Of a stretch of DNA of 64,000 nt, positions 1 through 64,000 are shown piece by piece. The stretch's first letter is position 1, and each line of letters starts with the position of its first letter. This DNA is from Isosphaeraceae bacterium EP7 (GTDB lineage Bacteria; Planctomycetota; Planctomycetia; Isosphaerales; Isosphaeraceae). The stretch is from positions 2,181,174-2,245,173 of the forward strand of contig CP151667.1 of NCBI GenBank assembly GCA_038400315.1, written 5' to 3'. Below the pieces are notes generated by a model, which saw only the letters and a program-made list of their open reading frames with translations, was not told where the DNA came from and did no database searches. Position numbers and translations under genes: made by a program.

Positions 1-212
1 GTCTGGAGCAGGGAGTAGCGCAGTGAGCCGGCGACGCCTGGGGCGTCCACCCCGCGGACGAGGCCGGCGGAGGTGAACCAGTGCGTCATGTCCGTCGCCA
101 GCAGGGCCAGGTTGGCCAGCGCCAGCATGCCGAACGCGATCCGGAAGAGGCCCAGCGGGCGGGCCGAGACCGGGGCGAACCAGAACCGATTCCAGGCACG
201 CAGGGGGTTCAT
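1..212 (-). CDS. HTTM-domain membrane protein (vitamin K-dependent carboxylase-like), N-terminal part
   Basis: Only the first 70 codons lie inside the window; the gene runs off the left edge. The translation from ATG at 212 begins MNPLRAWNRFWFAPVSARPL and continues with a hydrophobic first helix (GLFRIAFGMLALANLALLAT), then a DMTHWFTSAG stretch. A short amphipathic lead, first membrane helix and W-F/T-x-x-G segment are typical of the start of HTTM (horizontally transferred transmembrane) proteins related to vitamin K-dependent gamma-carboxylase, which are common in planctomycetes. The start overlaps the stop of the upstream gene by 4 bp (ATGA), so translation of the two is probably coupled. 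The catalytic part is outside the window, so activity cannot be judged. Family assignment rests on this N-terminal pattern only. Confidence 0.7.
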   Translation of the reverse strand, partial: MNPLRAWNRFWFAPVSARPLGLFRIAFGMLALANLALLATDMTHWFTSAGLVRGVDAPGVAGSLRYSLLQ

Positions 213-760
213 GAGCGGACGTCCTCCGCGGTCGGGAACCGGTAGGTCTGGAGAGTGAACGGTACGGGGGCCAGCAACGGGTCGCGCGGCGGGCCGTTGT
301 AGGCGGGCGGGGGAAGCAGCTGATACCGGAGCTGCACCGCCACCGGGTAGGCCGATCCGGGTAGCTTCAGCTCACGCAGGGCATGCTTGGCGCCCAACAC
401 CCGCAGCGAGTCGCTCTCCTCGGGCGCCAGGCTCGCCGCGAATCGTGCGTGCCGTGCCCGGGTCAGGCCCTGCATCAGGCCAGTGTCGGCATACCTGGGG
501 AACTGGTAGACGTGAAGCATCCCCCGGGCGTCGACGGCGACGGCCTCCAGGGTGAACGTCTCCTTGGTAGGGTCGGCCCCCAGGATGCCCCAATATTGCC
601 AGAGCCCGGTCGGCAGGATGTAACGCCCTGCCCAGGGGGCAAACGCCTGCTTCAGGGCACATTCCGGGGCGTTCCAGGCGACGAGAGCCGCCAGGTGCAC
701 CGCCAAGAAGGCCGAGATGATGCCGCGCCGCAGCACCTGCCCCATCGCCCAACTGCGCAT
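209..760 (-). CDS. membrane-anchored protein of unknown function, partner of HTTM protein
   Basis: The product has 183 aa. A single hydrophobic helix (about residues 14-31, IISAFLAVHLAALVAWNAP) anchors the N-terminus; the rest is a soluble domain with Trp/Pro-rich segments (LPTGLWQYWGILG at about 51-63) and no recognised catalytic motif. The ATG start is supported by AAGGAGG about 9 bases upstream. The 3' end overlaps the start of the HTTM gene by 4 bp, so the two form a coupled pair. Small single-helix proteins are often found next to planctomycete HTTM genes, and I infer that this one acts with the HTTM protein in the membrane; its exact role is unknown. Confidence 0.8.
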   Translation of the reverse strand: MRSWAMGQVLRRGIISAFLAVHLAALVAWNAPECALKQAFAPWAGRYILPTGLWQYWGILGADPTKETFTLEAVAVDARGMLHVYQFPRYADTGLMQGLTRARHARFAASLAPEESDSLRVLGAKHALRELKLPGSAYPVAVQLRYQLLPPPAYNGPPRDPLLAPVPFTLQTYRFPTAEDVRS

Positions 761-888
761 CGGTCCGCTCCTCCTTGAGCCAGTGCCCCCAGTAGGGCGG
801 GCGGACTCTAGAGGAACTCGGACGACCGGTCAAGCTCGACGCGCCGGCAACCCGCGCATGCAACAACCCGACGGGGTCGAGCGGAGTC

Positions 889-1116
889 TCAACCGGCCAT
901 CGGGTCGTCTTCCAGGCTCAGGCCCGCCGCGGCGAGCAGCTCGGGCGGGAATTCGAAGAACCGGCTCAGCAGCCAATCCCGGCCCCAGTCCTCATTCTCG
1001 ATCGCATTGAGCGGCGGCATCCCGGCCATCCCGAACCGCGTCTCGAGTAGCTCATAGGCCTCGGCCACGCCCAGCTCGACGATGGGCGTGAGCTTCGGTC
1101 CGCCGGCGTCCGTCAT
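889..1116 (-). CDS. small acidic protein of unknown function, coupled to the M50 protease
   Basis: The 75-aa product begins MTDAGGPKLTPIVELGVAEA and ends in a leucine-rich acidic segment (RFFEFPPELLAAAGLSLEDD). It has no membrane helix or known motif. Its ATG overlaps the TGA of the M50 peptidase gene (ATGA), a normal arrangement for translational coupling. Third codon positions are strongly GC-rich throughout, as expected for a real gene here. The alternative is a frameshift fusing it to the protease C-terminus: the same frame stays open upstream to about 1443, but the GC3 pattern switches cleanly at the overlap, which favours two genes. Confidence 0.65.
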   Translation of the reverse strand: MTDAGGPKLTPIVELGVAEAYELLETRFGMAGMPPLNAIENEDWGRDWLLSRFFEFPPELLAAAGLSLEDDPMAG

Positions 1117-1922
1117 TGCCAGGAACCACGACCGCCGCGGCGTCCCTGACCCATCTGGGATTCGGCCGGGATCGGGGCCAGCTTCCAGGTGCCGCTGCCA
1201 TAGCTCCACTTCGTCTCTCGCGGGGGTGTCGCCCAGCGGATCCGATGTCCGCGTCCACCGGGAGGGCCGTTCTGGCTTTCGTCGATCACCTGCCGCAACT
1301 CTGCGCCGGCGGCAATATAGATGAACGCGGCCAGGAACATCTGGAGATAGGCCCCTGAGAAGAAGCAGTAGGCGCCAAACGCGACGGCCAGGCCACGCCC
1401 CAGCCCTGCGGCGATCTCGGTGGCACGCACCCGGCCCAGCCATCCGCTGAGCAACGCGCGGAGCACGCGGCCGCCGTCCATGGGGAAGGCGGGGATCAGG
1501 TTGAACAGGCCCAGCACCAGGTTGATCGCAATCAGGCCGGCGACGAACCGCCCGACCAGGCCTTCGGTCTCGAGGCCGATCACCGAAGAGACCGACCAGA
1601 GCATGGCGACGATGAAGAAATTCACCGCAGGCCCCGCCAGCGCGACGAGCAGCTCGACACCCGGCTTGCGCGGCATCCGCTCAAGACGGGCCACGCCGCC
1701 GATCGGGTACAGGGTGATATCGAGCGTCTCGATGCCGAACCGGCGGGCGGTCAGCGAGTGGCCGAATTCATGCAGCAGGACGCAACCGAACATCGCGACG
1801 GTGAAGGCGACGCCTAGGGTGCCGTCAAGATGCGCCGCGTAGGCGAGCAAAATCAGGAAGGTCGGGTGCATGTACAGGTCAATACCCGCGGCACGTCCGA
1901 GCTTCCAGGAGATGGTCTGCAT
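1113..1922 (-). CDS. site-2 protease family (M50) membrane metallopeptidase
   Basis: This 269-aa protein is an intramembrane zinc protease of the SpoIVFB/site-2 group, which cleave transmembrane anchors of signalling proteins. The HEFGH zinc site is at residues 51-55 inside a hydrophobic helix, and the third ligand motif NLIPAFPMDGGR is at 141-152 (Asp149). Four to six membrane helices fill residues 20-215. No PDZ or CBS domain is present; the last 55 residues are polar and end in a basic tail. It overlaps the next small gene by 4 bp. Substrate unknown; no anti-sigma factor is encoded nearby. Confidence 0.9.
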   Translation of the reverse strand: MQTISWKLGRAAGIDLYMHPTFLILLAYAAHLDGTLGVAFTVAMFGCVLLHEFGHSLTARRFGIETLDITLYPIGGVARLERMPRKPGVELLVALAGPAVNFFIVAMLWSVSSVIGLETEGLVGRFVAGLIAINLVLGLFNLIPAFPMDGGRVLRALLSGWLGRVRATEIAAGLGRGLAVAFGAYCFFSGAYLQMFLAAFIYIAAGAELRQVIDESQNGPPGGRGHRIRWATPPRETKWSYGSGTWKLAPIPAESQMGQGRRGGRGSWQ

Positions 1923-2194
1923 GGGGTCGAGTCGTCCTTTCCTGGGGACAATTCCTCACCATCTATTTCGCTCATCGAGGCCGGAAAGTTCAACCCGATC
2001 ACCAAAATCGCGAGCGTCCGCCGGGCGGAAGATGCCCTTGCGGACGACCAAACGCCTTGCCTGCTCTCAGGTTGCGAAACAATCCCCGGCCCAACGCGAC
2101 ATCGAACCGCATCCCCGAATGCCTTCGGATGGGACATGGGTCTCAGCCCATACCGAGCGCACTCTAGGATGACGGCGGGACGAAATCGTCGAAC

Positions 2195-3394
2195 TCATGC
2201 ACGCTCGTCCTGAAGGATCGCCGCGGCATATTGAACCAGGTCGTCGCGTTCGCGGCTGGCCCGTGACAGGCGGTCGAGCCGGCCGGCCTGATGGCAGAGC
2301 TGGGCCAGCGATGGGCAGTTGAGCATCGAGTCGGGGACCCCGGCGAGATGTTCGGCGGCCACGTCAATCGCGTCGTCGATGCGGTCAAGCCGGACGAGCA
2401 ACCGGACCAGGGCTTGCGCCACGGCGGCGTTGTCGTCGCGTCCGTCGGGGTCGGCCGGGACGAGCTTGGACCGGAAGTGTGCCAGGCCTTTCTCGACCTC
2501 GCGGCCCAGCAGCACGCCAAGGTAAGCTGCATGGTCCACGAACACGTCGTCGAACGGGGGCTCCCCCTCGAAACGATGCCTGGCCGAGAGGTTCCGGCCG
2601 TACTCGGTCAGTTCCAGGGCGAGCGCCAGCCCCTCAGCATCGTCGATCAGCAGCGGCGAGTACCGCACGGACGCGGACAGATGCGAGACGTCGATGTGGT
2701 ACGAGTCCTCGGCGAACAGCCATTCACGGCGCGCGATCAAGGCCGGGATGGGCGAACCGTCCGGAGGGAGAGGCTGGCCGCGTCGGGTAATCTCGCCTCT
2801 CAGGTTCTCGACCAGGTGAGCGTGGAGCTGGCGGACGAGCTTACCGGCGCAATGCTGGCGGACGGCCGGGTCCTGCGGCAGACCCTCGAAGGCGGAGATC
2901 GACGAGCAGGTGCCGTAATGCTTCAGGATCAGCTCGAAGCCCTTGCGCGGGGAGACCCCCTGGTTGAACGCGACCTCGACGACCTGCCCCAGCCGCTCGT
3001 CGATCTCGGTGCCGGGGGAGTAGTCCTCGATGGCCCGGACTACCTGGTCGGGCTCGCTGATGGCGCGGAAATAGGGCCAGGCGGCGGCGATCTCGCCGTG
3101 GTCGAGCATCAGCTTGCCGACCTTGCGGATCGACTCGACGTACCGCTCCTCGTAGTGCGTCCGGGTCGGCTCGGGCAGATCGGCCAAGGAACCTGGCTGC
3201 ACCAGGGGCAGGTCGAGCTCATGCCTTGCCCTCAGGAGCATGGCGTCCAGCAGCGGGCGGAACTCGGCGCGCTCGGTGAGCGTCGCGATCAGGGAGTCGA
3301 GTACCGCGGCGGCCCCGGACGCCTTGAGGGCGTCATCCAGGGCTTCGAACGCGGCCTCGCGCCCGGTCTCGGCGGCTGTCGCACTGGCATCCAT
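2195..3394 (-). CDS. conserved hypothetical protein, helical, 399 aa
   Basis: I do not recognise the family. The protein is soluble, without signal peptide or membrane helix, and mostly alpha-helical with many short Leu/Ala/Arg-rich helices, as in TPR-like or HEAT-like solenoids. A central part reads SISAFEGLPQDPAVRQHCAG (about 168-187) and a later part EDSYHIDVSHLSASVRYSPL (about 230-249). Base composition and GC3 are like the neighbours. It starts 37 bp after the stop of the LOG-family gene on the same strand, so the two are probably co-transcribed. Function cannot be stated. Confidence 0.85.
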   Translation of the reverse strand: MDASATAAETGREAAFEALDDALKASGAAAVLDSLIATLTERAEFRPLLDAMLLRARHELDLPLVQPGSLADLPEPTRTHYEERYVESIRKVGKLMLDHGEIAAAWPYFRAISEPDQVVRAIEDYSPGTEIDERLGQVVEVAFNQGVSPRKGFELILKHYGTCSSISAFEGLPQDPAVRQHCAGKLVRQLHAHLVENLRGEITRRGQPLPPDGSPIPALIARREWLFAEDSYHIDVSHLSASVRYSPLLIDDAEGLALALELTEYGRNLSARHRFEGEPPFDDVFVDHAAYLGVLLGREVEKGLAHFRSKLVPADPDGRDDNAAVAQALVRLLVRLDRIDDAIDVAAEHLAGVPDSMLNCPSLAQLCHQAGRLDRLSRASRERDDLVQYAAAILQDERA

Positions 3395-3431
3395 CGGCGG
3401 GTCTCTCCGGGCGGGCGGTTCAACGTCTGGA

Positions 3432-4346
3432 TTACTGGGCGTCGGACTTGCTCGGGTCGATCGCCGTGGCCGGTGCGCCCGGCGGGTCGCTGTCGAGCTT
3501 CGCCCCTTCGGAGCGTTTCCAGGTCGTCCAGCAGCGAGTGTTGTAGCAGTCGACCAGGATATCGCGGGCCTCGTCCACGCTGTCGGTGACGATCAGGAGG
3601 TTGAGGTCTTCCGCGGAGATCGTCCCCTGCTCCAGCAATGTATTCTTGACCCAGTCGATGAGCCCACGCCAGTAGGACTCGCCGAACAGGACGATCGGGA
3701 ACCGGCGGATCTTCTGCGTCTGCACCAGGGTCAGGGCCTCGAACATCTCGTCGAGGGTGCCGAAACCGCCGGGGAAGATGACGAACCCGTTGGCGAACTT
3801 GACGAACATCGTCTTCCGCACGAAGAAGTAGCGGAAGTCGATCGACAGGCTCAGGTACGGGTTGTGGTCCTGCTCGAAAGGGAGCTCGATGTTGCAGCCG
3901 ATCGACAGGCCGCCCGCCTCGAGCGCGCCGCGATTGGCGGCCTCCATCAGGCCGGGACCGCCGCCCGTGATGACGGCGAAGCCGGCATCCACGAGCTTGC
4001 CGCCGAGCTCTCGGGCGGCCTTGTAGTAGGGCGATTCCTCGTTCATGCGCGCCGAGCCGAACACCGCGACCCCCGCGCCAACCTCGGCCAGGGTGTTGAT
4101 CGCGTGCACGAACTCGCTCTGGATGCGCAGCACGCGCCAGGGCTCGCTGTGCGTGAACGCCGCAAGCTCGGGCACCTGGGGGCGTGGGCTGGCGGGGACC
4201 TCGCGGTTGAGCAGTTGCTCGTCCTCGGTCTCCCTGGGCAAGGCACGCGCGTGGGCGCCCACGATCTTGCGTTGTGCCGGGGCCTTCGCCGCCCCGTTGG
4301 ACTTTTGCGGGATCATCCCGCCATTGCCGTCTTGGTCTCTGTCCAT
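3432..4346 (-). CDS. LOG-family (TIGR00730) nucleotide-monophosphate phosphoribohydrolase-like protein
   Basis: The 304-aa protein has a Rossmann-like LOG domain in its last two thirds. Key motifs are ITGGGPGLMEAANRG (126-140), R177-K178, and the signature PGGFGTLDE (192-200), which together form the nucleotide-binding and catalytic site of cytokinin-riboside 5'-monophosphate phosphoribohydrolases, once called lysine decarboxylases. The first 70 residues are polar and variable. The LOG fold hydrolyses the N-glycosidic bond of nucleoside monophosphates; in bacteria without cytokinin the substrate may be AMP or a purine salvage intermediate, so no specific reaction is claimed. It is the first gene of a probable two-gene minus-strand unit. 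Confidence 0.9.
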   Translation of the reverse strand: MDRDQDGNGGMIPQKSNGAAKAPAQRKIVGAHARALPRETEDEQLLNREVPASPRPQVPELAAFTHSEPWRVLRIQSEFVHAINTLAEVGAGVAVFGSARMNEESPYYKAARELGGKLVDAGFAVITGGGPGLMEAANRGALEAGGLSIGCNIELPFEQDHNPYLSLSIDFRYFFVRKTMFVKFANGFVIFPGGFGTLDEMFEALTLVQTQKIRRFPIVLFGESYWRGLIDWVKNTLLEQGTISAEDLNLLIVTDSVDEARDILVDCYNTRCWTTWKRSEGAKLDSDPPGAPATAIDPSKSDAQ

Positions 4347-4795
4347 CGTAAACTGCCGCGTGGTTTCGTTTCGTCCAATCCGACGCCCTCGGATCGCCGC
4401 CGCCCTTCGATGGGCGGATTCGGCGAACTTCGTGCGTCACCGCTCATTCTACGTCCCTCATCCCCGATCGGCCGCCGAATCCGCCGGAACCCCTCCGTCC
4501 TCGGGATCCGGGGGGACCGCCCCGACCATTGATCGGCAACGCGCAACCCCCTGCTATTAGAGGCGTCGCGGCAAGTCGTGACTTCGACAGGTCGGATTTG
4601 AATCGCGACGTATCGTTCTTGTGTCCATTCGCCCCACGCACTTCGAGATTGGATCGCCTCCCACGACATCCATCCATTCTCGACCCGCTCGCCGACCGGC
4701 TCCTGAGTCATTCCCGATCCGTGGCCGATCTGCGTATCATGTGTGTCTGACGTTGGACGAATGCCCGCCCCGCCAAACGAGCCCCGACCGATCCC
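4347..4795. other. divergent intergenic region between LOG gene and hemE
   Basis: This 449-bp stretch separates two divergently transcribed genes and must hold both promoters. No gene or RNA is visible; the short open frames lack the GC3 pattern of real genes here. A TATCAT at 4735-4740 is a possible -10 for hemE, but its -35 (TTCCCG at 4711) is weak and the spacer is 18 bp. Confidence 0.4.
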
Positions 4796-5845
4796 ATGCC
4801 CGACCAGAACGCCCCCTGGCACGACAGCCCGTTCCTCCGTGCCTGCCGCCGCGAGCCCACCGACGTCACCCCCATCTGGCTGATGCGGCAGGCCGGGCGT
4901 TACATGGCCGAGTATCGCGAGGTGCGCGCCAAGGTCGGCTTCCTGGAACTCTGCAAGAATCCGGACCTGGCCACCGAGGTCACCGTCACGGCCGCCGAGA
5001 TCCTGGGCGTCGACGCCGCGATCCTCTTCGCCGACATCCTCCTGATCCTGGAACCCCTGGGCCTCGACCTGGAGTTTGCCAAGGGGGAAGGCCCGGTGAT
5101 CCATAACCCGGTGCGCACGGCCGCCGACGTCGACCGGATCCGCCCGCTGGAGTCGATGGAGCCGCTCGCATACGTCACCGACGCGGTGCGCAGCATCCGG
5201 TCGGCCCTGAATCCGAAGACCCCGCTGATCGGCTTCGCGGGCGCGCCGTTCACGCTGGCCTGCTATGCGATCGAAGGGGGGGGCTCGCGGCACTACGAGA
5301 CGGCCAAGGCCTTCATGTACCGAGATTCCGGCGCCTGGGACGCCCTGATGACCAGGCTGGTCGACGCCACGGTGCTCTACCTGAACGCACAGGCCGATGC
5401 CGGCGCCCAGGTGCTGCAACTCTTCGATAGCTGGGTGGGCGTGCTCGGACCTGACGACTACCGGCAATTCGTCCAGCCGCACATGCGACGGCTGTTCGGG
5501 GCCTTGAAGCCGGGCGTGCCCACGATTCACTTCGGCACCGACACGTCGACCCTGCTGGAGCTCCAGCGCGACGCAGGCGGCGACGTAATCGGCCTGGACT
5601 GGCGCGTCGAGCTGGGCGCGACCTGGGACCGGCTCGGCCCTGGGGTCGCGGTTCAGGGGAATCTCGATCCGGTCACGCTGTTCGGCCCGGTCGCCGAGAT
5701 CGAGCGGCGGGCGGCGCGGATTCTCGACCAGGCGGCCGGGCGGCCGGGCCACATCTTCAACCTGGGCCACGGGATCTTGCAGCACACGCCGGTGGACAAC
5801 GTCAAGGCGCTGATCGACTTCGTGCACGGCTACCGGCCTCATTGA
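4796..5845 (+). CDS. hemE: uroporphyrinogen decarboxylase
   Basis: HemE removes the four acetate carboxyls of uroporphyrinogen III to give coproporphyrinogen III in the cytosol. The 349-aa length is normal. The N-terminal signature PIWLMRQAGRYM (26-37) carries the substrate-binding arginines, and the second signature lies around GFAGAPFTLACYAIEGGG (about 143-160). DTST and LDWRV segments of the TIM barrel and the C-terminal FNLGHGI motif (about 321-327) are intact. It heads a three-gene heme cluster hemE-hemH-hemG on the same strand, with hemH 112 bp downstream. Confidence 0.98.
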   Translation: MPDQNAPWHDSPFLRACRREPTDVTPIWLMRQAGRYMAEYREVRAKVGFLELCKNPDLATEVTVTAAEILGVDAAILFADILLILEPLGLDLEFAKGEGPVIHNPVRTAADVDRIRPLESMEPLAYVTDAVRSIRSALNPKTPLIGFAGAPFTLACYAIEGGGSRHYETAKAFMYRDSGAWDALMTRLVDATVLYLNAQADAGAQVLQLFDSWVGVLGPDDYRQFVQPHMRRLFGALKPGVPTIHFGTDTSTLLELQRDAGGDVIGLDWRVELGATWDRLGPGVAVQGNLDPVTLFGPVAEIERRAARILDQAAGRPGHIFNLGHGILQHTPVDNVKALIDFVHGYRPH

Positions 5846-5957
5846 ACGCGGGATACGCCCGAGTCGGCCATTCGACGGCCGCGGGCCGGTTGAATACAAT
5901 GGCCGGAATCCGGTCCCCGAATCCGGCCCTCCCAGCGCATCGGACGCCGAGCTTCCC

Positions 5958-6917
5958 ATGACCCAACCCTACGACAGCGTCCTGCTGATGGCCTACGGCG
6001 CCCCCGAGTGCATGGAGGACGTCCGCCCATTTCTGGACAACGTCCTGCGCGGCCTGCCCGTGCCCAAGGAACGCTATGAGACGGTCGTCCATCACTATGA
6101 GCTGATCGGCGGCAAGAGCCCGCTCAACGAGCTGACCGACCGCCAGGCGAAGGGGCTGCGGGCCTGGCTGGCCGAGCACGGGCCGGAGTTGCCGGTGTAC
6201 GTCGGGATGCGGTTCGCCAAGCCGTACATGTTCACGGCGGTGCGCGACATGATCAACGACGGCCGCAAGCGAGCCATCGGCATCATCATGTCTCCTTATC
6301 AGAGCGAGCCGAGTTGGGAGAAGTACCAGGAGACCGTCCGCGAGGTGCTGGAGGCCGCAGGGCAGGACGTGGCGCCTCGGGTCGACTTCGTCACCCCCTG
6401 GTTCGACAGCCCGCTCTTCGCCGAAGCCCAGGCCGACCGGGTCCGTGCCGCTCTCGACAAGATCCCCGCGGAGCGCAGGGACCGCGCCGAGCTCGTCTTC
6501 ACGGCCCATTCGATCCCCGTCCGAGTCGCGGCCAGGTGCCCGTATGCCCAGCAGATCGAGGCCGCCTGCACTGCCGTGGCCCGGAGGCTCGGCGACAGGG
6601 CATGGCGGCTCGCCTGGCAGAGCCGGAGCGGCAACCCGCGCGACCCCTGGCTGGAGCCCGACGTCAACACGCTGCTGCCCAAGCTGAAGGAATCAGGGGT
6701 TGAGGACGTCGTGACTTGCCCAATCGGATTCATTTCCGACCACGTCGAAGTCATGTATGATCTGGACATCGAGGCTGCGCAGGTGGCCCGGGACGCGGGC
6801 CTGGGCTATGTCCGGGCCGAGACCGTCAACGACCACCCAACATTCATCCATGCCCTTGGCGAGCTGGTCGCCGGGGCGGTCGCCGGATCCAGGGAAACCG
6901 TGGCTGTGGGTGCCTGA
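5958..6917 (+). CDS. hemH: ferrochelatase (possibly coproporphyrin-type)
   Basis: The 319-aa enzyme inserts ferrous iron into a porphyrin. The catalytic His184 sits in FTAHSIPV (181-188) and the acidic partner Glu264 in GFISDHVEVMYDLD (257-270). QSRSGNPRDPWLEPDV (221-236), the early DVRPFLDNVLRG (21-32) and the HSIP form instead of HGIP resemble the ferrochelatases of Actinobacteria, which act on coproporphyrin III (CpfC). The enzyme may therefore belong to the coproporphyrin-dependent route; that is inference, as no chdC/hemQ is in the window. Its TGA abuts the ATG of hemG directly (TGAATG), so the two are translationally coupled. Confidence 0.96.
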   Translation: MTQPYDSVLLMAYGAPECMEDVRPFLDNVLRGLPVPKERYETVVHHYELIGGKSPLNELTDRQAKGLRAWLAEHGPELPVYVGMRFAKPYMFTAVRDMINDGRKRAIGIIMSPYQSEPSWEKYQETVREVLEAAGQDVAPRVDFVTPWFDSPLFAEAQADRVRAALDKIPAERRDRAELVFTAHSIPVRVAARCPYAQQIEAACTAVARRLGDRAWRLAWQSRSGNPRDPWLEPDVNTLLPKLKESGVEDVVTCPIGFISDHVEVMYDLDIEAAQVARDAGLGYVRAETVNDHPTFIHALGELVAGAVAGSRETVAVGA

Positions 6918-8450
6918 ATGAAGACGGGGCAGGGCGACGACATCAGGGATGACGACGACCGGGGCGGGAACCGCCGGACCGATCGCGCCACGGCGGGCGC
7001 ACGCGGCCGCGTCGTGGTCATCGGCGGCGGCCTGACCGGACTGGTCGCCGCCAGGCGCATCGCCGAGCGTGCCCAGTCCCTGCGCCGGCCCATCGAGGTC
7101 GTCGTGCTGGAGGCCAAGGACCGCGTCGGCGGGGCCATCTGGACCGACCACGTCGACGGCTTCACCCTCGAAGGGGGGGCCGACTCGTTCATCACCAATA
7201 AGCCCTGGGCCGTCGACCTCTGCCGCGCCCTGGGCCTGGGCGACCAGCTCATCGGCACAGACGAGCACCATCGGCGGTCATTCGTGGTCGGCAAGGGAAG
7301 GCTGCTGCCGGTCCCCGAGGGCTTCGTGCTGATGTCTCCCCGGCGCCTGATGCCGCTGCTGACCTCGCCGATCCTCTCCTGGAAGGGGAAGATCAGGGCC
7401 CTGATGGACCTGGTCCTGCCGCGCAAGGCCGACGAATCCGACGAGAGCCTGGCCTCGTTCGTCAAGCGTCGGCTCGGCCGCGAGGCCCTCGACCGACTGG
7501 TCCAGCCCCTGGTCGGCGGCATCTATACGGCCGACCCCAATGACCTGAGCCTGAAGGCCACCCTGCCGCAGTACCAAGCGATGGAACGCGAGCACGGCAG
7601 CTTGATCCGCGCCGGCCTGAGGCAGGCCAGGCTAGGCAAAGGAGTTGACGCCAACGCGTCGGGTGCCCGTTACGGCCTGTTCGTCAGCCTGATCGACGGC
7701 ATGGACACACTTCCCAGGGCCCTGGCCGCCAGCCTTCCCGATGGCGCCCTGAGGCTCAGGAGCCCGGTGCGACGAGTGGGCCGGCCCGACTCCAAGTCGG
7801 AAGGCCTCTGGCGAGTCGATATGCTCGACGGCCCGCCGATCGACGCCGCCGCCGTGGTCGTGGCCACCGAGAGCCACGCCTCGGCCCGCCTGCTCGACGG
7901 CCTCGACCCCGAGTTGGCCCTGCACCTGCGGTCGATCCCTTACGCTTCCAGCGCCATCGTCAACATCGCCTTCCGTCGCGACCAGATCGCGCACCCGCTG
8001 GACGGCTTCGGCGTGGTGGTCCCGGCCATCGAGAACCGGGGGATCCTGGCCGTCTCGTTCACCAGCGTCAAGTTCCCCAGCCGTGCCCCCGCCGGCACCG
8101 TCCTGATGCGTGTCTTCGTCGGCGGGGCCACTCAGCCGCACCTCTTCGACCTCGACGACGCCGCGATGCTCGACCTCGTCCGCGCCGAGCTCGCCGACCT
8201 CATCGGCACCACCGGCGAGCCTATCCTCGCCCGGGTCGGCCGCCACGCGCGGGCGATGCCCCAGTACACCCTGGGCCACCTCGACCGGGTCGAGGCGATC
8301 CAGACGAAAGCCGCCCGCCACAGCGGCCTGATCCTGGCCGGCAACGCCTTCCACGGAGTCGGGGTGCCCGACTGCGTCCGCTCCGGCGAACTCGCCGCCG
8401 AGGCCGTCCTCGTCGCATTGGCCGACCCGGCCAACATCGCCGCGGCCTAA
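6918..8450 (+). CDS. hemG: FAD-dependent porphyrinogen oxidase (HemY/CgoX type)
   Basis: The 510-aa flavoprotein oxidises protoporphyrinogen IX, or coproporphyrinogen III in CgoX enzymes, to the porphyrin with oxygen. After a polar 30-residue lead comes the FAD-binding VVVIGGGLTGLVAARRIAE (32-50), then a GGAIW and EGGADSF segment near 70-95, and the C-terminal FAD-contacting LILAGNAFHGVGVPDCVRSG (about 473-492). The reading frame begins immediately after the hemH stop. Pairing with an actinobacterial-like hemH makes the substrate (proto- or coproporphyrinogen) uncertain. The acidic, Asp/Arg-rich N-terminal extension is unusual but open and in frame. Confidence 0.95.
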   Translation: MKTGQGDDIRDDDDRGGNRRTDRATAGARGRVVVIGGGLTGLVAARRIAERAQSLRRPIEVVVLEAKDRVGGAIWTDHVDGFTLEGGADSFITNKPWAVDLCRALGLGDQLIGTDEHHRRSFVVGKGRLLPVPEGFVLMSPRRLMPLLTSPILSWKGKIRALMDLVLPRKADESDESLASFVKRRLGREALDRLVQPLVGGIYTADPNDLSLKATLPQYQAMEREHGSLIRAGLRQARLGKGVDANASGARYGLFVSLIDGMDTLPRALAASLPDGALRLRSPVRRVGRPDSKSEGLWRVDMLDGPPIDAAAVVVATESHASARLLDGLDPELALHLRSIPYASSAIVNIAFRRDQIAHPLDGFGVVVPAIENRGILAVSFTSVKFPSRAPAGTVLMRVFVGGATQPHLFDLDDAAMLDLVRAELADLIGTTGEPILARVGRHARAMPQYTLGHLDRVEAIQTKAARHSGLILAGNAFHGVGVPDCVRSGELAAEAVLVALADPANIAAA

Positions 8451-8793
8451 TCGGCCTACCCCACCCCCTCGGCCCGGGCAATCGATTCGGCGCGAAGCCG
8501 CCGGGTCAGCCGGAAAGGCCCGGGTAAGGGACTCTAGATCGCCTCGAAATTGTTCGGGGTGAACTCGAATGCGTTGATCAGTCCGCCACGTGGAGATCGA
8601 GCGGCGATGTCATGTCTCGGCGGCCGATTCCCGCGTGTTGACCGAGGCGCCCGGCGGTCGTATCATCTCGTGCTTCGGCTGGGCCTCGCGGCGACGCGGA
8701 GGGCCAGTCTTATCCTGCATCCCGGCGCTCGTGCGAAGACGCGCCGGGGTGGGATCTCTCCCACCTTCCCCTGCGAGAGCGGAGCGCTTCCCC
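8451..8793. other. intergenic region between hemG and acs
   Basis: No gene is supported in these 343 bases. The acs frame is open upstream of its ATG, but the extra residues are not conserved-looking. GGCCCGGG occurs twice (about 8479 and 8517) in the same orientation. No convincing terminator or promoter was seen. Confidence 0.4.
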
Positions 8794-10758
8794 ATGACGG
8801 TCGACGCCGGCGGCGGATCCATCGAAAGTTCGTTGATCGAAACCAGAGTCTTCCCGCCCCCGGCCGACTTCGCTGCCAAGGCGCACGTCCCCAGCCTCGA
8901 GGCCTATCAGGAACTCTGGGACCGGGCCAAGGCCGATCCCGAAACGTTCTGGGGCGAGGTCGCCCAGAACCTCCACTGGTTCAAGCCCTTCGACCGTGTT
9001 TTGAAGTGGGAGCCGCCGCACGCCGAGTGGTTCCTGGGCGGGCAGCTCAACGCGGCCTATAACTGCGTCGACCGCCACTGCGAAGGGCCGAACAAAAACA
9101 AGGCTGCGATCATCTGGGAAGGGGAGCCGGGCGACCGCCGCGTGCTCCGCTACCAGGACCTCCAGCGCGAGGTCTCCACCTTCGCCAATGTGCTGAAGGG
9201 CCTGGGCGTGAAGAAGGGCGACGTCGTCGCCATCTACATGCCGCTGGTGCCCGAGCTGGCCATCGCCGTGCTTGCCTGCGCCCGGATCGGGGCGCCTCAC
9301 ACGGTCGTCTTCGGAGGCTTCAGCGCCGAGGCCCTCGCCGGCCGGATCCAGGACTGCGACGCCAAGGTGCTCGTCACGGCCGACGGCGGCTTCCGACGGG
9401 GCAAGGTGGTCCCGCTCAAGACGAACGCCGACGGCGCCGCGGAACTCTGCCCGACCATCGAGAGCGTGGTCGTCTACAAGCGAACGGGCCAAGAGATCAA
9501 CATGGTCGAGGGGCGCGACCACTGGTGGCACGACCTGGCCGCCAAGGCCAGCTCCGTCTGCCCGGCCGAGCCCGTGGACAGCGAGCACCCGCTCTACATC
9601 CTTTATACGTCCGGCTCCACCGGCAAGCCGAAGGGGATCCTGCACACCACCGGCGGCTACATGGTCGGCGTCACCGCGACGACCAAGTGGGTCTTCGACC
9701 TGAAGGAAGACGACACCTACTTCTGCACCGCCGACGTGGGCTGGGTGACCGGCCACAGCTACCTCGTCTACGGCCCGCTCTCCAACGGCGCCAGCGTCGT
9801 GATGTACGAGGGGGCCCCCAATTTCCCCGACGAGGGGCGGTTCTGGAAGATCATCCAGGACTACAAGGTCTCCATCCTCTACACCGCGCCGACGGCCATC
9901 CGGACCTTCATGAAGTGGGGCGACCACTTCCCCAAGAGCTACGACCTGACGAGTCTGAGGCTGCTGGGGACGGTCGGCGAGCCGATCAACCCCGAAGCAT
10001 GGATGTGGTATCGCGACGTGATCGGCGGCGGCCGCTGCCCGATCACCGACACCTGGTGGCAGACCGAGACCGGCGCCATCATGATCGCCCCGCTGCCGGG
10101 CGCCGTCCCCTCGATCCCCGGCTCGGCCACCCGCCCGCTGCCTGGCATTGTGCCGGCGGTCGTCACCAAGGACGGCAAGCCGGTGCCGGACGGACAGGGC
10201 GGGTTCCTCATCATCACCCAGCCCTGGCCATCGATGCTCAGGACCCTCTACAAGGACGACGACCGGTACAAGGAAACGTACTGGTCCGAGATCCCCGGTG
10301 CTTACTTCACCGGCGACGGCGCCCGCCGCGACGCCAACGGCAACTACTGGATCCTCGGCCGTGTCGACGACGTCCTGAACGTGTCGGGCCACCGTCTGTC
10401 GACCATGGAAGTCGAGAGCGCGCTCGTCAGTCACCCCTCCGTGGCCGAGGCCGCCGTCGTCGGCAAGCCCGACGACCTACGAGGCCAGGCCATCTTCGCC
10501 TTCGTCACCCTGGAATACGGGCACGTCGCGTCCGACGATCTCAGGCATCTGCTCCGAGCCCACGTCGTCAAGGAGATCGGGGCCCTGGCCCGGCCTGACG
10601 ACGTCCGATTCACCGAGTCCCTGCCCAAGACCCGCAGCGGCAAGATCATGCGTCGCCTCCTCCGCGACGTGGCCGCCGGCCGTGAAAGCACCGGCGATAC
10701 CTCCACCGTCGAAGACCTGAGCGTCCTGGCTCGCCTCCGCGAGAGCGAAGAGGTCTGA
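8794..10758 (+). CDS. acs: acetyl-CoA synthetase (AMP-forming)
   Basis: Acs activates acetate with ATP and CoA to acetyl-CoA. From ATG 8794 the product is 654 aa, the usual size; an open extension to 8590 would give 722 aa and has no family counterpart. The adenylate-forming core motif [11 protein letters not shown] is at 271-281, followed by the WWQTETG motif (A5) and the [13 protein letters not shown] hinge (A8). The C-terminal [11 protein letters not shown] (611-621) carries Lys617, the catalytic lysine that protein acetyltransferases silence in other bacteria. It is monocistronic, with a strong hairpin 35 bp after the stop. Confidence 0.97.
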
Positions 10759-10793
10759 TCCCGCAGGTCCCGAAGCCCTTTGTCTGACACTCT

Positions 10794-10828
10794 GACGGCC
10801 GACCGGTTTCAAACCCGCGTCGGCCGTC
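10794..10828 (+). terminator. probable terminator of acs
   Basis: A perfect 10-bp inverted repeat GACGGCCGAC (10794-10803) / GTCGGCCGTC (10819-10828) with a 15-base loop lies 35 bases after the acs stop and is followed by a T-rich TCGTCGTTT. The loop can partly pair again. Confidence 0.7.
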
Positions 10829-10994
10829 GTCGTTTGACGACCGCCGATGAAGTTGGGTTCGTTCTGCGACGCCGCGACCGAGCACTGCCCGCGAATGGAT
10901 TCGTTTCGCAGTCGCTCGGGTTCGTTTCGTCGTCAGGCTGAGGGAGTGATCGAAACGCAACCTAATCCGCCATAACTTATTTAAGTAGAAGAAC

Positions 10995-11792
10995 TTACGA
11001 AGCACAAACGGAAGTCGGATGCTCGCCGTTCGCGGGGTCGGAAGGTTGCCATCTCCCAGGACGAGCATGATGCAAAGCCACGGCCAGGCCAGCTCGATGG
11101 CTTAGCCCGCGGGGGGTGAAGCCAAGGGTGCGGCCCGCCTCGTCTCCGTACAAGCACTCCATGATCGTGCGTGGAAGTGACTCGCCCAGGTCGGGTTCCA
11201 GAACCTGGCGCGTGTAGTCGAGATCATCGGCGTCCAGCGACGGTGCGTCGCAGCCGGCCGAGGCCATCGAGGACCCTTCCTGGTCCAAGAAATCGCGGAG
11301 GGTCCTCGCTGGACCATGACGGTGGGCGTAAGCCGATCGATATAAAGGGATTAGAACCGCCTCTCGGACAGCCCGTTCCGAGGCCGGTTCGCTCGACCAG
11401 AGGACACCCGAGATCCACCCGCACCTGAGAGCGGCGGGGCTTTTCGATGCCCAGGCGTACTCGCTCGCATAGCGGTTCGTCCACCCGCCGCCCAGGTCGT
11501 CGGCGATGACGAGGCCAACCTTGTACTCCCCGTTCACGTCGTTGAGTTGGGCCGATGCCTCCGCGGCCGCTTCGAACGCCAATTCCTCGGCGCCGAGATC
11601 GAGGAAGGCGTCGATCAAGACCGCCACATAATCTCTGGCCATCGGGTTGAGGGCGACGAGTGGCGCCACCCGGGAATCGTTACGGTCGTCGCCCTGCATC
11701 ATTCGAAGGTAAGCCCGGAACCGGTCCAGGCCGCGCGGGATGCGATACAGCTCCCTCTGCATCGCCAGGAGTGGGACGAATTCCAGCCTCAT
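10995..11792 (-). CDS. hypothetical protein, 265 aa
   Basis: The family is not recognised. The protein is predicted soluble with no signal peptide. It begins MRLEFVPLLAMQRELYRIPR and alternates helical segments; residues 60-85 (DAFLDLGAEELAFEAAAEAS) look like a helix pair, and the C-terminal third (RTLGFTPRGLSHRAGLAVALH) ends in a His/Arg-rich tail. GC3 is somewhat lower than in the surrounding housekeeping genes. It is convergent with acs and has no co-directional partner within 500 bp. The translated product may be an accessory gene. Confidence 0.65.
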   Translation of the reverse strand: MRLEFVPLLAMQRELYRIPRGLDRFRAYLRMMQGDDRNDSRVAPLVALNPMARDYVAVLIDAFLDLGAEELAFEAAAEASAQLNDVNGEYKVGLVIADDLGGGWTNRYASEYAWASKSPAALRCGWISGVLWSSEPASERAVREAVLIPLYRSAYAHRHGPARTLRDFLDQEGSSMASAGCDAPSLDADDLDYTRQVLEPDLGESLPRTIMECLYGDEAGRTLGFTPRGLSHRAGLAVALHHARPGRWQPSDPANGEHPTSVCAS

Positions 11793-12263
11793 GACGAAGT
11801 CCCCAGAAGCCTCTCTCTCTCGATGGCTGGAGTGGGCCGCCGAATCGACGGGGCCTTACCCACGCGTTCGACCGGTACTCGCTTCCACTCGCGACAGCGG
11901 TTCGGGGTCAGATCATCCCGAATCGACCCTGAATTCTACCCGAATCGGCGGCCTGGAGCCTCATGAGCGAGGCCTGGCGGGCCGCCCACTCCGCGCGATG
12001 GGGCGGCCCGCCAGGCGATGACATAGGATTGGCGTCGCCTTTGTGGTCATCCGGATTGCCAAAGTCCTGGTTCGCGGAGACCGGGGCCCCCAGAGGGAAG
12101 CCTCAGCACGCACTACGACCTTGGAGTTGCAATTCGCGGTCAAAACCGGCACTGTCTCTGAACAATTTTCGCAATTGAGTTCGAAACGACAAACACCCCG
12201 AATTCGCAGCCCTCGGGGAAGGGGAGCAAATCGGGGCGGTCGGATCTCTGAGGTTCGGACATG
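11793..12263. other. non-coding region upstream of the 265-aa gene, downstream of rpmB
   Basis: No gene could be supported in this stretch. Its main structure is the long perfect hairpin at 11972-12016, listed separately. Elsewhere there is moderately AT-richer sequence without a clear promoter, tRNA cloverleaf or conserved RNA. Confidence 0.4.
11972..12016. repeat. perfect 16-bp inverted repeat
   Basis: GCCTGGCGGGCCGCCC (11972-11987) is exactly complementary to GGGCGGCCCGCCAGGC (12001-12016), with a 13-base loop. It lies about 280 bases beyond the rpmB stop and 180 bases upstream of the 265-aa gene. No T-run follows on either strand. It could be a terminator read from the ribosomal operon or a REP-like element. 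Confidence 0.6.
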
Positions 12264-12285
12264 CCACCCGACCGGAGTCGGGCGG
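12264..12285 (-). terminator. probable terminator of rpmF-rpmB
   Basis: On the minus strand CCGCCCGAC, loop TCCG, GTCGGGTGG forms a 9-bp stem with one G-U pair, 12 bases after the rpmB stop codon. There is no T-run, as in many high-GC terminators. Confidence 0.5.
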
Positions 12286-12296
12286 CTGGTGCCTGG

Positions 12297-12617
12297 TCAG
12301 ATCGGGTAAAGGTTGCCGAGCTCGGCGCGGGCCTTGGCGCTGCCCTTGCTCGCCTTGATGAGCGGGAAGGACTGCATCTTGCCGTCGACTTCCAGGGTCA
12401 GTTTGCCGCTGCGGATGACCGAGGTGGCCACTTGGATGTACTTGGTGGTGCCGTTGGGCAGCCAGACGTGGATACGCTGGAGGTTGGGCCGGAAGGCACG
12501 ACGGCTCACGCCGGTGCACTTGATGCCGACGCCGCCGAGGTACTTGGCCTTACCGCGGGTGGTAATCTGATTGCCGAACGTGGTCTTCTTGCCGCTGACG
12601 TCGCACGTGCGTCCCAT
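12297..12617 (-). CDS. rpmB: 50S ribosomal protein bL28, long form
   Basis: bL28 is a structural protein of the large ribosomal subunit. The start MGRTCDVSGKKTTFGNQ (1-17) and the RAFRPNLQRIHVWLPNG segment (40-56) are the family core. At 106 aa it is longer than the 63-78 aa of most bacteria; the extra C-terminus (KMQSFPLIKASKGSAKARAE, about 80-99) is basic and probably contacts rRNA. It follows rpmF by 126 bp on the same strand, and a hairpin follows its stop. The CxxC pairs seen in zinc-binding L28 forms are absent; only Cys5 and Cys34 are present. Confidence 0.93.
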   Translation of the reverse strand: MGRTCDVSGKKTTFGNQITTRGKAKYLGGVGIKCTGVSRRAFRPNLQRIHVWLPNGTTKYIQVATSVIRSGKLTLEVDGKMQSFPLIKASKGSAKARAELGNLYPI

Positions 12618-12743
12618 GGGGCCGCTCCTTCGCTCGCTTCGAAAACTCGGACGGGGCGCATCGACGGTCGCAATTCGGCGGCTCGAACCAACTTCGGGAG
12701 CCGACGTCCCTTGCGAACGTCACCGGGACTTGCGGGACCTGAC

Positions 12744-12929
12744 TCAGCGGGGCATCGGGCCCGGAGTCTCGGCCTTCTGATGCTGAAGCAGGCATTCCTT
12801 GTGCACCCGATGGGTGGGAACGGGCTGCTTGCAGATGGGGCACGTGGTCAGATTGATGGGGGTCAGGAAGTCATGGGCCCGCCGAGTGCCCTTGCGTGAC
12901 TTCGATGTCCGTCTCTTCGGTACGCCCAC
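12744..12929 (-). CDS. rpmF: 50S ribosomal protein bL32
   Basis: The 61-aa protein has the bL32 signature VPKRRTSKSRKGTRRAHD (3-20) followed by a zinc ribbon. The ribbon is CPIC (30-33) and HRVHKEC (40-46), so the usual second CxxC pair is HxxC. The start is GTG at 12929, preceded by GGGGAG at 8 bases spacing; it corresponds to the common MAVPKRR start. The C-terminus (LLQHQKAETPGPMPR) is longer than usual. It is the first gene of the rpmF-rpmB unit, behind a leader with two palindromic repeats and a candidate promoter. Confidence 0.95.
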   Translation of the reverse strand: MGVPKRRTSKSRKGTRRAHDFLTPINLTTCPICKQPVPTHRVHKECLLQHQKAETPGPMPR

Positions 12930-12954
12930 GTCACCATCTCCCCGATATCAACCC

Positions 12955-12998
12955 CGAGCACTGCTCGACCCGGCACCGAGTACTGCTCGACCCGGCAA
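12955..12998. repeat. two tandem 22-bp repeats with palindromic core in the rpmF leader
   Basis: The units 12955-12976 and 12977-12998 differ at 2 of 22 positions. Each carries a dyad: CGAGCA-C-TGCTCG, perfect in the first copy, and CGAGTA-C-TGCTCG with one mismatch in the second. They lie between the candidate -10 (13007-13012) and the rpmF start codon, as expected for an operator bound by a dimeric repressor. The one-base centre makes an RNA hairpin unlikely. The regulator is unknown. Confidence 0.55.
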
Positions 12999-13006
12999 AG
13001 AGGGTG

Positions 13007-13034
13007 ATTATCCGCAATCTCCGGGGGAATGCAA
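13007..13034 (-). promoter_or_regulatory. rpmF: candidate promoter of rpmF-rpmB
   Basis: Read on the minus strand, TTGCAT (13029-13034), a 16-bp spacer and GATAAT (13007-13012) resemble a housekeeping sigma promoter. The -10 matches 5 of 6 consensus bases, the -35 only 3 of 6. The start codon is 78 bp downstream of the -10. Confidence 0.45.
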
Positions 13035-13220
13035 CCCCGGCTCGGCCGAGGGCCGCATGAAGCGGGCCGGCTTGCCCGGTTGCGGCGGCCGGGCGTATGC
13101 TGGCCGGCTTGTTCCTATCTATGGACGATTCTGGTGAGTCGAGACGGGCAGCGAGGGCGGGCGTCGGCGTCGACGGCCGCCGGATGCGGGCCGGGTGCCC
13201 CGGGATGGGATGATTTCGCC

Positions 13221-14060
13221 ATGGCCGACCGCTCGAACGGGCAGCAGACCGTAACCCGCTGGGGATTCATCGGTTCCGGCAAAATGGCCACCGCGCTCAT
13301 GCGCGGGATGATCCGGGCTGGGACTGCGTTGCCCACCTCGATCGTGGCCAGCGACACGATCCCCGAAGCCAGGGAGGCGCTCGCACGCGAGACCGGCATC
13401 CGGGCCCTCGCGTCGAACGCCGAGGTGGCCGAGGCCAGCGACGTGCTTGTCCTGGCCGTCAAGCCGCAGAGCATGACCTCGGTGCTCGCCGAACTGGCGC
13501 CCCATGTCGACCCTCGTCACCTGGTCGTCTCGATCGCGGCGGGCATCTCGCTGGCCAAGTTGGACGAGGGGCTCGGTGAGGCGAAGCGGCGCATCGTCCG
13601 GGTCATGCCCAACACGCCGGCGCTCATCGGTCAGGGGGCGTCGGGTTACTGCCTGGGCGAGCACGCCCTCGAGGGCGATGAGGCGACGGTGCGGGTTTGC
13701 CTCGATGCGGCCGGGCGGTCGTACCGCGTTCCCGAGTCGTTGATGGACGCGGTGACGGGCCTCTCCGGCAGCGGCCCTGCATTCGCCTACCTCATGATCG
13801 AGGCCCTCTCCGACGGCGGCGTACGCGCCGGGCTGCCGCGCGACGTGGCGACGGCCCTGGCGGCTCAAACCCTGCTGGGGTCGGCGGCGATGGTCCTGGA
13901 AACGGGCCTCCATCCTGGTGCGCTCAAGGACCAGGTGACCAGCCCGGGTGGCACGACGATTGCCGGTGTTCATGCGCTGGAGCGGGGGGGACTGCGGGCG
14001 GCCCTGATGGACGCGGTGATGGCGGCGGCGGCCCGATCGGCCGAGCTGGGCTCGAAGTGA
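13221..14060 (+). CDS. proC: pyrroline-5-carboxylate reductase
   Basis: ProC reduces 1-pyrroline-5-carboxylate to proline with NAD(P)H, the last step of proline synthesis. From ATG 13221 the product is 279 aa, the normal length; the frame is open 64 codons further upstream, but that part is not ProC-like. The dinucleotide-binding GFIGSGKMATAL is at 15-26. The C-terminal signature region contains VTGLSGSGPAFAYLMIEAL (about 178-196) and SPGGTTIAGVHALERGG (about 239-255). It precedes guaA by 67 bp on the same strand; whether they share a transcript is not clear. Confidence 0.96.
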   Translation: MADRSNGQQTVTRWGFIGSGKMATALMRGMIRAGTALPTSIVASDTIPEAREALARETGIRALASNAEVAEASDVLVLAVKPQSMTSVLAELAPHVDPRHLVVSIAAGISLAKLDEGLGEAKRRIVRVMPNTPALIGQGASGYCLGEHALEGDEATVRVCLDAAGRSYRVPESLMDAVTGLSGSGPAFAYLMIEALSDGGVRAGLPRDVATALAAQTLLGSAAMVLETGLHPGALKDQVTSPGGTTIAGVHALERGGLRAALMDAVMAAAARSAELGSK

Positions 14061-14127
14061 CTCGGGCGTGTCCTCATGGTAAGCTGACGGTTTGGTCGCC
14101 CACGCCTTCGTTGAGGTCCAGACGTCG

Positions 14128-15690
14128 ATGGAACGCCGCGATCCCGCCGACCGCCCCGTGCTGGTGCTCGACTTCGGCTCCCAGTACGTCCAGCTGATCG
14201 CCCGCAGGATCCGCGAGCGTCACGCGTTCGCCCGGATCGTCCGGCACGACATCACCCTGGAACGCGTCAAGGAGCTGAACCCGCTGGCCATCGTGCTTTC
14301 GGGCGGCCCCAGCAGCGTCTACGACGAGGGCGCGCCCCGCTGCGACCCCGCCCTGTTCACGATGGGCATCCCGGTGCTGGCCATCTGCTACGGGATGCAG
14401 CTCGCCTGCGAGGCCCTGGGCGGCCACGTCGAGCCCGCCCCCGCGCGTGAGTACGGCCGGGCCGAGTGCACGGTGATCGCCCCCGAAGACCCGCTCTTCG
14501 CCGGCGTGCCCCGGCAGATGCCCGTCTGGATGAGCCACGGTGACCAGGTGCACGTCGCCGGCGGTTCCTTCATCGCCCTGGCCGCCACGCCCACCTGCCC
14601 GATCGCCGCGGTGAAGCACGTCACCGACCCCGTCTACGGCCTGCAATTCCACCCGGAGGTGGCGCATACCCCGTACGGCGCCTTGATCCTGGGCAACTTC
14701 CTCGACAAGATCTGCGGCAGCGCGGGCACCTGGACGATGGGCGCGGTGCTCGAGCGATCGGTCGCCGAGATGAAGTCCCGCGTCGGCCCCGAGGAGCGGG
14801 TCGTCTGCGGCCTCTCCGGCGGCGTCGACTCCGCCGTGACCGCCGCCCTTCTGACGAAGGCACTCGGCCCGCGAGTCGTCTGCGTGTTTGTCGACAATGG
14901 CCTGTTGCGGGGCGGCGAGCGCGCCGCGGTGGTCGACATGTTCGGCACCCACTCCGACGCCGAGCTGCGCGTCGTCGACGCGACCGAGCAATTCCTGAAC
15001 GTCCTGGACGGTGTGACTGATCCGCAGGAGAAACGGGTCAAGATCGGCCACACGTTCATCGATGTCTTCAAGAACGAAGCCCTGTCGATCCCCAACGCCC
15101 GCTTCCTCGCCCAGGGCACCCTCTACCCCGACGTGATCGAGAGCGGCGGCGGGATCGACGGCCCGGCCGCCACGATCAAGCACCACCACAACGTGGGCGG
15201 TCTGCCCGCGGAGCTTGGCTTCGAGCTGATCGAGCCCCTGCGAGACCTCTTCAAGGACGAGGTCCGCCGCCTCGGCCTGGAACTTGGCCTGCCCGAATCG
15301 CTCGTCTGGCGTCACCCGTTCCCCGGCCCCGGCCTGGCCGTCCGCTGCCTCGGTCCCATCACCCGGGCCAAGCTCGAAGTGCTGAGGCAGGCCGACGCCA
15401 TCTTCCTCGACGAGCTGCGCCTGGCCGGCCTGGAACGCCAGATCGGTCAGGCCTTCGCCGTCCTCCTCCCCGTGCAAACCGTCGGCGTGATGGGAGACGG
15501 CCGCACCTATGAGAACGTCATCGCCCTGAGGGCCGTCGAAACCGACGACTTCATGACCGCCGACTGGTCCCACCTGCCGCACGATCTCCTCTCGCGGTCG
15601 TCGACCCGGATCATCAACTCGGTGAAGGGGGTCAATCGCGTGGTCTACGACGTGACGAGCAAGCCTCCGGGCACGATCGAGTGGGAATGA
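14128..15690 (+). CDS. guaA: GMP synthase (glutamine-hydrolysing)
   Basis: GuaA converts XMP to GMP using ATP and glutamine. The class I amidotransferase domain has [14 protein letters not shown] near the start, catalytic Cys87 in LAICYGMQL and His175/Glu177 in QFHPEV. The ATP pyrophosphatase P-loop SGGVDSA begins at Ser230. The C-terminal dimerisation domain ends with the usual KPPGTIEWE. The 520-aa length supports ATG 14128; an in-frame TTG at 14092 would add 12 residues without reason. Confidence 0.97.
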
Positions 15691-15715
15691 CGCACCGGCG
15701 TCATAGGCCCTGAGA

Positions 15716-15744
15716 TTGACTGCTCGCTACCGTTGCCATACAAT
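15716..15744 (+). promoter_or_regulatory. near-consensus promoter of the BrnT-like/XRE operon
   Basis: TTGACT (15716-15721) and TACAAT (15739-15744) are separated by exactly 17 bp; each hexamer matches 5 of 6 consensus bases. The first start codon is 46 bp downstream of the -10. Such a canonical promoter stands out in this GC-rich window. Confidence 0.75.
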
Positions 15745-15764
15745 ACAACAAGCAAATGCGGGTA

Positions 15765-15776
15765 GAACGATCGTTC
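15765..15776. promoter_or_regulatory. palindromic operator candidate of the BrnT-like/XRE operon
   Basis: GAACGATCGTTC is a perfect 12-bp palindrome just downstream of the expected transcription start and 14 bp before the first start codon. Binding there would block transcription; autorepression by the XRE protein of the same operon is the obvious hypothesis. Confidence 0.55.
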
Positions 15777-15790
15777 GTGGAGCCTGCTGA

Positions 15791-16063
15791 GTGCCGGACT
15801 TCGACCTCATTCTCTGGGACGATGAGGACGACCTCGACGGCAATGTCTGGCACATCAGGCTCAACGGACTCACGCCAGACGAGGTCGAGGATGCTCTTTC
15901 GGGTCCTGGCGTCCGCGATGTCTCGAGCCGTTCGACCGGACGCTCGTCCTCATACGCATCACTTCTCAATGGTCGTTCTCTCTTCATCGTCTATGAACTG
16001 AGCAAAGAGGCCGGGCTCGTCTTTCTCTATCCGATCACCGCCTACGAACTCCTCCAGGACTGA
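15791..16063 (+). CDS. BrnT/RelE-like putative toxin
   Basis: The 90-aa acidic protein begins at GTG (MPDFDLILWDDEDDLDGNVW). Its order of features, a WDD..DGNVWHI strand, a GLTPDEVEDAL helix (26-36), then SRSTGRSSSYASLLNGRSLFIVYEL and a final YPITAYEL, resembles the compact BrnT/DUF4258 fold of the RelE-like RNase superfamily. The next gene, 2 bp away, encodes an XRE DNA-binding protein, as in type II toxin-antitoxin operons. No activity is proven, and the usual BrnT partner is a ribbon-helix-helix BrnA, not XRE. It has its own promoter and operator. Confidence 0.75.
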   Translation: MPDFDLILWDDEDDLDGNVWHIRLNGLTPDEVEDALSGPGVRDVSSRSTGRSSSYASLLNGRSLFIVYELSKEAGLVFLYPITAYELLQD

Positions 16064-16065
16064 CG

Positions 16066-16455
16066 ATGAAGGCCGAGGGTGCCATGCCACTCAAACGGAT
16101 CGAAGACCTGACTCCTGAACAGCGTGCCGCCGCGGATGCGATCCTGGCACGCAATCGCACGCCCGAACGACGAGCCGAACTGGCCCGGATCCGGGCCGAT
16201 GTGATGCGTGAGTTCCCGCCCCTGACAATCTCGGCCGGGCTGGCCGAGTCCCTGGCCTCGCTCCGGCTGGAACGCGAGCGGTTGGGCCTGAGCCTGTCGG
16301 ATGTCCAGGCAAGGAGCGGGCTCGACCGGGGGATGATTTCTCGGCTGGAGAACGGCAAGATCGCCAACCCCACGGCCTCGACTCTGGAGTCTTATGCCGC
16401 GGCACTGGGCCGTCGAATGATCTGGGCGACGGAACCGGCCGAGGCCGGGGACTGA
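16066..16455 (+). CDS. XRE-family helix-turn-helix protein, putative antitoxin/autoregulator
   Basis: The 129-aa protein has a Cro/C1-type HTH at about residues 63-117: ERERLGLSLSDVQARSGLDR and MISRLENGKIANPTASTLES contain both helices and the SRLENG turn. The first 60 residues are helical and Arg/Glu-rich (TPEQRAAADAILARNRTPER), a possible toxin-binding or dimer segment. A second ATG at 16084 (MPLKRIEDL) is possible. It starts 2 bp after the toxin-like gene and ends in a terminator hairpin, so the two make a compact bicistronic unit. Confidence 0.85.
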   Translation: MKAEGAMPLKRIEDLTPEQRAAADAILARNRTPERRAELARIRADVMREFPPLTISAGLAESLASLRLERERLGLSLSDVQARSGLDRGMISRLENGKIANPTASTLESYAAALGRRMIWATEPAEAGD

Positions 16456-16466
16456 CCTCCCCGGCC
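16443..16466 (+). terminator. terminator overlapping the stop codon of the XRE gene
   Basis: GGCCGGGGA (16443-16451), loop CTGACC, TCCCCGGCC (16458-16466) is a perfect 9-bp stem. The TGA stop lies in the loop. It closes the two-gene operon. Confidence 0.6.
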
Positions 16467-16652
16467 GGGTGGAATGCGTTTCAGGGAAAACTGTCGGAGG
16501 TTCGATCTCCCGATCGCTCTCAATGGGAAGAACCTGGCCCGATTCTGAGGATCAGGGCGAACACGTCGCCTTCGCAAGTCTGCCCGTGACAGGACGGGGT
16601 AGAATGTGCCGTCGTCCGTGTTTCGAACTTCCAAAGATCATTGATAACTAAA

Positions 16653-17231
16653 ATGACCGATAGCGCCGCCATGCGATCTCATCGGCTCCGCATGTTGACA
16701 TTTATTCTTGTTCTTGGCGTATCCGCCACAATTGCCGCGATTTGGCACCTCCGGCCGCAGGTCTATGACACAGTCCGTCTCTCGAACCGGCTCGTCGTCT
16801 TCGAGGGCCTCCCTCACCCGATGTATGAGGAAGCGACGTTCGAAAAGGAGTTGAAGAGTCAGCAGACAATTCAGATATCAGGCTTTCCGTTCTATCTTGA
16901 GCCTCTCGACATGAAGGTCGAAGATCTCAAGGCACTTCGTGACCTGCTGGGAAACCGGAACACTTATCAGGCCTACAGTGGCGAGAAGAAATGCGGCGGC
17001 TTCCATCCCGACTACGCTGTCGAATGGACATTCGAAGGAAGGGTCTACCGCTGCCTGATTTGCTTCGGATGCTTCGAGGTCAGGTTCATCGACCCGAAGG
17101 GAAACGAGCGATCCTATGACCTGAGGCAGGATCGGGACGGACGCACTCGGAAGTCAGGGTTGTCGGATCTCCTCAAAACGTACCGGAATCATCGCCCTCC
17201 TCACGAACGATTCGGTCTGTTTCTACTCTAG
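16653..17231 (+). CDS. membrane-anchored hypothetical protein
   Basis: The product has 192 aa from ATG 16653; an in-frame TTG 12 bp upstream is less likely. One hydrophobic helix (about residues 13-31, MLTFILVLGVSATIAAIWHL) anchors a periplasmic domain with no known motif. That domain has four Cys within GEKKCGGF and RCLICFGCFE (about 112-142), which may form disulfides or bind metal. GC3 is clearly lower than in neighbours, suggesting acquisition or relaxed selection. The gene is followed 10 bp later by another unknown gene; the two may be co-transcribed. Confidence 0.75.
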   Translation: MTDSAAMRSHRLRMLTFILVLGVSATIAAIWHLRPQVYDTVRLSNRLVVFEGLPHPMYEEATFEKELKSQQTIQISGFPFYLEPLDMKVEDLKALRDLLGNRNTYQAYSGEKKCGGFHPDYAVEWTFEGRVYRCLICFGCFEVRFIDPKGNERSYDLRQDRDGRTRKSGLSDLLKTYRNHRPPHERFGLFLL

Positions 17232-17241
17232 GAAATTCGAC

Positions 17242-17622
17242 ATGTTTGTTCGCTTCGTCGCGGGGACGGAGGGAGAAAATGCCTTCTGGCTGGATGGCGT
17301 TTTCACGGTCGCCCGCCTCAAGGACGAGGCCGGGGAATTGTTCTCGCACGAATCGGCGATGTTGAGCGAGATTTTCGCATGGTTCAACGAGAATTTGCCC
17401 TGCCCGCCCTTCGGCCGAAAGCTGACGAGCGGTGAGTGGAGCATCGACGCTGTGAGTTGGTTCCGGGACGATGCCGGGGAGCCGTTGCGCCGGATGTGGG
17501 ACCTCGTCGTGATCCTTCGAGAGCATGGCACGCCTGTCCGGCTGATCACGACGGAGCGACCGGGGACGATTGTCTACCGGGACAAATATCAAGTCGTGGC
17601 AGAGACACCTCCCTGGAAATAA
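17242..17622 (+). CDS. hypothetical protein, 126 aa
   Basis: This unrecognised soluble protein begins MFVRFVAGTEGENAFWLDGV. It contains an acidic helix (LFSHESAMLSEIFAWFNENL, 36-55), a central WSIDAVSWFRDDAGEPLRRM stretch and a final beta-rich DLVVILREHGTPVRLITTER. The small alternating alpha/beta layout resembles immunity or cytosolic adaptor proteins, but no family can be named. It follows the membrane-anchored gene by 10 bp and shares its lower GC3, so both probably arrived together. Confidence 0.7.
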   Translation: MFVRFVAGTEGENAFWLDGVFTVARLKDEAGELFSHESAMLSEIFAWFNENLPCPPFGRKLTSGEWSIDAVSWFRDDAGEPLRRMWDLVVILREHGTPVRLITTERPGTIVYRDKYQVVAETPPWK

Positions 17623-17725
17623 TGTAAGACTCTTCGGCAGGCAAGGGACGGCGTTCTCCTTCATCAGCCGATGAGCCTCCCTGCGTCCTGAACGGCTCGC
17701 TCAACGAACCGAGGGGCAGACGTCC

Positions 17726-18928
17726 ATGATCCGACGAACCGCGCTCTGGGCCCTGGGCTTCGCGGCCCTGCTGGCGATTGCTCCCTCGGCCTCGATGGCC
17801 GAGACCCGGACGATCGCCCGGTGCGGGGCGGGTTTTCTGGAGGAAGTTGACGGGTCCAAGGTGCTGCATCTCAAGGGGACACCCTATGAGATGGGCTATC
17901 AGCAGGGGGCCCTGCTGAAGGACGAGATCCGCGAGCTGGTGACGTTCCTGTTCGAAGTGAAGGCGAAGGAACTGAAGGCGGGGATCGGCGGGCTGAAGCT
18001 GGACCCCAAGCGGCTGATCAACTCGATCTCGGAGCGGCAGAAGGCGTTCACGCCTCCGCGCTACTTCGAGGAGATGCGCGGGGTGGCCGATGGGGCCGAG
18101 ATGAAGGTCGAGGACATCATCGCGGCCAACTTCATCCCCGAGCTGTTCCATTGCAGCGGATTCGCGCTGAGCGGATCGGCCACCAAGGACGGCACGCTCT
18201 ACCACGGGCGGATCCTGGACTACGGCTGCGACTGGAAGTTGCAAGACCACGCAGTGGTAACGGTGGCCGAGCCCGAGGGGAAGATCCCGTTCGTGAACGT
18301 GACATACGCCGGGTTCGTCGGGTCGGTGACCGGGATGAACGCGAAGTCGGTCTCCATCGGCGAGATGGGGGGCAAGGGCCTGGGCCACTGGGAAGGGGTG
18401 CCGATGGCCTTCCTGGTCCGCTGGGCCCTGGAAGAGGGCGAAGACCTTGACTCCGCGGTTGCGATCTTCCGCGATCACCCCAGGACGTGTGAATACTACT
18501 ATGTGATCGCCGACGGCAAGAGTGGCAAGGGGGTCGGCCTTGAGGCGTCGTGGGACACCTTCACCCTGGTGAACATGGGCGAGGTGCACGAGAAGCTGCC
18601 GAACGCCGTGAAGGACGCTGTGCTGCTCTCAGTGGGCGACCGTTACAACGAGCTGAGCAAGCGTGTGAAGGAAGGCCACGGCACCTTCGACGCCAACTCC
18701 GCCCGCGAGCTGATGAGCCGGCCGGTGGCCATGAAGTCGAACCTGCACAGCGTCCTGTTCGAGTCGGCGAGCACCAGGTTCTGGGTGGCCAACGCCTCGA
18801 AGACCGGGGAGCCCGCCGTGACGCAGCCGTACCACGGGTTCCAGCTCACGGAGCTGCTCGGGCACCAGGCCGACACGGCGGCGCCGCTGCTGCCCGGGCC
18901 GAAGGCCGAGACGACGGGATCGCGCTGA
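17726..18928 (+). CDS. secreted C45-family autoproteolytic acyltransferase/hydrolase
   Basis: The 400-aa protein has a signal peptide (1-25, ending SASMAE) and the fold of acyl-CoA:6-aminopenicillanic acid acyltransferase-like NTN hydrolases. In that family a precursor cleaves itself before a Cys that then becomes the N-terminal nucleophile. Here Cys143 in PELFHCSGFALSG is the candidate, followed by the oxyanion segment HGRILDYG (160-167) and NVTYAGFVGSVTGMN (about 199-213). Likely substrates are amides or acylated amino compounds outside the cytoplasm; none can be named. It is followed by a secreted sugar-binding-like gene at 134 bp. Confidence 0.85.
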   Translation: MIRRTALWALGFAALLAIAPSASMAETRTIARCGAGFLEEVDGSKVLHLKGTPYEMGYQQGALLKDEIRELVTFLFEVKAKELKAGIGGLKLDPKRLINSISERQKAFTPPRYFEEMRGVADGAEMKVEDIIAANFIPELFHCSGFALSGSATKDGTLYHGRILDYGCDWKLQDHAVVTVAEPEGKIPFVNVTYAGFVGSVTGMNAKSVSIGEMGGKGLGHWEGVPMAFLVRWALEEGEDLDSAVAIFRDHPRTCEYYYVIADGKSGKGVGLEASWDTFTLVNMGEVHEKLPNAVKDAVLLSVGDRYNELSKRVKEGHGTFDANSARELMSRPVAMKSNLHSVLFESASTRFWVANASKTGEPAVTQPYHGFQLTELLGHQADTAAPLLPGPKAETTGSR

Positions 18929-19061
18929 GAGGATGGGTTGTGGCCCCGCGACGACGGATGCCGCGCGGCCACGGCGCTTGTGGTGACCGCGGCTGCCTCG
19001 TACCATCCGGGGGTCCCATGTCGGGGACACCGCGATGGGGCGGCAACCGGGGGAGGGGCTG

Positions 19062-19655
19062 ATGCGCGGGCTGGCTTGGATGTTGATGGGGTTCTTGGGG
19101 GTGTTGATTGGGGCGTCGACCGCGACGGCCCAGCAGAAGCTCGACCTTCGGACGTCGGAGGGGGTCGAGGCGGTGAAGGGGGAGTGGCGATACTCCGACG
19201 TGAAGCTGGTGGAGACGACGCCGACGAACCCGGGCGCCAAGGGGGCCAAGGGGTACGCGATCGAGCCGAAGGCGCACGGGGCCGATTACGACGACGGCGA
19301 GTGGGAGGTGGTCGAGCCGGCCTCGCTGGCCAAGCCTCGGGCGGCGGGCCGGGTCTGCTTCAACTGGTACCGGATCAAGGTGACGATCCCCGAGAGTGCC
19401 AAGGGGAAGCGGGTCTTCTTCCAGGCGATTTCCGACGACTATGGCGAGGTCTGGGTCGACGGCAAGCTGCCCAGGAAGCTGGGGCAGTCGGGCGGCGCGA
19501 TCGTGGCCGGGTTCAACGCGCCCAACCGCGTTGAGCTGATGGATGCGAGGCCGGGGAAGGTCTACCAGGTGGCAATCTTCGGCATCAACGGACCGATCTC
19601 GGCCATGCCCAGCAACGCCATCTTCTTGCGCGAGGCGGTCCTGGAGATCCAGTGA
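19062..19655 (+). CDS. secreted galactose-binding-like (jelly-roll) protein
   Basis: The 197-aa protein has a signal peptide (MRGLAWMLMGFLGVLIGAST...ATAQQ) and a single beta-sandwich domain. VCFNWYRIKVTIPESAKGKR and VFFQAISDDYGEVWVDGK match the core strands of glycosyl hydrolase-associated sugar-binding domains (a Trp-Tyr strand, then D-D-x-x-x-V-x-V-D-G). I chose ATG 19062 over an in-frame start at 19035 because the signal peptide starts there. Such proteins bind carbohydrate in the periplasm or at the surface. It may act with the preceding C45 hydrolase, but no operon signal is evident. Confidence 0.8.
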   Translation: MRGLAWMLMGFLGVLIGASTATAQQKLDLRTSEGVEAVKGEWRYSDVKLVETTPTNPGAKGAKGYAIEPKAHGADYDDGEWEVVEPASLAKPRAAGRVCFNWYRIKVTIPESAKGKRVFFQAISDDYGEVWVDGKLPRKLGQSGGAIVAGFNAPNRVELMDARPGKVYQVAIFGINGPISAMPSNAIFLREAVLEIQ

Positions 19656-19818
19656 TCCGAGCCCGGGTGGTGCCTGACCTGCGGATTTGGGGAAGTTGGA
19701 GGGGGAGGGATTTCCTCGGCGGGGGACGGTCGTGGTAGCATCGAATTGCCCTATGCCGCCACGTTGCCCACCTTGAGCCCGCCCCCCCGGCCCGGCCCCG
19801 ATTTGCCAGGAGGTTCGG

Positions 19819-20757
19819 ATGCAGGACCCCCAGGATCCGTTCGACGCATTTGAGCCGGAGGCCCCGCACGCGAGACGATCGCAGGCCCCGGCCGTCCTGA
19901 TCGTGACGGCCCGCAGGGGCCGGATGCTCGACGCGTTGCTGCCGCCCACATTGATCGCGGCGGCGGCCGGCCTGGTGCTCGCCTATCGAGGCGCCCAGAC
20001 CGAATGGGATGGCCTGAGCTTGCCACGATTTGCCACGGTGGCCAAGGCCGCCCCCGTCCTGGTGAAGGCCGAGCCGAAGCCGCCTGAAGCGGCTCCGAAC
20101 GCTGCGACCGTCCCCGTGACCCCGCCGGTTGTCGCGGCGGTCGAGCCCAAGCCCGTTGAGCCCAAGCCCCTGGTTGAGCCCGAGACGAAGCTGACTGACG
20201 CGGCCAAGGCGAAGGTCTGGGACGAGATCGAAGTCGAGGCAAGGAAGACCCGGGAGCAGCAGGCCGAGCTTGAGAAGATCAAGGACGACGAGGACGCGAG
20301 GGCGGCCGCGTTGCCTCCGCCGATCGACCGCAAGGCCCCGGGGATGCGCATCGTGGCCCGGGATATCAACGCGCTCCTCCAGGCCCAGATGCAGATGCAA
20401 CGGAGGATCGCAGAGCGGCAGCAGGGTGCCCAGGCGGATGTGCTCCGGCGGCATGCGCAGCAGGTCGAGGCGTTGCGGCGGAGCTGGATCAACGGCGGCG
20501 GCCTGCCCAACCGGATGGGGGGACGGCCAGGCGTGCCGCTCCCGCCGAGGCCCATCCCCCCCGCGCCGCCGCACGAGGCATTCGCCGATCTTCAGCAGGA
20601 TGACGCGCCGCGGGCCGAGCCCCAGGTGCGGATGGAGTTCCGGCAGTTCAATGGGCCGGGGAACCTGCAAGGCTACGTCTTCCGTAGGCAGATCATCGTG
20701 AAAAACGAGGGGGAGGCCCCCCCGCCGCCGAGACCGATCGAAGCCGAAAACGAGTGA
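19819..20757 (+). CDS. single-pass membrane protein with Pro-rich and coiled-coil regions
   Basis: The product has 312 aa and starts at ATG 19819 behind a good CCAGGAGG. After a 36-residue cytoplasmic lead rich in D/P/R, one helix (about 38-56, ALLPPTLIAAAAGLVLAYRG) spans the membrane. Then follow a Lys-Pro-Glu-Val-rich linker (PKPVEPKPLVEPETK), a charged coiled coil (about 130-160, WDEIEVEARKTREQQAELEK), a Gln/Arg-rich helix and a Pro-rich end. The layout is like a TonB- or envelope-spanning linker, but the TonB C-terminal domain is absent. It precedes two tandem coiled-coil secreted genes by 25 bp, so a common operon is likely. Confidence 0.8.
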   Translation: MQDPQDPFDAFEPEAPHARRSQAPAVLIVTARRGRMLDALLPPTLIAAAAGLVLAYRGAQTEWDGLSLPRFATVAKAAPVLVKAEPKPPEAAPNAATVPVTPPVVAAVEPKPVEPKPLVEPETKLTDAAKAKVWDEIEVEARKTREQQAELEKIKDDEDARAAALPPPIDRKAPGMRIVARDINALLQAQMQMQRRIAERQQGAQADVLRRHAQQVEALRRSWINGGGLPNRMGGRPGVPLPPRPIPPAPPHEAFADLQQDDAPRAEPQVRMEFRQFNGPGNLQGYVFRRQIIVKNEGEAPPPPRPIEAENE

Positions 20758-20782
20758 CCCGACCTGGATAGGAGCGGAACCG

Positions 20783-21364
20783 ATGATGGCACTCCCTCGG
20801 GCCCGGACAAGCTGGAAGCCTCGGTTCGTCGTGATCGCATCGATCGCGGCGTGCGCAGCCGCCGTCGCGGTGGGGCGCGAGGCCCCGTCTTCGACCATGC
20901 AGGCGATCCCGCCCGAGGTCATCGAGGAGTGGAAACTCCAGGCCCACGAGGAGGTCGCGCGGCTTGAGGCGCTGGTCAAGATGCGGAAGTCCGAGGCCCG
21001 CGCGGCGGATGCCGAGTTGGAAACCTCCCAGGTCCGCCAGAATTACACCGAGAACATGGCGACCAAGGGGTTAACCTCGAAGGCGATCTTGAAGGCGAAT
21101 CAGAACGCCAGGCTCGACTCCGAGATGCGCGTCGCGATTCGCGAGGCCCTGCTGAAGGAGGCCGAGATCCATCTCGCCCAGGCAAAGCGGCGGATGGCCA
21201 GACTTGACAGGGGGCCGGTGAATTTGCTCCTCGACGCCGGCGATTCCTCCGCTCGCATGCAGATCCGGATGCAGGAGCTTGAGGCGTCGATTGCCGACCT
21301 CCTCCAGCGGGGAGAATCGATGGATCGACGGCTCTCGAGCCTTGAGCAACTCGTCAAAAAGTAG
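20783..21364 (+). CDS. secreted coiled-coil protein, first of two tandem paralogues
   Basis: The 193-aa protein has an N-terminal signal/anchor (about 12-30, RFVVIASIAACAAAVAVGRE). Then comes IPPEVIEEWKLQAHEEVARL and a long charged coiled coil. A conserved block NYTENMATKGLTSKAILKAN leads into ALLKEAEIHLAQAKRRMARLDRGP, and a final heptad helix (IADLLQRGESMDRRLSSLEQ) ends near the C-terminus. Each of these blocks has a counterpart in the next gene. A SD-like GGATAGGAGCGG precedes the ATG. Function unknown; the EEWKLQAHEEV segment with a distal coiled coil resembles efflux adaptor hairpins in shape only. Confidence 0.85.
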   Translation: MMALPRARTSWKPRFVVIASIAACAAAVAVGREAPSSTMQAIPPEVIEEWKLQAHEEVARLEALVKMRKSEARAADAELETSQVRQNYTENMATKGLTSKAILKANQNARLDSEMRVAIREALLKEAEIHLAQAKRRMARLDRGPVNLLLDAGDSSARMQIRMQELEASIADLLQRGESMDRRLSSLEQLVKK

Positions 21365-21432
21365 GAACTGGGCCGGCCCCCGCTGCTCGATTGCCGGGTT
21401 CGATCGACGACGCCTTCATTCGGGGATGAGAC

Positions 21433-22014
21433 ATGAGAAATCGAGCCGCGCGAGTCCTCTGTGTCGTCCTCATGACCGTCATTCCCGCTGTGGTCGCCTC
21501 GTGGACCTTCGGGCAAGAGCCGCCCGCCGCCACGGTTGCATCCTCGACGATCTCCCCGGAAATCCTGGCGGAGTGGAAGATCCAGGCTCGTGAGGATGTC
21601 GAGCGGTACGGGGCGATGCTGAAGGAGTGGAAGCTGAAGGCACGCGAGGCGACTTCACTCCTGGAGATCGCCCAGGATCGCCTGAATCACATGGAGAACA
21701 CGACCGCCAAGGGATATACGCCCAAGGTGATGGTGCGAACCAACCAGGCCGAACGGCTGACGGCCGAGGGCCTGCTCCTGGCCTGCGAGACACGGCAGAA
21801 GGACGCGGAAGTCCACTTCAACCGGGCGACGAGGAAGCTCGCTCGCCTCGAAAAAGGGACCGCTGATCCGTTGATCGACGCCCCCGACTCCGTCTCAGCG
21901 ATCGCCCAGATCGTTTCGGATCTGAACTTTCGAATGGATAAAATGACTGCGGAGAACGTGACCCTTAAGGGAAGATTGCAGAACCTCGAGAGGAAACTCG
22001 GGGTAGGTGGCTGA
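21433..22014 (+). CDS. secreted coiled-coil protein, second of two tandem paralogues
   Basis: The 193-aa product has a signal peptide (VLCVVLMTVIPAVVASWTFG, about 8-27) followed by ISPEILAEWKIQAREDVERY, which aligns with the start of the neighbour's mature part. The block NHMENTTAKGYTPKVMVRTN matches NYTENMATKGLTSKAILKAN in the first copy, and both end in a heptad helix (MTAENVTLKGRLQNLERKLG here). The two genes are the same length, 69 bp apart and divergent enough that the duplication is old. The closing heptads suggest oligomers, perhaps a heteromer of the two paralogues. Confidence 0.85.
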   Translation: MRNRAARVLCVVLMTVIPAVVASWTFGQEPPAATVASSTISPEILAEWKIQAREDVERYGAMLKEWKLKAREATSLLEIAQDRLNHMENTTAKGYTPKVMVRTNQAERLTAEGLLLACETRQKDAEVHFNRATRKLARLEKGTADPLIDAPDSVSAIAQIVSDLNFRMDKMTAENVTLKGRLQNLERKLGVGG

Positions 22015-22029
22015 GCCTTGACGCTCGAA

Positions 22030-22959
22030 TCAACTGGCCTCGGCCAGTTCGAACGCACCTGCGGGCTCGCAGGCGACCAGGGACTCGACCAGGCCGAGAT
22101 AGCGGCGGGCGATCTCGGAGCCGGTGGGATCGGCGGGCTGCGGGGTCATCCAGTTCATCTGACGCAGATGATCGAAGGGCCAGGCGGGCAGGGGGGTGCC
22201 GAAGGCTTCCGAGGACTCGACGGAGACGAGGCCATCGTTGGGGCCTTCCAGCTCGGACATGACCTCGAAGACACGCCTGAGGGGCCAGCAGACGTCGGAC
22301 GGGGCGGGGTCGCCGGCGATGCTGTAGCAGGGGATGTCAAGCTGCCGTGGCATGGCCTTGTTGAAGGCGCGGGCCTCGGGGCGGGTGATGTCCAGGAACC
22401 CTCGGTAGTCGATGCCCAGGGATTCCAGCAGGCGATAGACCCGGCCCATGCGGAGCTTGGCGAAGTCGGCCAGGGGCGAGCCCAGGTGCGGGGTGGCGAT
22501 GGTGGTGAGGCTCAAGATCCGGTTGGCCCAGCCGGGCTCGGCCATCAGGGCCCGGGCGTCGAGCCCTCCCATGCTGTGGCCGATGATGTGGACGGGCTCG
22601 CCGGGGAAGGCGGCCTCGATCCGGTCGCCCAGGCGACGGCCACGGCGGCGGATCCCCGCGGTGGGGTGGACCCGGGGGACCAGCACCCTGTAGCCGGCGG
22701 CGCGGAGCCAGCCGGGGATGCCGCGGAAGTAGCTGGACAGGACGAGTCGGCCGTAGCCCACCGTCGAGAAGCCGAAGAGCCCGTGAGCCAGGACAATCGG
22801 TGGCCTGGAAATGGTGTCGTTCAAGGAAGGAAGATCCCCGGCGCCCCTCGGATGTTCGACATCCGAGATGGCGAATCGCTCGTCTGTTTCCCTCCTGGCC
22901 CTCGCTGATTCCGCCGAAAATGACGGTTGCAGCGAGAGAGACGGCCGAAGAAAATCCAT
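22030..22959 (-). CDS. alpha/beta-hydrolase, triacylglycerol lipase/esterase-like
   Basis: The 309-aa protein carries the nucleophile elbow GHSMGG (127-132, Ser129) and the oxyanion segment LAHGLFGF (about 57-64). TTIATPHLGSPLADF follows the elbow, as in bacterial lactonising lipases (LipA/LIP group). The acid is likely Asp in ELEGPNDGLVSVES and the histidine lies in WPFDHLRQMNW. The first 45 residues are not conserved-looking, so the true start may be later, for instance an in-frame TTG before NDTISRPP. No signal peptide is clear. It is convergent with the coiled-coil gene (15-bp gap). Confidence 0.85.
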   Translation of the reverse strand: MDFLRPSLSLQPSFSAESARARRETDERFAISDVEHPRGAGDLPSLNDTISRPPIVLAHGLFGFSTVGYGRLVLSSYFRGIPGWLRAAGYRVLVPRVHPTAGIRRRGRRLGDRIEAAFPGEPVHIIGHSMGGLDARALMAEPGWANRILSLTTIATPHLGSPLADFAKLRMGRVYRLLESLGIDYRGFLDITRPEARAFNKAMPRQLDIPCYSIAGDPAPSDVCWPLRRVFEVMSELEGPNDGLVSVESSEAFGTPLPAWPFDHLRQMNWMTPQPADPTGSEIARRYLGLVESLVACEPAGAFELAEAS

Positions 22960-23063
22960 CCGTGCGATCAAAGGGTCTCGTCTAAAGCCAGTCTAGTAGA
23001 CGGCCGGGCGAAGGCAAGTCGGACGCCGGAAATTTGGCCCGACCGACGCGACCCGGCCTCGCT

Positions 23064-24458
23064 TCAAATTAACTCGCGGATTGGCTCAAGCTCCTGGAGC
23101 AGCGGCATCGGCCGGTCCCCCTTGTCCGTCACCGCCGTCGCCGGGTCGATCCCCAACGCGTGGTACAAGGTCGCGAACACGTTCTGGAACGTCACCGGGC
23201 GGTCCTTGGCGAACGCCGCGATCTTGTCGCTCGAGCCGATCACCTGGCCGTGACGCATCCCACCGCCGGCCAGCATCGCCATGTTCAACGCCGGCCAGTG
23301 GTCCCGACCCGCGTCCTTGTTGATCTGCGGCGTCCGGCCGAACTCGCCCCAGACCACCACCGACACGTCCTTGTCCATCCCCCGCAGGTGCAGGTCCTCC
23401 ACCAGGCTGGAAAGCGCCATGTCCAGCTTGGGGATCCGGTCCCGGCAGGAGCCGAAGTTGTCGCCGTGGGTGTCCCACCGGCCGAAGGAGATCGTCACGC
23501 ACCGCGCCCCGGCCTCCACCAGCCGCCGGGCCATCAGGAAGTGGTCCATGCAGCAGGGAGGGCCGTCGGCCTCGTTCTTCATGTCGCCGACACCGTAGCG
23601 GGCACGGAGCCGGGGGTCTTCCTTGCTCAAATCGAGGGCGTCGTAGATCCGCCGCGAGGTGAGGATCTCGAAGGCCTGCTGGCTGAAGTTGTCCAGCCCC
23701 TGGATCGACTCGTCGCGGTCATACTCGCGGCGGAAGTTGTCCAGCTGGTTCAGGAGAGAGTGCCGGCCTGAGAGCCGCTCGGGGACCAGTACCTTCTCGT
23801 CAAAGCTCAGGCCGGCCGAGCCCGCCCCGAGCTGCTTGGTCTGCCGTGTCTGCTTCTGTAGCTCGACGCGGTTGGGGGTGAACGGGGCGTGCGCCAGCCC
23901 GAGATAGCCGGGGTCGCCGGGATTGCTCCAGCGGGGCTCGCCGGTGCGGGGCGAGAGGCCGATGAACGGGGGGACGTCGGGCCGTACGGGTCCGTTGAGC
24001 TTCGACAGGATGGCGCCCATGCTGGGCCGGCCCCCCTGGGTCTTGCTCTGAAGGTCGGTATAACCGGTCAGGCACTGGCCCACGGAATGATCCGGGCCGT
24101 TACCGACCAGCGATCGGATGACGGTGAACTTGTCCATCATCGCGGCCATCCGCGGCATGTGCTCGCAGATGTCCAGGCCCGGCACCTTCGTGTGAATCGG
24201 CTTGTACTCGCCCCGGATCCCCTCCGGAGCGTCGGGCTTCAGGTCCACCATGTCCTGGTGCGGCGGCCCGCCGGCCAGCAGCACCATGATCACCGCCTTG
24301 TGCGACGACCCCTTCGACGAGACACCCGCCAACGCCTCCTGGCGGAGGATCTGCGGCAGCGACAGCCCCCCCATGGCCAGGCCACCCAGGCGGAGGAAGT
24401 CGCGGCGGGTGACGCCATCGCAGAATCCGGAGCGAGTCTTGCCGGCGATCGTCAGCAT
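23064..24458 (-). CDS. DUF1501 (sulfatase-like) secreted protein, copy 1
   Basis: The 464-aa protein belongs to the DUF1501 family, very common in planctomycetes and related to the alkaline phosphatase/sulfatase fold. A twin-arginine signal VTRRDFLRLGGLAMGGLSL (16-34) directs it across the membrane folded. The metal-site regions are near MVLLAGGPPHQDMVDLKPDA, ISFGRWDTHGDNF and VVWGEFGRTPQINKDAGRDH. DUF1501 genes usually stand beside DUF1549/DUF1553 cytochrome-like genes; here none is present and a second DUF1501 gene follows. Enzymatic activity is not established for the family. Confidence 0.93.
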   Translation of the reverse strand: MLTIAGKTRSGFCDGVTRRDFLRLGGLAMGGLSLPQILRQEALAGVSSKGSSHKAVIMVLLAGGPPHQDMVDLKPDAPEGIRGEYKPIHTKVPGLDICEHMPRMAAMMDKFTVIRSLVGNGPDHSVGQCLTGYTDLQSKTQGGRPSMGAILSKLNGPVRPDVPPFIGLSPRTGEPRWSNPGDPGYLGLAHAPFTPNRVELQKQTRQTKQLGAGSAGLSFDEKVLVPERLSGRHSLLNQLDNFRREYDRDESIQGLDNFSQQAFEILTSRRIYDALDLSKEDPRLRARYGVGDMKNEADGPPCCMDHFLMARRLVEAGARCVTISFGRWDTHGDNFGSCRDRIPKLDMALSSLVEDLHLRGMDKDVSVVVWGEFGRTPQINKDAGRDHWPALNMAMLAGGGMRHGQVIGSSDKIAAFAKDRPVTFQNVFATLYHALGIDPATAVTDKGDRPMPLLQELEPIRELI

Positions 24459-24612
24459 GGGTCCAGACTCCTCGACAGATGCGGCGGGCGAATTCGGCGG
24501 GCGTGAAGCGTCTTTATCAAGTGCGCAAGCGGGGGCGCAACCTGACGCATTCTACTTGAGCGATGGCGAGGTGCAAGTCGGGTGCCGAAATTTCGGTCAG
24601 ACCAAATCGAGA

Positions 24613-25992
24613 TCAGATCAGTTCGCGGATTGGCTCAAGCTCCTGGAGCAGCGGCATCGGCCGGTCCCCCTTGTCCGTCACCGCCGTCGCCGGGTCGATC
24701 CCCAACGCGTGGTACAAGGTCGCGAACACGTTCTGGAACGTCACCGGGCGGTCCTTGGCGAACGCCGCGATCTTGTCGCTCGAGCCGATCACCTGGCCGT
24801 GACGCATCCCACCGCCGGCCAGCATCGCCATGTTCAACGCCGGCCAGTGGTCGCGGCCGGCATCCTTGTTGATCTGCGGCGTCCGGCCGAACTCCCCCCA
24901 GACCACCACCGACACGTCCTTGTCCATCCCCCGCAGGTGCAGGTCTTCCACCAGGCTGGAAAGCGCCATGTCCAGCTTGGGGATCCGGTCCCGGCAGGAG
25001 CCGAAGTTGTCGCCGTGGGTGTCCCACCGGCCGAAGGAGATCGTCACGCACCGCGCCCCGGCCTCCACCAGCCGCCGGGCCATCAGGAAGTGGTCCATGC
25101 AGCAGGGGGGGCCGTCATATTCGCTGTCCATGTTGCCGATGCCGTAGCGGGCACGGCGCCTCGGGTCTTCCTTGCTCAAATCGAGGGCGTCGTAGATCCG
25201 CCGCGAGGTGAGGATCTCGAAGGCCTGCTGGCTGAAGTTGTCCAGCCCCTGGATCGACTCGTCGCGATCGTATTCGCGGCGGAACGCGTCGAGTTGGTGC
25301 AGCAAGGAGTGCCGGCCGGAGAGGCGGTCGGGGACCAGCACCTTCTCGTCGAAGCCGGGGCCCGACGATCCCGGAGCGCCCGCTTGCTTCTCCGACTCGA
25401 TCCGGTTGGGGGTGAACGGGGCGTGCGCCAGCCCGAGATAGCCGGGGTCGCCGGGATTGCTCCAGGGAGCATGGGCGGTGCGGGGCGAGAGCCCGAAGAA
25501 CGGGGGGACGTCCGGAAAAACGGGCCCGTTGAGCTTCGACAGGATGGCGCCCAGGCTGGGCCGGCCCCCCTGGCTAATGCTCTGGGCATCGGTGTAGCCG
25601 GTGAGGCACTGCCCGACGGAGTGGTCGCCCTGATTGCCCACCAGCGAGCGGATGACGGTGAACTTGTCCATCATCGCGGCCATCCGCGGCATGTGCTCGC
25701 AGATGTCCAGGCCCGGCACCTTCGTGTGGATCGGCTTGTACTCGCCCCGGATCCCCTCCGGAGCGTCGGGCTTCAGGTCCACCATGTCCTGGTGCGGCGG
25801 CCCGCCGGCCAGCAGCACCATGATCACCGCCTTGTGCGACGAACCCTTCGACGAGACCCCCGCCAACGCCTCCTGGCGGAGGATCTGCGGCAGCGACAGC
25901 CCCCCCATGGCCAGGCCACCCAGGCGGAGGAAGTCGCGGCGGGTGACGCCATCGCAGAATCCGGAGCGAGTCTTGCCGGCGATCGTCAGCAT
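24613..25992 (-). CDS. DUF1501 (sulfatase-like) secreted protein, copy 2
   Basis: This 459-aa paralogue starts at the same MLTIAGKTRSGFCDG as copy 1; the open frame to 26031 lies in the duplicated upstream sequence and is not used in copy 1. Its N-terminal 120 and C-terminal 170 residues are nearly identical to copy 1, while the middle differs (PFFGLSPRTAHAPWSNPGDP here, PFIGLSPRTGEPRWSNPGDP there) and is five residues shorter. Twin-arginine signal and likely metal-site residues are intact, so both copies look functional. It is upstream of copy 1 in the transcription direction, with 154 bp between them. Confidence 0.93.
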   Translation of the reverse strand: MLTIAGKTRSGFCDGVTRRDFLRLGGLAMGGLSLPQILRQEALAGVSSKGSSHKAVIMVLLAGGPPHQDMVDLKPDAPEGIRGEYKPIHTKVPGLDICEHMPRMAAMMDKFTVIRSLVGNQGDHSVGQCLTGYTDAQSISQGGRPSLGAILSKLNGPVFPDVPPFFGLSPRTAHAPWSNPGDPGYLGLAHAPFTPNRIESEKQAGAPGSSGPGFDEKVLVPDRLSGRHSLLHQLDAFRREYDRDESIQGLDNFSQQAFEILTSRRIYDALDLSKEDPRRRARYGIGNMDSEYDGPPCCMDHFLMARRLVEAGARCVTISFGRWDTHGDNFGSCRDRIPKLDMALSSLVEDLHLRGMDKDVSVVVWGEFGRTPQINKDAGRDHWPALNMAMLAGGGMRHGQVIGSSDKIAAFAKDRPVTFQNVFATLYHALGIDPATAVTDKGDRPMPLLQELEPIRELI

Positions 25993-26120
25993 GGGTCCAG
26001 ACTCCTCGACAGATGCGGCGGGCGAATCCAACGGAGGTTAAACAATTCGATCGTACTTCGGCAAGGGAAATCTCCAAACTGATTACAACTTCAACGGGCC
26101 GATGCCCCAAAACAGGCATG

Positions 26121-26891
26121 TCAGCCCCCTTTTCGAGCGTCGTTCATCCAGAGGCCCCCGTCAACAAGCAGGGCGGTGCCGGTGATGTAGTCGGCATCAT
26201 CGGAGGCGAGGAAGGCAGCGGCCTTGCCGATGTCGGAGGGCTGGCCGAGGCGACCCCAGGGGAGTTCGGGGGCGGCCGCGTCGAGGGCTTCGCGGCTGAA
26301 GAAGGCCAGCTCGCCGGGGGTATCGATCCAGCCGGGCTGGATGAGGTTGACGTTGATTCGGTGGGGGAGCAGCTCGGCGGCGATGGTGAAGGCCATGTGC
26401 TTCAGGCCCGCCTTGCCGGCGTTGTAGGCCACGCTTTTGGCATACGGGACCAGGTCGTGAATGCTGGAGATGAAGACGATCTTGCCCGGAGACTTCCGCC
26501 CGACCAGGTGGCGAGCGATGAGCTGGCTCATGTGAAACCCGCCCGAGAGCGTGGCGGCCACAACCCGCTCGAAGTCGTCGGGGTCATAATCGAGGAAGTC
26601 GGCCCGACGGTTGTGCGCAGGGTTGCTGACGAGGATGTCCAGCTGGCCGAAGGCGTCGATGGCGCGCCCGACGACCCCCTCGCAGCCGGCCCTCGAGAAG
26701 ACATCGCCCTCGATGACCGCCGCTCTCCGGCCCAGACCGACGATCTCGTCGACGAGCGAGTCGACCTCGGGGCCACTTCGAAGGTCATTGACGACGACAT
26801 CGGCCCCCGCGCGGGCCAGTTCTAGGGCGCAGCCGCGACCGATGCCTTGAGCGGAGCCGGTGACGAGCGCGATCTTGCCGAGCAGATTCAA
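26121..26891 (-). CDS. short-chain dehydrogenase/reductase
   Basis: The product is a 256-aa classical SDR: TGSAQGIGRG (TGxxxGxG cofactor loop, about 11-20), NPAHN in place of the usual NNAG, catalytic Ser in FISSIH and the YNAGK (YxxxK) pair, then QPGWIDTPGE. The C-terminal DYITGTALLVDGG is standard. I prefer the TTG at 26891, which has AGGAG at 8 bases spacing; the GTG at 26933 has its purine run directly against the codon and adds 14 non-family residues. Substrate unknown, likely a sugar or alcohol. Confidence 0.9.
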   Translation of the reverse strand: MNLLGKIALVTGSAQGIGRGCALELARAGADVVVNDLRSGPEVDSLVDEIVGLGRRAAVIEGDVFSRAGCEGVVGRAIDAFGQLDILVSNPAHNRRADFLDYDPDDFERVVAATLSGGFHMSQLIARHLVGRKSPGKIVFISSIHDLVPYAKSVAYNAGKAGLKHMAFTIAAELLPHRINVNLIQPGWIDTPGELAFFSREALDAAAPELPWGRLGQPSDIGKAAAFLASDDADYITGTALLVDGGLWMNDARKGG

Positions 26892-26974
26892 CGGAGAGGC
26901 TCCTGGACTTCGAGGAGAGCCTGGGATGCTCACCCTCCAACATCGAATCGAAGGGTTGGACGGTCTAGCAAAGT

Positions 26975-27799
26975 TCAGAACCAGATCCGAATCGGCCGGA
27001 CGCCTGCTCGTTCCAGGTGGGGGTCGAGCCGCCTGGCGAGCCTCGCCCAGTTATGGTGCGGGACCGACGGGTAGAGGTGATGTTCCAGGTGGTAGAGGTG
27101 CTCCAGGGCGATTGCCGAAGCCACCAGTCCTCGGAACGCCCTCGTTTGCGTGAGCTCGTCCGTTCCGGTCGGGTCGTGCGGGACGTACGACGTGACGAGC
27201 GGGATGATCCAGCTTCCCATGATCATCAGGAGCGCATACATCGGGAAGGCGGAAGATGATCCGGCCAGCGACGCGGCGATGGTCACCAGCACCAGGCAAG
27301 CAATGACTTCGCAGATGATCCAGGACCTCGCGTGCTTGGCATGCCGCAATGCCCAGAACATGAGCCTGGGCTGGAAGACGATCCCCTGCGCCAGGGCGCC
27401 GACCAGGGACATCCTTGCCGCGGAGGCCTCGATATCGTCGGCGTGCGGGAAATGGGCGTGGTGGTGCAGGTGTGCGGCCCGATAGGCGTGACCGCTGCGG
27501 AGGGCGAGCAGTTCGATCAGGCAAAGCAGCGCATCGTTGACCGCCGACGGCAATGCCAGGTTGCGGTGCACGAGGTCATGCGAGATCGATCCATAGGTGA
27601 AGAAGCTGAGCGCCACCAGGCAGAAGACCGCCGGCGGCCACCAGCCCCGGACCGCGAACGCGAAATAGGCCCCGCACCAGAGGAAGGGACCGACCAGGCT
27701 GACCACTCGCCTCAGGGGAGAGATGCGGGCGAGGTCCGCGCCCAACTCGCGGAGAGGCGGCATGCCGTAGTTTTTGTGCTCAACGCCTTGCTCGATCAC
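26975..27799 (-). CDS. membrane fatty-acid desaturase/carotenoid-oxygenase superfamily protein
   Basis: The 274-aa diiron membrane enzyme shows three His boxes: HDLVH (74-78), HLHHHAHFPH (110-119) and HLYHLEHHLYPSVPHHN (234-250), between four to six hydrophobic helices. The last box, followed by LARRLDPHL, is closer to beta-carotene ketolases/hydroxylases (CrtW/CrtR) than to acyl desaturases, but substrate cannot be fixed from sequence. Many Isosphaeraceae are pink with carotenoids, which would fit. It starts at GTG 27799, 18 bp after the stop of the internally duplicated membrane-protein gene, so they are probably co-transcribed. Confidence 0.85.
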   Translation of the reverse strand: MIEQGVEHKNYGMPPLRELGADLARISPLRRVVSLVGPFLWCGAYFAFAVRGWWPPAVFCLVALSFFTYGSISHDLVHRNLALPSAVNDALLCLIELLALRSGHAYRAAHLHHHAHFPHADDIEASAARMSLVGALAQGIVFQPRLMFWALRHAKHARSWIICEVIACLVLVTIAASLAGSSSAFPMYALLMIMGSWIIPLVTSYVPHDPTGTDELTQTRAFRGLVASAIALEHLYHLEHHLYPSVPHHNWARLARRLDPHLERAGVRPIRIWF

Positions 27800-27817
27800 G
27801 AGACGCCCCCGATGCGT

Positions 27818-28879
27818 TCATGTGCCGGTCATCCCCGTCTCGATGCGGGCGGGCTCGACGCCCTCGAAGATCGACCCGCTTTGACCAACTGGCCGTCCTC
27901 CGCCGTGGCAGGCCGGGCGGTAGGCCAGCAAGCCGATCGCGTAGACGCAGGCCCCGAGGACGGCCGGGGCGAGGTGGACGGCGTCGTTGTAGCCGATGAC
28001 CGGGTGGACGCCGATCGCGGTGGCGGAGCCGATGGTGCCGGCCAGGGCGAGCGCCTGCCAGAGGCTCTTCGAAGGGCGGGCGCACCAGACGACGCAGAGC
28101 AAGGTGATGCCGAAGCAGCAGACGGCCCCGCCGAATCCGGCGCGGTCGTGGGCGATGAGGGGGATGAGTCGGCCGTTGATCGCGTTGAACTCGTCGACGC
28201 CGATGTCGAGGAAGACGAGGTCCTGCGGCACGAAGACGGTCGTCATGCCGACGACCAGGATCGTCAGGCCGCCGCCCACCAACCCGAGGGCGGTGGCCAG
28301 CAGGCAGGCCCGGCCGAGGCCCGCGATCGACAGCCAGGGGAGGCGGACCGAGGGACTGAGCAACGAGCGGATTCCCGAGGGGCCGTTCAGCGTCTCCCGG
28401 GACAGGGCCAGGCCCACGGCGAAGCAAGGGAGCAGCCCCAGCGTGGCGATGCCATGCCAGGTGTCCAGGTAGCCGTAGCCGAGGTAGGCGAAGAAGCTGA
28501 CGAAGCCCTCGGCGCCGCTGAGCAGGAACAGCCACCAGGCCCAGGGCTCCCCGCGCTTCAGGGGGAATTCGGCCATCCAGAGATAGAGCAGGCCGATCGC
28601 CACGAGCGCACCGCCGAAGGAGACGCGGTCGTGGATCATGAAATGGACGATCCGGCAGGCGTGCAGCGAGCAGAGATCGGCCGAGGTCATCCCCAGGTAA
28701 CGCTCGTCGTGCGGCAGGAAATGACCGGTCGCGGCGAGGAAGAGGGCGACCAGGCCCGAAAGTGTCAGGGCCAGGCCCGTGAGGGTCAGCAGCGGCCGGC
28801 CGTCGCCGACCAGCGCCGAGAGGAATCCCCGCTCGTCGTCGAGGCGGGCCGCGTCAGATTCGGGGAATTCGTGGACCAT
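27818..28879 (-). CDS. polytopic membrane protein with internal duplication (HDRxxFGG repeats)
   Basis: The 353-aa protein has about eight membrane helices and no named function. Two halves repeat: residues 52-100 contain FLPHDERYLGMT and RIVHFMIHDRVSFGG (76-90), and 212-262 contain FVPQDLVFLDIG and RLIPLIAHDRAGFGG (237-251). Each block, an F-x-P-[HQ]-D loop then I-x-H-D-R-x-x-F-G-G at a helix start, suggests a pseudo-symmetric pore or paired metal/heme-binding site built from His and Asp. It is upstream of the desaturase-like gene by 18 bp, hinting at a joint membrane-lipid or pigment role. Confidence 0.85.
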   Translation of the reverse strand: MVHEFPESDAARLDDERGFLSALVGDGRPLLTLTGLALTLSGLVALFLAATGHFLPHDERYLGMTSADLCSLHACRIVHFMIHDRVSFGGALVAIGLLYLWMAEFPLKRGEPWAWWLFLLSGAEGFVSFFAYLGYGYLDTWHGIATLGLLPCFAVGLALSRETLNGPSGIRSLLSPSVRLPWLSIAGLGRACLLATALGLVGGGLTILVVGMTTVFVPQDLVFLDIGVDEFNAINGRLIPLIAHDRAGFGGAVCCFGITLLCVVWCARPSKSLWQALALAGTIGSATAIGVHPVIGYNDAVHLAPAVLGACVYAIGLLAYRPACHGGGRPVGQSGSIFEGVEPARIETGMTGT

Positions 28880-29029
28880 TCTGCCCGCCCCTTGACGGCG
28901 ATCGTGCGCACGCCCTTCGATGCGAAGTAAGCGGGGATCATCCTATCAAAGAAGGAGACCGGTCGTGACAGTCGGTTCGCAGGATGGTCTCGTTCAAGGG
29001 CGGGCCTCCGTGAGCGAGTCTCGATGCTC

Positions 29030-29332
29030 TCAGCTGATGAACAGCGCGGCGACCACGAGGAGGTTCACCGCGGGCAGGACACTGAAAGTGATCGCGGCCC
29101 GGTAGACTCGCCTTCGATAGCAGATCCAGGAGCCCGAGATTGAGACCAGCACGAGGAACGGGAAGCTCAGCATGCAGCAGACGAAGAGGATTGCCGTGGC
29201 GCTGAAGCCCTGATCGAACGCCATCAGGGAGAGGGGGCCGGCGACGATGGCCGGGACCAGAAGTGTTCCGAAGATGAGGCTCGTCAGGATCAGGATGACG
29301 AGGGAGGCGCGGCGAAGGGTCGACTCGGCCAT
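29030..29332 (-). CDS. small membrane protein, 100 aa
   Basis: Three hydrophobic segments (about 9-31, 43-65, 78-98) occupy nearly all of the protein; short polar loops contain CYRRRVYRAA. There is no recognisable motif. The ATG start at 29332 is followed by a good coding pattern. It lies about 150 bp upstream of the internally duplicated membrane-protein gene on the same strand, so joint transcription is possible. It may be a DUF-type membrane protein of unknown role. Confidence 0.7.
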   Translation of the reverse strand: MAESTLRRASLVILILTSLIFGTLLVPAIVAGPLSLMAFDQGFSATAILFVCCMLSFPFLVLVSISGSWICYRRRVYRAAITFSVLPAVNLLVVAALFIS

Positions 29333-29578
29333 GGGGAAACCTCTGCCTGAGGCCTGGTGTGACGGCGGGCTCGTGGGCCCTCCCTGACTCTAGGTCCTGT
29401 CGGCTCGGATCGATTGTGGAATCCGCCGGGCGAGAACCGATCGATCGGGCGGTGTTTGAGGATCCAAGAACGGTCGGAACTGCGAGATCCAACCGTGCGT
29501 CGGGCCCGGTTATGATGGGCGGCCACGGGACGAGGCCCCTTGTCCCCGGGGTCGATATCAAGAGCGAGGGCGATCACC

Positions 29579-30826
29579 ATGCGATCGATCGGGGATTCTC
29601 GTCGCGCGTTCCTGGAGACGATGGGCCTGGCCGGGGCGGGCGCGCTGCTGGGCGGAACGTCCGTGGAGTCGGCCCGCGGGTTTGCGGCGAACGACACGAT
29701 CGAGGTGGCCTGCATCGGCACGGGCGGGCGGTGTCAGGCGTTGATGAAATCGCTGGCGACGATTCCCAACGTGCGGATCGCCGCCGTCTGCGACATCTAC
29801 GACAAGAACCTCGACGCCGCGCGGAAGCTTGCCGACCCCAAGGCGGCGGCGTCGAAGGATTTCCGGGAGATACTCGGGCGCAAAGATCTCGACGCGGTCC
29901 TGATCGCGGCCCCGGATCACTGGCACGTGCCGATGACGGTTGCGGCTTGCAGGGCCGGCAAGGATGTCTACGTGGAGAAGCCGCTCACCCATTCGCTTGC
30001 GGAAGGGACCGCCGTCATCGCGGCTCGGAAAGAAACGGGGCGCGTGGTTCAGGTGGGGACTCAGCAGCGGAGCATGCCGCACTTCCAGAAGGGGCTTGAG
30101 ATTCTCAAGAGCGGCAATCTGGGTCGGGTTTTCAAGGTGAACCTCTCTTGGAACCGGAACACCAGCTCGCGGTTCAAGCGCGATTCGGCGGGGATCGACC
30201 CGAAGCAGGTGGACTGGAAGGCGTTTTTGGGCAATGCGCCCGACCAGCCTTTCGATGAATATCGGCTGCGCAACTGGCGATGGTTCTGGGATTTCGGCGG
30301 CGGCTTGCTCACCGATTTGATGGTCCACTTCATCGACGTGGCCCATTGGTATCTGGATCTCGAGCATCCCGTGCTGGCCACGGCCGTCGGCGAGCCGTTC
30401 CTGACGGAGGGGGTCTGGCAGACTCCCGACACGATCCAGTGTCTGCTGCAATATCCCGGGATGATCCAGGCCCATTTCGACGGGACCTTCTCCAACCAGC
30501 GCAACGCCGCGCGGATCGAATTTCTGGGGACCGAGGCCACGCTTTACCTCGACCGAGGGCGCTATGAGCTGATCCCCGAGCCCGGCAAGACGGTCAAGGC
30601 CGAGGAGTGGATTCTGGGCAGCAACCCGCGGAAGGGGCAGGATTTCTACGACAAACCCGACGGCGAACTGCTGCATCTGACCAACTGGGTCGAGTGCGTT
30701 CGCAGCAGGGCGGTGCCCAATTGCCCGGTCGAGGCGGGAGTCTCGGCCGCGTCGGCCGCCCACCTGGGAAACCTCGCCTATCGAGGGGGCGGCGCCGCAC
30801 ATTGGGCTGGGGCTGAGGCTCTGTGA
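29579..30826 (+). CDS. Gfo/Idh/MocA-family oxidoreductase, TAT-secreted
   Basis: The 415-aa protein has a twin-arginine signal at its N-terminus (SRRAFLETMGLAGAGALLGG, 7-26) and then the NAD(P)-binding IEVACIGTGGRCQALMKSL (about 41-59). The EKPLTH catalytic segment (Lys near 133) and GGGLLTDLMVHFIDVAHW (about 238-255) are typical of sugar or inositol dehydrogenases and glycosidases of this family. Exported forms with tightly bound cofactor are frequent in planctomycetes and act on sugars in the periplasm. Start chosen at ATG 29579; an upstream in-frame TTG adds 13 residues ahead of the TAT motif. Confidence 0.92.
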   Translation: MRSIGDSRRAFLETMGLAGAGALLGGTSVESARGFAANDTIEVACIGTGGRCQALMKSLATIPNVRIAAVCDIYDKNLDAARKLADPKAAASKDFREILGRKDLDAVLIAAPDHWHVPMTVAACRAGKDVYVEKPLTHSLAEGTAVIAARKETGRVVQVGTQQRSMPHFQKGLEILKSGNLGRVFKVNLSWNRNTSSRFKRDSAGIDPKQVDWKAFLGNAPDQPFDEYRLRNWRWFWDFGGGLLTDLMVHFIDVAHWYLDLEHPVLATAVGEPFLTEGVWQTPDTIQCLLQYPGMIQAHFDGTFSNQRNAARIEFLGTEATLYLDRGRYELIPEPGKTVKAEEWILGSNPRKGQDFYDKPDGELLHLTNWVECVRSRAVPNCPVEAGVSAASAAHLGNLAYRGGGAAHWAGAEAL

Positions 30827-30889
30827 GCTTGGCGGGGGCCATCGGGACAATACGGGGCCACGGCCGGCGAACACACAGGCACGCCAGGG

Positions 30890-31852
30890 ATGTGGCCCGA
30901 CGCTTCTAATGTCCCGGAGATAACGACGGTGGACGAGAATTGGGAGAGCACGGCTAAGCCGTCTCAGGTGATGCGAGAGATCCTGATCGTCCCGCGGTCG
31001 ACGCCGGAGGTCCCGATCGCACTCCTGGCAGGAATCATCATCGGCGGCTTGATGGCCATGACCGGTGCGGTCATGGGGCCCAGGCCCATGGGGGTGATTC
31101 TCATCATGCTAGGGGCGCCGCTCGCCGCTTTCTGCTCGCTCGGGTTTCTGGTCAGCCTGTTCGGGTTGTTCACGGTCAACCCGAACGAGGCGAAGGTGCT
31201 CCAGCTCTTCGGCAACTACAAGGGGACGGTGCGCGAGCCGGGGCTGCGGTGGATCAACCCGTTCTTCACCAAGACGCGAATCTCGCTTCGGGTGCGGAAC
31301 TTCGAGAGCGAGCGGCTGAAGGTCAACGACCTGGCGGGCAACCCGATCGAGATCGCCGCCGTGGTGGTCTGGCGGGTGGTCGACACGGCCGAGGCCCTCT
31401 TCCACGTGGAAGATTACAACAACTTCGTCCACGTCCAGAGCGAGTCGGCCCTGCGCAACATGGCGCTCAGCTATCCCTACGACGCACACATCGAAGGGGA
31501 AATCTCGCTGCGGGGCCACACGGCGGAGGTGGCCGAGCACCTGAAGACGGAGATCCAGGACCGTCTCTCGCAGGCGGGCGTCGAGGTGCTGGAGGCGCGG
31601 ATCAGCCACCTGGCCTACGCATCCGAGATCGCCCACGCGATGCTCCAGCGCCAGCAGGCCGGGGCGGTCATCGCGGCCCGGCAGATGATCGTCGAGGGGG
31701 CCGTGGGCATGGTCGAGATGGCGCTGGAACGGCTCTCACACAAGCAGATCGTCGACCTGGACAACGACAAGAAGGCCGCGCTGGTGAGCAACCTCCTGGT
31801 CGTGCTCTGCTCAGACCGGGGAACCCAGCCGGTTGTGAACGCGGGAAAGTGA
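30890..31852 (+). CDS. SPFH-domain (stomatin/prohibitin-like) membrane protein
   Basis: The 320-aa protein has two close membrane helices (about 41-63 and 69-99) and then an SPFH/band 7 domain (about 95-270). [20 protein letters not shown] and GLRWINPFF begin the domain, and a long helical segment ([20 protein letters not shown]) precedes the end. Such proteins oligomerise in membrane microdomains and often control membrane proteases. It starts 63 bp after the Gfo/Idh gene but is functionally unrelated. No NfeD partner is nearby. Confidence 0.9.
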
Positions 31853-31969
31853 GGCCGTCCGTCGCAGCCCCGGCTTCGTTCAAGCGAGGACTCGGCGGCC
31901 GTCCCGGGAGCCGCCCTTCTCAAGTCTGATGACCCTCCGGCGCGTCTCACGACGATCCGTCGAGGGCCG

Positions 31970-32407
31970 TCAGGCAAGATGGGGCTTGAGGTCGCAGAGG
32001 GGGACGCTGGGGTTGGGGTCGGCCAGCAGCTCGGCGAGGGTGGTGTCGCGGAAGGCTTTCTCGACGGCGGCAAGGGCGTCATCCATCCGCCGGTGCAGGG
32101 GGCAGAGGTGGACGCCGTGCGACTTGAGGTCGAGCGGGCAGGTCTTGATGCGGCGGATCGGCTCGACGGCGTTGATGACGTCCAGCAGCGTCAGGTCGGC
32201 GGGGGCCTTCTCCAGCGCCATGCCGCCGCCGATGCCGCGCTGCGAGCGGACGATCCCGGAGCGGGCCAGGCCTTGCAGGACTTTCGACAGGTACGCCTTG
32301 GGGACCTTGGTCGCGGCGGAAATCTGGTCGGTCGTGCGCGCAGAGGGCGCCACGTCGGCCAGGTAGACGACCGCCCTCAGGGCGTATTCCACCGTCTGGG
32401 AGAACAT
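31970..32407 (-). CDS. Rrf2-family transcriptional regulator (NsrR/IscR-like)
   Basis: The 145-aa protein has the Rrf2 winged helix ([20 protein letters not shown] start; [20 protein letters not shown], 28-47, recognition region; RGIGGGMAL wing, 57-65). Cysteines 90 and 102 in [13 protein letters not shown] match the spacing of the first and third cluster ligands of IscR/NsrR; the middle Cys is missing, and Cys138 is the only other. A Fe-S cluster that senses nitric oxide or redox state is thus likely but not assured. It is divergent from a protoglobin gene, with a palindrome between them. Confidence 0.9.
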
Positions 32408-32431
32408 CGCGGCCGGACCTCCCGGCTAAAT

Positions 32432-32447
32432 TGGATCTTGACATCCA
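32432..32447. promoter_or_regulatory. candidate Rrf2 operator between rrf2 and protoglobin genes
   Basis: TGGAT-CTTGAC-ATCCA is an exact inverted repeat of 5-bp arms with a 6-bp centre. A second half-site pair nearby (TTGGAT at 32431 and ATCCAA at 32481-32486) is spaced in inverted orientation. The centre contains the -35 hexamer of the globin promoter, so a bound regulator would block it. Confidence 0.55.
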
Positions 32448-32466
32448 GATTAGCGGCGATAACCTA
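32438..32466 (+). promoter_or_regulatory. candidate promoter of the protoglobin gene
   Basis: TTGACA at 32438-32443 is a perfect -35. The -10 is weak (TAACCT at 32460-32465, 16 bp spacing), which suits a promoter that is regulated. The globin start is at 32541 behind GAGAGGGGGGAGA. Confidence 0.5.
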
Positions 32467-32540
32467 AATCGGACAAGGTCATCCAATGATCTCAGGCGGG
32501 GTGGTTCCCGTCAAATTCGATTCGCGAGAGGGGGGAGATC

Positions 32541-33149
32541 GTGCGACAGATCGACGAGGCTCGGCTGGAGGCGGACACGGCGTATCGGTTCGGGTATGTG
32601 GCGGAATTCATCGGGTTCGGCCCCGAGGACGTCGACGCGATCCACGGCGCGGCGGGCGCACTCGCGGGGCTGGTCCCGGGCCTGGTCGACGCGGTGTACG
32701 AGAAGCTTCAGGGGTACGACGCGACCTGGAGGCACTTCGTCCCACGGCAGTCGGGCTATGAGGGGAACGTGCCCACGAGCCTATCCGAGTTGACGGTGGA
32801 TCACGAGCAGATCAAGTTTCGCAAGGAGCACCTGGGCCGCTATCTCGTGCGCCTGGTGACGCAGAAGTACGACGCGAAGATGGTGGGCTACCTGGACATG
32901 GTCGGCAAGATGCACACGCCAGGTGCGGGCTCGGCCAGCCTGGACGTCCCGCTCGTACAGATGAATTCGCTGATGGGTTTCGTGGCCGATGCCCTGACCG
33001 CGACGATCCTCGGCCTGGGCCTCGATCGCGACCGCGAGGTGGCCACCGTCCGCGCGTTCGGCAAGCTCCTCTGGATCCAGAACGACCTGATCAACCGCCA
33101 CTACCAGGGGTCCAGGGTCGCGGAATTGGCGATCGGTTCCGTGGCCTGA
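32541..33149 (+). CDS. protoglobin (globin-sensor-type heme protein)
   Basis: The 202-aa protein is a free-standing protoglobin domain, the heme-binding unit of globin-coupled sensors, with no fused signalling domain. The probable proximal ligand is His125 in MVGKMHTPG; other typical parts are the YRFGYVAEFIGF lead, the GYDATWRHFVPR turn, RKEHLGRYLVRLV and the final LLWIQNDLINRHY helix. It starts with GTG 32541 behind a strong GAGAGGGGGGAGA. Such globins bind O2, CO or NO. Divergence from an NsrR/IscR-like Rrf2 gene, with an operator on its promoter, points to control by NO or redox stress. Confidence 0.9.
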   Translation: MRQIDEARLEADTAYRFGYVAEFIGFGPEDVDAIHGAAGALAGLVPGLVDAVYEKLQGYDATWRHFVPRQSGYEGNVPTSLSELTVDHEQIKFRKEHLGRYLVRLVTQKYDAKMVGYLDMVGKMHTPGAGSASLDVPLVQMNSLMGFVADALTATILGLGLDRDREVATVRAFGKLLWIQNDLINRHYQGSRVAELAIGSVA

Positions 33150-33645
33150 CCAGATCGGCGGATTTCCACGGTTTCCGACCCCTCGCGGATCTCGATGGAG
33201 TGATCTGCGGGGAGATAGCGGGAGGTCTGGGCGATGCCGCCGACCGGCCAGATGATGGCCGACGCGGACACGGAGCGTGGAATCGCCCAGGCCCACGGAG
33301 ACTGTCGGGCGATTGCCACCGAAGTCGGAGCCGCCGTCGCGCCGGTGGATGCGCCGAATCGAGCCGTCGGTGGTGATGAGGTTGGCACGAATCCCGCCGC
33401 CCCGGGCCGACCGGCCGGGGTTGGTTCCGACCATGCGGAGCTGGAGCCAGCGGCGGCCTTGATCGGGATTTCTTAAGGGCGGTTGGAGGCACGGTCGCCG
33501 GGCGAGGGCTCCGCCGGCCTGGACAAATTGAGCGACGCCCCCTTCGTCATCGGCGAAGGCAATGCCGTATGACTTCTGCAAGGGGCGAGGCCCGAGGAGG
33601 CCCTCACGCCCACGAACGCGCGGCCGTTCCTATTATTGGAACTGG
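33150..33645 (-). pseudogene. decayed ASPIC/UnbV-domain (CRTAC1-type) gene remnant
   Basis: On the minus strand pieces of a CRTAC1-like gene remain in three frames. NNRNGRAFVGVRASSGLA (about 33587-33640) resembles an FG-GAP blade. In another frame YGIAFADDEGGVAQFV and RRWLQLRMVGT (from 33455) run to TVSVGLGD (ends 33282). The end of the ASPIC/UnbV domain, IIWPVGGIAQTSRYLPADHS and IEIREG (33256-33161), is in a third frame. The frame change lies between 33281 and 33257. Start and most of the beta-propeller are lost. Such extracellular proteins are common in planctomycetes; this copy is dead. Confidence 0.7.
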
Positions 33646-33833
33646 CATCGGGGACGGGCGATGAGTCGGCAGGACGGACGGTGCAGAGTAGGTCGGGCCT
33701 GCGCCGGGGCGCGAGGTCGGGTCGTTTCTTCGCGAGTCGGGCGAGACTAAGATGACCCTCCGGCGCGACCGGCTGGCCGGCGCGCAACCCGAGCTTCCGA
33801 CGATTTTTACCAGTCCAGAAGGACGGCACCTCG

Positions 33834-34877
33834 ATGATTCCGACGATCCGAAGACGGGGCCGATGCGCCCTACTGGCGATGGCGGCCCTTGCCGGCATGG
33901 GGATGAGCGAGGGGCGGGCGTATGCGGCCGAGGATCGGCTCGTGATCGAGGGCAAGGACGGGCCGGGCAAGGGGAAGCACGTCGTCCTGGTCAGCGGAGA
34001 TGAGGAATACCGATCCGAGGAGGGCCTGACTCAACTGGCCAAGATCCTGGCCGCCCACCACGGCTTCAAGTGCACCGTGCTGTTCGCGGTCAACCCGAAG
34101 GACGGCACGATCGACCCCAATCAAGGGGATAACATCCCCGGGCTCGAAGCGCTGGACCATGCCGATCTGATGATCCTGCTGACTCGGTTCCGCCACCTGC
34201 CCGACGCCCAGATGAAGCACATCGCCGACTACGTGGAGAGCGGCCGGCCGATCGTCGGCCTGCGCACGGCGACGCATGCGTTCGACAACAAGAATGGCCC
34301 GTACGCCCGGTTCGGCTGGACGAGCAAGGAGCCGGGCTGGGAAGGGGGCTTCGGCCGCAGGGTACTCGGCGAGACCTGGATTAACCACCACGGCGCCCAC
34401 GGGTCGCAGAGCACGCGGGGCATCCTGGCCCCCGGTGCGGCGGGCAGCCCGATCCTCAAGGGGATCTCCGACGGCGAGATCTGGGGACCGACCGACGTCT
34501 ACGAAGTGCGCCTCCCCTTGACCGGCGACGCCGTCCCCCTGGTGCTGGGCGAGGTCCTGGAAGGGATGAAGCCCGACGCCAAGCCCCTACCAGGGCCCAA
34601 GAATCACCCGATGATGCCCGTCGCCTGGACCCGCACCTACACCCCCGAGGGGGGCAAGCCCGCGAGGATCTTCAACACCACGATGGGCTCGTCGACGGAC
34701 CTCCAGAACGAGGCCCTGCGCCGCCTGCTGGTCAACGCCGCTTACTGGGCGACGGGGCTGGAGGGGCAGATCCCCGATCGCTCGAAGGTGGACCTGGTGG
34801 GGACGTACGAGCCCCTTCCGTTCGGCAACAACAAGTTCAAGAAGGCTGTGAAGCCCGCGGATCTGGCGGGCGAGTGA
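33834..34877 (+). CDS. secreted ThuA-domain protein
   Basis: The 347-aa protein has a signal peptide (1-31, ending AYAAED) and a ThuA-like class I glutamine amidotransferase fold. HVVLVSGDEEYRSEEGLTQL begins the domain; HADLMILLTRFRHLPDAQMK and VESGRPIVGLRTATHAF follow, and NHHGAHGS and MPVAWTRTY come later. In this family the amidotransferase Cys is usually lost, and here the elbow reads GLRTATHAF. ThuA proteins are linked to sugar (trehalose) utilisation. It precedes the PQQ-type dehydrogenase gene by 311 bp but has its own hairpin terminator. Confidence 0.9.
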   Translation: MIPTIRRRGRCALLAMAALAGMGMSEGRAYAAEDRLVIEGKDGPGKGKHVVLVSGDEEYRSEEGLTQLAKILAAHHGFKCTVLFAVNPKDGTIDPNQGDNIPGLEALDHADLMILLTRFRHLPDAQMKHIADYVESGRPIVGLRTATHAFDNKNGPYARFGWTSKEPGWEGGFGRRVLGETWINHHGAHGSQSTRGILAPGAAGSPILKGISDGEIWGPTDVYEVRLPLTGDAVPLVLGEVLEGMKPDAKPLPGPKNHPMMPVAWTRTYTPEGGKPARIFNTTMGSSTDLQNEALRRLLVNAAYWATGLEGQIPDRSKVDLVGTYEPLPFGNNKFKKAVKPADLAGE

Positions 34878-34886
34878 CGCTCCGAT

Positions 34887-34931
34887 GAACGCAGGCCGAT
34901 GGCCCGACCTCGCACGGGTCGTCGGCCGTTC
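34887..34931 (+). terminator. imperfect hairpin after the ThuA gene
   Basis: GAACG...GCCGA...CGACC on the left pairs with GGTCG-TCGGC-CGTTC on the right (to 34931), with small internal bulges. It starts 10 bases after the stop. Confidence 0.45.
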
Positions 34932-34980
34932 GCGTGGTCAAGATCCTGGCCTCGGACGGTAGGTGTTTTGGGTTCGGTGC

Positions 34981-35011
34981 TTGTCAAGGGGGCTAGGCTC
35001 CGGGATAGAAT
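34981..35011 (+). promoter_or_regulatory. candidate promoter of the PQQ-type dehydrogenase gene
   Basis: TTGTCA (34981-34986) and TAGAAT (35006-35011) each match 5 of 6 consensus bases, but the spacer is 19 bp, longer than ideal. Confidence 0.4.
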
Positions 35012-35188
35012 AGCTGAGGACGCCGCGCGGATCCTCTCGCGGCCGCGCGAATCTTCAACGCGCATCGTCATCGCGGGCCCTCCTCTCCGCTCGCCCCTCG
35101 AAGCCGTCAGATCTATCCCGTCCGACCAAATTCGACCTATCGTCGTCCGGGGTCCCACAGCCCGGGGACCCGCGCGGAGTTCTTGCGA

Positions 35189-37444
35189 ATGCGGACCGTT
35201 GCACTGGTCTTGTCGATAATCGTCGCGACGGCCCCCACGGGAGCGCTCGCGGCGGATGGTAGCCGGGGCTCGAAGTCGAGCCGACCCCACGGCATCGAGC
35301 GAAGGGTCCCGCTGAAGACCTCGAAGGTGCTGGGCTCGCCCGAGCCGCCCCCTCCTTATCGCGCCGAGAAAGCGTTCCCGAATCTCAAGATCAAGCAAGC
35401 CCTGTCGTTCGAGCACGAGCCGGGGACGAATCACTATTTCGTCATTCAACATCTGGGGGGTTGGGCGCCGCCGGGGAAACTCCTGCGGGTCGAGGACAAG
35501 CCTGACGTCGACCGCTACGACGAGGTGCTCGACTTCGGCCCCAAGACGATCGCCTACGGGCTCGACTTCCACCCGAAGTACGAGGAGAACGGCTACCTCT
35601 TCGTCGGGATGAACACCGAGAACGACGGGCCGCACAAGACGCGGGTCAGCCGGTACACGGTGGACCGCAAGACGCGGGCGATCGACCCCAAGAGCGAGCT
35701 GATCATCATCGAGTGGGAGTCGAACGGGCACAACGGCGGCGACTTGGCGTTCGACAAGAATGGCCTGCTGTTCGTGAGCTCGGGGGATGGCACGTCCGAC
35801 TCGGACACGAATAACCGTGGCCAGGACATGACGTTCCTGACCTCGAAGATTCTGCGCATCGACGTCGACCACCCCGCGCCCGGGATGAACTACTCGGTCC
35901 CCGAGGGCAACCCGTTCTCCCACATCCCAGGGGCCCGCAAGGAGACCTGGGCGATCGGGATGCGCAACCCCTGGCGGCTGACGTACGACAAGGCCAGCGA
36001 TCAGCTCTGGTGCGGCGTCAACGGCCAGGATCTCTGGGAGACGGCCGACATGATCGAGCGCGGGGGCAACTACGGTTGGAGCGTCACCGAGGGGAGCCAC
36101 CCGTTCCTGGCCACCCGCAAGTTGGGCCCGGCCCCGCTGACCCAGCCCACCGTCGAGCACAGCCACGCCGAGGCGCGGTCGCTCAGCGGCGGGACCGTCT
36201 ATCATGGCAAGAAGTACCCCGAGCTGGATGGAGCCTACATTTACGGAGACTGGGCGACCGGCAAGATCTGGGCGGTGAAGATGGAAGGGAAGACGAAGGT
36301 CTTCCACCGCGAGATCGCCGATACGGCCCTGCAAATCACGGGGTTCGGCCTGGATTCGGCCGGCGAGCTGATCGTCATCGACCACCAGACGGCCTTCTAC
36401 CGGTTGGTGCCCGGGAAGTCCGAGGACAAGGTCCTGTCGGAAAAGTTTCCGAGGAAGCTGAGCGACTCGGGCCTGTTCTCGAGCGTGGCCGAGCTGAAGA
36501 TGGCCCCGGGCCTGATCCCTTACACCGTCAACTCGCCCCTCTGGTCCGACGGCGCCGGCAAGATCAGGCACATGGCCGTCCCCGGCGAGGAGAAGGTGGA
36601 ATTCACCGAGCAGAACGGCTGGGCCTTCCCCGATCACACGGTGCTGGTCAAGACCTTCACCCTCAACCTGGCCGGGACCGATGCCAAGGCCAAGAAGCCG
36701 GTGCCGATCGAGACCCGATTCATGGTCAAGGAGCAGGGGGAGTGGGTCGGGTACTCGTACCTCTGGAATGACGACAAGACCGACGCCACGCTGGTGCCCA
36801 AGGAGGGGATGGACAAGGTCTTCGCCGTGAAGGGGGCCGACGGCAAGGCCGTGGCGCAAACCTGGCATTACCCGAGCCGGGCCGAGTGCATGGTCTGCCA
36901 CTCCAGGGCTTCAAACTACGTGCTCGGGCTGACCGCCCCGCAGATGAATCGCGAGTTCAAGTATCCGCGGGCGACGGACAACCAGATCCGGACCCTCGAG
37001 CACATCGGCCTGTTCTCGAACAAGGTGGGCAAGCCGACCTCGGAGCTGCCGAAGCTGGACGACCCGAGCGACACCAAGCTCGCCCTTGAGTCTCGGGTGC
37101 GGTCGTATCTTCATTCCAACTGCTCCAGCTGCCATGTGGGCGCCGGCGGCGGCAATGCGGCGATCGAGCTGACGGGCGGGTCTTCGCTGGAGAGGCTAGG
37201 CGTTGGCCAGACGCCGCAGCAGGGTGCGCACGGAGTGAAGGACCCGAAGATCATCGCGCCGGGTCATCCCGACTCGTCGACGATGTACCTGGCCATGAAG
37301 CGCCGGGGTGCGGGTCAGATGCCGCCGCTGGGGACGAATGTGGTCGACGAGAAGGCCGTCGCCATGCTTCGTGACTGGATCAGCAAGCTGCCCGCCGACG
37401 CGGTCAAGAAAGCGAGCCCCGACAAGACGGCAGCCAACCCCTGA
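35189..37444 (+). CDS. PQQ-dependent sugar dehydrogenase fused to cytochrome c
   Basis: The 751-aa secreted protein (signal peptide 1-22) joins two parts. Residues about 50-410 form a glucose/sorbosone dehydrogenase beta-propeller: YGLDFHPKYEENGYLFVGMN, NGHNGGDLAFDKNGLLFVSSGDG, WAIGMRNPWRLTYD and the RGGNYGWSVTEG strand match the PQQ-binding GSDH family. The rest carries two heme-binding motifs, CMVCH (567-571) and CSSCH (645-649), with a possible Met ligand in QMPPLGT. It would oxidise an aldose in the periplasm and pass electrons to its own heme(s). A perfect 17-bp hairpin follows. Confidence 0.93.
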   Translation: MRTVALVLSIIVATAPTGALAADGSRGSKSSRPHGIERRVPLKTSKVLGSPEPPPPYRAEKAFPNLKIKQALSFEHEPGTNHYFVIQHLGGWAPPGKLLRVEDKPDVDRYDEVLDFGPKTIAYGLDFHPKYEENGYLFVGMNTENDGPHKTRVSRYTVDRKTRAIDPKSELIIIEWESNGHNGGDLAFDKNGLLFVSSGDGTSDSDTNNRGQDMTFLTSKILRIDVDHPAPGMNYSVPEGNPFSHIPGARKETWAIGMRNPWRLTYDKASDQLWCGVNGQDLWETADMIERGGNYGWSVTEGSHPFLATRKLGPAPLTQPTVEHSHAEARSLSGGTVYHGKKYPELDGAYIYGDWATGKIWAVKMEGKTKVFHREIADTALQITGFGLDSAGELIVIDHQTAFYRLVPGKSEDKVLSEKFPRKLSDSGLFSSVAELKMAPGLIPYTVNSPLWSDGAGKIRHMAVPGEEKVEFTEQNGWAFPDHTVLVKTFTLNLAGTDAKAKKPVPIETRFMVKEQGEWVGYSYLWNDDKTDATLVPKEGMDKVFAVKGADGKAVAQTWHYPSRAECMVCHSRASNYVLGLTAPQMNREFKYPRATDNQIRTLEHIGLFSNKVGKPTSELPKLDDPSDTKLALESRVRSYLHSNCSSCHVGAGGGNAAIELTGGSSLERLGVGQTPQQGAHGVKDPKIIAPGHPDSSTMYLAMKRRGAGQMPPLGTNVVDEKAVAMLRDWISKLPADAVKKASPDKTAANP

Positions 37445-37471
37445 TCCATTCGAGCCTCGATGAGTCTTCGC

Positions 37472-37509
37472 GACGGCCGCCGGGGGGAAACGTCCCCCCG
37501 GCGGCCGTC
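37472..37509 (+). terminator. strong terminator of the dehydrogenase gene
   Basis: GACGGCCGCCGGGGGGA (37472-37488), loop AACG, and its exact complement (37493-37509) make a perfect 17-bp stem, 27 bases after the stop. The tract after it is only TCCCATTTCG. Confidence 0.75.
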
Positions 37510-37584
37510 TCCCATTTCGAACTGCGCGGGCTGAAGCGAGACGGCCGGTTGTGCCGATCAATCACGGGAGATGGCCAAACTTCC

Positions 37585-39270
37585 ATGACGACGGACCTAC
37601 GCGGAGCATGGATGCGCGTTCGATGGGTCTTGGGGATTGGAGTCACGCTGGCCGCGGCCTGCTCGCACGCGGCGCGTGGCGAAGGCCCCCTCGCGCCCAT
37701 TGCTGCCAAGACTGCGGGGGTCGAGTCGCGGCTGAAAGCCCTGGAAGACGTCAATAAGCGGATGGCCGATCGCTACGAGGAGCTGCTTCGCCGCGCCGAA
37801 GCCGACCGGAAACGGTCGGACGAGCGGTACGTTGACCTCCAGCACCGCTACGACGAGCTGCGGCAGAAGGTTGAGACGGGCGAGATCGAGGAAGTCGGGC
37901 CCACGCTCCCGGAACCCGAGACCGGCAGGCCCCTCCCGCGACCGGGGCCGGCATCGAAACGGTGGAATCGCCCCTCGTTCGGCGGCTCGACGGCCGCGGG
38001 CGAGCGTGCTCGAGGTGCGGGGGACGGCGGCGACGAGGCCGCGAGCCCGATGTTTCCCCACTTTGACGACGGCGTGGTCTTCAGCACCGAAGACGACGAG
38101 TTCAGCTTGCGCCTTCACGTGCTCGACCAGACCGACCTCAAGCTGTTCACACCCAACAACATGTCGCCGACGCACAGCGGGCTCTACATCCCGCGCGTGA
38201 GGCTCTACTTCGAAGGTCGGATGGGCAAGCCGTTCGAGTATGAGGTTTCATTGCAGCGCAGCATCGAGGGGGTCTGGGACCTGCTCGACGGCAACCTGAA
38301 CTTCCGGCCGACCGACGCCTTGCAGGTCCGCTTCGGGCGGATGCTGGTCCCCTACAGCTACGACTGGTACGACCACCTCGAACAGTATTTCATCACGCCG
38401 GAACGCGGGCTCTACCCGCTGAACTTCGGCCTGTCGCGGTCGGCCGGCTTCATGGTCCACGGCCGGGTTGCCGGCGAACGCGTGCAATACGCCGCCGGCA
38501 TCTTCGACGGCAGGCTGGCCGGCCTGGCGGACAACAACACCGTGCGCGACGCGGTCGGGTACCTGAACGTCCGGCCGTTCCTGGGTTCCGAGCGATTCAC
38601 GGCCCTTCATGAGCTGAACATCGGCGGCTCGATCTTCTCCGGGATCCAGTCCGAGCCCCAGGACCCCTTGCCACTGAGGACGTCGCTGCAATCGTCGGAG
38701 AACGACGAGGGGGCGAGGGCCGCCTCGGCGACCTTCCTCACATTCAACGAGGGGGTCACGCCGCTGGGGGCACGCTCGGCAGGCGCCCTGCACTTTGCTT
38801 ACTACTTCAAGCAACTCTCCGTCGAAGCCGAATTCCAGCGCGGGTCGACCGACTATTACAAACTCGGCCGGCCGGGGCTGACCAGCGTGCCTTCGTCCGG
38901 TTCTCACGTGACCGCGGGCTATTTCCTCACCGGCGAGACGGTCAAGAGACGCGAAGGAGTCGTCCCGCTGAGGCCGTTTTACGCCGGTGGACGCCGGTTC
39001 GGCCCGGGTGCCATCGAACTGTTCGGCCGCTACAGCACGCTCAGGCTGGGGCAGTCGATTTTCGACGCGGGCCTGTCAGACCCGACCGAGTCGACGCGAG
39101 CCCTGTCGATGGTCGACCTCGGCTTCAACTGGTATCCCAACCGGTTCGTCAAATTCTACGTGGACTATCAGCTGCCGTTCTACGACACACCCGTGCTGGT
39201 GAATCCGGGCCGCGAGATCTACAGCACGTCGGCCCCCTTGTTCTGGGTCCGTTGCCAGATCTATTTCTGA
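37585..39270 (+). CDS. phosphate-selective-type (OprO/OprP) porin with coiled-coil lead
   Basis: The 561-aa outer-membrane protein has a signal peptide (about 1-34, ending AARGEG), then a charged coiled coil (about 45-100, ESRLKALEDVNKRMADRYEE) that may reach through the periplasm, then a disordered Pro/Gly-rich link. The C-terminal 380 residues form a beta-barrel of the OprO/OprP type: RLHVLDQTDLKLFTPNN, RVRLYFEGRMGKPFEYEVSL and RFGRMLVPYSYDWYDHLEQY begin it, and the barrel closes with SAPLFWVRCQIYF ending in Phe. The last 10 bp overlap the convergent TPR gene. Substrate may be phosphate or another anion. Confidence 0.88.
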   Translation: MTTDLRGAWMRVRWVLGIGVTLAAACSHAARGEGPLAPIAAKTAGVESRLKALEDVNKRMADRYEELLRRAEADRKRSDERYVDLQHRYDELRQKVETGEIEEVGPTLPEPETGRPLPRPGPASKRWNRPSFGGSTAAGERARGAGDGGDEAASPMFPHFDDGVVFSTEDDEFSLRLHVLDQTDLKLFTPNNMSPTHSGLYIPRVRLYFEGRMGKPFEYEVSLQRSIEGVWDLLDGNLNFRPTDALQVRFGRMLVPYSYDWYDHLEQYFITPERGLYPLNFGLSRSAGFMVHGRVAGERVQYAAGIFDGRLAGLADNNTVRDAVGYLNVRPFLGSERFTALHELNIGGSIFSGIQSEPQDPLPLRTSLQSSENDEGARAASATFLTFNEGVTPLGARSAGALHFAYYFKQLSVEAEFQRGSTDYYKLGRPGLTSVPSSGSHVTAGYFLTGETVKRREGVVPLRPFYAGGRRFGPGAIELFGRYSTLRLGQSIFDAGLSDPTESTRALSMVDLGFNWYPNRFVKFYVDYQLPFYDTPVLVNPGREIYSTSAPLFWVRCQIYF

Positions 39271-40601
39271 GCGGGTAGGGAGTCGTCGCCGGCCTTGAGC
39301 GCGTAGTAGCGGGCGAGGCCGGGGTTTCCTTTCCTGGTGTGATAGAGGGCCAGAAGGCGATTGGCCTGGGGACTGGCGGGAACGTCCTTGGCGACCTGCT
39401 CGGCCCAGGACTTGGCCTCGTCGGGGTGGTCGTGGTCGAGCAGCCACTGGGCGATCTTCAGGCGCAGGCCAACATCGCGCGGGGCGTGCGCCAGGGCGCG
39501 ACGGAGGGCGCGGATTTCGAGGTCGTCGGCGCGGAGCCGGTCGGTGACCTTGCGCTCGGCCAGGGCCTCGGCGGTGCGACCGAGGCGCCCGAGGATCATG
39601 CTCCGAGTGAAGCGCGGGTCGGACTCGCCGGGATCGATGGCGATGGCCCGGTCGACGTAGTCGAGGGCGGACTGGAGCCTGCCGCTGCGGAGCTCGAGCT
39701 TGGCGCGGGTCATGGGCGCCTCGATGTTGCGAGGGTCGAGGGCCATGGCGCGGTCAAGCTCGCGGATGGCGCCGGGCTCGTCGCCCAGCTCGGCCAGGGC
39801 TTTCCCCAGGCTGGCCCGTGCCGCGGCATCGTCGGGCTTGCGGCCGAGATAGGCCACAAGAAGGTCCCTGGCCTCGGCGGTCTGGTGCTGGTCCAGGAGT
39901 TGAATGGCCAGGCCCACGCGTGCCTCGTCGAGCGAGGGGTCTCGCTTCAAGGCCTGCTCGTAATCGTTGATGAGAACCTCGGGGCCCTTGTCGGCCCGCT
40001 GGCCGAGGACGGCGTCCCACAGATACGGAAGCGCGGCGGCCGGGTCGTCGACGCGCCAGCGGGCCAGGACCTTGAGGGCTTCGCGATCTTGCGAAGTCCC
40101 CATGTAGTAGCGTGCCAGGGCCTCGTCGACGGCGGGGTCGGGGGGCGAGCCCTCCGCGACCAGGGCTTTCAGCGTGGGCTCGGCCAGGGAGGCCCGGCCG
40201 GCCTTGACGAGATTCAGGGCCCATTCTCGCTCGACCGGGGCGAAGGAGTACCCCACGGCCTCGGCCCGCCTGCGGACGGGGATCGCCTGATCGACCAGGC
40301 CGACCCCGAGCATGCTCCGGGCCAGCAGGGCCAGGGCCTCGGGCGACTCGGGCCGTGCCTTCAACCAGCGGACGAGTGGCGACCTTGCATCGTTGTAGCG
40401 TCCCTCGGACACCAGGGCGCGTGCCAGCGAGGCGTCGCGGCGGATGGCGAATACTTCCGCGATCCGCGGGCGAAGCAGGACCAGGGCGACCGCAACCACC
40501 ACCAAGGCACCGACGGCGAAACCGATCGGCCGCCTCAGGCGCGGACGCTTCGGCCTGGCCGTCTCGGCATGGGTCGTTTGGTCAGTCTTCGATGACGGCA
40601 T
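39261..40601 (-). CDS. membrane-anchored TPR-repeat protein
   Basis: The 446-aa protein has a basic N-terminus, one membrane helix (25-43, PIGFAVGALVVVAVALVLLR) and about ten TPR-like helix pairs over the rest. Recognisable repeats include RDASLARALVSEGRYNDARS, ASLGKALAELGDEPGAIREL, and SALDYVDRAIAIDPGESDPR. It should act as an assembly scaffold outside the cytoplasm. The gene converges on the porin gene, overlapping by 10 bp. No partner is encoded close by on the same strand except the UbiB-like kinase 83 bp upstream. Confidence 0.88.
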   Translation of the reverse strand: MPSSKTDQTTHAETARPKRPRLRRPIGFAVGALVVVAVALVLLRPRIAEVFAIRRDASLARALVSEGRYNDARSPLVRWLKARPESPEALALLARSMLGVGLVDQAIPVRRRAEAVGYSFAPVEREWALNLVKAGRASLAEPTLKALVAEGSPPDPAVDEALARYYMGTSQDREALKVLARWRVDDPAAALPYLWDAVLGQRADKGPEVLINDYEQALKRDPSLDEARVGLAIQLLDQHQTAEARDLLVAYLGRKPDDAAARASLGKALAELGDEPGAIRELDRAMALDPRNIEAPMTRAKLELRSGRLQSALDYVDRAIAIDPGESDPRFTRSMILGRLGRTAEALAERKVTDRLRADDLEIRALRRALAHAPRDVGLRLKIAQWLLDHDHPDEAKSWAEQVAKDVPASPQANRLLALYHTRKGNPGLARYYALKAGDDSLPAQK

Positions 40602-40684
40602 GGTCGCTCCTTACCGCCCGCCTTCTCGGGTCTCTCGCACCATTGTAGCAACGTCACGCCCCGCGGCCTTCGCGCGTCATGACC

Positions 40685-42334
40685 CTATTTGCGGAACATA
40701 TACCAGATGAGCCAGAGACCCAGGAGGAAGGCGACGCCGTAGCCCGTGTAGCTGACCATGGCGGGCCCGACCCCGGCGCGAAGCACCAAAGCCGAGCCGA
40801 TGATGAGCCCGGCGATGACGACGGAGGCCGCCAGGACGTTGCCGGCCCGGATGAGCTGGCGGACCAGGTCCTCGAAGTGCTGGAGGTCGAACTTGACGGT
40901 CAGCTCGCCGCGGCGGATCGATTCCAGCGACTGGCCGAGGACTTCGGGGAGCAGGGTGGCGATGCGCTGGAAGTCTTCGGCCGTGCGGATCGACCGGGTG
41001 AGCAGCCTCCAGGGGCTGAATCGCCTGAGAATAAGGTGACGCAGCAGCGGCAAAAGCTGGGCGCCGATATCGAAATGGGGATCTAGCCTGCGGCCTACGC
41101 CTTCGATGGTGACCAGCGAGCGGATGAGCAGGACCAGGTCGGGCGGGATCTTCAGGCGGTGGACTCGGACCAAGGCGAAGAGGTCGTGAAGCAGGTGGGA
41201 CAGGTCGATCGCGTCCAGCGTCAGGTCGCTGTAGGCCGAGACCAGCTCGGCCAGCTCGCGGTGCAGGGCCCGCGTGTCGGTCGATTCTGGGCGGATGTCG
41301 AGGCCGTCCAGGGCCCGGATCAGGCGATCGACATCCTGGGTCATCAGGGCGTGCAGTACGTCGGCGATCCGCTCGCGCGTCGGCGAGTCGAGGTGGCCGA
41401 ACATCCCGAAGTCCAGCGGCGCGATCACGCCGCCGGGGAGGACCCTGAGGTTCCCCGGGTGCGGGTCGGCATGGAAAAAGCCGTGGCGGAAGATCATCTC
41501 CAGCAGGATCCGGGCACCGGTGCAGGCCACCTTGGCGGGGTCGAGGCCAAGGCGTGCCAGGGCCTCGGCGTCGGCGGGCGAGACCCCCTCGATGAACTCC
41601 ATCGCCAGCACTCGGCCCGTGGAGTACTCGGCATACGTCTCAGGAATGTGGGCCGTGGAGTCACCCTCGAACTGCTGGCGGCAGCGCTCCATCGTCCGGC
41701 GTTCGACGGTGAAGTCGAGTTCGCGGCGCAGCGAACGCTCGAACTCGCGTGCCAGCTCGATGGGCGCGTAGGGGGCCATGAAGGCGAGGTGCCGGTCGGC
41801 CAGCGCGGCGAGATTCCTGAGGATGTCCAGGTCGGCCTGGATGATCTTGTCGATGTTGGGGCGGCGGACTTTCAGGGCCAGGGTCCGGCCGTCGAACGTG
41901 GTGGCCCGGTAGACCTGCGAGACCGACGCCGAGGCGATCGGCTCGGGATCGACGGCGGCGAAGACCTCGGCCAATGGCTTGCCGTATTCTTCGGCCAAGA
42001 TGGCCTCGGCCTCGGCGAAGGGGAAGGGGCGGACATCGTCGCGCAGCCGGGCCAGCTCGGTAGTGTAGGCCTCCGGGAGCAGGTCGGCGCGGGTGCTGAG
42101 GACCTGCCCGAGCTTGACGAAGGTAGGCCCCAGGTCCTCGCAGACCATGCGCAAGCGGATGGCCCGCTCCGGGGGCGGGACCCCCTCGCCCATGGCCACG
42201 CGTTCGATGGGCCCGATGAGTCGTTCCAGGCGCAAGGCCACGACGACGTCGTGGTAGCCGTAGCGGACCAGCGTGGCCAGGATCTGGCTGTAGCGCGGCA
42301 GGTCGCGCAAGTGGCCGACGGTCTCTCGAATCAC
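40685..42334 (-). CDS. UbiB/ABC1 (ADCK)-family atypical kinase
   Basis: The 549-aa protein has the ADCK signature: KLGQ (74-77), the Ala/Ser loop SASVSQV (135-141) in place of the kinase P-loop, Lys155 in LALKVRRP, then EFIEG, HADPHPGN and DFGMFG. Two C-terminal membrane helices (about 493-545, ending in YMFRK) hold it in the membrane. ADCK proteins are ATPases that support ubiquinone/menaquinone biosynthesis and isoprenoid lipid access; organisms of this group normally use menaquinone, so the partner is unknown. It is 83 bp upstream of the TPR gene on the same strand. Confidence 0.93.
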   Translation of the reverse strand: MIRETVGHLRDLPRYSQILATLVRYGYHDVVVALRLERLIGPIERVAMGEGVPPPERAIRLRMVCEDLGPTFVKLGQVLSTRADLLPEAYTTELARLRDDVRPFPFAEAEAILAEEYGKPLAEVFAAVDPEPIASASVSQVYRATTFDGRTLALKVRRPNIDKIIQADLDILRNLAALADRHLAFMAPYAPIELAREFERSLRRELDFTVERRTMERCRQQFEGDSTAHIPETYAEYSTGRVLAMEFIEGVSPADAEALARLGLDPAKVACTGARILLEMIFRHGFFHADPHPGNLRVLPGGVIAPLDFGMFGHLDSPTRERIADVLHALMTQDVDRLIRALDGLDIRPESTDTRALHRELAELVSAYSDLTLDAIDLSHLLHDLFALVRVHRLKIPPDLVLLIRSLVTIEGVGRRLDPHFDIGAQLLPLLRHLILRRFSPWRLLTRSIRTAEDFQRIATLLPEVLGQSLESIRRGELTVKFDLQHFEDLVRQLIRAGNVLAASVVIAGLIIGSALVLRAGVGPAMVSYTGYGVAFLLGLWLIWYMFRK

Positions 42335-42457
42335 GGCCTGTCAGTCCCTCGTCGACGGCCCGGGCCGGGGGAGATTCGCGGCCCGGGACGGGCCTGGATT
42401 CGGTGCGTCGAAGCGCCTCGGCGACGTCTGCCGTGGCCGCCGCCGAGCCATCCGCCC

Positions 42458-42486
42458 TTGCATGGCCGGGTTCAATCCGGTAGAGT
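42458..42486 (+). promoter_or_regulatory. candidate promoter of the 108-aa gene
   Basis: TTGCAT (42458-42463), 17-bp spacer and TAGAGT (42481-42486). Transcription would start near 42493, which places an ATG at 42500 almost at the 5' end and supports the later ATG at 42536. Confidence 0.4.
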
Positions 42487-42535
42487 AAGCTTCTAATTCA
42501 TGATGCCGCAAGATGTTACTTCGGGGCCACTGGTT

Positions 42536-42862
42536 ATGTCCACGCAGGAGCAGATCGGTGTCCGGCCGCTCGAGACCGCCGACGACTTCGCCGAGACGAG
42601 GCTTGAGGCCATCGGGTTCATCTTCCACGGCATGGTTCCCGAGCCGGGCGCCAAGCGCACGGCCGTCCGCGCCGGCACGAACCTGTTGCATTTCGCCCGT
42701 TGTGTCAAGCTGGACAAGGTTGGCGGCGTCGAATCCAAATTCTGGTATCGATCGGTCGCCCTCGCCAAGACAAACCTCGACGAAGCCATCGGCACCGGCC
42801 GCTGGAAGTGGTGCAAAATCTGCGAGCGTGAAGTCACCCAGCGCGTCCTCAACGAGCGCTGA
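42536..42862 (+). CDS. hypothetical protein, 108 aa
   Basis: The small soluble protein begins MSTQEQIGVRPLETADDFAE and contains GFIFHGMVPEPGAKRTAVRA, KFWYRSVALAKTNLDEAIG and a final WKWCKICEREVTQRVLNER with a CxxC pair (Cys95 and Cys98). A single CxxC could bind metal as a dimer. The in-frame ATG at 42500 adds 12 residues with poor GC3, so the later start is chosen. No close family is recognised and it stands alone. Confidence 0.7.
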   Translation: MSTQEQIGVRPLETADDFAETRLEAIGFIFHGMVPEPGAKRTAVRAGTNLLHFARCVKLDKVGGVESKFWYRSVALAKTNLDEAIGTGRWKWCKICEREVTQRVLNER

Positions 42863-43196
42863 GCGATGCACGACACGCCCTCCTCACGATCAACGCCCGC
42901 CCGGTTCGCGACTTTCCAGCAGGTCGCCCTCGCCTGAACCGAAAATCTGCGCCGGATCTCGAACCTATCGAATCGCGGTTCCGACCAAGCGAGCCGAGAG
43001 TGTGCCGAAGCTGCTGACCATCGAGTCCAGCTCGGCGTGCTCGCGGCCGATTTCATGCGCATCACTCGGTGGTTCTGACACCCGGATCCTTCAGGGTCGG
43101 GGTCGTCTCGCTGCGCCCGAAGCCGCAACCGACGGCGAGACGTGCCGCCGGTTGCGCGTTCGGAATCGGACGAGCATCCGTCCGGCGATGACCCGC
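42863..43196. other. intergenic region between two converging genes
   Basis: The 334 bases between the converging genes are non-coding in appearance; the open frames crossing them lack GC3 bias. The only clear structure is the hairpin at 43124-43156. Confidence 0.4.
43124..43156. terminator. bidirectional terminator hairpin
   Basis: CGCAACCGACGGC (43124-43136), loop GAGACGT, GCCGCCGGTTGCG (43144-43156): 13 pairs with one mismatch that reads as G-U on the minus strand. It lies between two converging genes, 41 bp from the minus-strand stop. Confidence 0.6.
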
Positions 43197-44519
43197 TCAG
43201 TGCGGGATGAATGCAGGATAGCCGGGCAGGGCGAGGTAGTCGGCAATCTGTGAGCAGGTCTGGCCCATGACGCCGATCTGCGCGATGTTGGGCCCGAGCC
43301 GGCCTTTGGCCACGCGGTCGGTGCGGCGGGCCAGGCGGCGGTACGAGGCGTCGACGTCGCGGTAGCGGAAAGCGAGGTCTCCGACGGTCATGCCCGTCGA
43401 GGCATCCCGTTGGAACTTGATGGCCGCAATTCGCAGGCGCTCGGCGTCGCTGAGGAATCCGGCGCGCTCGGGAACTTGCGCCGAATTGGAGCTGAAGACG
43501 CGGAGGAAGTCCGAAACCTGCCCGACAAGTTGGTCGGACAAGGCGTTCACTTCCACCGGTGCGGGCACGGGCCTCAGCACGACGTGATCGATCGGCGGGT
43601 ACGGCCGAATCGGAGGCTGCGGCCTGAACGGGGGGATTGGATTGACGACCACCGGAGGCTGGTAGGTCGGGTCGCTCTGGCGGATCAATTCGGCGGCTTG
43701 GTTCACCGAGCGCCAGGCGCTAAGCACGCCGCGGGTCGGGGGCGTCGAGGAGAGCGAACGGCCCACGCGATCGATCAGGTCGGCGACGGGGCGAAACTGG
43801 GTCGGGGCGAGCTCGGGGGGGAAGCCCGGAGTCGACAGGGCAACCTCATATTGGCCGGCGGCGCGGTCGAGGTCGTCGGCATCGCGCACCAGTCGATTGC
43901 CGCCGGGGGCGGCCATCATCTCGAACCGGGTGGCACGGGCGAGGTCACCGGTCCGCTGGGCCAGGATATCGGCGAGTCGCCTGGCCTCATCCTGACTGCT
44001 AGGGGCCCCCGGGCCGTAGCCGGGTGAGAACCCGAGCGCCTGACGCAGCTCGGTCTGGGCCTGACCGACCCGCGCCATCCCGCGGTCGACGGCCGGCGAC
44101 GAGACGCCCGCGGCGGAGAGGCTCGACTGGAGGTATTGCCAGGTCCCATCGACCCCCGCATACGCCTGGCGGATCTGGTTGGGGTCTTGCTGGCCGCGGA
44201 TGACGTTGCGGAAATCGTCGAGGCTGAGGGCTAGCTCGCGGACGTCGTCGATCAGCGCCGGGCCGTTCGGGGTACGCCCCAGGTCGAGGCCGATCGCGTG
44301 GCCAAGCTGGCGAACCTCCTCGGCCACCCGGTTGGCGATGCCGTTCAGGCCGCCTGACGCGGGGACGGGGGCTGGCATCAGCGAAGGGGCGTAGGACTGG
44401 GCCTGCGCCGGGATCAGGGTTACCTGGGCCGAGGACTCGGGCGAAAGGGCCAGTGCCACGACCGGGGATAGGATCAGGGCCGCGATTCTGGCGGCCTCGC
44501 GGAACGGGTGCCGGTGCAT
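43197..44519 (-). CDS. secreted helical protein of unknown function
   Basis: The 440-aa product has a signal peptide (about 1-31, ending SSAQV) and two helical regions joined by a Pro-rich link (VVNPIPPFRPQPPIRPYPPI, about 305-324). Both halves contain similar phrases about pairs of helices, e.g. NRVAEEVRQLGHAIGLDLGR and LSDQLVGQVSDFLRVFSSNS, suggesting an internally repeated four-helix unit. No catalytic motif is evident. Probably periplasmic. No neighbour on the same strand is within 900 bp downstream; the next gene upstream is divergent. Confidence 0.8.
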   Translation of the reverse strand: MHRHPFREAARIAALILSPVVALALSPESSAQVTLIPAQAQSYAPSLMPAPVPASGGLNGIANRVAEEVRQLGHAIGLDLGRTPNGPALIDDVRELALSLDDFRNVIRGQQDPNQIRQAYAGVDGTWQYLQSSLSAAGVSSPAVDRGMARVGQAQTELRQALGFSPGYGPGAPSSQDEARRLADILAQRTGDLARATRFEMMAAPGGNRLVRDADDLDRAAGQYEVALSTPGFPPELAPTQFRPVADLIDRVGRSLSSTPPTRGVLSAWRSVNQAAELIRQSDPTYQPPVVVNPIPPFRPQPPIRPYPPIDHVVLRPVPAPVEVNALSDQLVGQVSDFLRVFSSNSAQVPERAGFLSDAERLRIAAIKFQRDASTGMTVGDLAFRYRDVDASYRRLARRTDRVAKGRLGPNIAQIGVMGQTCSQIADYLALPGYPAFIPH

Positions 44520-44695
44520 GATGGTTATTTCTCGGTCGCTCGAGGCGCTGCGGTTCGGCCGCAGGAGATTCGGACGCCAGGACTGGATGCGATTCGCATG
44601 CCACCCGGGCCACGCGATGCCTTAAGATTCTAAGTCGCCGGGCAGGAGTTGCGCGGCGCATTTTCCCTTCTCGCCAATTTCCTGGGTCATCATTC

Positions 44696-45070
44696 ATGAG
44701 TACTTCCGATGCCGATCAGGAGACCGGGGCGGGCCCGTCGTCCCGAGCCGTGAGGCCCCTGAGCGCCCGCCCGGTGATCGGCTGGTTGATGCTGACGGTG
44801 GCCATCACGGTCGGCGGCTGGCTCGTCAACGAGATCCGCCGGACGATCGGCCTGGACTCTCCCCGATTCTGGGAGCTGTTGCGCGACGACCGGGTCTTCG
44901 ACCTGGCGATGCTCGACTTCTTCCTCACGGCCGGATGGGCGGCCCTGGTGCTGGTGGAGCGTGCGGGGCGACGCCGATGGCTGATCGTGGCGACCCTCCC
45001 CCTGTTCTGCGTCGTGCCATCGCTCGGGATCGCCCTGTTCCTGCTTCTGGACCGCGAACGAATCGCCTAA
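44696..45070 (+). CDS. small membrane protein, 124 aa
   Basis: Polar N-terminus (1-25), then three predicted helices: about 27-43 (VIGWLMLTVAITVGGWLV), 70-86 (LDFFLTAGWAALVLVERA, partly amphipathic) and 94-116 (LIVATLPLFCVVPSLGIALF). The family is not recognised. It resembles inner-membrane DUF2834-like proteins in layout only. It stands alone, divergent from the secreted helical gene (177 bp apart). Confidence 0.7.
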   Translation: MSTSDADQETGAGPSSRAVRPLSARPVIGWLMLTVAITVGGWLVNEIRRTIGLDSPRFWELLRDDRVFDLAMLDFFLTAGWAALVLVERAGRRRWLIVATLPLFCVVPSLGIALFLLLDRERIA

Positions 45071-45435
45071 TGCCAGATATCATGGATTTGTCACGTGCAA
45101 TGATTTTATCGATGCGATCCGGGAATTTCTCGAAATAGTGCCGACACCCGGGTATAACGTGCAAGTCGCGCACTAGATTTCTCCGGTGCCCGACGGATGT
45201 TCGACTCCTTTCGGCCTGACGAAGCCCGGGCCATCAAGGCCAAAAAAGTCGAAATATCTCCATCTACTGGGCCAACCCGCGTACCGGTCCCTCGTGCGAC
45301 GAGGTCCGTCGGGCATGCGGCTGCGCGGCCCGGGAGATCGTCCGCACCGAGATGAGACACCCGCACGGACCGGGGGGTGGGATAGCACCAGCAAGGAAGC
45401 TCGCACGTCGCGACGCCCTTTCGGAGCACCCACCG
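45071..45435. promoter_or_regulatory. AT-richer region and long leader of the 1306-aa gene
   Basis: The first 90 bases are AT-rich by local standards. TCGAAA (45130-45135) and TATAAC (45153-45158) with 17-bp spacing are a possible promoter. That leaves a leader of about 270 bases before the ATG, with several Gly/Cys-rich inverted segments (GACGAGGTCCG near 45297 with CGGACC near 45373). No known riboswitch was recognised, but the length suggests regulation at RNA level. Confidence 0.4.
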
Positions 45436-48400
45436 ATGCGAAATGGACGACGCAGGTCCGTCAGGCCAACCATCACACCGCTCGAATCTCGCCTACTCAT
45501 GGCCTCATCGCCCGTGGGAACGTGGATCGGCCAGGATGGGCAGGACTTCACCGGCCCCTGGAACAACCTCGCCCCCGACGGCGTGCAGGACATGCACGTC
45601 AGGCTCACGGGGCTGGCGGGAGACCGTGCGCTGGGCAAGGTCCTCATCCGCGGCTATGGCAGCGGCCAGTGGGCGTACAACGCTCCGGGCGTTGCGTCAC
45701 CCGCGGATGGGTGGGGCGTCGCCGTGGTGCGAGACGCGGGAGCGACGACCGCGGACCTCTTCTTCGAGCCCTACCAGGTTGAGACGGGCCGCCCGTTCCA
45801 GTTCGACATCACCTATGGGGACGGGGCGACCGAGGTCATCTGGGTCGCCGGCGGGGCGGCCGATCCCAACCTGCGGATGCCCACGACGAAGATGGCCGTC
45901 GCCTGGTCGGGGCAGGACGGCAAGGACCTGGTCAGCCCCGGGCCCGGCGTGGGCCCTGACGGACTCGTGGATGTCCATCTGGTCCTCTCGAACCTCTCGC
46001 CCGGCGACTCCATCAGTGCGGCCACGCTGAGTTCCTCGGGCGGCACGACCTGGCGATACGGCACGAATCGCACGCTGGCGAACAATGCCGAGCTGATCCG
46101 TCGGGCGGGCGACCCGACGAAGGCCGACCTCTATTTCTCGGCCATCGGCACGCTCGCCGGGCAATCGGTCCAGGTCCAGATCGAGTACGCCAACGGCAAG
46201 ACGGACACGAGCACGCTCTCGGCGAGCGTGGTCAACCCGACCCTGGCCGTCGTGGCCGCCGCGCCACCGACGGTCGGCTTCGGGACGGTCTCCGCCACCT
46301 GGACAGGCCAGGACGGTGCCGACCTGACCGGACTCGGGGCAGTGGGCTTCACGGTCAACGGACTGCCCGCCGGGCGGGCGGTTGTGTCAGCCACACTGAG
46401 CAGCTCGGTCGGCCTGAGCTGGACTTACAAGGCCGCGGGGCAAAACCCTTACGCGGACCCCAATGCTGGGACGCTGGCTTTCCGCCGCACGACCGCGAGC
46501 TCACCAACGGCAACGCTCTCATTCGTCGCCGTACGCAACGAAGCTGGGTCGTCCCTGACCCTGCGTCTGACCCTCGATGACGGCACAATGACGGTCGCCA
46601 CCCTGGCGGGCGGAGCGGTGGACCTGTCGAAGCTGGCGCCCAAGCCCGCCGCCTCGAGCGTCGTGGCCAGGCCCGGCGACGACCTGAACGACCTGGCCAA
46701 TCGATTCGGCATCGTCCAGCTGACGGCGGGCACCTACACGTTGACGAGCCCGCTGGTCTTGAAGAGTGCGGTGACGATCAAAGGGGCCCCGGGAACCGTG
46801 CTCAGGTTCACGCAGCAGGCCGGCGACGCGCCCTGGACGGCGGCGATCAAGGTCCACGCGGGCAACACGACCCTCGATGGCTTCTCCGTCCGCTTTGGCG
46901 GGCCGGTGAGGTGGAATAACGGCGTCAGCTACGGGCCCGCGATCGTCGGGACGACCGACAATCTGGACGGCTTCCAGGGCAACGCCAAGGTGAACCTGGC
47001 CTTCACGAACCTGGACGTCGAGAGCTCCCCGGTGCTCAGCGGATGGGAAGAAGCCCCGCGGCTGTTCCGGCTGGTCTCGGCGCAGGGGGGCCGGCTGGTG
47101 GGCAACACCCTGAAGGGAGGGCCGACCGAGTTCTACCGAGGCCCCTGGACGATCACGGGGAACACCTATCTAGGGACCGTGGACAATACGTACTGCTACA
47201 CCGCGTTCGCCGGCCACCTCACCTATGACCTGGTCCTCAGCGGCAACACGCTGAAGCCTTCCGCCGGGACGGGCAAGGCGTACAGGGCCGTCGTGATGAC
47301 GGGCAGCGGCGTGGGAGATAAGGTTCAGGACAACACGATCGTGGGCATCGGGCCGATGGATTCCGACAGCCATCCCAACCCCAATGCGCCCGAGATCATC
47401 CTGACGGAGTCTTATGGGATTCGCTTCGAAGGCACGTTGCAGGCGGTCTCGGCCGACAGGCGGGTGGTGCAGATCCCGACCCCGCAGGGGGGAGGCGGCC
47501 AGGCGGGCGACGTCCTGGCCATCCTCGACGGACCGGCGGCCGGCCAGTACCGGCGGATCTTGCAGGCTATCAGCGCGACGACGTACCTGCTGGACTCTCC
47601 CCTGCCGGCGGGCAGCTCGGCCATCTCGATCGTCCCCGGATTTGTCGGCGAGTCCTTCAGCGGTAACCTGATTGACGCCCGTGGGAGCAGCTCGGCGATC
47701 GGCCTGGTGCTGGTGGGCAATCACTTCGGCACGGTCGTGGCGGAGAATCGTCTTCTGGGGGGGAGCGGGGGGATGAAGCTGACCGCGGCCCCCTCGGAAA
47801 GCCCCGTGATGTGGGGCTGGTCGCACGTCCCGTTCCTTGGGGCTTCGATCACGGGCAACACGGTGGAAGACTCGCCCGGGGGAATCTGGGTCGGCGTGGA
47901 GCACAGCGCGTATATCAAGAGTAACGGTGGCCGCGTCTATCTCACGGCGACCATCGCCGACAACGTCGTCGTGTGGTCGCCCTCGTTCCTAGCAGCCCGC
48001 CTAGCCGCGGGGGGCGCCGCGATCCCCTCGCTGCGGCTTGGTGACGTGCTGGCGACCGAACCAGGCGAGGGGCTGTACTCAATCTTCAACAACCGATTGA
48101 ACGTGCCGCCGGGCACGAATCCGGGGCTTGCCTTCTGGGTCGACTCGGGGACCGTCAACGGACTGGCTTACATCGACGCCAGGCTGTCGATGGCCGCCGC
48201 CGTCCCCCTCGCCCCAACCGGCCTGGCGTTAGTCTCAGATACCGGGTCGGACGCCCATGACCGCCTGACGAAGGACGGCCGGGTGACGTTCAAGGCCGAC
48301 GCTTCGGCCTCGCGTTATCAAGCTAAGGTGGGCAACGGGGCCTGGGTGGCCGTGGCCTCTCCGGCGGGATTCCTGCCGGCGGGCCTCACGCAGGGGTCGG

Positions 48401-49356
48401 TGACGGTCTGGGTCCGTGGGGTCGACGCGCTCGGCAATGCGGGGCCGGCCGCCTCACTCCAGTTCACCTACGACACCGTCGTGCCGAAGGCGTATTCACT
48501 CCAACTTCCTGCCGCGCTCGACACCGGGCGTTCGTCGACCGACGGGATTACGAATGTGCAGACCCCGGCGTTCGTGGCAACAGGGGCCCCGACGGACACG
48601 ACCTACTTGCTGCGCAACGGCGTAGTGGTGTCCAGGAGGGTCGGGCCGGGCTCGATCGGCGAAGTGACTCCAGTCGCCGACGGCGTCTACCAGTACGGGT
48701 TCCGGATCGTCGACGCCGCGGGCAACTCGATCGACGGGCCGACGATCAAGGTCACCGTGAAGACGGCCACGCCGCCGATCGTCCCTAGCCTCACGTCCAT
48801 GTTCGGCTTCGTGCTGATCCAGTGGGCGAGGGCCGACGACTGGTACGAATACCGCGTGGGTACTTCGGGGCCATACATCCCGCTCGGCAGGGTGGGATCC
48901 TTCATCCCCACCGGACTGTCGGTGGGGAATAACACGCTCCAGGTCCGGGCCGTCGACGCGGCGGGCAATGTCGGGCCGCCGAAATCGCTCACCCTGACGA
49001 TCAACCCACCCCGCGTGAAAACGAACGCCTCGGCGACGATTCAGACGAGTCCCGCGGTCGCGACAAGCGCGTCGCCGACGCAGGCGAGCCCCGCGCCCAC
49101 GACGGCGAATCCAATCGCAACGGCGTTGCACGCGGCGTCCATCGAAGGCGTGGGGGCTTCCAGCAAGACGACCGCGACCGGATCGACCAGGAGCGTCCCC
49201 TCGGCCGCGTTGATCCTTACGCGCTCATGGTCGCGGCCGCTGACGTCGCTCGGGTCGAAGGGGGTCGTGCAGACCCGGCCGCTCACACCCGTCGGTAGGG
49301 CGGGACTTAACCTGCTTGTCGGCCGAGACCTCGGCTCGAAGTCGTTCCGGGACTGA
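45436..49356 (+). CDS. giant secreted protein: LESRLL motif, three GQDG repeats, beta-helix, Ig-like domains
   Basis: The 1306-aa protein starts with a basic lead and the LESRLLMA motif (16-23), a variant of the LEPR-XLL sequence found at the N-terminus of large planctomycete surface proteins. Three repeats of about 128 residues start at W-x-GQDG-x-D-[LF] (Trp30, Trp157, Trp289). Residues about 415-915 read as a right-handed parallel beta-helix of pectate-lyase type (GIVQLTAGTYTLTSPLVLKS, NTTLDGFSVRFGG and many G-N-x-L/I turns). Ig-like domains follow (VDALGNAGPA, VDAAGNVGPP) to about 1192, then a Thr/Ala/Pro/Ser-rich tail. It probably sits at the surface and binds polysaccharide. Confidence 0.85.
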   Translation: MRNGRRRSVRPTITPLESRLLMASSPVGTWIGQDGQDFTGPWNNLAPDGVQDMHVRLTGLAGDRALGKVLIRGYGSGQWAYNAPGVASPADGWGVAVVRDAGATTADLFFEPYQVETGRPFQFDITYGDGATEVIWVAGGAADPNLRMPTTKMAVAWSGQDGKDLVSPGPGVGPDGLVDVHLVLSNLSPGDSISAATLSSSGGTTWRYGTNRTLANNAELIRRAGDPTKADLYFSAIGTLAGQSVQVQIEYANGKTDTSTLSASVVNPTLAVVAAAPPTVGFGTVSATWTGQDGADLTGLGAVGFTVNGLPAGRAVVSATLSSSVGLSWTYKAAGQNPYADPNAGTLAFRRTTASSPTATLSFVAVRNEAGSSLTLRLTLDDGTMTVATLAGGAVDLSKLAPKPAASSVVARPGDDLNDLANRFGIVQLTAGTYTLTSPLVLKSAVTIKGAPGTVLRFTQQAGDAPWTAAIKVHAGNTTLDGFSVRFGGPVRWNNGVSYGPAIVGTTDNLDGFQGNAKVNLAFTNLDVESSPVLSGWEEAPRLFRLVSAQGGRLVGNTLKGGPTEFYRGPWTITGNTYLGTVDNTYCYTAFAGHLTYDLVLSGNTLKPSAGTGKAYRAVVMTGSGVGDKVQDNTIVGIGPMDSDSHPNPNAPEIILTESYGIRFEGTLQAVSADRRVVQIPTPQGGGGQAGDVLAILDGPAAGQYRRILQAISATTYLLDSPLPAGSSAISIVPGFVGESFSGNLIDARGSSSAIGLVLVGNHFGTVVAENRLLGGSGGMKLTAAPSESPVMWGWSHVPFLGASITGNTVEDSPGGIWVGVEHSAYIKSNGGRVYLTATIADNVVVWSPSFLAARLAAGGAAIPSLRLGDVLATEPGEGLYSIFNNRLNVPPGTNPGLAFWVDSGTVNGLAYIDARLSMAAAVPLAPTGLALVSDTGSDAHDRLTKDGRVTFKADASASRYQAKVGNGAWVAVASPAGFLPAGLTQGSVTVWVRGVDALGNAGPAASLQFTYDTVVPKAYSLQLPAALDTGRSSTDGITNVQTPAFVATGAPTDTTYLLRNGVVVSRRVGPGSIGEVTPVADGVYQYGFRIVDAAGNSIDGPTIKVTVKTATPPIVPSLTSMFGFVLIQWARADDWYEYRVGTSGPYIPLGRVGSFIPTGLSVGNNTLQVRAVDAAGNVGPPKSLTLTINPPRVKTNASATIQTSPAVATSASPTQASPAPTTANPIATALHAASIEGVGASSKTTATGSTRSVPSAALILTRSWSRPLTSLGSKGVVQTRPLTPVGRAGLNLLVGRDLGSKSFRD

Positions 49357-49585
49357 GGGGACGATCCCGTCACTCGTGCCTCGGGCGACCGTTCTCGATG
49401 AGGATCCTGGGGCGATTGGCGTCTACGAGACTGTCCGGGTCGGAGCGGAATCGGGCCCGGCGGACGAGGCGTTCCCTTCGACGTCGGGCCGAGGTTGGGC
49501 GGCGGGATGAGGCCGGAATGGAGCGGTCGACGGCCGCCTACAATCTCAGGGGCCCGAAAACGCGAAGCGCCGGGAGAAGCCGATC

Positions 49586-50488
49586 ATGCGTAGCCCGAGG
49601 CTGGGCCTTTGCTGCCTGTTCGTCGACGAGCCGATCAAGTTCCGCACCACAACCGCCACGTCGCTCCTGAAGCTGGCGCCCGAGGCGCGTGCGGTCAAAC
49701 TATCGGCCCTCTGCCTGGAGAACGCACAGGCCCTGATGGCGGCCCTGCAATACTGCGACAGGACCGGGATCGGCTGTTTCCGAGTCAACAGCCAGATCCT
49801 GCCGGTGAAGACCCACCCACAGACCGGCTACCGCGTGGACGACCTGCCCGAAGCGGCCGCGATTGTCGAGGCGTTCCGAGCCTGCGGCTCATTCGCCCGT
49901 GCTCGCGACATCCGGACCGTCTTCCACCCCGACCAGTTCGTCGTGATCAACTCGAACCGGCCCGACGTCGTCGAGAAGTCGATCGATGAGCTGGACTATC
50001 AGGCGGAAGTGGCCGAGTGGATCAACGCGGATGTCCTGAACGTCCACATCGGCGGCGTTTACGGCGACAAGGCCTCGGCGGTGGAGACGTTCTGCCGTCG
50101 ACTCGAACTTCTGCCCGACCGAGCCAGGCGTCGCTTGACCGTGGAGAACGACGATAAGAGCTTCGCCCCGGCCGACATGATCGCGGCCTGCCGGACGAAT
50201 GGCGTTCCGCTGGTCTACGACGTCCACCATCACCGCTGCCTGGCCGATGGGCTGAGCGTCGAGGAGGCCACCGAGGCGGCCCTGACGACCTGGGATCGCG
50301 AGCCCCTCTTCCACATCTCCAGCCCGATCGACGGTTGGGATGGGCCGAAGCCCCTGCGACACCACGACGAGATCGACCCTCGCGATTTCCCCGACTGCTG
50401 GCGAGGGCGGGAAATCACCGTCGAGGTGGAGGCCAAGGCCAAGGAACGTGCCGTGCGGAACCTGGCCGCTGCCCTGGCCCTGGCCTGA
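49586..50488 (+). CDS. uvsE: UV damage endonuclease
   Basis: The 300-aa protein matches UVDE/UvsE: LGLCCLFVDEPIKFRTTTAT at the start, then FHPDQFVVINSNRPDVVEKS and VLNVHIGGVYGDKASAVETF, LTVENDDKSFAPADMI and VYDVHHHRCLADGL in the order of the TIM-barrel metal ligands (His, Glu, Asp-His). UVDE nicks DNA 5' to cyclobutane dimers and (6-4) products and gives a photolyase-independent route for UV repair. The start is ATG 49586 behind GGGAGAAG. It is a single gene; its 3' end is 9 bp from the convergent next gene. Confidence 0.95.
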   Translation: MRSPRLGLCCLFVDEPIKFRTTTATSLLKLAPEARAVKLSALCLENAQALMAALQYCDRTGIGCFRVNSQILPVKTHPQTGYRVDDLPEAAAIVEAFRACGSFARARDIRTVFHPDQFVVINSNRPDVVEKSIDELDYQAEVAEWINADVLNVHIGGVYGDKASAVETFCRRLELLPDRARRRLTVENDDKSFAPADMIAACRTNGVPLVYDVHHHRCLADGLSVEEATEAALTTWDREPLFHISSPIDGWDGPKPLRHHDEIDPRDFPDCWRGREITVEVEAKAKERAVRNLAAALALA

Positions 50489-50497
50489 TCCCCCCGG

Positions 50498-51199
50498 TCA
50501 GCGGACCCCGGCGACCTCGGCGGTGTATTCCAGCAGCCAGATCATCTCGGCCCGCTGGAGCCTGCGACCGACGGAAAGGGTCGGGGAACCGGGCCTGGCC
50601 TGGTCGCACCAGTTGATGAAGCCGAGCGGATCCCACTCGCCCCCTTTGACCAGGCGGTCGACGGGCGCGGGATTGGGCTCATCCGTCGGCCAGGTCGCGA
50701 TGGTGCGTTCCATGGCGCCGAAGACGGGGTGGCGGCCAATCCTGCGGAACCAGTAAGTGGCGTTGCCGGCGTCGGGCTCGCGGCGGTGGGCGATGGCGTG
50801 CCAGTAGCCGGCCACCTTGTCCTCGCCGAGGTCGTCTGCTTCCTGAGCGGCCTCGTGACTGGCGCTCCACTCCTCGAAGATCTGGAGCAAGCCGGCGGAC
50901 AGGGCGAGCCGGGCCGGCCTCGCGGCGTTGGGAAGCCAGGCCGCCAGCGCGGGCTCGGACAGGGCCTTGGCGATCGCGGGACGCCTGGGTTCGCCCTTGA
51001 TCAGCGGGAGACCCAGCGACTTCTCGCCCCCCAGCGCCTCGAAGGCGAGGGCGGCGATGACGTCGAGGACCGGCAGGCCGAGCGTGGAGGGGGTCTCGCC
51101 CGCCTCGATCCGTTCAAGCACGTCGCGCGTCGGCCGATTGGTCTCGCCCACGGTGGGCCCCGTGTCGCCGAACGTCAGTCGATCAAAGAGCCCTACCAT
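50498..51199 (-). CDS. hypothetical protein, 233 aa
   Basis: From ATG 51199 the product starts MVGLFDRLTFGDTGPTVGET; the frame is open to 51298, but those residues have poor coding bias. The middle is Leu/Ala-rich and helical (AIAKALSEPALAAWLPNAAR, LALSAGLLQIFEEWSASHEA), and the C-terminal part contains WHAIAHRREPDAGNATYWFR and FGAMERTIATWPTDEPNPAP. The family is not recognised; it looks cytosolic. It converges on uvsE and is divergent from the ATC-hydrolase-like gene. Confidence 0.8.
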   Translation of the reverse strand: MVGLFDRLTFGDTGPTVGETNRPTRDVLERIEAGETPSTLGLPVLDVIAALAFEALGGEKSLGLPLIKGEPRRPAIAKALSEPALAAWLPNAARPARLALSAGLLQIFEEWSASHEAAQEADDLGEDKVAGYWHAIAHRREPDAGNATYWFRRIGRHPVFGAMERTIATWPTDEPNPAPVDRLVKGGEWDPLGFINWCDQARPGSPTLSVGRRLQRAEMIWLLEYTAEVAGVR

Positions 51200-51376
51200 C
51201 GCGCCATCGCCTCCTGCTGCCCGCTCAATTGCCGCCCCGGCGCACATCCGGGCGCGACGAGGCCCCGCCACGATACGGAGTCCCGGCCGTCCATTCAACC
51301 GGCACGGACGGTCGAAGCCCGAGTAAGATGGGTGTGGACGTCCGCGAACGAGGCTACCAAGGGGGGAGGTCCGGCG

Positions 51377-51862
51377 ATGGCCGACGAGGCACTGACCCTA
51401 CTGAAACAGCGCGAGATCGAAGCAAAGATCGTGGCTCCCCTGATCCAGGCGGTCCGCGAGGAGATCGGCGAGGAGCGGGCCTTGGCCCTGCTAGGCCGGG
51501 TGATCGAGCGGCTGGCCCTCGACGCCGGTGCCGACCTGGCCAGGCAGTTCGGCCAGACCAGTCTGGAAGCATTCTCCGCCTGCCTGGGCCGGTGGAGCCA
51601 GGGCGGGGCCCTGGAAATCCGGATGATCGAGCAATCGCCAGATCGGCTCGACTTCGACGTCACACGCTGCCGCTATGCCGAGATGTACAAGGCCCTCGGG
51701 CTCGAAAAATTGGGGCCAAGTCTCAGTTGCGTCAGGGATTACACACTTGCCGAAGGATTCAATCCGGACATCAGGCTGACCCGGACCCAGACCATCATGG
51801 AGGGGGCCGACCACTGTGATTTCCGGTTCAGGGCAAATTCTGGTGAACCCCCCTCAAGTTGA
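51377..51862 (+). CDS. L-2-amino-thiazoline-4-carboxylic acid hydrolase-like protein
   Basis: The 161-aa protein begins MADEALTLLKQREIEAKIVA and carries the family's helical N-terminal half and beta-rich C-terminal half. The end pattern CRYAEMYKALGLEKLGPSLS, then RTQTIMEGADHCDFRFRA (His-Cys-Asp-Phe) is typical of the ATC-hydrolase family. The founding member hydrolyses a thiazoline to S-carbamoyl-cysteine in cysteine production from DL-ATC; most homologues have unknown physiological substrates. It precedes the MotA/TolQ-like gene by 120 bp on the same strand, with no functional link apparent. Confidence 0.8.
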   Translation: MADEALTLLKQREIEAKIVAPLIQAVREEIGEERALALLGRVIERLALDAGADLARQFGQTSLEAFSACLGRWSQGGALEIRMIEQSPDRLDFDVTRCRYAEMYKALGLEKLGPSLSCVRDYTLAEGFNPDIRLTRTQTIMEGADHCDFRFRANSGEPPSS

Positions 51863-51982
51863 GCCGGAGCGCCGGCCGATGCCGTTCAGGTGGCGTGTCG
51901 TGCCGGGTGGAACCCGCACGCCCGCGACGGCCGAGGCGCATTGGATTGGCCCGGCCCTTGAGTTCGTCAGGAGGATGGGCCC

Positions 51983-53263
51983 TTGAGCACGTCGACCGCC
52001 GCCCACGAGCCGTCAAGGCTGGCCTACCCGGCCACATTCGCCGCTCTGGCCCTCGCCCTGGCGTTCCCAATCTCGCTCATGATCTTCAACCCGACGCTCA
52101 TGTTCGAGCGAGGGTGGGAGCAGTACGTCGGGACCTTGATCTACGGCTGGGCGCTCATCGCCCTGACGATGGAGGTCTTGCGACTTCGGCGCGAGGAGCG
52201 AGCCTTCGCCGAGGCCCCCTCGATGCTGGCCCGCCCCGGCGACGTCTCCACGGCAGATGGTCGCGTCCTGCCGTCCCGCCTGCGTCAGCTAGGCGTCAGG
52301 CCTGCCGGGGCGAGGGCGCCGTCTCCCGATCAGCTCATGGAACTGAACCGCGAGGCCTCGGGCCTGGACCAGGAGCATGCCGCGGGGCGGTTCACGCTGC
52401 CTCGTTATATCCTCTACTTGCTGCCGGTGATCGGCTTCATCGGCACGGTCGAAGGCATCTCCAAGGCCCTGATGAACATCAGCCGGGTTTTGCCAATGGT
52501 CAAGGACCTGGACGGGTTCATGAGCAACCTGACCAGCGTGACCTCGGCCTTGCAGGTCGCCTTCGATAGCACCCTGCTGGCCCTCTTCCTGAGCGCCTCG
52601 CTGATGTTCGTCCTGACGCTGGTGACTCGCCGGTCGGACGACGTGCTGGCGCGGGTCGACCGCTGGATCATGGAGCGAGCCCTTCCCGTCTTCGACTCCG
52701 GCCCGACGACGCCGATCGCGGCCGAGCTGATCGCCGTCCTGGGCCCGAAGCTCGATGCCCTGGCCGCGCACATGGCCGACCTGGCGTCGCACCTGGGCCA
52801 GGGGTTCGGCCCGCACGTCGAGCGGTTTGCCGAGACGGTCGACCGCCTGCCGGCCACGGTCGCCGGATTCCAGCGCGGGGCCGACGCCATCGGGCGGATC
52901 GGCGAGAGCCTCGGATCATTGGGTGAAGCGGGCGATTCGATGCGTCGCGGCGTCGCGGTCCTGGCACGGATCGAGGCCCAGATCGGAGAGTTGGGCGAGC
53001 CCGACGAGCGGATGGACGCAGTCCTCCGCGGGATCGACCGCACGGGCAATGCGATCGAGGCGATGTCGCAGTCGTGGGCGGCCGTCTACGAACGCTCCAA
53101 TCGTGCCACGCAGGAGCAGCTCGCCCGGACCCTGGGCAGCCTGAAGGACACGATCGACCTGCTCCAGGTGAGCATGGAGCAGGGCAACACGCTGTACCGC
53201 AACATCGTTAAGAAGATGATCCCGACTAACTACGGCCCGACCTCCGATGAGCGAGCGGCCTGA
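51983..53263 (+). CDS. MotA/TolQ/ExbB-like proton-channel protein with long coiled-coil tail
   Basis: The 426-aa protein starts with TTG 51983, supported by AGGAGGA at 8-9 bases spacing. Helices lie at about 16-36 and 50-65. After a cytoplasmic loop, residues 141-163 contain LLPVIGFIGTVEGISKAL, the conserved channel segment, and 192-215 contain the last helix with DSTLLALFLSAS. The final 180 residues are amphipathic coiled coil (LDALAAHMADLASHLGQGFG; LDRTGNAIEAM-like heptads), reminiscent of the tail of ZorA. Its partner gene 38 bp downstream is not an ExbD or OmpA-type protein but an Ig-like membrane protein. Confidence 0.88.
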   Translation: MSTSTAAHEPSRLAYPATFAALALALAFPISLMIFNPTLMFERGWEQYVGTLIYGWALIALTMEVLRLRREERAFAEAPSMLARPGDVSTADGRVLPSRLRQLGVRPAGARAPSPDQLMELNREASGLDQEHAAGRFTLPRYILYLLPVIGFIGTVEGISKALMNISRVLPMVKDLDGFMSNLTSVTSALQVAFDSTLLALFLSASLMFVLTLVTRRSDDVLARVDRWIMERALPVFDSGPTTPIAAELIAVLGPKLDALAAHMADLASHLGQGFGPHVERFAETVDRLPATVAGFQRGADAIGRIGESLGSLGEAGDSMRRGVAVLARIEAQIGELGEPDERMDAVLRGIDRTGNAIEAMSQSWAAVYERSNRATQEQLARTLGSLKDTIDLLQVSMEQGNTLYRNIVKKMIPTNYGPTSDERAA

Positions 53264-53301
53264 ACGGCGGGGCAGGGCGGCGGGCTCGAGTTTCGTGAGC
53301 G

Positions 53302-54060
53302 ATGACCCAAGGATGGGGGCCGGCGACCATGCGGCGATCGAGGCGAGGCGGTCGAGGCGGAGGCGGGATGGAGTTCGGGGGCTCGGGCGAAGACTCGTTC
53401 GTCGCCGTCGTGGTCACCAAGCTCACCGGGGCCCTGCTGTTCATCCTGCTTCTGACCATGGTCATCATGGCCCTGATCCCCAAGGCGGTCGACCTGCCCA
53501 AGCCAGGTGCGGGCGCCGATGAGGGGCCGAAGCTGGCCATCGTCACCCCCGCGCAACTGCCCGAGGCCATCGCCGGCCGGCCTTATGCGGTGGCGCTCTC
53601 GGCCACGGGGGGCAAAGGACCGCTCTCCTGGTCGGTGATGGGCGAGCTTCCCGAAGGAATCAAGGTCGACACCAAGACGGGCATCCTCGGCGGCACTCCG
53701 CTGAAAGGGATGACGCAGCCCAGCCCCTTGACGCTCTCCGTGGGCGACGGGCTGTCCAGGGCGACGGCCACGACGACGCTGGTCGTCTATAAGCCCGACG
53801 CCCCGCTCGGGTTCGCTTCGAGGTTCAAGCCCGCGCTTCCGCCCGTCCCCTGGCGTTCCTGGGCCGAGAACGGCTTCGGGTTCCTGGTCGTGGCCCTCGT
53901 CGGGGTCGTCGGCATGAGTGCCCTGGCCGACCTTGAGCGTCGCCTGGGCAACCCCTCCCGCCGCCGTTTCCTGGCCTATCGCATGTTCGTTGGCGGGGCC
54001 ACACTGCTCGCCACGGTGGTGCTCGCCATCTGGCTCTGGAAGCCGCCGTTCCAGGTCTGA
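53302..54060 (+). CDS. He_PIG (Ig-like) domain membrane protein, partner of the channel protein
   Basis: The 252-aa protein has a basic lead, a helix at about 42-60 (TGALLFILLLTMVIMALIPK), then a putative Ig (He_PIG) domain at about 77-165 with LPEAIAGRPYAVALSATGGK, WSVMGELPEGIKVDTKTGIL and GTPLKGMTQPSPLTLSVGDG. Two more helices (about 191-209 and 228-245) end the protein. The first helix stands where ExbD/MotB would have theirs, with Asp31 just before it. The gene follows the channel gene by 38 bp, so they form an operon. An upstream start to 53247 in another frame is not used. Confidence 0.85.
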   Translation: MTQGWGPATMRRSRRGGRGGGGMEFGGSGEDSFVAVVVTKLTGALLFILLLTMVIMALIPKAVDLPKPGAGADEGPKLAIVTPAQLPEAIAGRPYAVALSATGGKGPLSWSVMGELPEGIKVDTKTGILGGTPLKGMTQPSPLTLSVGDGLSRATATTTLVVYKPDAPLGFASRFKPALPPVPWRSWAENGFGFLVVALVGVVGMSALADLERRLGNPSRRRFLAYRMFVGGATLLATVVLAIWLWKPPFQV

Positions 54061-54196
54061 GTGCGAGAGGCAGAACCCGAGACCTCGGCCAACCCGCGTG
54101 CTTATCCCTGGTCCTTGACCGGCCCTTCCAGGGCTGTCACGATGCGGCTCATAATCCTCGAGATGCAGCCTCCCGCCCGCCTGAAAGTCGCCGCGA

Positions 54197-54670
54197 GTGA
54201 AGTCCCACCCCGGATGTTTCCCGACCACCAAGCGTGCTCGCCGGCTGATGCCAGCGATCTTGATGCTGCTCGGATTCGGATGGGGTGACTTTTCTTTTGC
54301 GTCCTCGGTCTCTTCGGCCCCCGCCTTTGATGCCCAACAACGGGGCCATCATTGCAGGTGCGGCGACAGGTGTCGGCTAGCCTCCTGCTGCTGCAAGCCG
54401 AGGGGGGTGGAACCACGCGAGGCTCCGCCCGATCCTGTCGCGGTGCAGGAGGATTCGACGCCTTGCCTCGAATCTGCTCCTTGCGGCGACCCGGGCCTTC
54501 CGAGCTCCCCGTCGTCCGGAACATTCGGCCGGTCCGCGATCCTGGCCGCGTGCGCTCCACCGCTTTTCGCCCAGAGATCGAGGCTCATCCCCGCCTCCGC
54601 CCGGTGCATGTTCCCCCCTCCTCGGGCCTCCCGCCTGGACGACCCGCCGGACCTCCCGGCCGTCGCCTGA
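54197..54670 (+). CDS. Cys-rich secreted small protein, upstream of PepSY gene
   Basis: The 157-aa product (GTG start; ATG 54248 also possible) has a hydrophobic signal (MPAILMLLGFGWGDFSFASS) and then a dense Cys cluster, HHCRCGDRCRLASCCCKPR, with six Cys and two His in 19 residues. Further Cys follow (STPCLESAPCGDPG). The cluster is a plausible copper or other metal-binding site. The rest is Pro/Ser-rich. It precedes a PepSY membrane-protein gene by 206 bp, so both may serve metal homeostasis. Coding assignment is less sure than for other genes, because the opposite strand is also open. Confidence 0.6.
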   Translation: MKSHPGCFPTTKRARRLMPAILMLLGFGWGDFSFASSVSSAPAFDAQQRGHHCRCGDRCRLASCCCKPRGVEPREAPPDPVAVQEDSTPCLESAPCGDPGLPSSPSSGTFGRSAILAACAPPLFAQRSRLIPASARCMFPPPRASRLDDPPDLPAVA

Positions 54671-54876
54671 ACTCGGGGCATTTTCTTCGACGACCGTGAG
54701 ACCGATCCTCGCTCCGATGCGACGGATCGAGCCCACACACGTACACAGATGTGGCGAGACGTGGCCGGCTCGCGCCAAGGTTATCGACGAGAACGAGTTG
54801 ACCACATCGAGACGCGCCCGACGCGGCGAGCTCGGCATACGCGCACTGATCCGAATCAGCTTCACGGAGCCTCCCC

Positions 54877-56307
54877 ATGATCGAGACCGAGCCGCGATCC
54901 GAGTTGAAGTCCTGGCCCGATTATCGGGCCGTCTGGCGCTGGCATTTCTACGCCGGCATCGTCTGCATCCCGTTCGTCATCGTGCTCTCCATCAGCGGCT
55001 CGGTCTATCTCTTCAAAGAGGAGATCGAATCGTGGGTCGATCGACCCTATGATCATCTTCCCATCAAAGGGCAGCCCGCGTCGGCCGCAGCCCAGGTTGG
55101 CGCGGCGCTGGCGGCGTTCCCCGGTTCGACATTCGGCGCCTATGAGATTCCGGTCGTCGACGATGCGTCGGTGCGGGTCGTCGTCGGACAGCAGGGAAAG
55201 GCTCAGCGGGTCTACGTGCATCCCGTGACGCTGCAAGTGCTGCACTCGGTCGCGGAAGAGGATCGCCTCATGCGATGGCTCTTCAAGGTTCACGGCGAGC
55301 TGCTGATGGGCAGCAGGGGCTCCGCGGTCGTCGAGCTGGCCGCCTCGTGGGCGATCGTCATGATCGTCACCGGCCTTTACCTCTGGTGGCCACGCGGCAC
55401 GAGCAGGATGGGCGGCGTGGTCTACCCGCGGCTGGCGCGTGGCTCGAGGGTCTTCTGGCGCGACATCCACGGGGTCACCGGCTTCTGGATCTCCGGTTTC
55501 GCGCTCATCTTGCTGCTCACCGGGCTTCCCTGGGCCAAGTTCTGGGGCGACTACTTCCGCAATGTCCGGCGGCTGACCGGGACTGCGGTGGCCCGCCAGG
55601 AGTGGTCGAACGGAGAGGTTCCGAAGCCGGTCCGGGCCGAGACTCGTGGCGCGGATGAGCATGCCGGCCACGGGTCGATGGGCGGGGGACGGGCCGATGC
55701 CGGCGCTCCGGTCGACCTCTCGGCGATCGACCGGATCGTGGCCACGATCAGGCCGCTCCAGCTGACGCCCCCCGTGGTCATCGCGCCGCCGGGCGCGAAA
55801 TCGTTCGAGGGTACGAGCCCCGAGTGGACCGCCAAGTCGATGACGGCCAACCGCCCCTATCAAGTCGCCCTGACCATGGACGGGGCGACGGGCGAGATCA
55901 AAACCCGTAAAGACTTCGGCGATCGCCACATCATCGACCGGGTCGTGGGCACGGGGATCGCCGTCCACGAGGGTCGCCTCTTCGGCTGGCCCAATCAACT
56001 GATCGGCCTGGCGACCGCGTCCGGCCTGGTCCTCCTGAGCGTCAGTTCGGTTGTCCTCTGGTGGCGGAGGCGCGAGTCCGGCGTCCTGGGTGCCCCCAGG
56101 GTCCTCGTCCGACCACAATTCTCGATCGGCCTGATGGTCCTGGTTGTCCTCTTCGGAGTCTACCTCCCGCTGTTCGGAGCCTCCCTCATCGCGGTGCTGG
56201 TCCTCGAATGGACGCTGCTGCGCCGGATCCCGAGGGTTCGAAATTGGCTGGGACTCCAGGTTACGGATCATCGCTCCGAGGTGTTCGCCAGCGAGGCCAG
56301 GGCCTGA
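54877..56307 (+). CDS. PepSY-associated transmembrane protein (iron-uptake/flavin-reductase-like)
   Basis: The 476-aa protein has the PepSY-TM layout: VWRWHFYAGIVCIPFVIVLSI (19-39, His at helix start), a periplasmic PepSY part, RWLFKVHGELLMG, then WAIVMIVTGLYLWWPR and RDIHGVTGFWISGFALILLL, with His residues that may bind heme. A second periplasmic segment with DEHAGHGSMGGG (about 263) is His/Gly-rich and may bind metal. The final three helices end the protein. Related proteins reduce iron-siderophores or copper. The Cys-rich gene upstream supports a metal role. Confidence 0.88.
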   Translation: MIETEPRSELKSWPDYRAVWRWHFYAGIVCIPFVIVLSISGSVYLFKEEIESWVDRPYDHLPIKGQPASAAAQVGAALAAFPGSTFGAYEIPVVDDASVRVVVGQQGKAQRVYVHPVTLQVLHSVAEEDRLMRWLFKVHGELLMGSRGSAVVELAASWAIVMIVTGLYLWWPRGTSRMGGVVYPRLARGSRVFWRDIHGVTGFWISGFALILLLTGLPWAKFWGDYFRNVRRLTGTAVARQEWSNGEVPKPVRAETRGADEHAGHGSMGGGRADAGAPVDLSAIDRIVATIRPLQLTPPVVIAPPGAKSFEGTSPEWTAKSMTANRPYQVALTMDGATGEIKTRKDFGDRHIIDRVVGTGIAVHEGRLFGWPNQLIGLATASGLVLLSVSSVVLWWRRRESGVLGAPRVLVRPQFSIGLMVLVVLFGVYLPLFGASLIAVLVLEWTLLRRIPRVRNWLGLQVTDHRSEVFASEARA

Positions 56308-56504
56308 ATGTGACGATGGAGCACGTGGATGAAGCGGAGCGACCTCATATGGGTCAGGGTCCGCGGCCTGATCCCCCCGAAGCCGGCGGACGAGACCTTG
56401 CCCCGTTGCCCCAAGAACCCTAGACTGGCCCGGTTCGCGGGGTCGAGATGCGGGGTGGGCGTGACGAGGTTCGCGCCAGGCGTTTGACTGGGGTATGAGT
56501 CGCG

Positions 56505-57818
56505 ATGTCTGAATTCTTTGCAGGCGTGCCAAAGATCCAGTTCGGCGGGCCCAAGTCTCGCAACCCGCTCGAATTTAAGCACTACAACGCGAACGAGATG
56601 GTCGGCGACAAGACGATGAAGGACCACCTGCGGTTCTCGGTCGTCTACTGGCACACCTTCGCCAATCCGCTGACTGACCAGTTCGGTGCCGGCACGGCCG
56701 TGAGGCCCTGGGATGACGGGACGAAGAGCGTCGCCAACGCCCAGAAGCGGGTCAAGGTGGCGTTCGAGTTCATCGAGAAGCTGGGCGCCCCGTTCTACGC
56801 GTTCCACGACCGCGACGTCTCTCCCGAGGGGGCCACGCTCAGGGAGAGCCACTCTAACCTCGACGAGGTGGCCAAGGTCCTCGCCGACGAGCAAGGCCGG
56901 ACCGGTGTGAAGCTGCTCTGGGGGACCGCCAACCTCTTCTCGCATCCCAGATATATGCACGGGGCCGCAACCAGCCCCAACGTCGAGGTCTTCGCCCACG
57001 CGGCCGCGCAGGTGAAGAAGGCGATGGAGGTGACCCACAACCTGGGCGGCCTGGGCTACACCTTCTGGGGGGGCCGCGAGGGCTACTCCACCCTGCTGAA
57101 CACCGACATGAAGCGCGAGCTGGACCACCTGGCCCGGTTCTTCCACATGGCCGTCGAGCACAAGAAGGCCATCGGCTTCACTGGGCCGTTCTACATCGAG
57201 CCGAAGCCCAAGGAGCCGACCAAGCACCAGTACGACTCCGACGCGGCTGCCTGCCTGAACTTCCTCCGCACCTATGATCTGATGCCGCACTTCAAGCTGA
57301 ACCTGGAGACCAACCACGCCACCCTGGCGGGCCACGAGATGTGGCATGAGCTTGAAGTGGCCGTCGGATCCAATGCGCTCGGCTCCATCGACGCCAACAC
57401 CGGCGACCCGCTGCTGGGCTGGGACACCGACCAGTTCCCCACGAGTATCTATCTGACTTCCCAGTGCATGCTCTCGATCTTGGCCATGGGCGGCTTCACC
57501 ACCGGCGGGGTGAACTTCGACGCCAAGGTGAGGCGTGAGAGCTTCGAGCCGATCGACCTGTTCCACGCCCACATCGGCGGCATGGACGCGTTCGCACGCG
57601 GCCTGAAGGTGGCCCACGCCATCCGCACCGACGGCCGGCTGCACGGGTTCCTGAAGGAGCGATACCGCAGCTGGGACGGCGAGTTCGGCAAGCGGATCGA
57701 GGCCGGCGGCGTCGGCTTCGCCGAGTTGGAGCAATACATCCTGCCCAAGGGCGAGGTGAGGAGCTTCGAAAGCGGCCGGCAGGAGATGCTCGAGAATCTG
57801 ATCAATGAGTTCATCTGA
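56505..57818 (+). CDS. xylA: xylose isomerase
   Basis: XylA interconverts D-xylose and D-xylulose (and glucose/fructose) with two divalent metal ions. The 437-aa length fits class II enzymes. Metal ligands are in [36 protein letters not shown] and [20 protein letters not shown]; the catalytic His is in [12 protein letters not shown] and [20 protein letters not shown] is intact. No xylulokinase or transporter is adjacent. A GC-rich hairpin follows after the stop. Confidence 0.97.
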
Positions 57819-57831
57819 CCGCGTTGACGCG

Positions 57832-57862
57832 GCCCGGCCGCCGACGAGTTTCGGGGCCGGGC
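57832..57862 (+). terminator. probable terminator of xylA
   Basis: GCCCGGCC (57832-57839) and GGCCGGGC (57855-57862) pair over 8 bp with a 15-base loop, 14 bases after the stop. Confidence 0.5.
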
Positions 57863-58055
57863 GGCAAGTCCGGACACCTTTCGGGTGCACCCTCCTGACA
57901 ATTTTTGGTTTCTCCGTCCACTCCCACCTCACTTGTCGCTGACTTCGATTCATAGGGGGCGAAGATCCGCACTCGCCCCCGTTGGACCCAGTCCTGCCGC
58001 GGCGACACCCCCGGCCCCACCCCGCCCGGCCCTCGTGGCCGCAGGAGATGAGACG

Positions 58056-59168
58056 ATGACCCCGGCCAGACGACTCGCCGTTGCGGCGATCTACGCGATG
58101 ACGCTCTGCCTAGTCGCGGCCTCGGCAATGGCTCAGGATGCCGAGAAAACGCAGCAAGGCCCGGGGGGCGGCCGCGGAAATCGGGGCGGACCTGGAGGGG
58201 GCGGACCAGGGGGCGGCGGACGCGGTGGTTTTGGGGGTCAGAATGCCGACCCGATGAGCCTGATCCGGGATCCGGCCGTCCAGGCAGAGCTGAAGATCGA
58301 GCCCAAGCAGCTCGCTCAGGTGGAAGAGGTCCGAACCAAGATCGACAAAGAGCGCAACGACGCCTTCCAGAAGATGCGGGCGAATCGCGGCAATCGGGAC
58401 AACAATAACAACAACAACAACGCGCAGGGCGACAACGCCGACCAGGCGGGTGGAAACGGCGGACGCCCCGACTTCGCGGCGATGCGCGTGCAGATGGAGA
58501 CCATGCAGAAGAACGGCGAGCTGGCTTTGGCCAAGGTGCTCACCCCCAAGCAGCGCAAGCGTCTGAGCGAGATCTCCCTGCAAGTGCGCGGGCCGATGGC
58601 GGTGAACGAGCCGGAGATCGCCGACAAGCTGTTGATGGACGAAGAGCAACGAATCGCTGTCAAGCAGATCGCCGACAACAAGCAGCAGGCGCAAGGCGAG
58701 ATCTGGCGAGCCGGATTTCAAGGGTTCGGCGGACGAGGCGGCCCCGGCGGGCAGGGGGGACGTGGCCAGGGGGGTGGCGGCCAGGGGGCTGATCGCCCGC
58801 CGGTCGACCCGGCCGTGCAGGAGCAGCAGCAGCAACAGCGCATGGCGGCGATGCACAAGATCCAGGCGCAGACGCAGGCCCTGGACAAGGAATCCATCAA
58901 GTCCCTCGGTCTCGTCCTGAACAAGCGCCAGAAGTCCGCCTTGACCAAGATGATGGGCGAGCCCTTCGACCTCTCCAAGCTCCGCGGTCGCGGCGGCCCC
59001 GGCGGGCCGGGACGCACCGCGGAACAGACGAGCGCCGACGCCACCAAGGCCGCCGATGGCGCCGCCGCGACGAAGGATCAGGCCGCCGCGGTGACCGCCA
59101 CCAAGCCGGCCCCGGCCGCGGCCCGTAAGGGGAGCCTCAGCGCCCGCCGCAAGGCCACGGCCAACTGA
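58056..59168 (+). CDS. secreted protein with Gly-rich, Asn-run and LTxxQ-like segments
   Basis: The 370-aa protein starts at ATG 58056 behind GCAGGAGATGAG; the frame is open to 57885 but without coding bias. A signal peptide (1-26, ending SAMAQD) is followed by a Gly-rich stretch (39-61), DPMSLIRDPAVQAELKIEPK (65-84), a helix, an Asn run (116-122) and VLTPKQRKRLSEISLQVRGP (about 165-184). A second Gly-rich stretch precedes LVLNKRQKSALTKMMGEPFD and an Ala/Lys-rich tail. The x-L-x-x-x-Q units resemble Spy/CpxP-type LTxxQ motifs of periplasmic proteins, but no Zn-binding pattern is seen. The next gene repeats the same three-block order. Confidence 0.8.
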   Translation: MTPARRLAVAAIYAMTLCLVAASAMAQDAEKTQQGPGGGRGNRGGPGGGGPGGGGRGGFGGQNADPMSLIRDPAVQAELKIEPKQLAQVEEVRTKIDKERNDAFQKMRANRGNRDNNNNNNNAQGDNADQAGGNGGRPDFAAMRVQMETMQKNGELALAKVLTPKQRKRLSEISLQVRGPMAVNEPEIADKLLMDEEQRIAVKQIADNKQQAQGEIWRAGFQGFGGRGGPGGQGGRGQGGGGQGADRPPVDPAVQEQQQQQRMAAMHKIQAQTQALDKESIKSLGLVLNKRQKSALTKMMGEPFDLSKLRGRGGPGGPGRTAEQTSADATKAADGAAATKDQAAAVTATKPAPAAARKGSLSARRKATAN

Positions 59169-59456
59169 GCGAGATTCGCTCCTCGGTCTGTAAACCGGAT
59201 CCGGGGGGTTTGTCCGAAATCGATCCCTCCGATCGGCGACGCCCGGTCGAGTCCCCCCCATGGTGTGGACCCGTCCGGGCGTCTCGCTGCGCCCGGAGGT
59301 CGCCTTCCATGATCGGCCGATTGGGCGTATAAAACGCCGCGGCCTCGATGCGCCCGGGCCCCAGGGGCCGGCGGGAGGTCGCCCGCGAAGGGGGGCCGCG
59401 GCCCGCCCCGACCGCCGGAATCCGACGCCGTGACACGATGCCAAGGACCAAGGCCC

Positions 59457-60125
59457 ATGCGCCAACGGACGACGACCCGAGCGCCGCAGATACGCCCTTG
59501 GACCGCGGCGATGGGCCTCCTCCTGGCCCTCTGCTCGTCGGTCGCGACGACCGCCGCGGCCGACGATTGGGTACTGCCCGACGACCGCCTCGGGGTCGCC
59601 ACCGCGCCGATCCTGTTCCTGAGCCGACCCGACGTCCAGGAAGAGCTAAGGCTCGATCCCAACCAGGTCGAGGATGCGAAGCGGAAGATCGTCGAATTGT
59701 ATCGCGCCGCGACCACGCTCAAGGGGAAGACGGGCGGCGAGTTGCTGGCGGGGCGACGCTCGATCGACGGCGAGCAGAAGCGATGGCTCACCGGCCACCT
59801 CAGCCGTGAACAGCTAGCCCGGCTGGCTCAGATCGAGATCCAATGGGAAGGCCCCTCGACGGTGATTCGCCGGCCCATCCTGGCTGATTCGCTGAAGCTG
59901 AAGCCCGAGCAACGCCAGACCCTGGAAAAGGCCGTGGCCGACCGCGAGGCCAAGGTGCGCGACGGGGCCCCGCCGCGTCAGGCCGACCACGACCTGGCCG
60001 AGGTCGTCCTGGGCACGCTCGACGTCGAGCAGAAGTCGATCTGGAGGTCGATGCTCGGCACGCCGTTCGAGGTCAAGCCCACCGTCGCCGCAGCCGCCCC
60101 GAAGGCCGCGCCGGCCAGGCGCTGA
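59457..60125 (+). CDS. secreted protein, paralogue of the preceding one
   Basis: The 222-aa protein has a signal peptide (about 15-35, AAMGLLLALCSSVATTAAAD). It repeats the order of the previous gene without its Gly/Asn-rich parts: RPDVQEELRLDPNQVEDAKR, then HLSREQLARLAQIEIQWEGP and LADSLKLKPEQRQTLEKAVA, then LGTLDVEQKSIWRSMLGTPF, and an Ala-rich end. Three L-x-x-x-Q helix units can be aligned between the two. Both seem to be periplasmic helical proteins with an unknown binding role. Start chosen at 59457; an in-frame ATP-independent upstream codon at 59430 gives 9 extra residues. Confidence 0.8.
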   Translation: MRQRTTTRAPQIRPWTAAMGLLLALCSSVATTAAADDWVLPDDRLGVATAPILFLSRPDVQEELRLDPNQVEDAKRKIVELYRAATTLKGKTGGELLAGRRSIDGEQKRWLTGHLSREQLARLAQIEIQWEGPSTVIRRPILADSLKLKPEQRQTLEKAVADREAKVRDGAPPRQADHDLAEVVLGTLDVEQKSIWRSMLGTPFEVKPTVAAAAPKAAPARR

Positions 60126-60154
60126 GGCCAAGGTCCAACATCCCCGCGTCGTGG

Positions 60155-60679
60155 TCAGGCGAGCGGGGCGGGGCCGACGATCAGGCGGGCGAACGAGGGA
60201 TCGCCGCGGATCGCGTCGAAGTCGGGCTCGTCGGCGAGCTTCGCCCGCAAGGAGGGCTCCAGGTCGAGTGCTAGCGCCAGCTCGTCGAGCGACTTGGTGG
60301 CGTTACCCGCCAGGCTCCAGTAGCAGGCGAGATTGTAGTGCAGCAGCGGCTGTTCGGGAGTGACCCGCGCGGCACGCTCGAGCACGTCGATGGCCTGAGC
60401 CAGCCTGTGGGTTCGTTTGTAACACCAGCCGAGGGCCAGGGCGACGCCCAGGTCGTCGGGGTGCAGCCCCGAGGCGACTTCCAGCGGCTTGAGCGCCTCA
60501 CGGAACCGGCCCAGGTTACGAAGGGCCTCCCCGGCGAGCAGGCTCGCCTCGAACTGCATGGTCGCCCAGTCCGAGCGTGCCTGGAGAATCTCCAGGGCCC
60601 GTTCGGGGAGATTGAGCATCAGGTAGCCCTCGGCCTGGCCGAGATGCCGCTTGATCCGGTCGTTGACGATCCGGGACAT
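60155..60679 (-). CDS. TPR-repeat protein, 174 aa
   Basis: The small cytosolic protein contains about three tetratricopeptide repeats: AEGYLMLNLPERALEILQAR, AGEALRNLGRFREALKPLEV and LALGWCYKRTHRLAQAIDVL, plus YNLACYWSLAGNATKSLDEL. The last 40 residues (LEPSLRAKLADEPDFDAIRG) match the C-terminal cap found in many planctomycete TPR proteins (TPR_end DUF). ATG 60679. It is 110 bp downstream of the ADP-ribosylglycohydrolase gene on the same strand and could share its transcript. Protein-protein interaction role. Confidence 0.88.
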   Translation of the reverse strand: MSRIVNDRIKRHLGQAEGYLMLNLPERALEILQARSDWATMQFEASLLAGEALRNLGRFREALKPLEVASGLHPDDLGVALALGWCYKRTHRLAQAIDVLERAARVTPEQPLLHYNLACYWSLAGNATKSLDELALALDLEPSLRAKLADEPDFDAIRGDPSFARLIVGPAPLA

Positions 60680-60789
60680 CGTCGAGCAGCCCCCTGAGAA
60701 CCGCGTTGCTCGCCATCCGGACTCAACCACCAGTTTATCCCACGAAAGTCCCCCGGGGGAAGCATGCCCGGGGGTTCTCGTCAGATCGG

Positions 60790-61965
60790 TCAGGGGGCGC
60801 GGTGGGCCTCGGCCTGCTGGGAGAGCGCGAGCAGGCCGTCGCGGTAGGCCTCTTCTTCCTTGCTCAGCACGGCCTCGGTCTCGATGAGATCGGGAATGAC
60901 CAGCCCCTCGGTCGAGCGTAGATCGAGGGCGGCGGCGCGGGCCTCGACGCCGGCCCTGTTCTTGAGGCGGTCGAGCCAGCGAGTCGGGATCTCCTGCGGG
61001 CCGTAACATGCGCCGGCCAGGGCACCCAGGATGGCGCCCGCGGTGTCGGCGTCTCCCCCCAGGTTGATCACGTCGACGAGTGCATCTTCCAGGCTCTCGG
61101 TGGTCAGCAGCAGGTAGAGACAGCACGGGACCAGGGCGGGGGCGAAGCCCATCGTCGGCCTGCGGCAGACGGGCTCGGCGCCGTGGCGGTTGGCCTCTTC
61201 GACGAGCGAGGCGAGGGCCTGCTCGCGGGGCATCTCCAGCATCGGCTCGACGCGGGCGACGGCCGTCGAGAGGCTGTGCAGATGGGCGCTGAGGCCGGCC
61301 ACATGATTCCCCCAGCCCGCGGCGATCTTGTCTTCCGCGGCGTGGACGTCGGCGGCGACTCGATAGATCAGGCTGGGCTCGCGGCCGGCTCCGGCGAGCA
61401 GTCGCCTCGCGGCGAAGGCCACGGTCATGGCCCCCGCCAGGCTCCGGATGTCCCGGTGGGTCATCAGGCTGGCGGCCATCACGGCGTCGAAGAGGGCCTC
61501 GGGCTCGTGGACATAGTAGATCGCCAGGGGGGCGATCCGCATCGCGGCCCCGGCCCCGGCCGACGTCTGCCCGGTCCTGGACGGGTCGATGCCCGCGTTC
61601 AGGTCGTCGAGCACCTTGCGGAAGCTCCGGCCGATGCCGCGGTGCACGCCGGCGTAGGCCCCCTTCGGGGTCGCCATCCGCTGGTAGAGGGCCGACAGCG
61701 CGGCCGTGTCGACCTCGCCGTGGGCAAGCAGCACGTCGCTCAGCGCCAGGGCCTGCTGGGTGTCGTCCGAGTAGAGCCCGGGCATCCGCCAGCGGAACGG
61801 CTTCTTCTTCCAGGCCTTGTGCCCGTCCAGATAGTCGTCGACCTGACCGTAATGGACCCGGATCTGTTGCGCGCTGAGCCCTTCCAGCGGGGCCCCGAGA
61901 GCATCTCCGACGGCCAGACCGAGCAGGCAACCACGTGCACGGTCGGAACGGGTCAGGTGAGGCAT
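60790..61965 (-). CDS. ADP-ribosylglycohydrolase family protein
   Basis: The 391-aa protein has the ADP-ribosyl hydrolase (ARH/DraG) fold, all-helical with a di-magnesium site. RGCLLGLAVGDALGAPLE (11-28) is the N-terminal signature, SDDTQ (66-70) the first metal motif, and NLGGDADTAGAI (near 305) the last. Such enzymes remove ADP-ribose from proteins (Arg-linked in DraG) or free ADP-ribose-amide. The frame is open to 62094, but the extra residues are not conserved, so ATG 61965 (MPHLTRSDRARG) is used. No ADP-ribosyltransferase is in the window; no nitrogenase genes either. Confidence 0.92.
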   Translation of the reverse strand: MPHLTRSDRARGCLLGLAVGDALGAPLEGLSAQQIRVHYGQVDDYLDGHKAWKKKPFRWRMPGLYSDDTQQALALSDVLLAHGEVDTAALSALYQRMATPKGAYAGVHRGIGRSFRKVLDDLNAGIDPSRTGQTSAGAGAAMRIAPLAIYYVHEPEALFDAVMAASLMTHRDIRSLAGAMTVAFAARRLLAGAGREPSLIYRVAADVHAAEDKIAAGWGNHVAGLSAHLHSLSTAVARVEPMLEMPREQALASLVEEANRHGAEPVCRRPTMGFAPALVPCCLYLLLTTESLEDALVDVINLGGDADTAGAILGALAGACYGPQEIPTRWLDRLKNRAGVEARAAALDLRSTEGLVIPDLIETEAVLSKEEEAYRDGLLALSQQAEAHRAP

Positions 61966-62559
61966 CTTGTCAAGGCTCCTTCGGTTCGCGGGGACGGCCC
62001 ACTCGTCGGGCAACGGGCGGCCGAAATCCCGTCTCACCGGGACGGCACGACCATAACGATTGGGCGACACCACGCCAACACTTTTTCCGCGCACTCATGC
62101 CCTCGCGACGCACCCGCGGCAACGCCGGATTCAGGCACCGGCCCAAGTTAGGATCGCGTGAAGTCCCCTTCCATCGCGGCCATTTTTCTCGCCGGCCATG
62201 CCCCCTGCGCCCTTCCGTTGAGATTCCGCCGGCCCGCCCCGGCCGGGGGTCTGAACGGATGATCCGCGCGAGAATCGGGCCCGCGATCGCATGTTCAGGT
62301 CTCCGAGCCGAAGACCCGCCGGGAATGGTCTAGGCATCGCCCTGACCTGGATTATCGGCCGCCGTCGGGGGGTCCCGAATGCCTCACCGCCCGAATCGTC
62401 GGGGGCGGGTCATCGCCCACGGCGCAACCGAAGCAATCCAGCGCCCGCGACCGTTGACGACCGCGCCCGGACCGGACACCATGGCTCCGACACGGCCCGG
62501 ATCCGACGGATTCCCGCCCCCCGACAGGCCGAGCCTTCCCGCCCAGGAGTACCGAAGCC
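61966..62559. other. divergent intergenic region between ADP-ribosylglycohydrolase and DUF1080 genes
   Basis: These 594 bases contain no supported gene; open frames on both strands have no GC3 bias, signal peptide or motif. Both flanking genes start here, so promoters are expected, but none is obvious. No tRNA or known RNA was recognised. Confidence 0.4.
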
Positions 62560-63303
62560 ATGTCACCCCGCTCACTCCGTCTTGTCGGCCTCGGACTCGT
62601 CGCGTCCACGCTCGCCGGGATGGCCCCCGAAGACGGCGCCGCCCCCTACGGCAGCATCGCCGGCTTGACTCTGGCCAGCCCGGAGCATGGCGTCGACACG
62701 CCGAGCACGCCTCCGCCCGCAGGCGCCATCGTCCTCTTCGACGGCAAGGACCTCGACGCCTGGGTCGGTCGCGACGGCAAGCCGCCCGGGTTCACGCTCG
62801 TCGACGGCAAGGCCGCTCAGGTCAAAGGCGGCGACATCCGGACCAAGGAGACGTTCAACGTCCCCGTCCGCCTGCACGTTGAGTTCCGCACGCCCTACAT
62901 GCCCGAGGCCAAGGGACAAGGACGGGGCAACAGCGGCGTCTACCTGCAAGGGCGGTACGAGGTGCAAGTGCTGGACAGCTATGGGCTGAAGAGCCAGGAC
63001 AATGACTGCGGCGGCATTTACAAGGTGGCCGTCCCGCTGGTCAACGCCTGCAAGGCGCCCACCGTCTGGCAGGCCTACGATATCGACTTCACCCCGCCCA
63101 GGTTCGAGGCCAAGACGAAGGTCGAGCCGGCCCGCATCAGCGTCCGGCAGAACGGCCAGGTGATCCACAAGGACGTTAAGATCGAACTCGACAACACCGT
63201 CTCCGGCATGGGCGGAGACCCCTCGACGCCCGGCCCCATCATGCTGCAAGATCACGGCAACCCGGTGCAGTACCGCAACATCTGGATCTTGAAAACTCCT
63301 TGA
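62560..63303 (+). CDS. secreted DUF1080 (3-keto-disaccharide hydrolase-like) protein
   Basis: The 247-aa protein has a signal peptide and a concanavalin-like DUF1080 domain: FDGKDLDAWVGRDGKPPGFT, KGGDIRTKETFNVPVRLHVE, FRTPYMPEAKGQGRGNSGVY, and the end PIMLQDHGNPVQYRNIWIL, which is the usual family end. Family members act on 3-keto-glycosides or bind carbohydrate and are very abundant in planctomycetes. ATG 62560 has CAGGAG 10 bases upstream. It converges on the DUF2617 gene (4-bp gap). Confidence 0.92.
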   Translation: MSPRSLRLVGLGLVASTLAGMAPEDGAAPYGSIAGLTLASPEHGVDTPSTPPPAGAIVLFDGKDLDAWVGRDGKPPGFTLVDGKAAQVKGGDIRTKETFNVPVRLHVEFRTPYMPEAKGQGRGNSGVYLQGRYEVQVLDSYGLKSQDNDCGGIYKVAVPLVNACKAPTVWQAYDIDFTPPRFEAKTKVEPARISVRQNGQVIHKDVKIELDNTVSGMGGDPSTPGPIMLQDHGNPVQYRNIWILKTP

Positions 63304-63307
63304 ATCC

Positions 63308-63874
63308 TCAGGAGTGTAGCCCCTCGGGCCGCCCCAGCTCCAGCAGCGAGAGCGTGCGGACGATCGCACGCTCGGCCGGGAATGTGTGGAACGCCTGGAT
63401 CGAGACACCACGGCCCCGGGCCTCGATGTGGACGCGGCTGAGCGGCGGCGGCGCCATCCGGTCGGCCACGGCGAAGCGGACGAACAGGTCGCCGCGCGAC
63501 GCGTCCAGGGTTAACTCCTCGGAGAGATGGGCGAAGACCTCGGCGTCGAGCCGCTCGACGTCGAGGCAGGCCTGGTAGTGCGGGCCCAGACCCAGGTCGA
63601 GTTCCGCAGAGCGATCACGCCGGACCGGGGAATGGTAGAGCAGGCCTGACTCGGGAAGCTCGGCCAGCGGACCTGCCAGCACCTCGGTGAGCCTCGTCGC
63701 CCCCGACCGCCAGGTGACGGTGTGCCCCCCCTCAATGATCCGGACATCGGCCTCCCAACCGTCGCCGCCCACCCTCGTGTGGGCACGGGTTGCGAACCAG
63801 TCCGGATGTAACGATCGCCCGAAGAGCTGGAAGGACAGGTCGGCGACCCGCGATTTACCGAAGCTGACGCCCAT
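63308..63874 (-). CDS. DUF2617 family protein
   Basis: The 188-aa product begins at ATG 63874 with MGVSFGKSRVADLSFQLFGR and SLHPDWFATRAHTRVGGDGW, which is the start of DUF2617 proteins. Later parts are SGLLYHSPVRRDRSAELDLG, YQACLDVERLDAEVFAHLSE and a final VSIQAFHTFPAERAIVRTLS. DUF2617 proteins are cytosolic and of unknown function. The frame is open further upstream to the window edge; those residues show no conservation. Confidence 0.8.
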   Translation of the reverse strand: MGVSFGKSRVADLSFQLFGRSLHPDWFATRAHTRVGGDGWEADVRIIEGGHTVTWRSGATRLTEVLAGPLAELPESGLLYHSPVRRDRSAELDLGLGPHYQACLDVERLDAEVFAHLSEELTLDASRGDLFVRFAVADRMAPPPLSRVHIEARGRGVSIQAFHTFPAERAIVRTLSLLELGRPEGLHS

Positions 63875-64000
63875 GTCACGCTCGCCCTCTCTTATCGTCG
63901 TCGTCCATCCGTGCCGGTCTGGTGGGACGCGGTTCATTCCAGCATAAGCCGCGATAACCCCGTCGCCAACCGCATCAACCGAGAGCAACCCCGATGCCGC

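Follow-up and report, generated by a model that had tools for sequence, protein, structure and literature searches.

A paired operator between a divergent Rrf2-family regulator and a single-domain protoglobin: a putative nitrogen-oxide stress switch in Planctomycetia

The stretch of DNA analysed here, a window of 64 kb, contains a gene for an Rrf2-family regulator (31970-32407, minus strand; 145 aa; PF02082, E 2.9e-29) divergent from a gene for a single-domain protoglobin (32541-33149, plus strand; 202 aa, GTG start; PF11563, E 1.2e-35), and the whole is best explained as a local two-operator Rrf2 repressor switch for an NO-responsive globin, a reading to which we give a probability of roughly two in three. 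An Rrf2 dimer would occupy two equivalent operators, the first covering the -35 element and the second the start point of the globin gene, shutting that gene and probably repressing rrf2 as well. NO, or another reactive nitrogen or redox signal, would alter an Fe-S cluster with ligands among residues E7, C90, C102 and H105, and the altered repressor would leave, allowing protoglobin to be made and NO or nitrogen oxides to be removed or converted. Comparison of sequences supports the gene pair, the two operators, their spacing, the overlap with the promoter and the nature of the other targets; the Fe-S cluster with its ligands, NO as the signal and the chemistry of the globin are what we infer. 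A preliminary description of this DNA had noted a divergent Rrf2 gene and a free-standing protoglobin, and the reading frames are as described there, with both family profiles matched and no output domain in the 202 aa of the globin. That observation is real and is extended here, and its interpretation is partly supported, being borne out in outline. Just downstream of the Rrf2 gene, and converging on it, is an SPFH/Band 7 gene (window positions 30890-31852), which is not known to belong to the conserved unit.

Two candidate operators lie between the divergent genes. The first, TGGATCTTGACATCCA (32432-32447), is the exact dyad TGGAT-N6-ATCCA reported earlier with TTGACA inside it; this hexamer (32438-32443, plus strand) is read as the -35 element of the globin promoter, which the operator overlaps, and the dyad is conserved in relatives. 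The second, CGGACAAGGTCATCCA (32470-32485), was missed in the preliminary description; its arms are conserved, and it lies over the probable transcription start of the globin gene, placed near 32472. A probable -10 element, TAACCT (32460-32465, plus strand), follows TTGACA after a 16-bp spacer; its weakness explains why a simple scan for promoters missed that of the globin gene. With site 1 at the -35 element and site 2 at the likely start, a bound protein would block polymerase at both, and since the start codon of rrf2 is 24 bp away from one operator and 62 bp from the other, the Rrf2 protein is probably self-repressing. The Rrf2 regulator very probably binds both of these matching sites, and the two-site repressor part of the proposal is well supported by the conservation of the sites; repression, as opposed to activation, would be the outcome. 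TGGATCTTGACATCCA is the sole exact dyad in the window, with 0 matches in 100 shuffles (0 expected), and the 7.2-Mb host genome contains five including that of the window; three of the four others were examined, and all are inside coding sequence. Conservation and the shuffles together rule out a chance dyad.

A scan of species genomes gave 80 homologous globin loci, and at 68 of these the divergent arrangement is retained, with Rrf2 proteins 58-76% identical to that of the window. The pair extends across several families of the class, and within the window's own family it is present in relatives of several genera; all loci are from Planctomycetota or from assemblies titled as other phyla (L104, L108, L121, L123, L126, L129). 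Among 81 distinct intergenic regions a strict GGAY-N6-RTCC site is found in 55, where shuffles give 0.9 on average and 5 at most. Paired sites separated by 36-52 bp, with no more than one mismatch over the two, are found in 47, where shuffles give 0.04 on average and 1 at most. The dyad is therefore both conserved and double, and the operator first described over the globin promoter survives as two operators, not one; neither loss of the pair nor loss of the dyad in relatives, the two refuting conditions named in the preliminary description, is what the comparison shows. The start-to-start distance is most commonly 44-45 bp, about four helical turns, and is 38 bp in the window. Across the 47 two-site intergenic regions operator 1 takes the form AAA-n-TGGAY-NTTGAC-ATCCA-n-TTT, in which TTGAC is almost always embedded, TTGACA keeps the same six positions (87-100% per position) and a TA....T hexamer is enriched 16-17 bp after TTGAC. 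Each of the two sites is preceded by AAA and followed by TTT, with conservation of 85-100% at the best positions, and the search pattern did not extend to these A-rich and T-rich flanks. The full operator unit, approximately AAAYTGGAY-N6-RTCCARTTT, is about the size of known Rrf2 operators, which measure 23 bp in NsrR and have an 11-3-11 layout in RsrR, with wings that touch A/T-rich minor grooves (PMC9338935; PMC5015018).

The same comparison bears on the notion that these are conserved neighbours without regulation, the dyad being a shared promoter or bidirectional element and not an Rrf2 operator. TTGACA does belong to the dyad, and the evidence is all sequence-based; however, the second site includes no globin -35 element and its arms are equally conserved, the same double site recurs at other promoters, many of them beside an Rrf2 homologue, and the dyad is missing where globins of the same family (L014-L020) have no Rrf2 gene beside them. 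We consider this notion very improbable. Some individual loci have peculiarities of their own. In one same-family relative (G011) the globin is spread over three reading frames (L021, L024, L026), so that the gene is probably broken, and the globin matches L014-L016 are each reported with one stop. The gap between the Rrf2 and globin genes reaches about 1.5 kb at L190, L122 and L132, where the double site remains beside the globin gene, and at L190 one stretch fits the double-site pattern on both strands.

The genes found behind the double operator in relatives indicate what the regulator may respond to. Of 397 class genomes searched for the pattern TTGACATCC-N22-48-GGAY-N6-RTCC, 84 contain it, the reversed-pattern control giving 4 matches in all; in the host genome it occurs once, in the window. 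Sixty-seven matches were examined for neighbouring genes. Protoglobin follows in 33, usually with the Rrf2 gene divergent, and the second commonest target (17 of 67; e.g. L040, L144, L148, L183) is a small single c-heme gene of a Tll0287-like family, an assignment made by PF11845 on one of the 17 and for the rest by similarity to that one; at L013 Rrf2 and globin are separated by a c-heme gene of similar kind. Four matches precede a cytochrome c gene followed by narG and narH (L169, L170, L171, L201; identified by Pfam on L169, narJ being seen wherever the sequence extends far enough); L169 and L171 also have an Rrf2 homologue in the vicinity. In two matches the double operator stands ahead of an hcp-protoglobin operon, from which an Rrf2 gene diverges. 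Three have no assigned target, and eight are in coding DNA, as expected of chance hits. The four target types, protoglobin, the hcp-protoglobin operon, cytochrome c-narGHJ and the Tll0287-like c-heme protein, point to NO or nitrate/nitrite stress. Counting against the NO reading, the Tll0287-like protein, the most frequent second target, has no link to NO that we know of. A regulator of nitrate/nitrite respiration, with Rrf2 sensing nitrite, nitrate or low O2 and preparing nitrate reduction while protoglobin removes by-product NO, would suit the double operator at the four cytochrome c-narGHJ loci, two of them with an Rrf2 homologue near, and NsrR was itself first described as nitrite-sensitive (PMC1274295); but these loci make up just 4 of the 67 examined matches, and neither narH nor nirK gave a match in the window's genome; we regard this alternative as improbable.

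Nitrogen-oxide stress as the common theme is supported best by the linkage of hcp with protoglobin. A survey of 297 class genomes left 30 hcp loci to read, and in 27 of these protoglobin adjoins hcp, directly downstream in tandem at 21 and divergent at 6 (L209-L236). Regulators that respond to NO typically have hcp among their targets (PMC1274295), and a literature search found no earlier report of the linkage in Planctomycetia. The strict site is present in 12 of the 30 hcp promoters and missing from 18, which counts against the proposal. At four loci (L217, L223, L224, L226) the gene divergent from hcp-protoglobin instead encodes a more remote member of the Rrf2 family (31-36% identity). Three of these proteins were read over their whole length and have the canonical trio of cysteines, C-x6-C-x5-C; the promoters of the four loci have another dyad, CATTC-N10-GAATG, an apparent replacement of the regulator on the same hcp-protoglobin genes.

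It is clear from profile scores that the window's regulator belongs to the Rrf2 family (PF02082, 102.3 bits against a cut-off of 30; TIGR00738, 104.9 against 73.3). Assignment to NsrR, IscR or RirA is rejected, the scores lying below every curated cut-off, with 53.2 bits against 182 for the NCBIfam NsrR equivalog and 40.5 against 207.6 for that of IscR. In 129 distinct homologues E7, C90, C102 and H105 are effectively invariant, H97 is invariant, and C138 in the C-terminal tail is near-invariant (117/129). By spacing we take C90 and C102 to be the outer cysteines of IscR and NsrR and H105 to be the IscR histidine, the IscR ligands being C92, C98 and C104 plus His. The cysteines claimed earlier at IscR/NsrR positions thus hold for this outer pair; the middle one is absent from all 129 homologues, none having any cysteine at 91-101, so that C90 and C102 are the only two in the cluster region. 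The protein therefore fails as NsrR on three clustered cysteine ligands and as IscR on three cysteines plus His. It resembles IscR, a regulator of Fe-S homeostasis, in that C90, C102 and H105 align by spacing with C92, C104 and the following His, but the equivalent of C98 is absent and no isc or suf targets were seen among the genes behind the operator. E7 is aligned to Asp8 of ScNsrR, which is one of the ligands of the cluster there (PMC5411485). An Fe-S cluster with a mixed ligand set is plausible by analogy, with RsrR as the precedent; since the middle cysteine of known cluster-binding Rrf2 proteins is missing, the cluster is not assured.

In function the closest parallel may be NsrR of Streptomyces coelicolor and E. 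coli, which shares the Rrf2 fold and is an NO-sensing repressor, as is proposed here, with a small local regulon including a globin (Hmp) and hcp and with a dyad operator, some 23 bp long, that covers the promoter (PMC9338935, PMC1274295). Operator sites across relatives fit an NsrR-type regulon of NO-stress genes in protoglobin and hcp-protoglobin. The differences are the operator itself (gATGyAT-N5-ATrCATc in NsrR, GGAY-N6-RTCC here), the protoglobin target, the absent middle cysteine and the NCBIfam score below cut-off. The Rrf2 protein would work like NsrR as a putative local NO repressor of the globin, yet it is not to be filed as NsrR, because the profile score and the three-cysteine feature both fail. 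The NO or redox switch first suggested has thus gained on its NO side, through the operators at hcp-protoglobin and cytochrome c-narGHJ, and lost the cysteine set of NsrR or IscR.

One alternative is an RsrR-like redox or respiratory switch that is not NO-specific, in which a [2Fe-2S] cluster would read the redox state of an electron carrier or oxygen, the heme proteins (protoglobin, Tll0287-like c-heme protein, cytochrome c-nar) would be co-regulated and the globin would serve oxygen or redox handling. RsrR of Streptomyces venezuelae, a [2Fe-2S] redox sensor, is the closest solved structure by sequence (E 3e-11) and has two full sites between divergent genes (PMC5015018); its non-standard ligands are Cys, Glu and His (PMC5015018; Volbeda 2019 via PMC9338935). 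The conserved E7, C90, C102 and H105 would fit this ligand set better than that of NsrR, but their spacing differs from RsrR, as do the 11-3-11 operator and the targets of the latter, NmrA-type and NAD(P)H genes. The 17 c-heme targets favour such a redox switch; the hcp and nar targets and the 27/30 hcp-protoglobin linkage fit nitrogen oxides better, and we judge the redox switch unlikely. A broader form of the NO reading is that a distinct class of Rrf2 NO sensor, with a two-Cys/His/Glu cluster in place of one with three Cys, controls the regulon for nitrogen-oxide stress in Planctomycetia by way of paired GGAY-N6-RTCC operators; the main effector would be protoglobin, by itself or together with Hcp. 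We put this forward tentatively, at somewhat short of even odds; if true, protoglobins would gain a physiological role.

The host genome has six Rrf2 genes and one protoglobin. Given its single double operator, the Rrf2 protein seems to be a local regulator with a single target; in this genome that may be the globin alone, and a genome-wide regulon is rejected on the same count. One-mismatch single sites are so common (26 matches, with 7 in the control) that they do not allow interpretation. No hcp, NarH C-terminal domain or nirK (Cu nitrite reductase) was detectable in the host genome, and thus no internal source of NO was found, which counts against the NO reading; local denitrification as that source is rejected, with no match to narH or nirK. 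The search for a Tll0287-like target in the host gave no match but was equally silent in control genomes, and so does not prove absence. Within the NO reading, the host Rrf2 and globin look like a guard against NO from outside.

The globin itself scores 123 bits against a PF11563 cut-off of 25. Its H125 aligns with the proximal heme histidine of 2w31 and 5ohe and is invariant in 17/17 globins of the pairs and in 14/14 of a wider set. Direct phmmer comparison with the PDB gave no match, while profile and fold searches did: the model (pLDDT 85) has the 3/3 globin fold, with TM 0.6-0.9 to sensor globins, and matches the AfGcHK globin sensor domain and the protoglobin of Methanosarcina acetivorans. 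With the M. acetivorans and Aeropyrum pernix protoglobins it shares globin class, fold and free-standing form, but the identity in structural alignment is 13-14%; to our knowledge no Rrf2 regulator is known for the genes of either. In vitro the M. acetivorans protein acts as a nitrite reductase and as a peroxynitrite isomerase (PMC4020757). In the proposed switch the window's globin would remove or convert NO or nitrogen oxides.

No paper joining protoglobin with Rrf2 was found, and titles and abstracts of the literature joining protoglobin with NsrR, Hcp or Planctomycetes bear no sign of this system; a nitrogen-oxide stress switch of this kind looks not to have been described yet. The role of protoglobin is still called unknown (PMC3680402), and a globin with a dedicated regulator, a two-site operator and an hcp partner offers a directly testable physiological setting. 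The proposed switch would add a regulator type to the NO-responsive set of NsrR, NorR, HcpR and DNR/NnrR, a comparative study of which does not mention planctomycetes (PMC1274295), and it raises the question of how a cluster could be bound by an Rrf2 protein that lacks the middle cysteine. A variation on the locus is seen at L028 (G034), where, in a genome with five globin matches, a tandem pair of protoglobin genes stands beside an Rrf2 gene and the operators have diverged.
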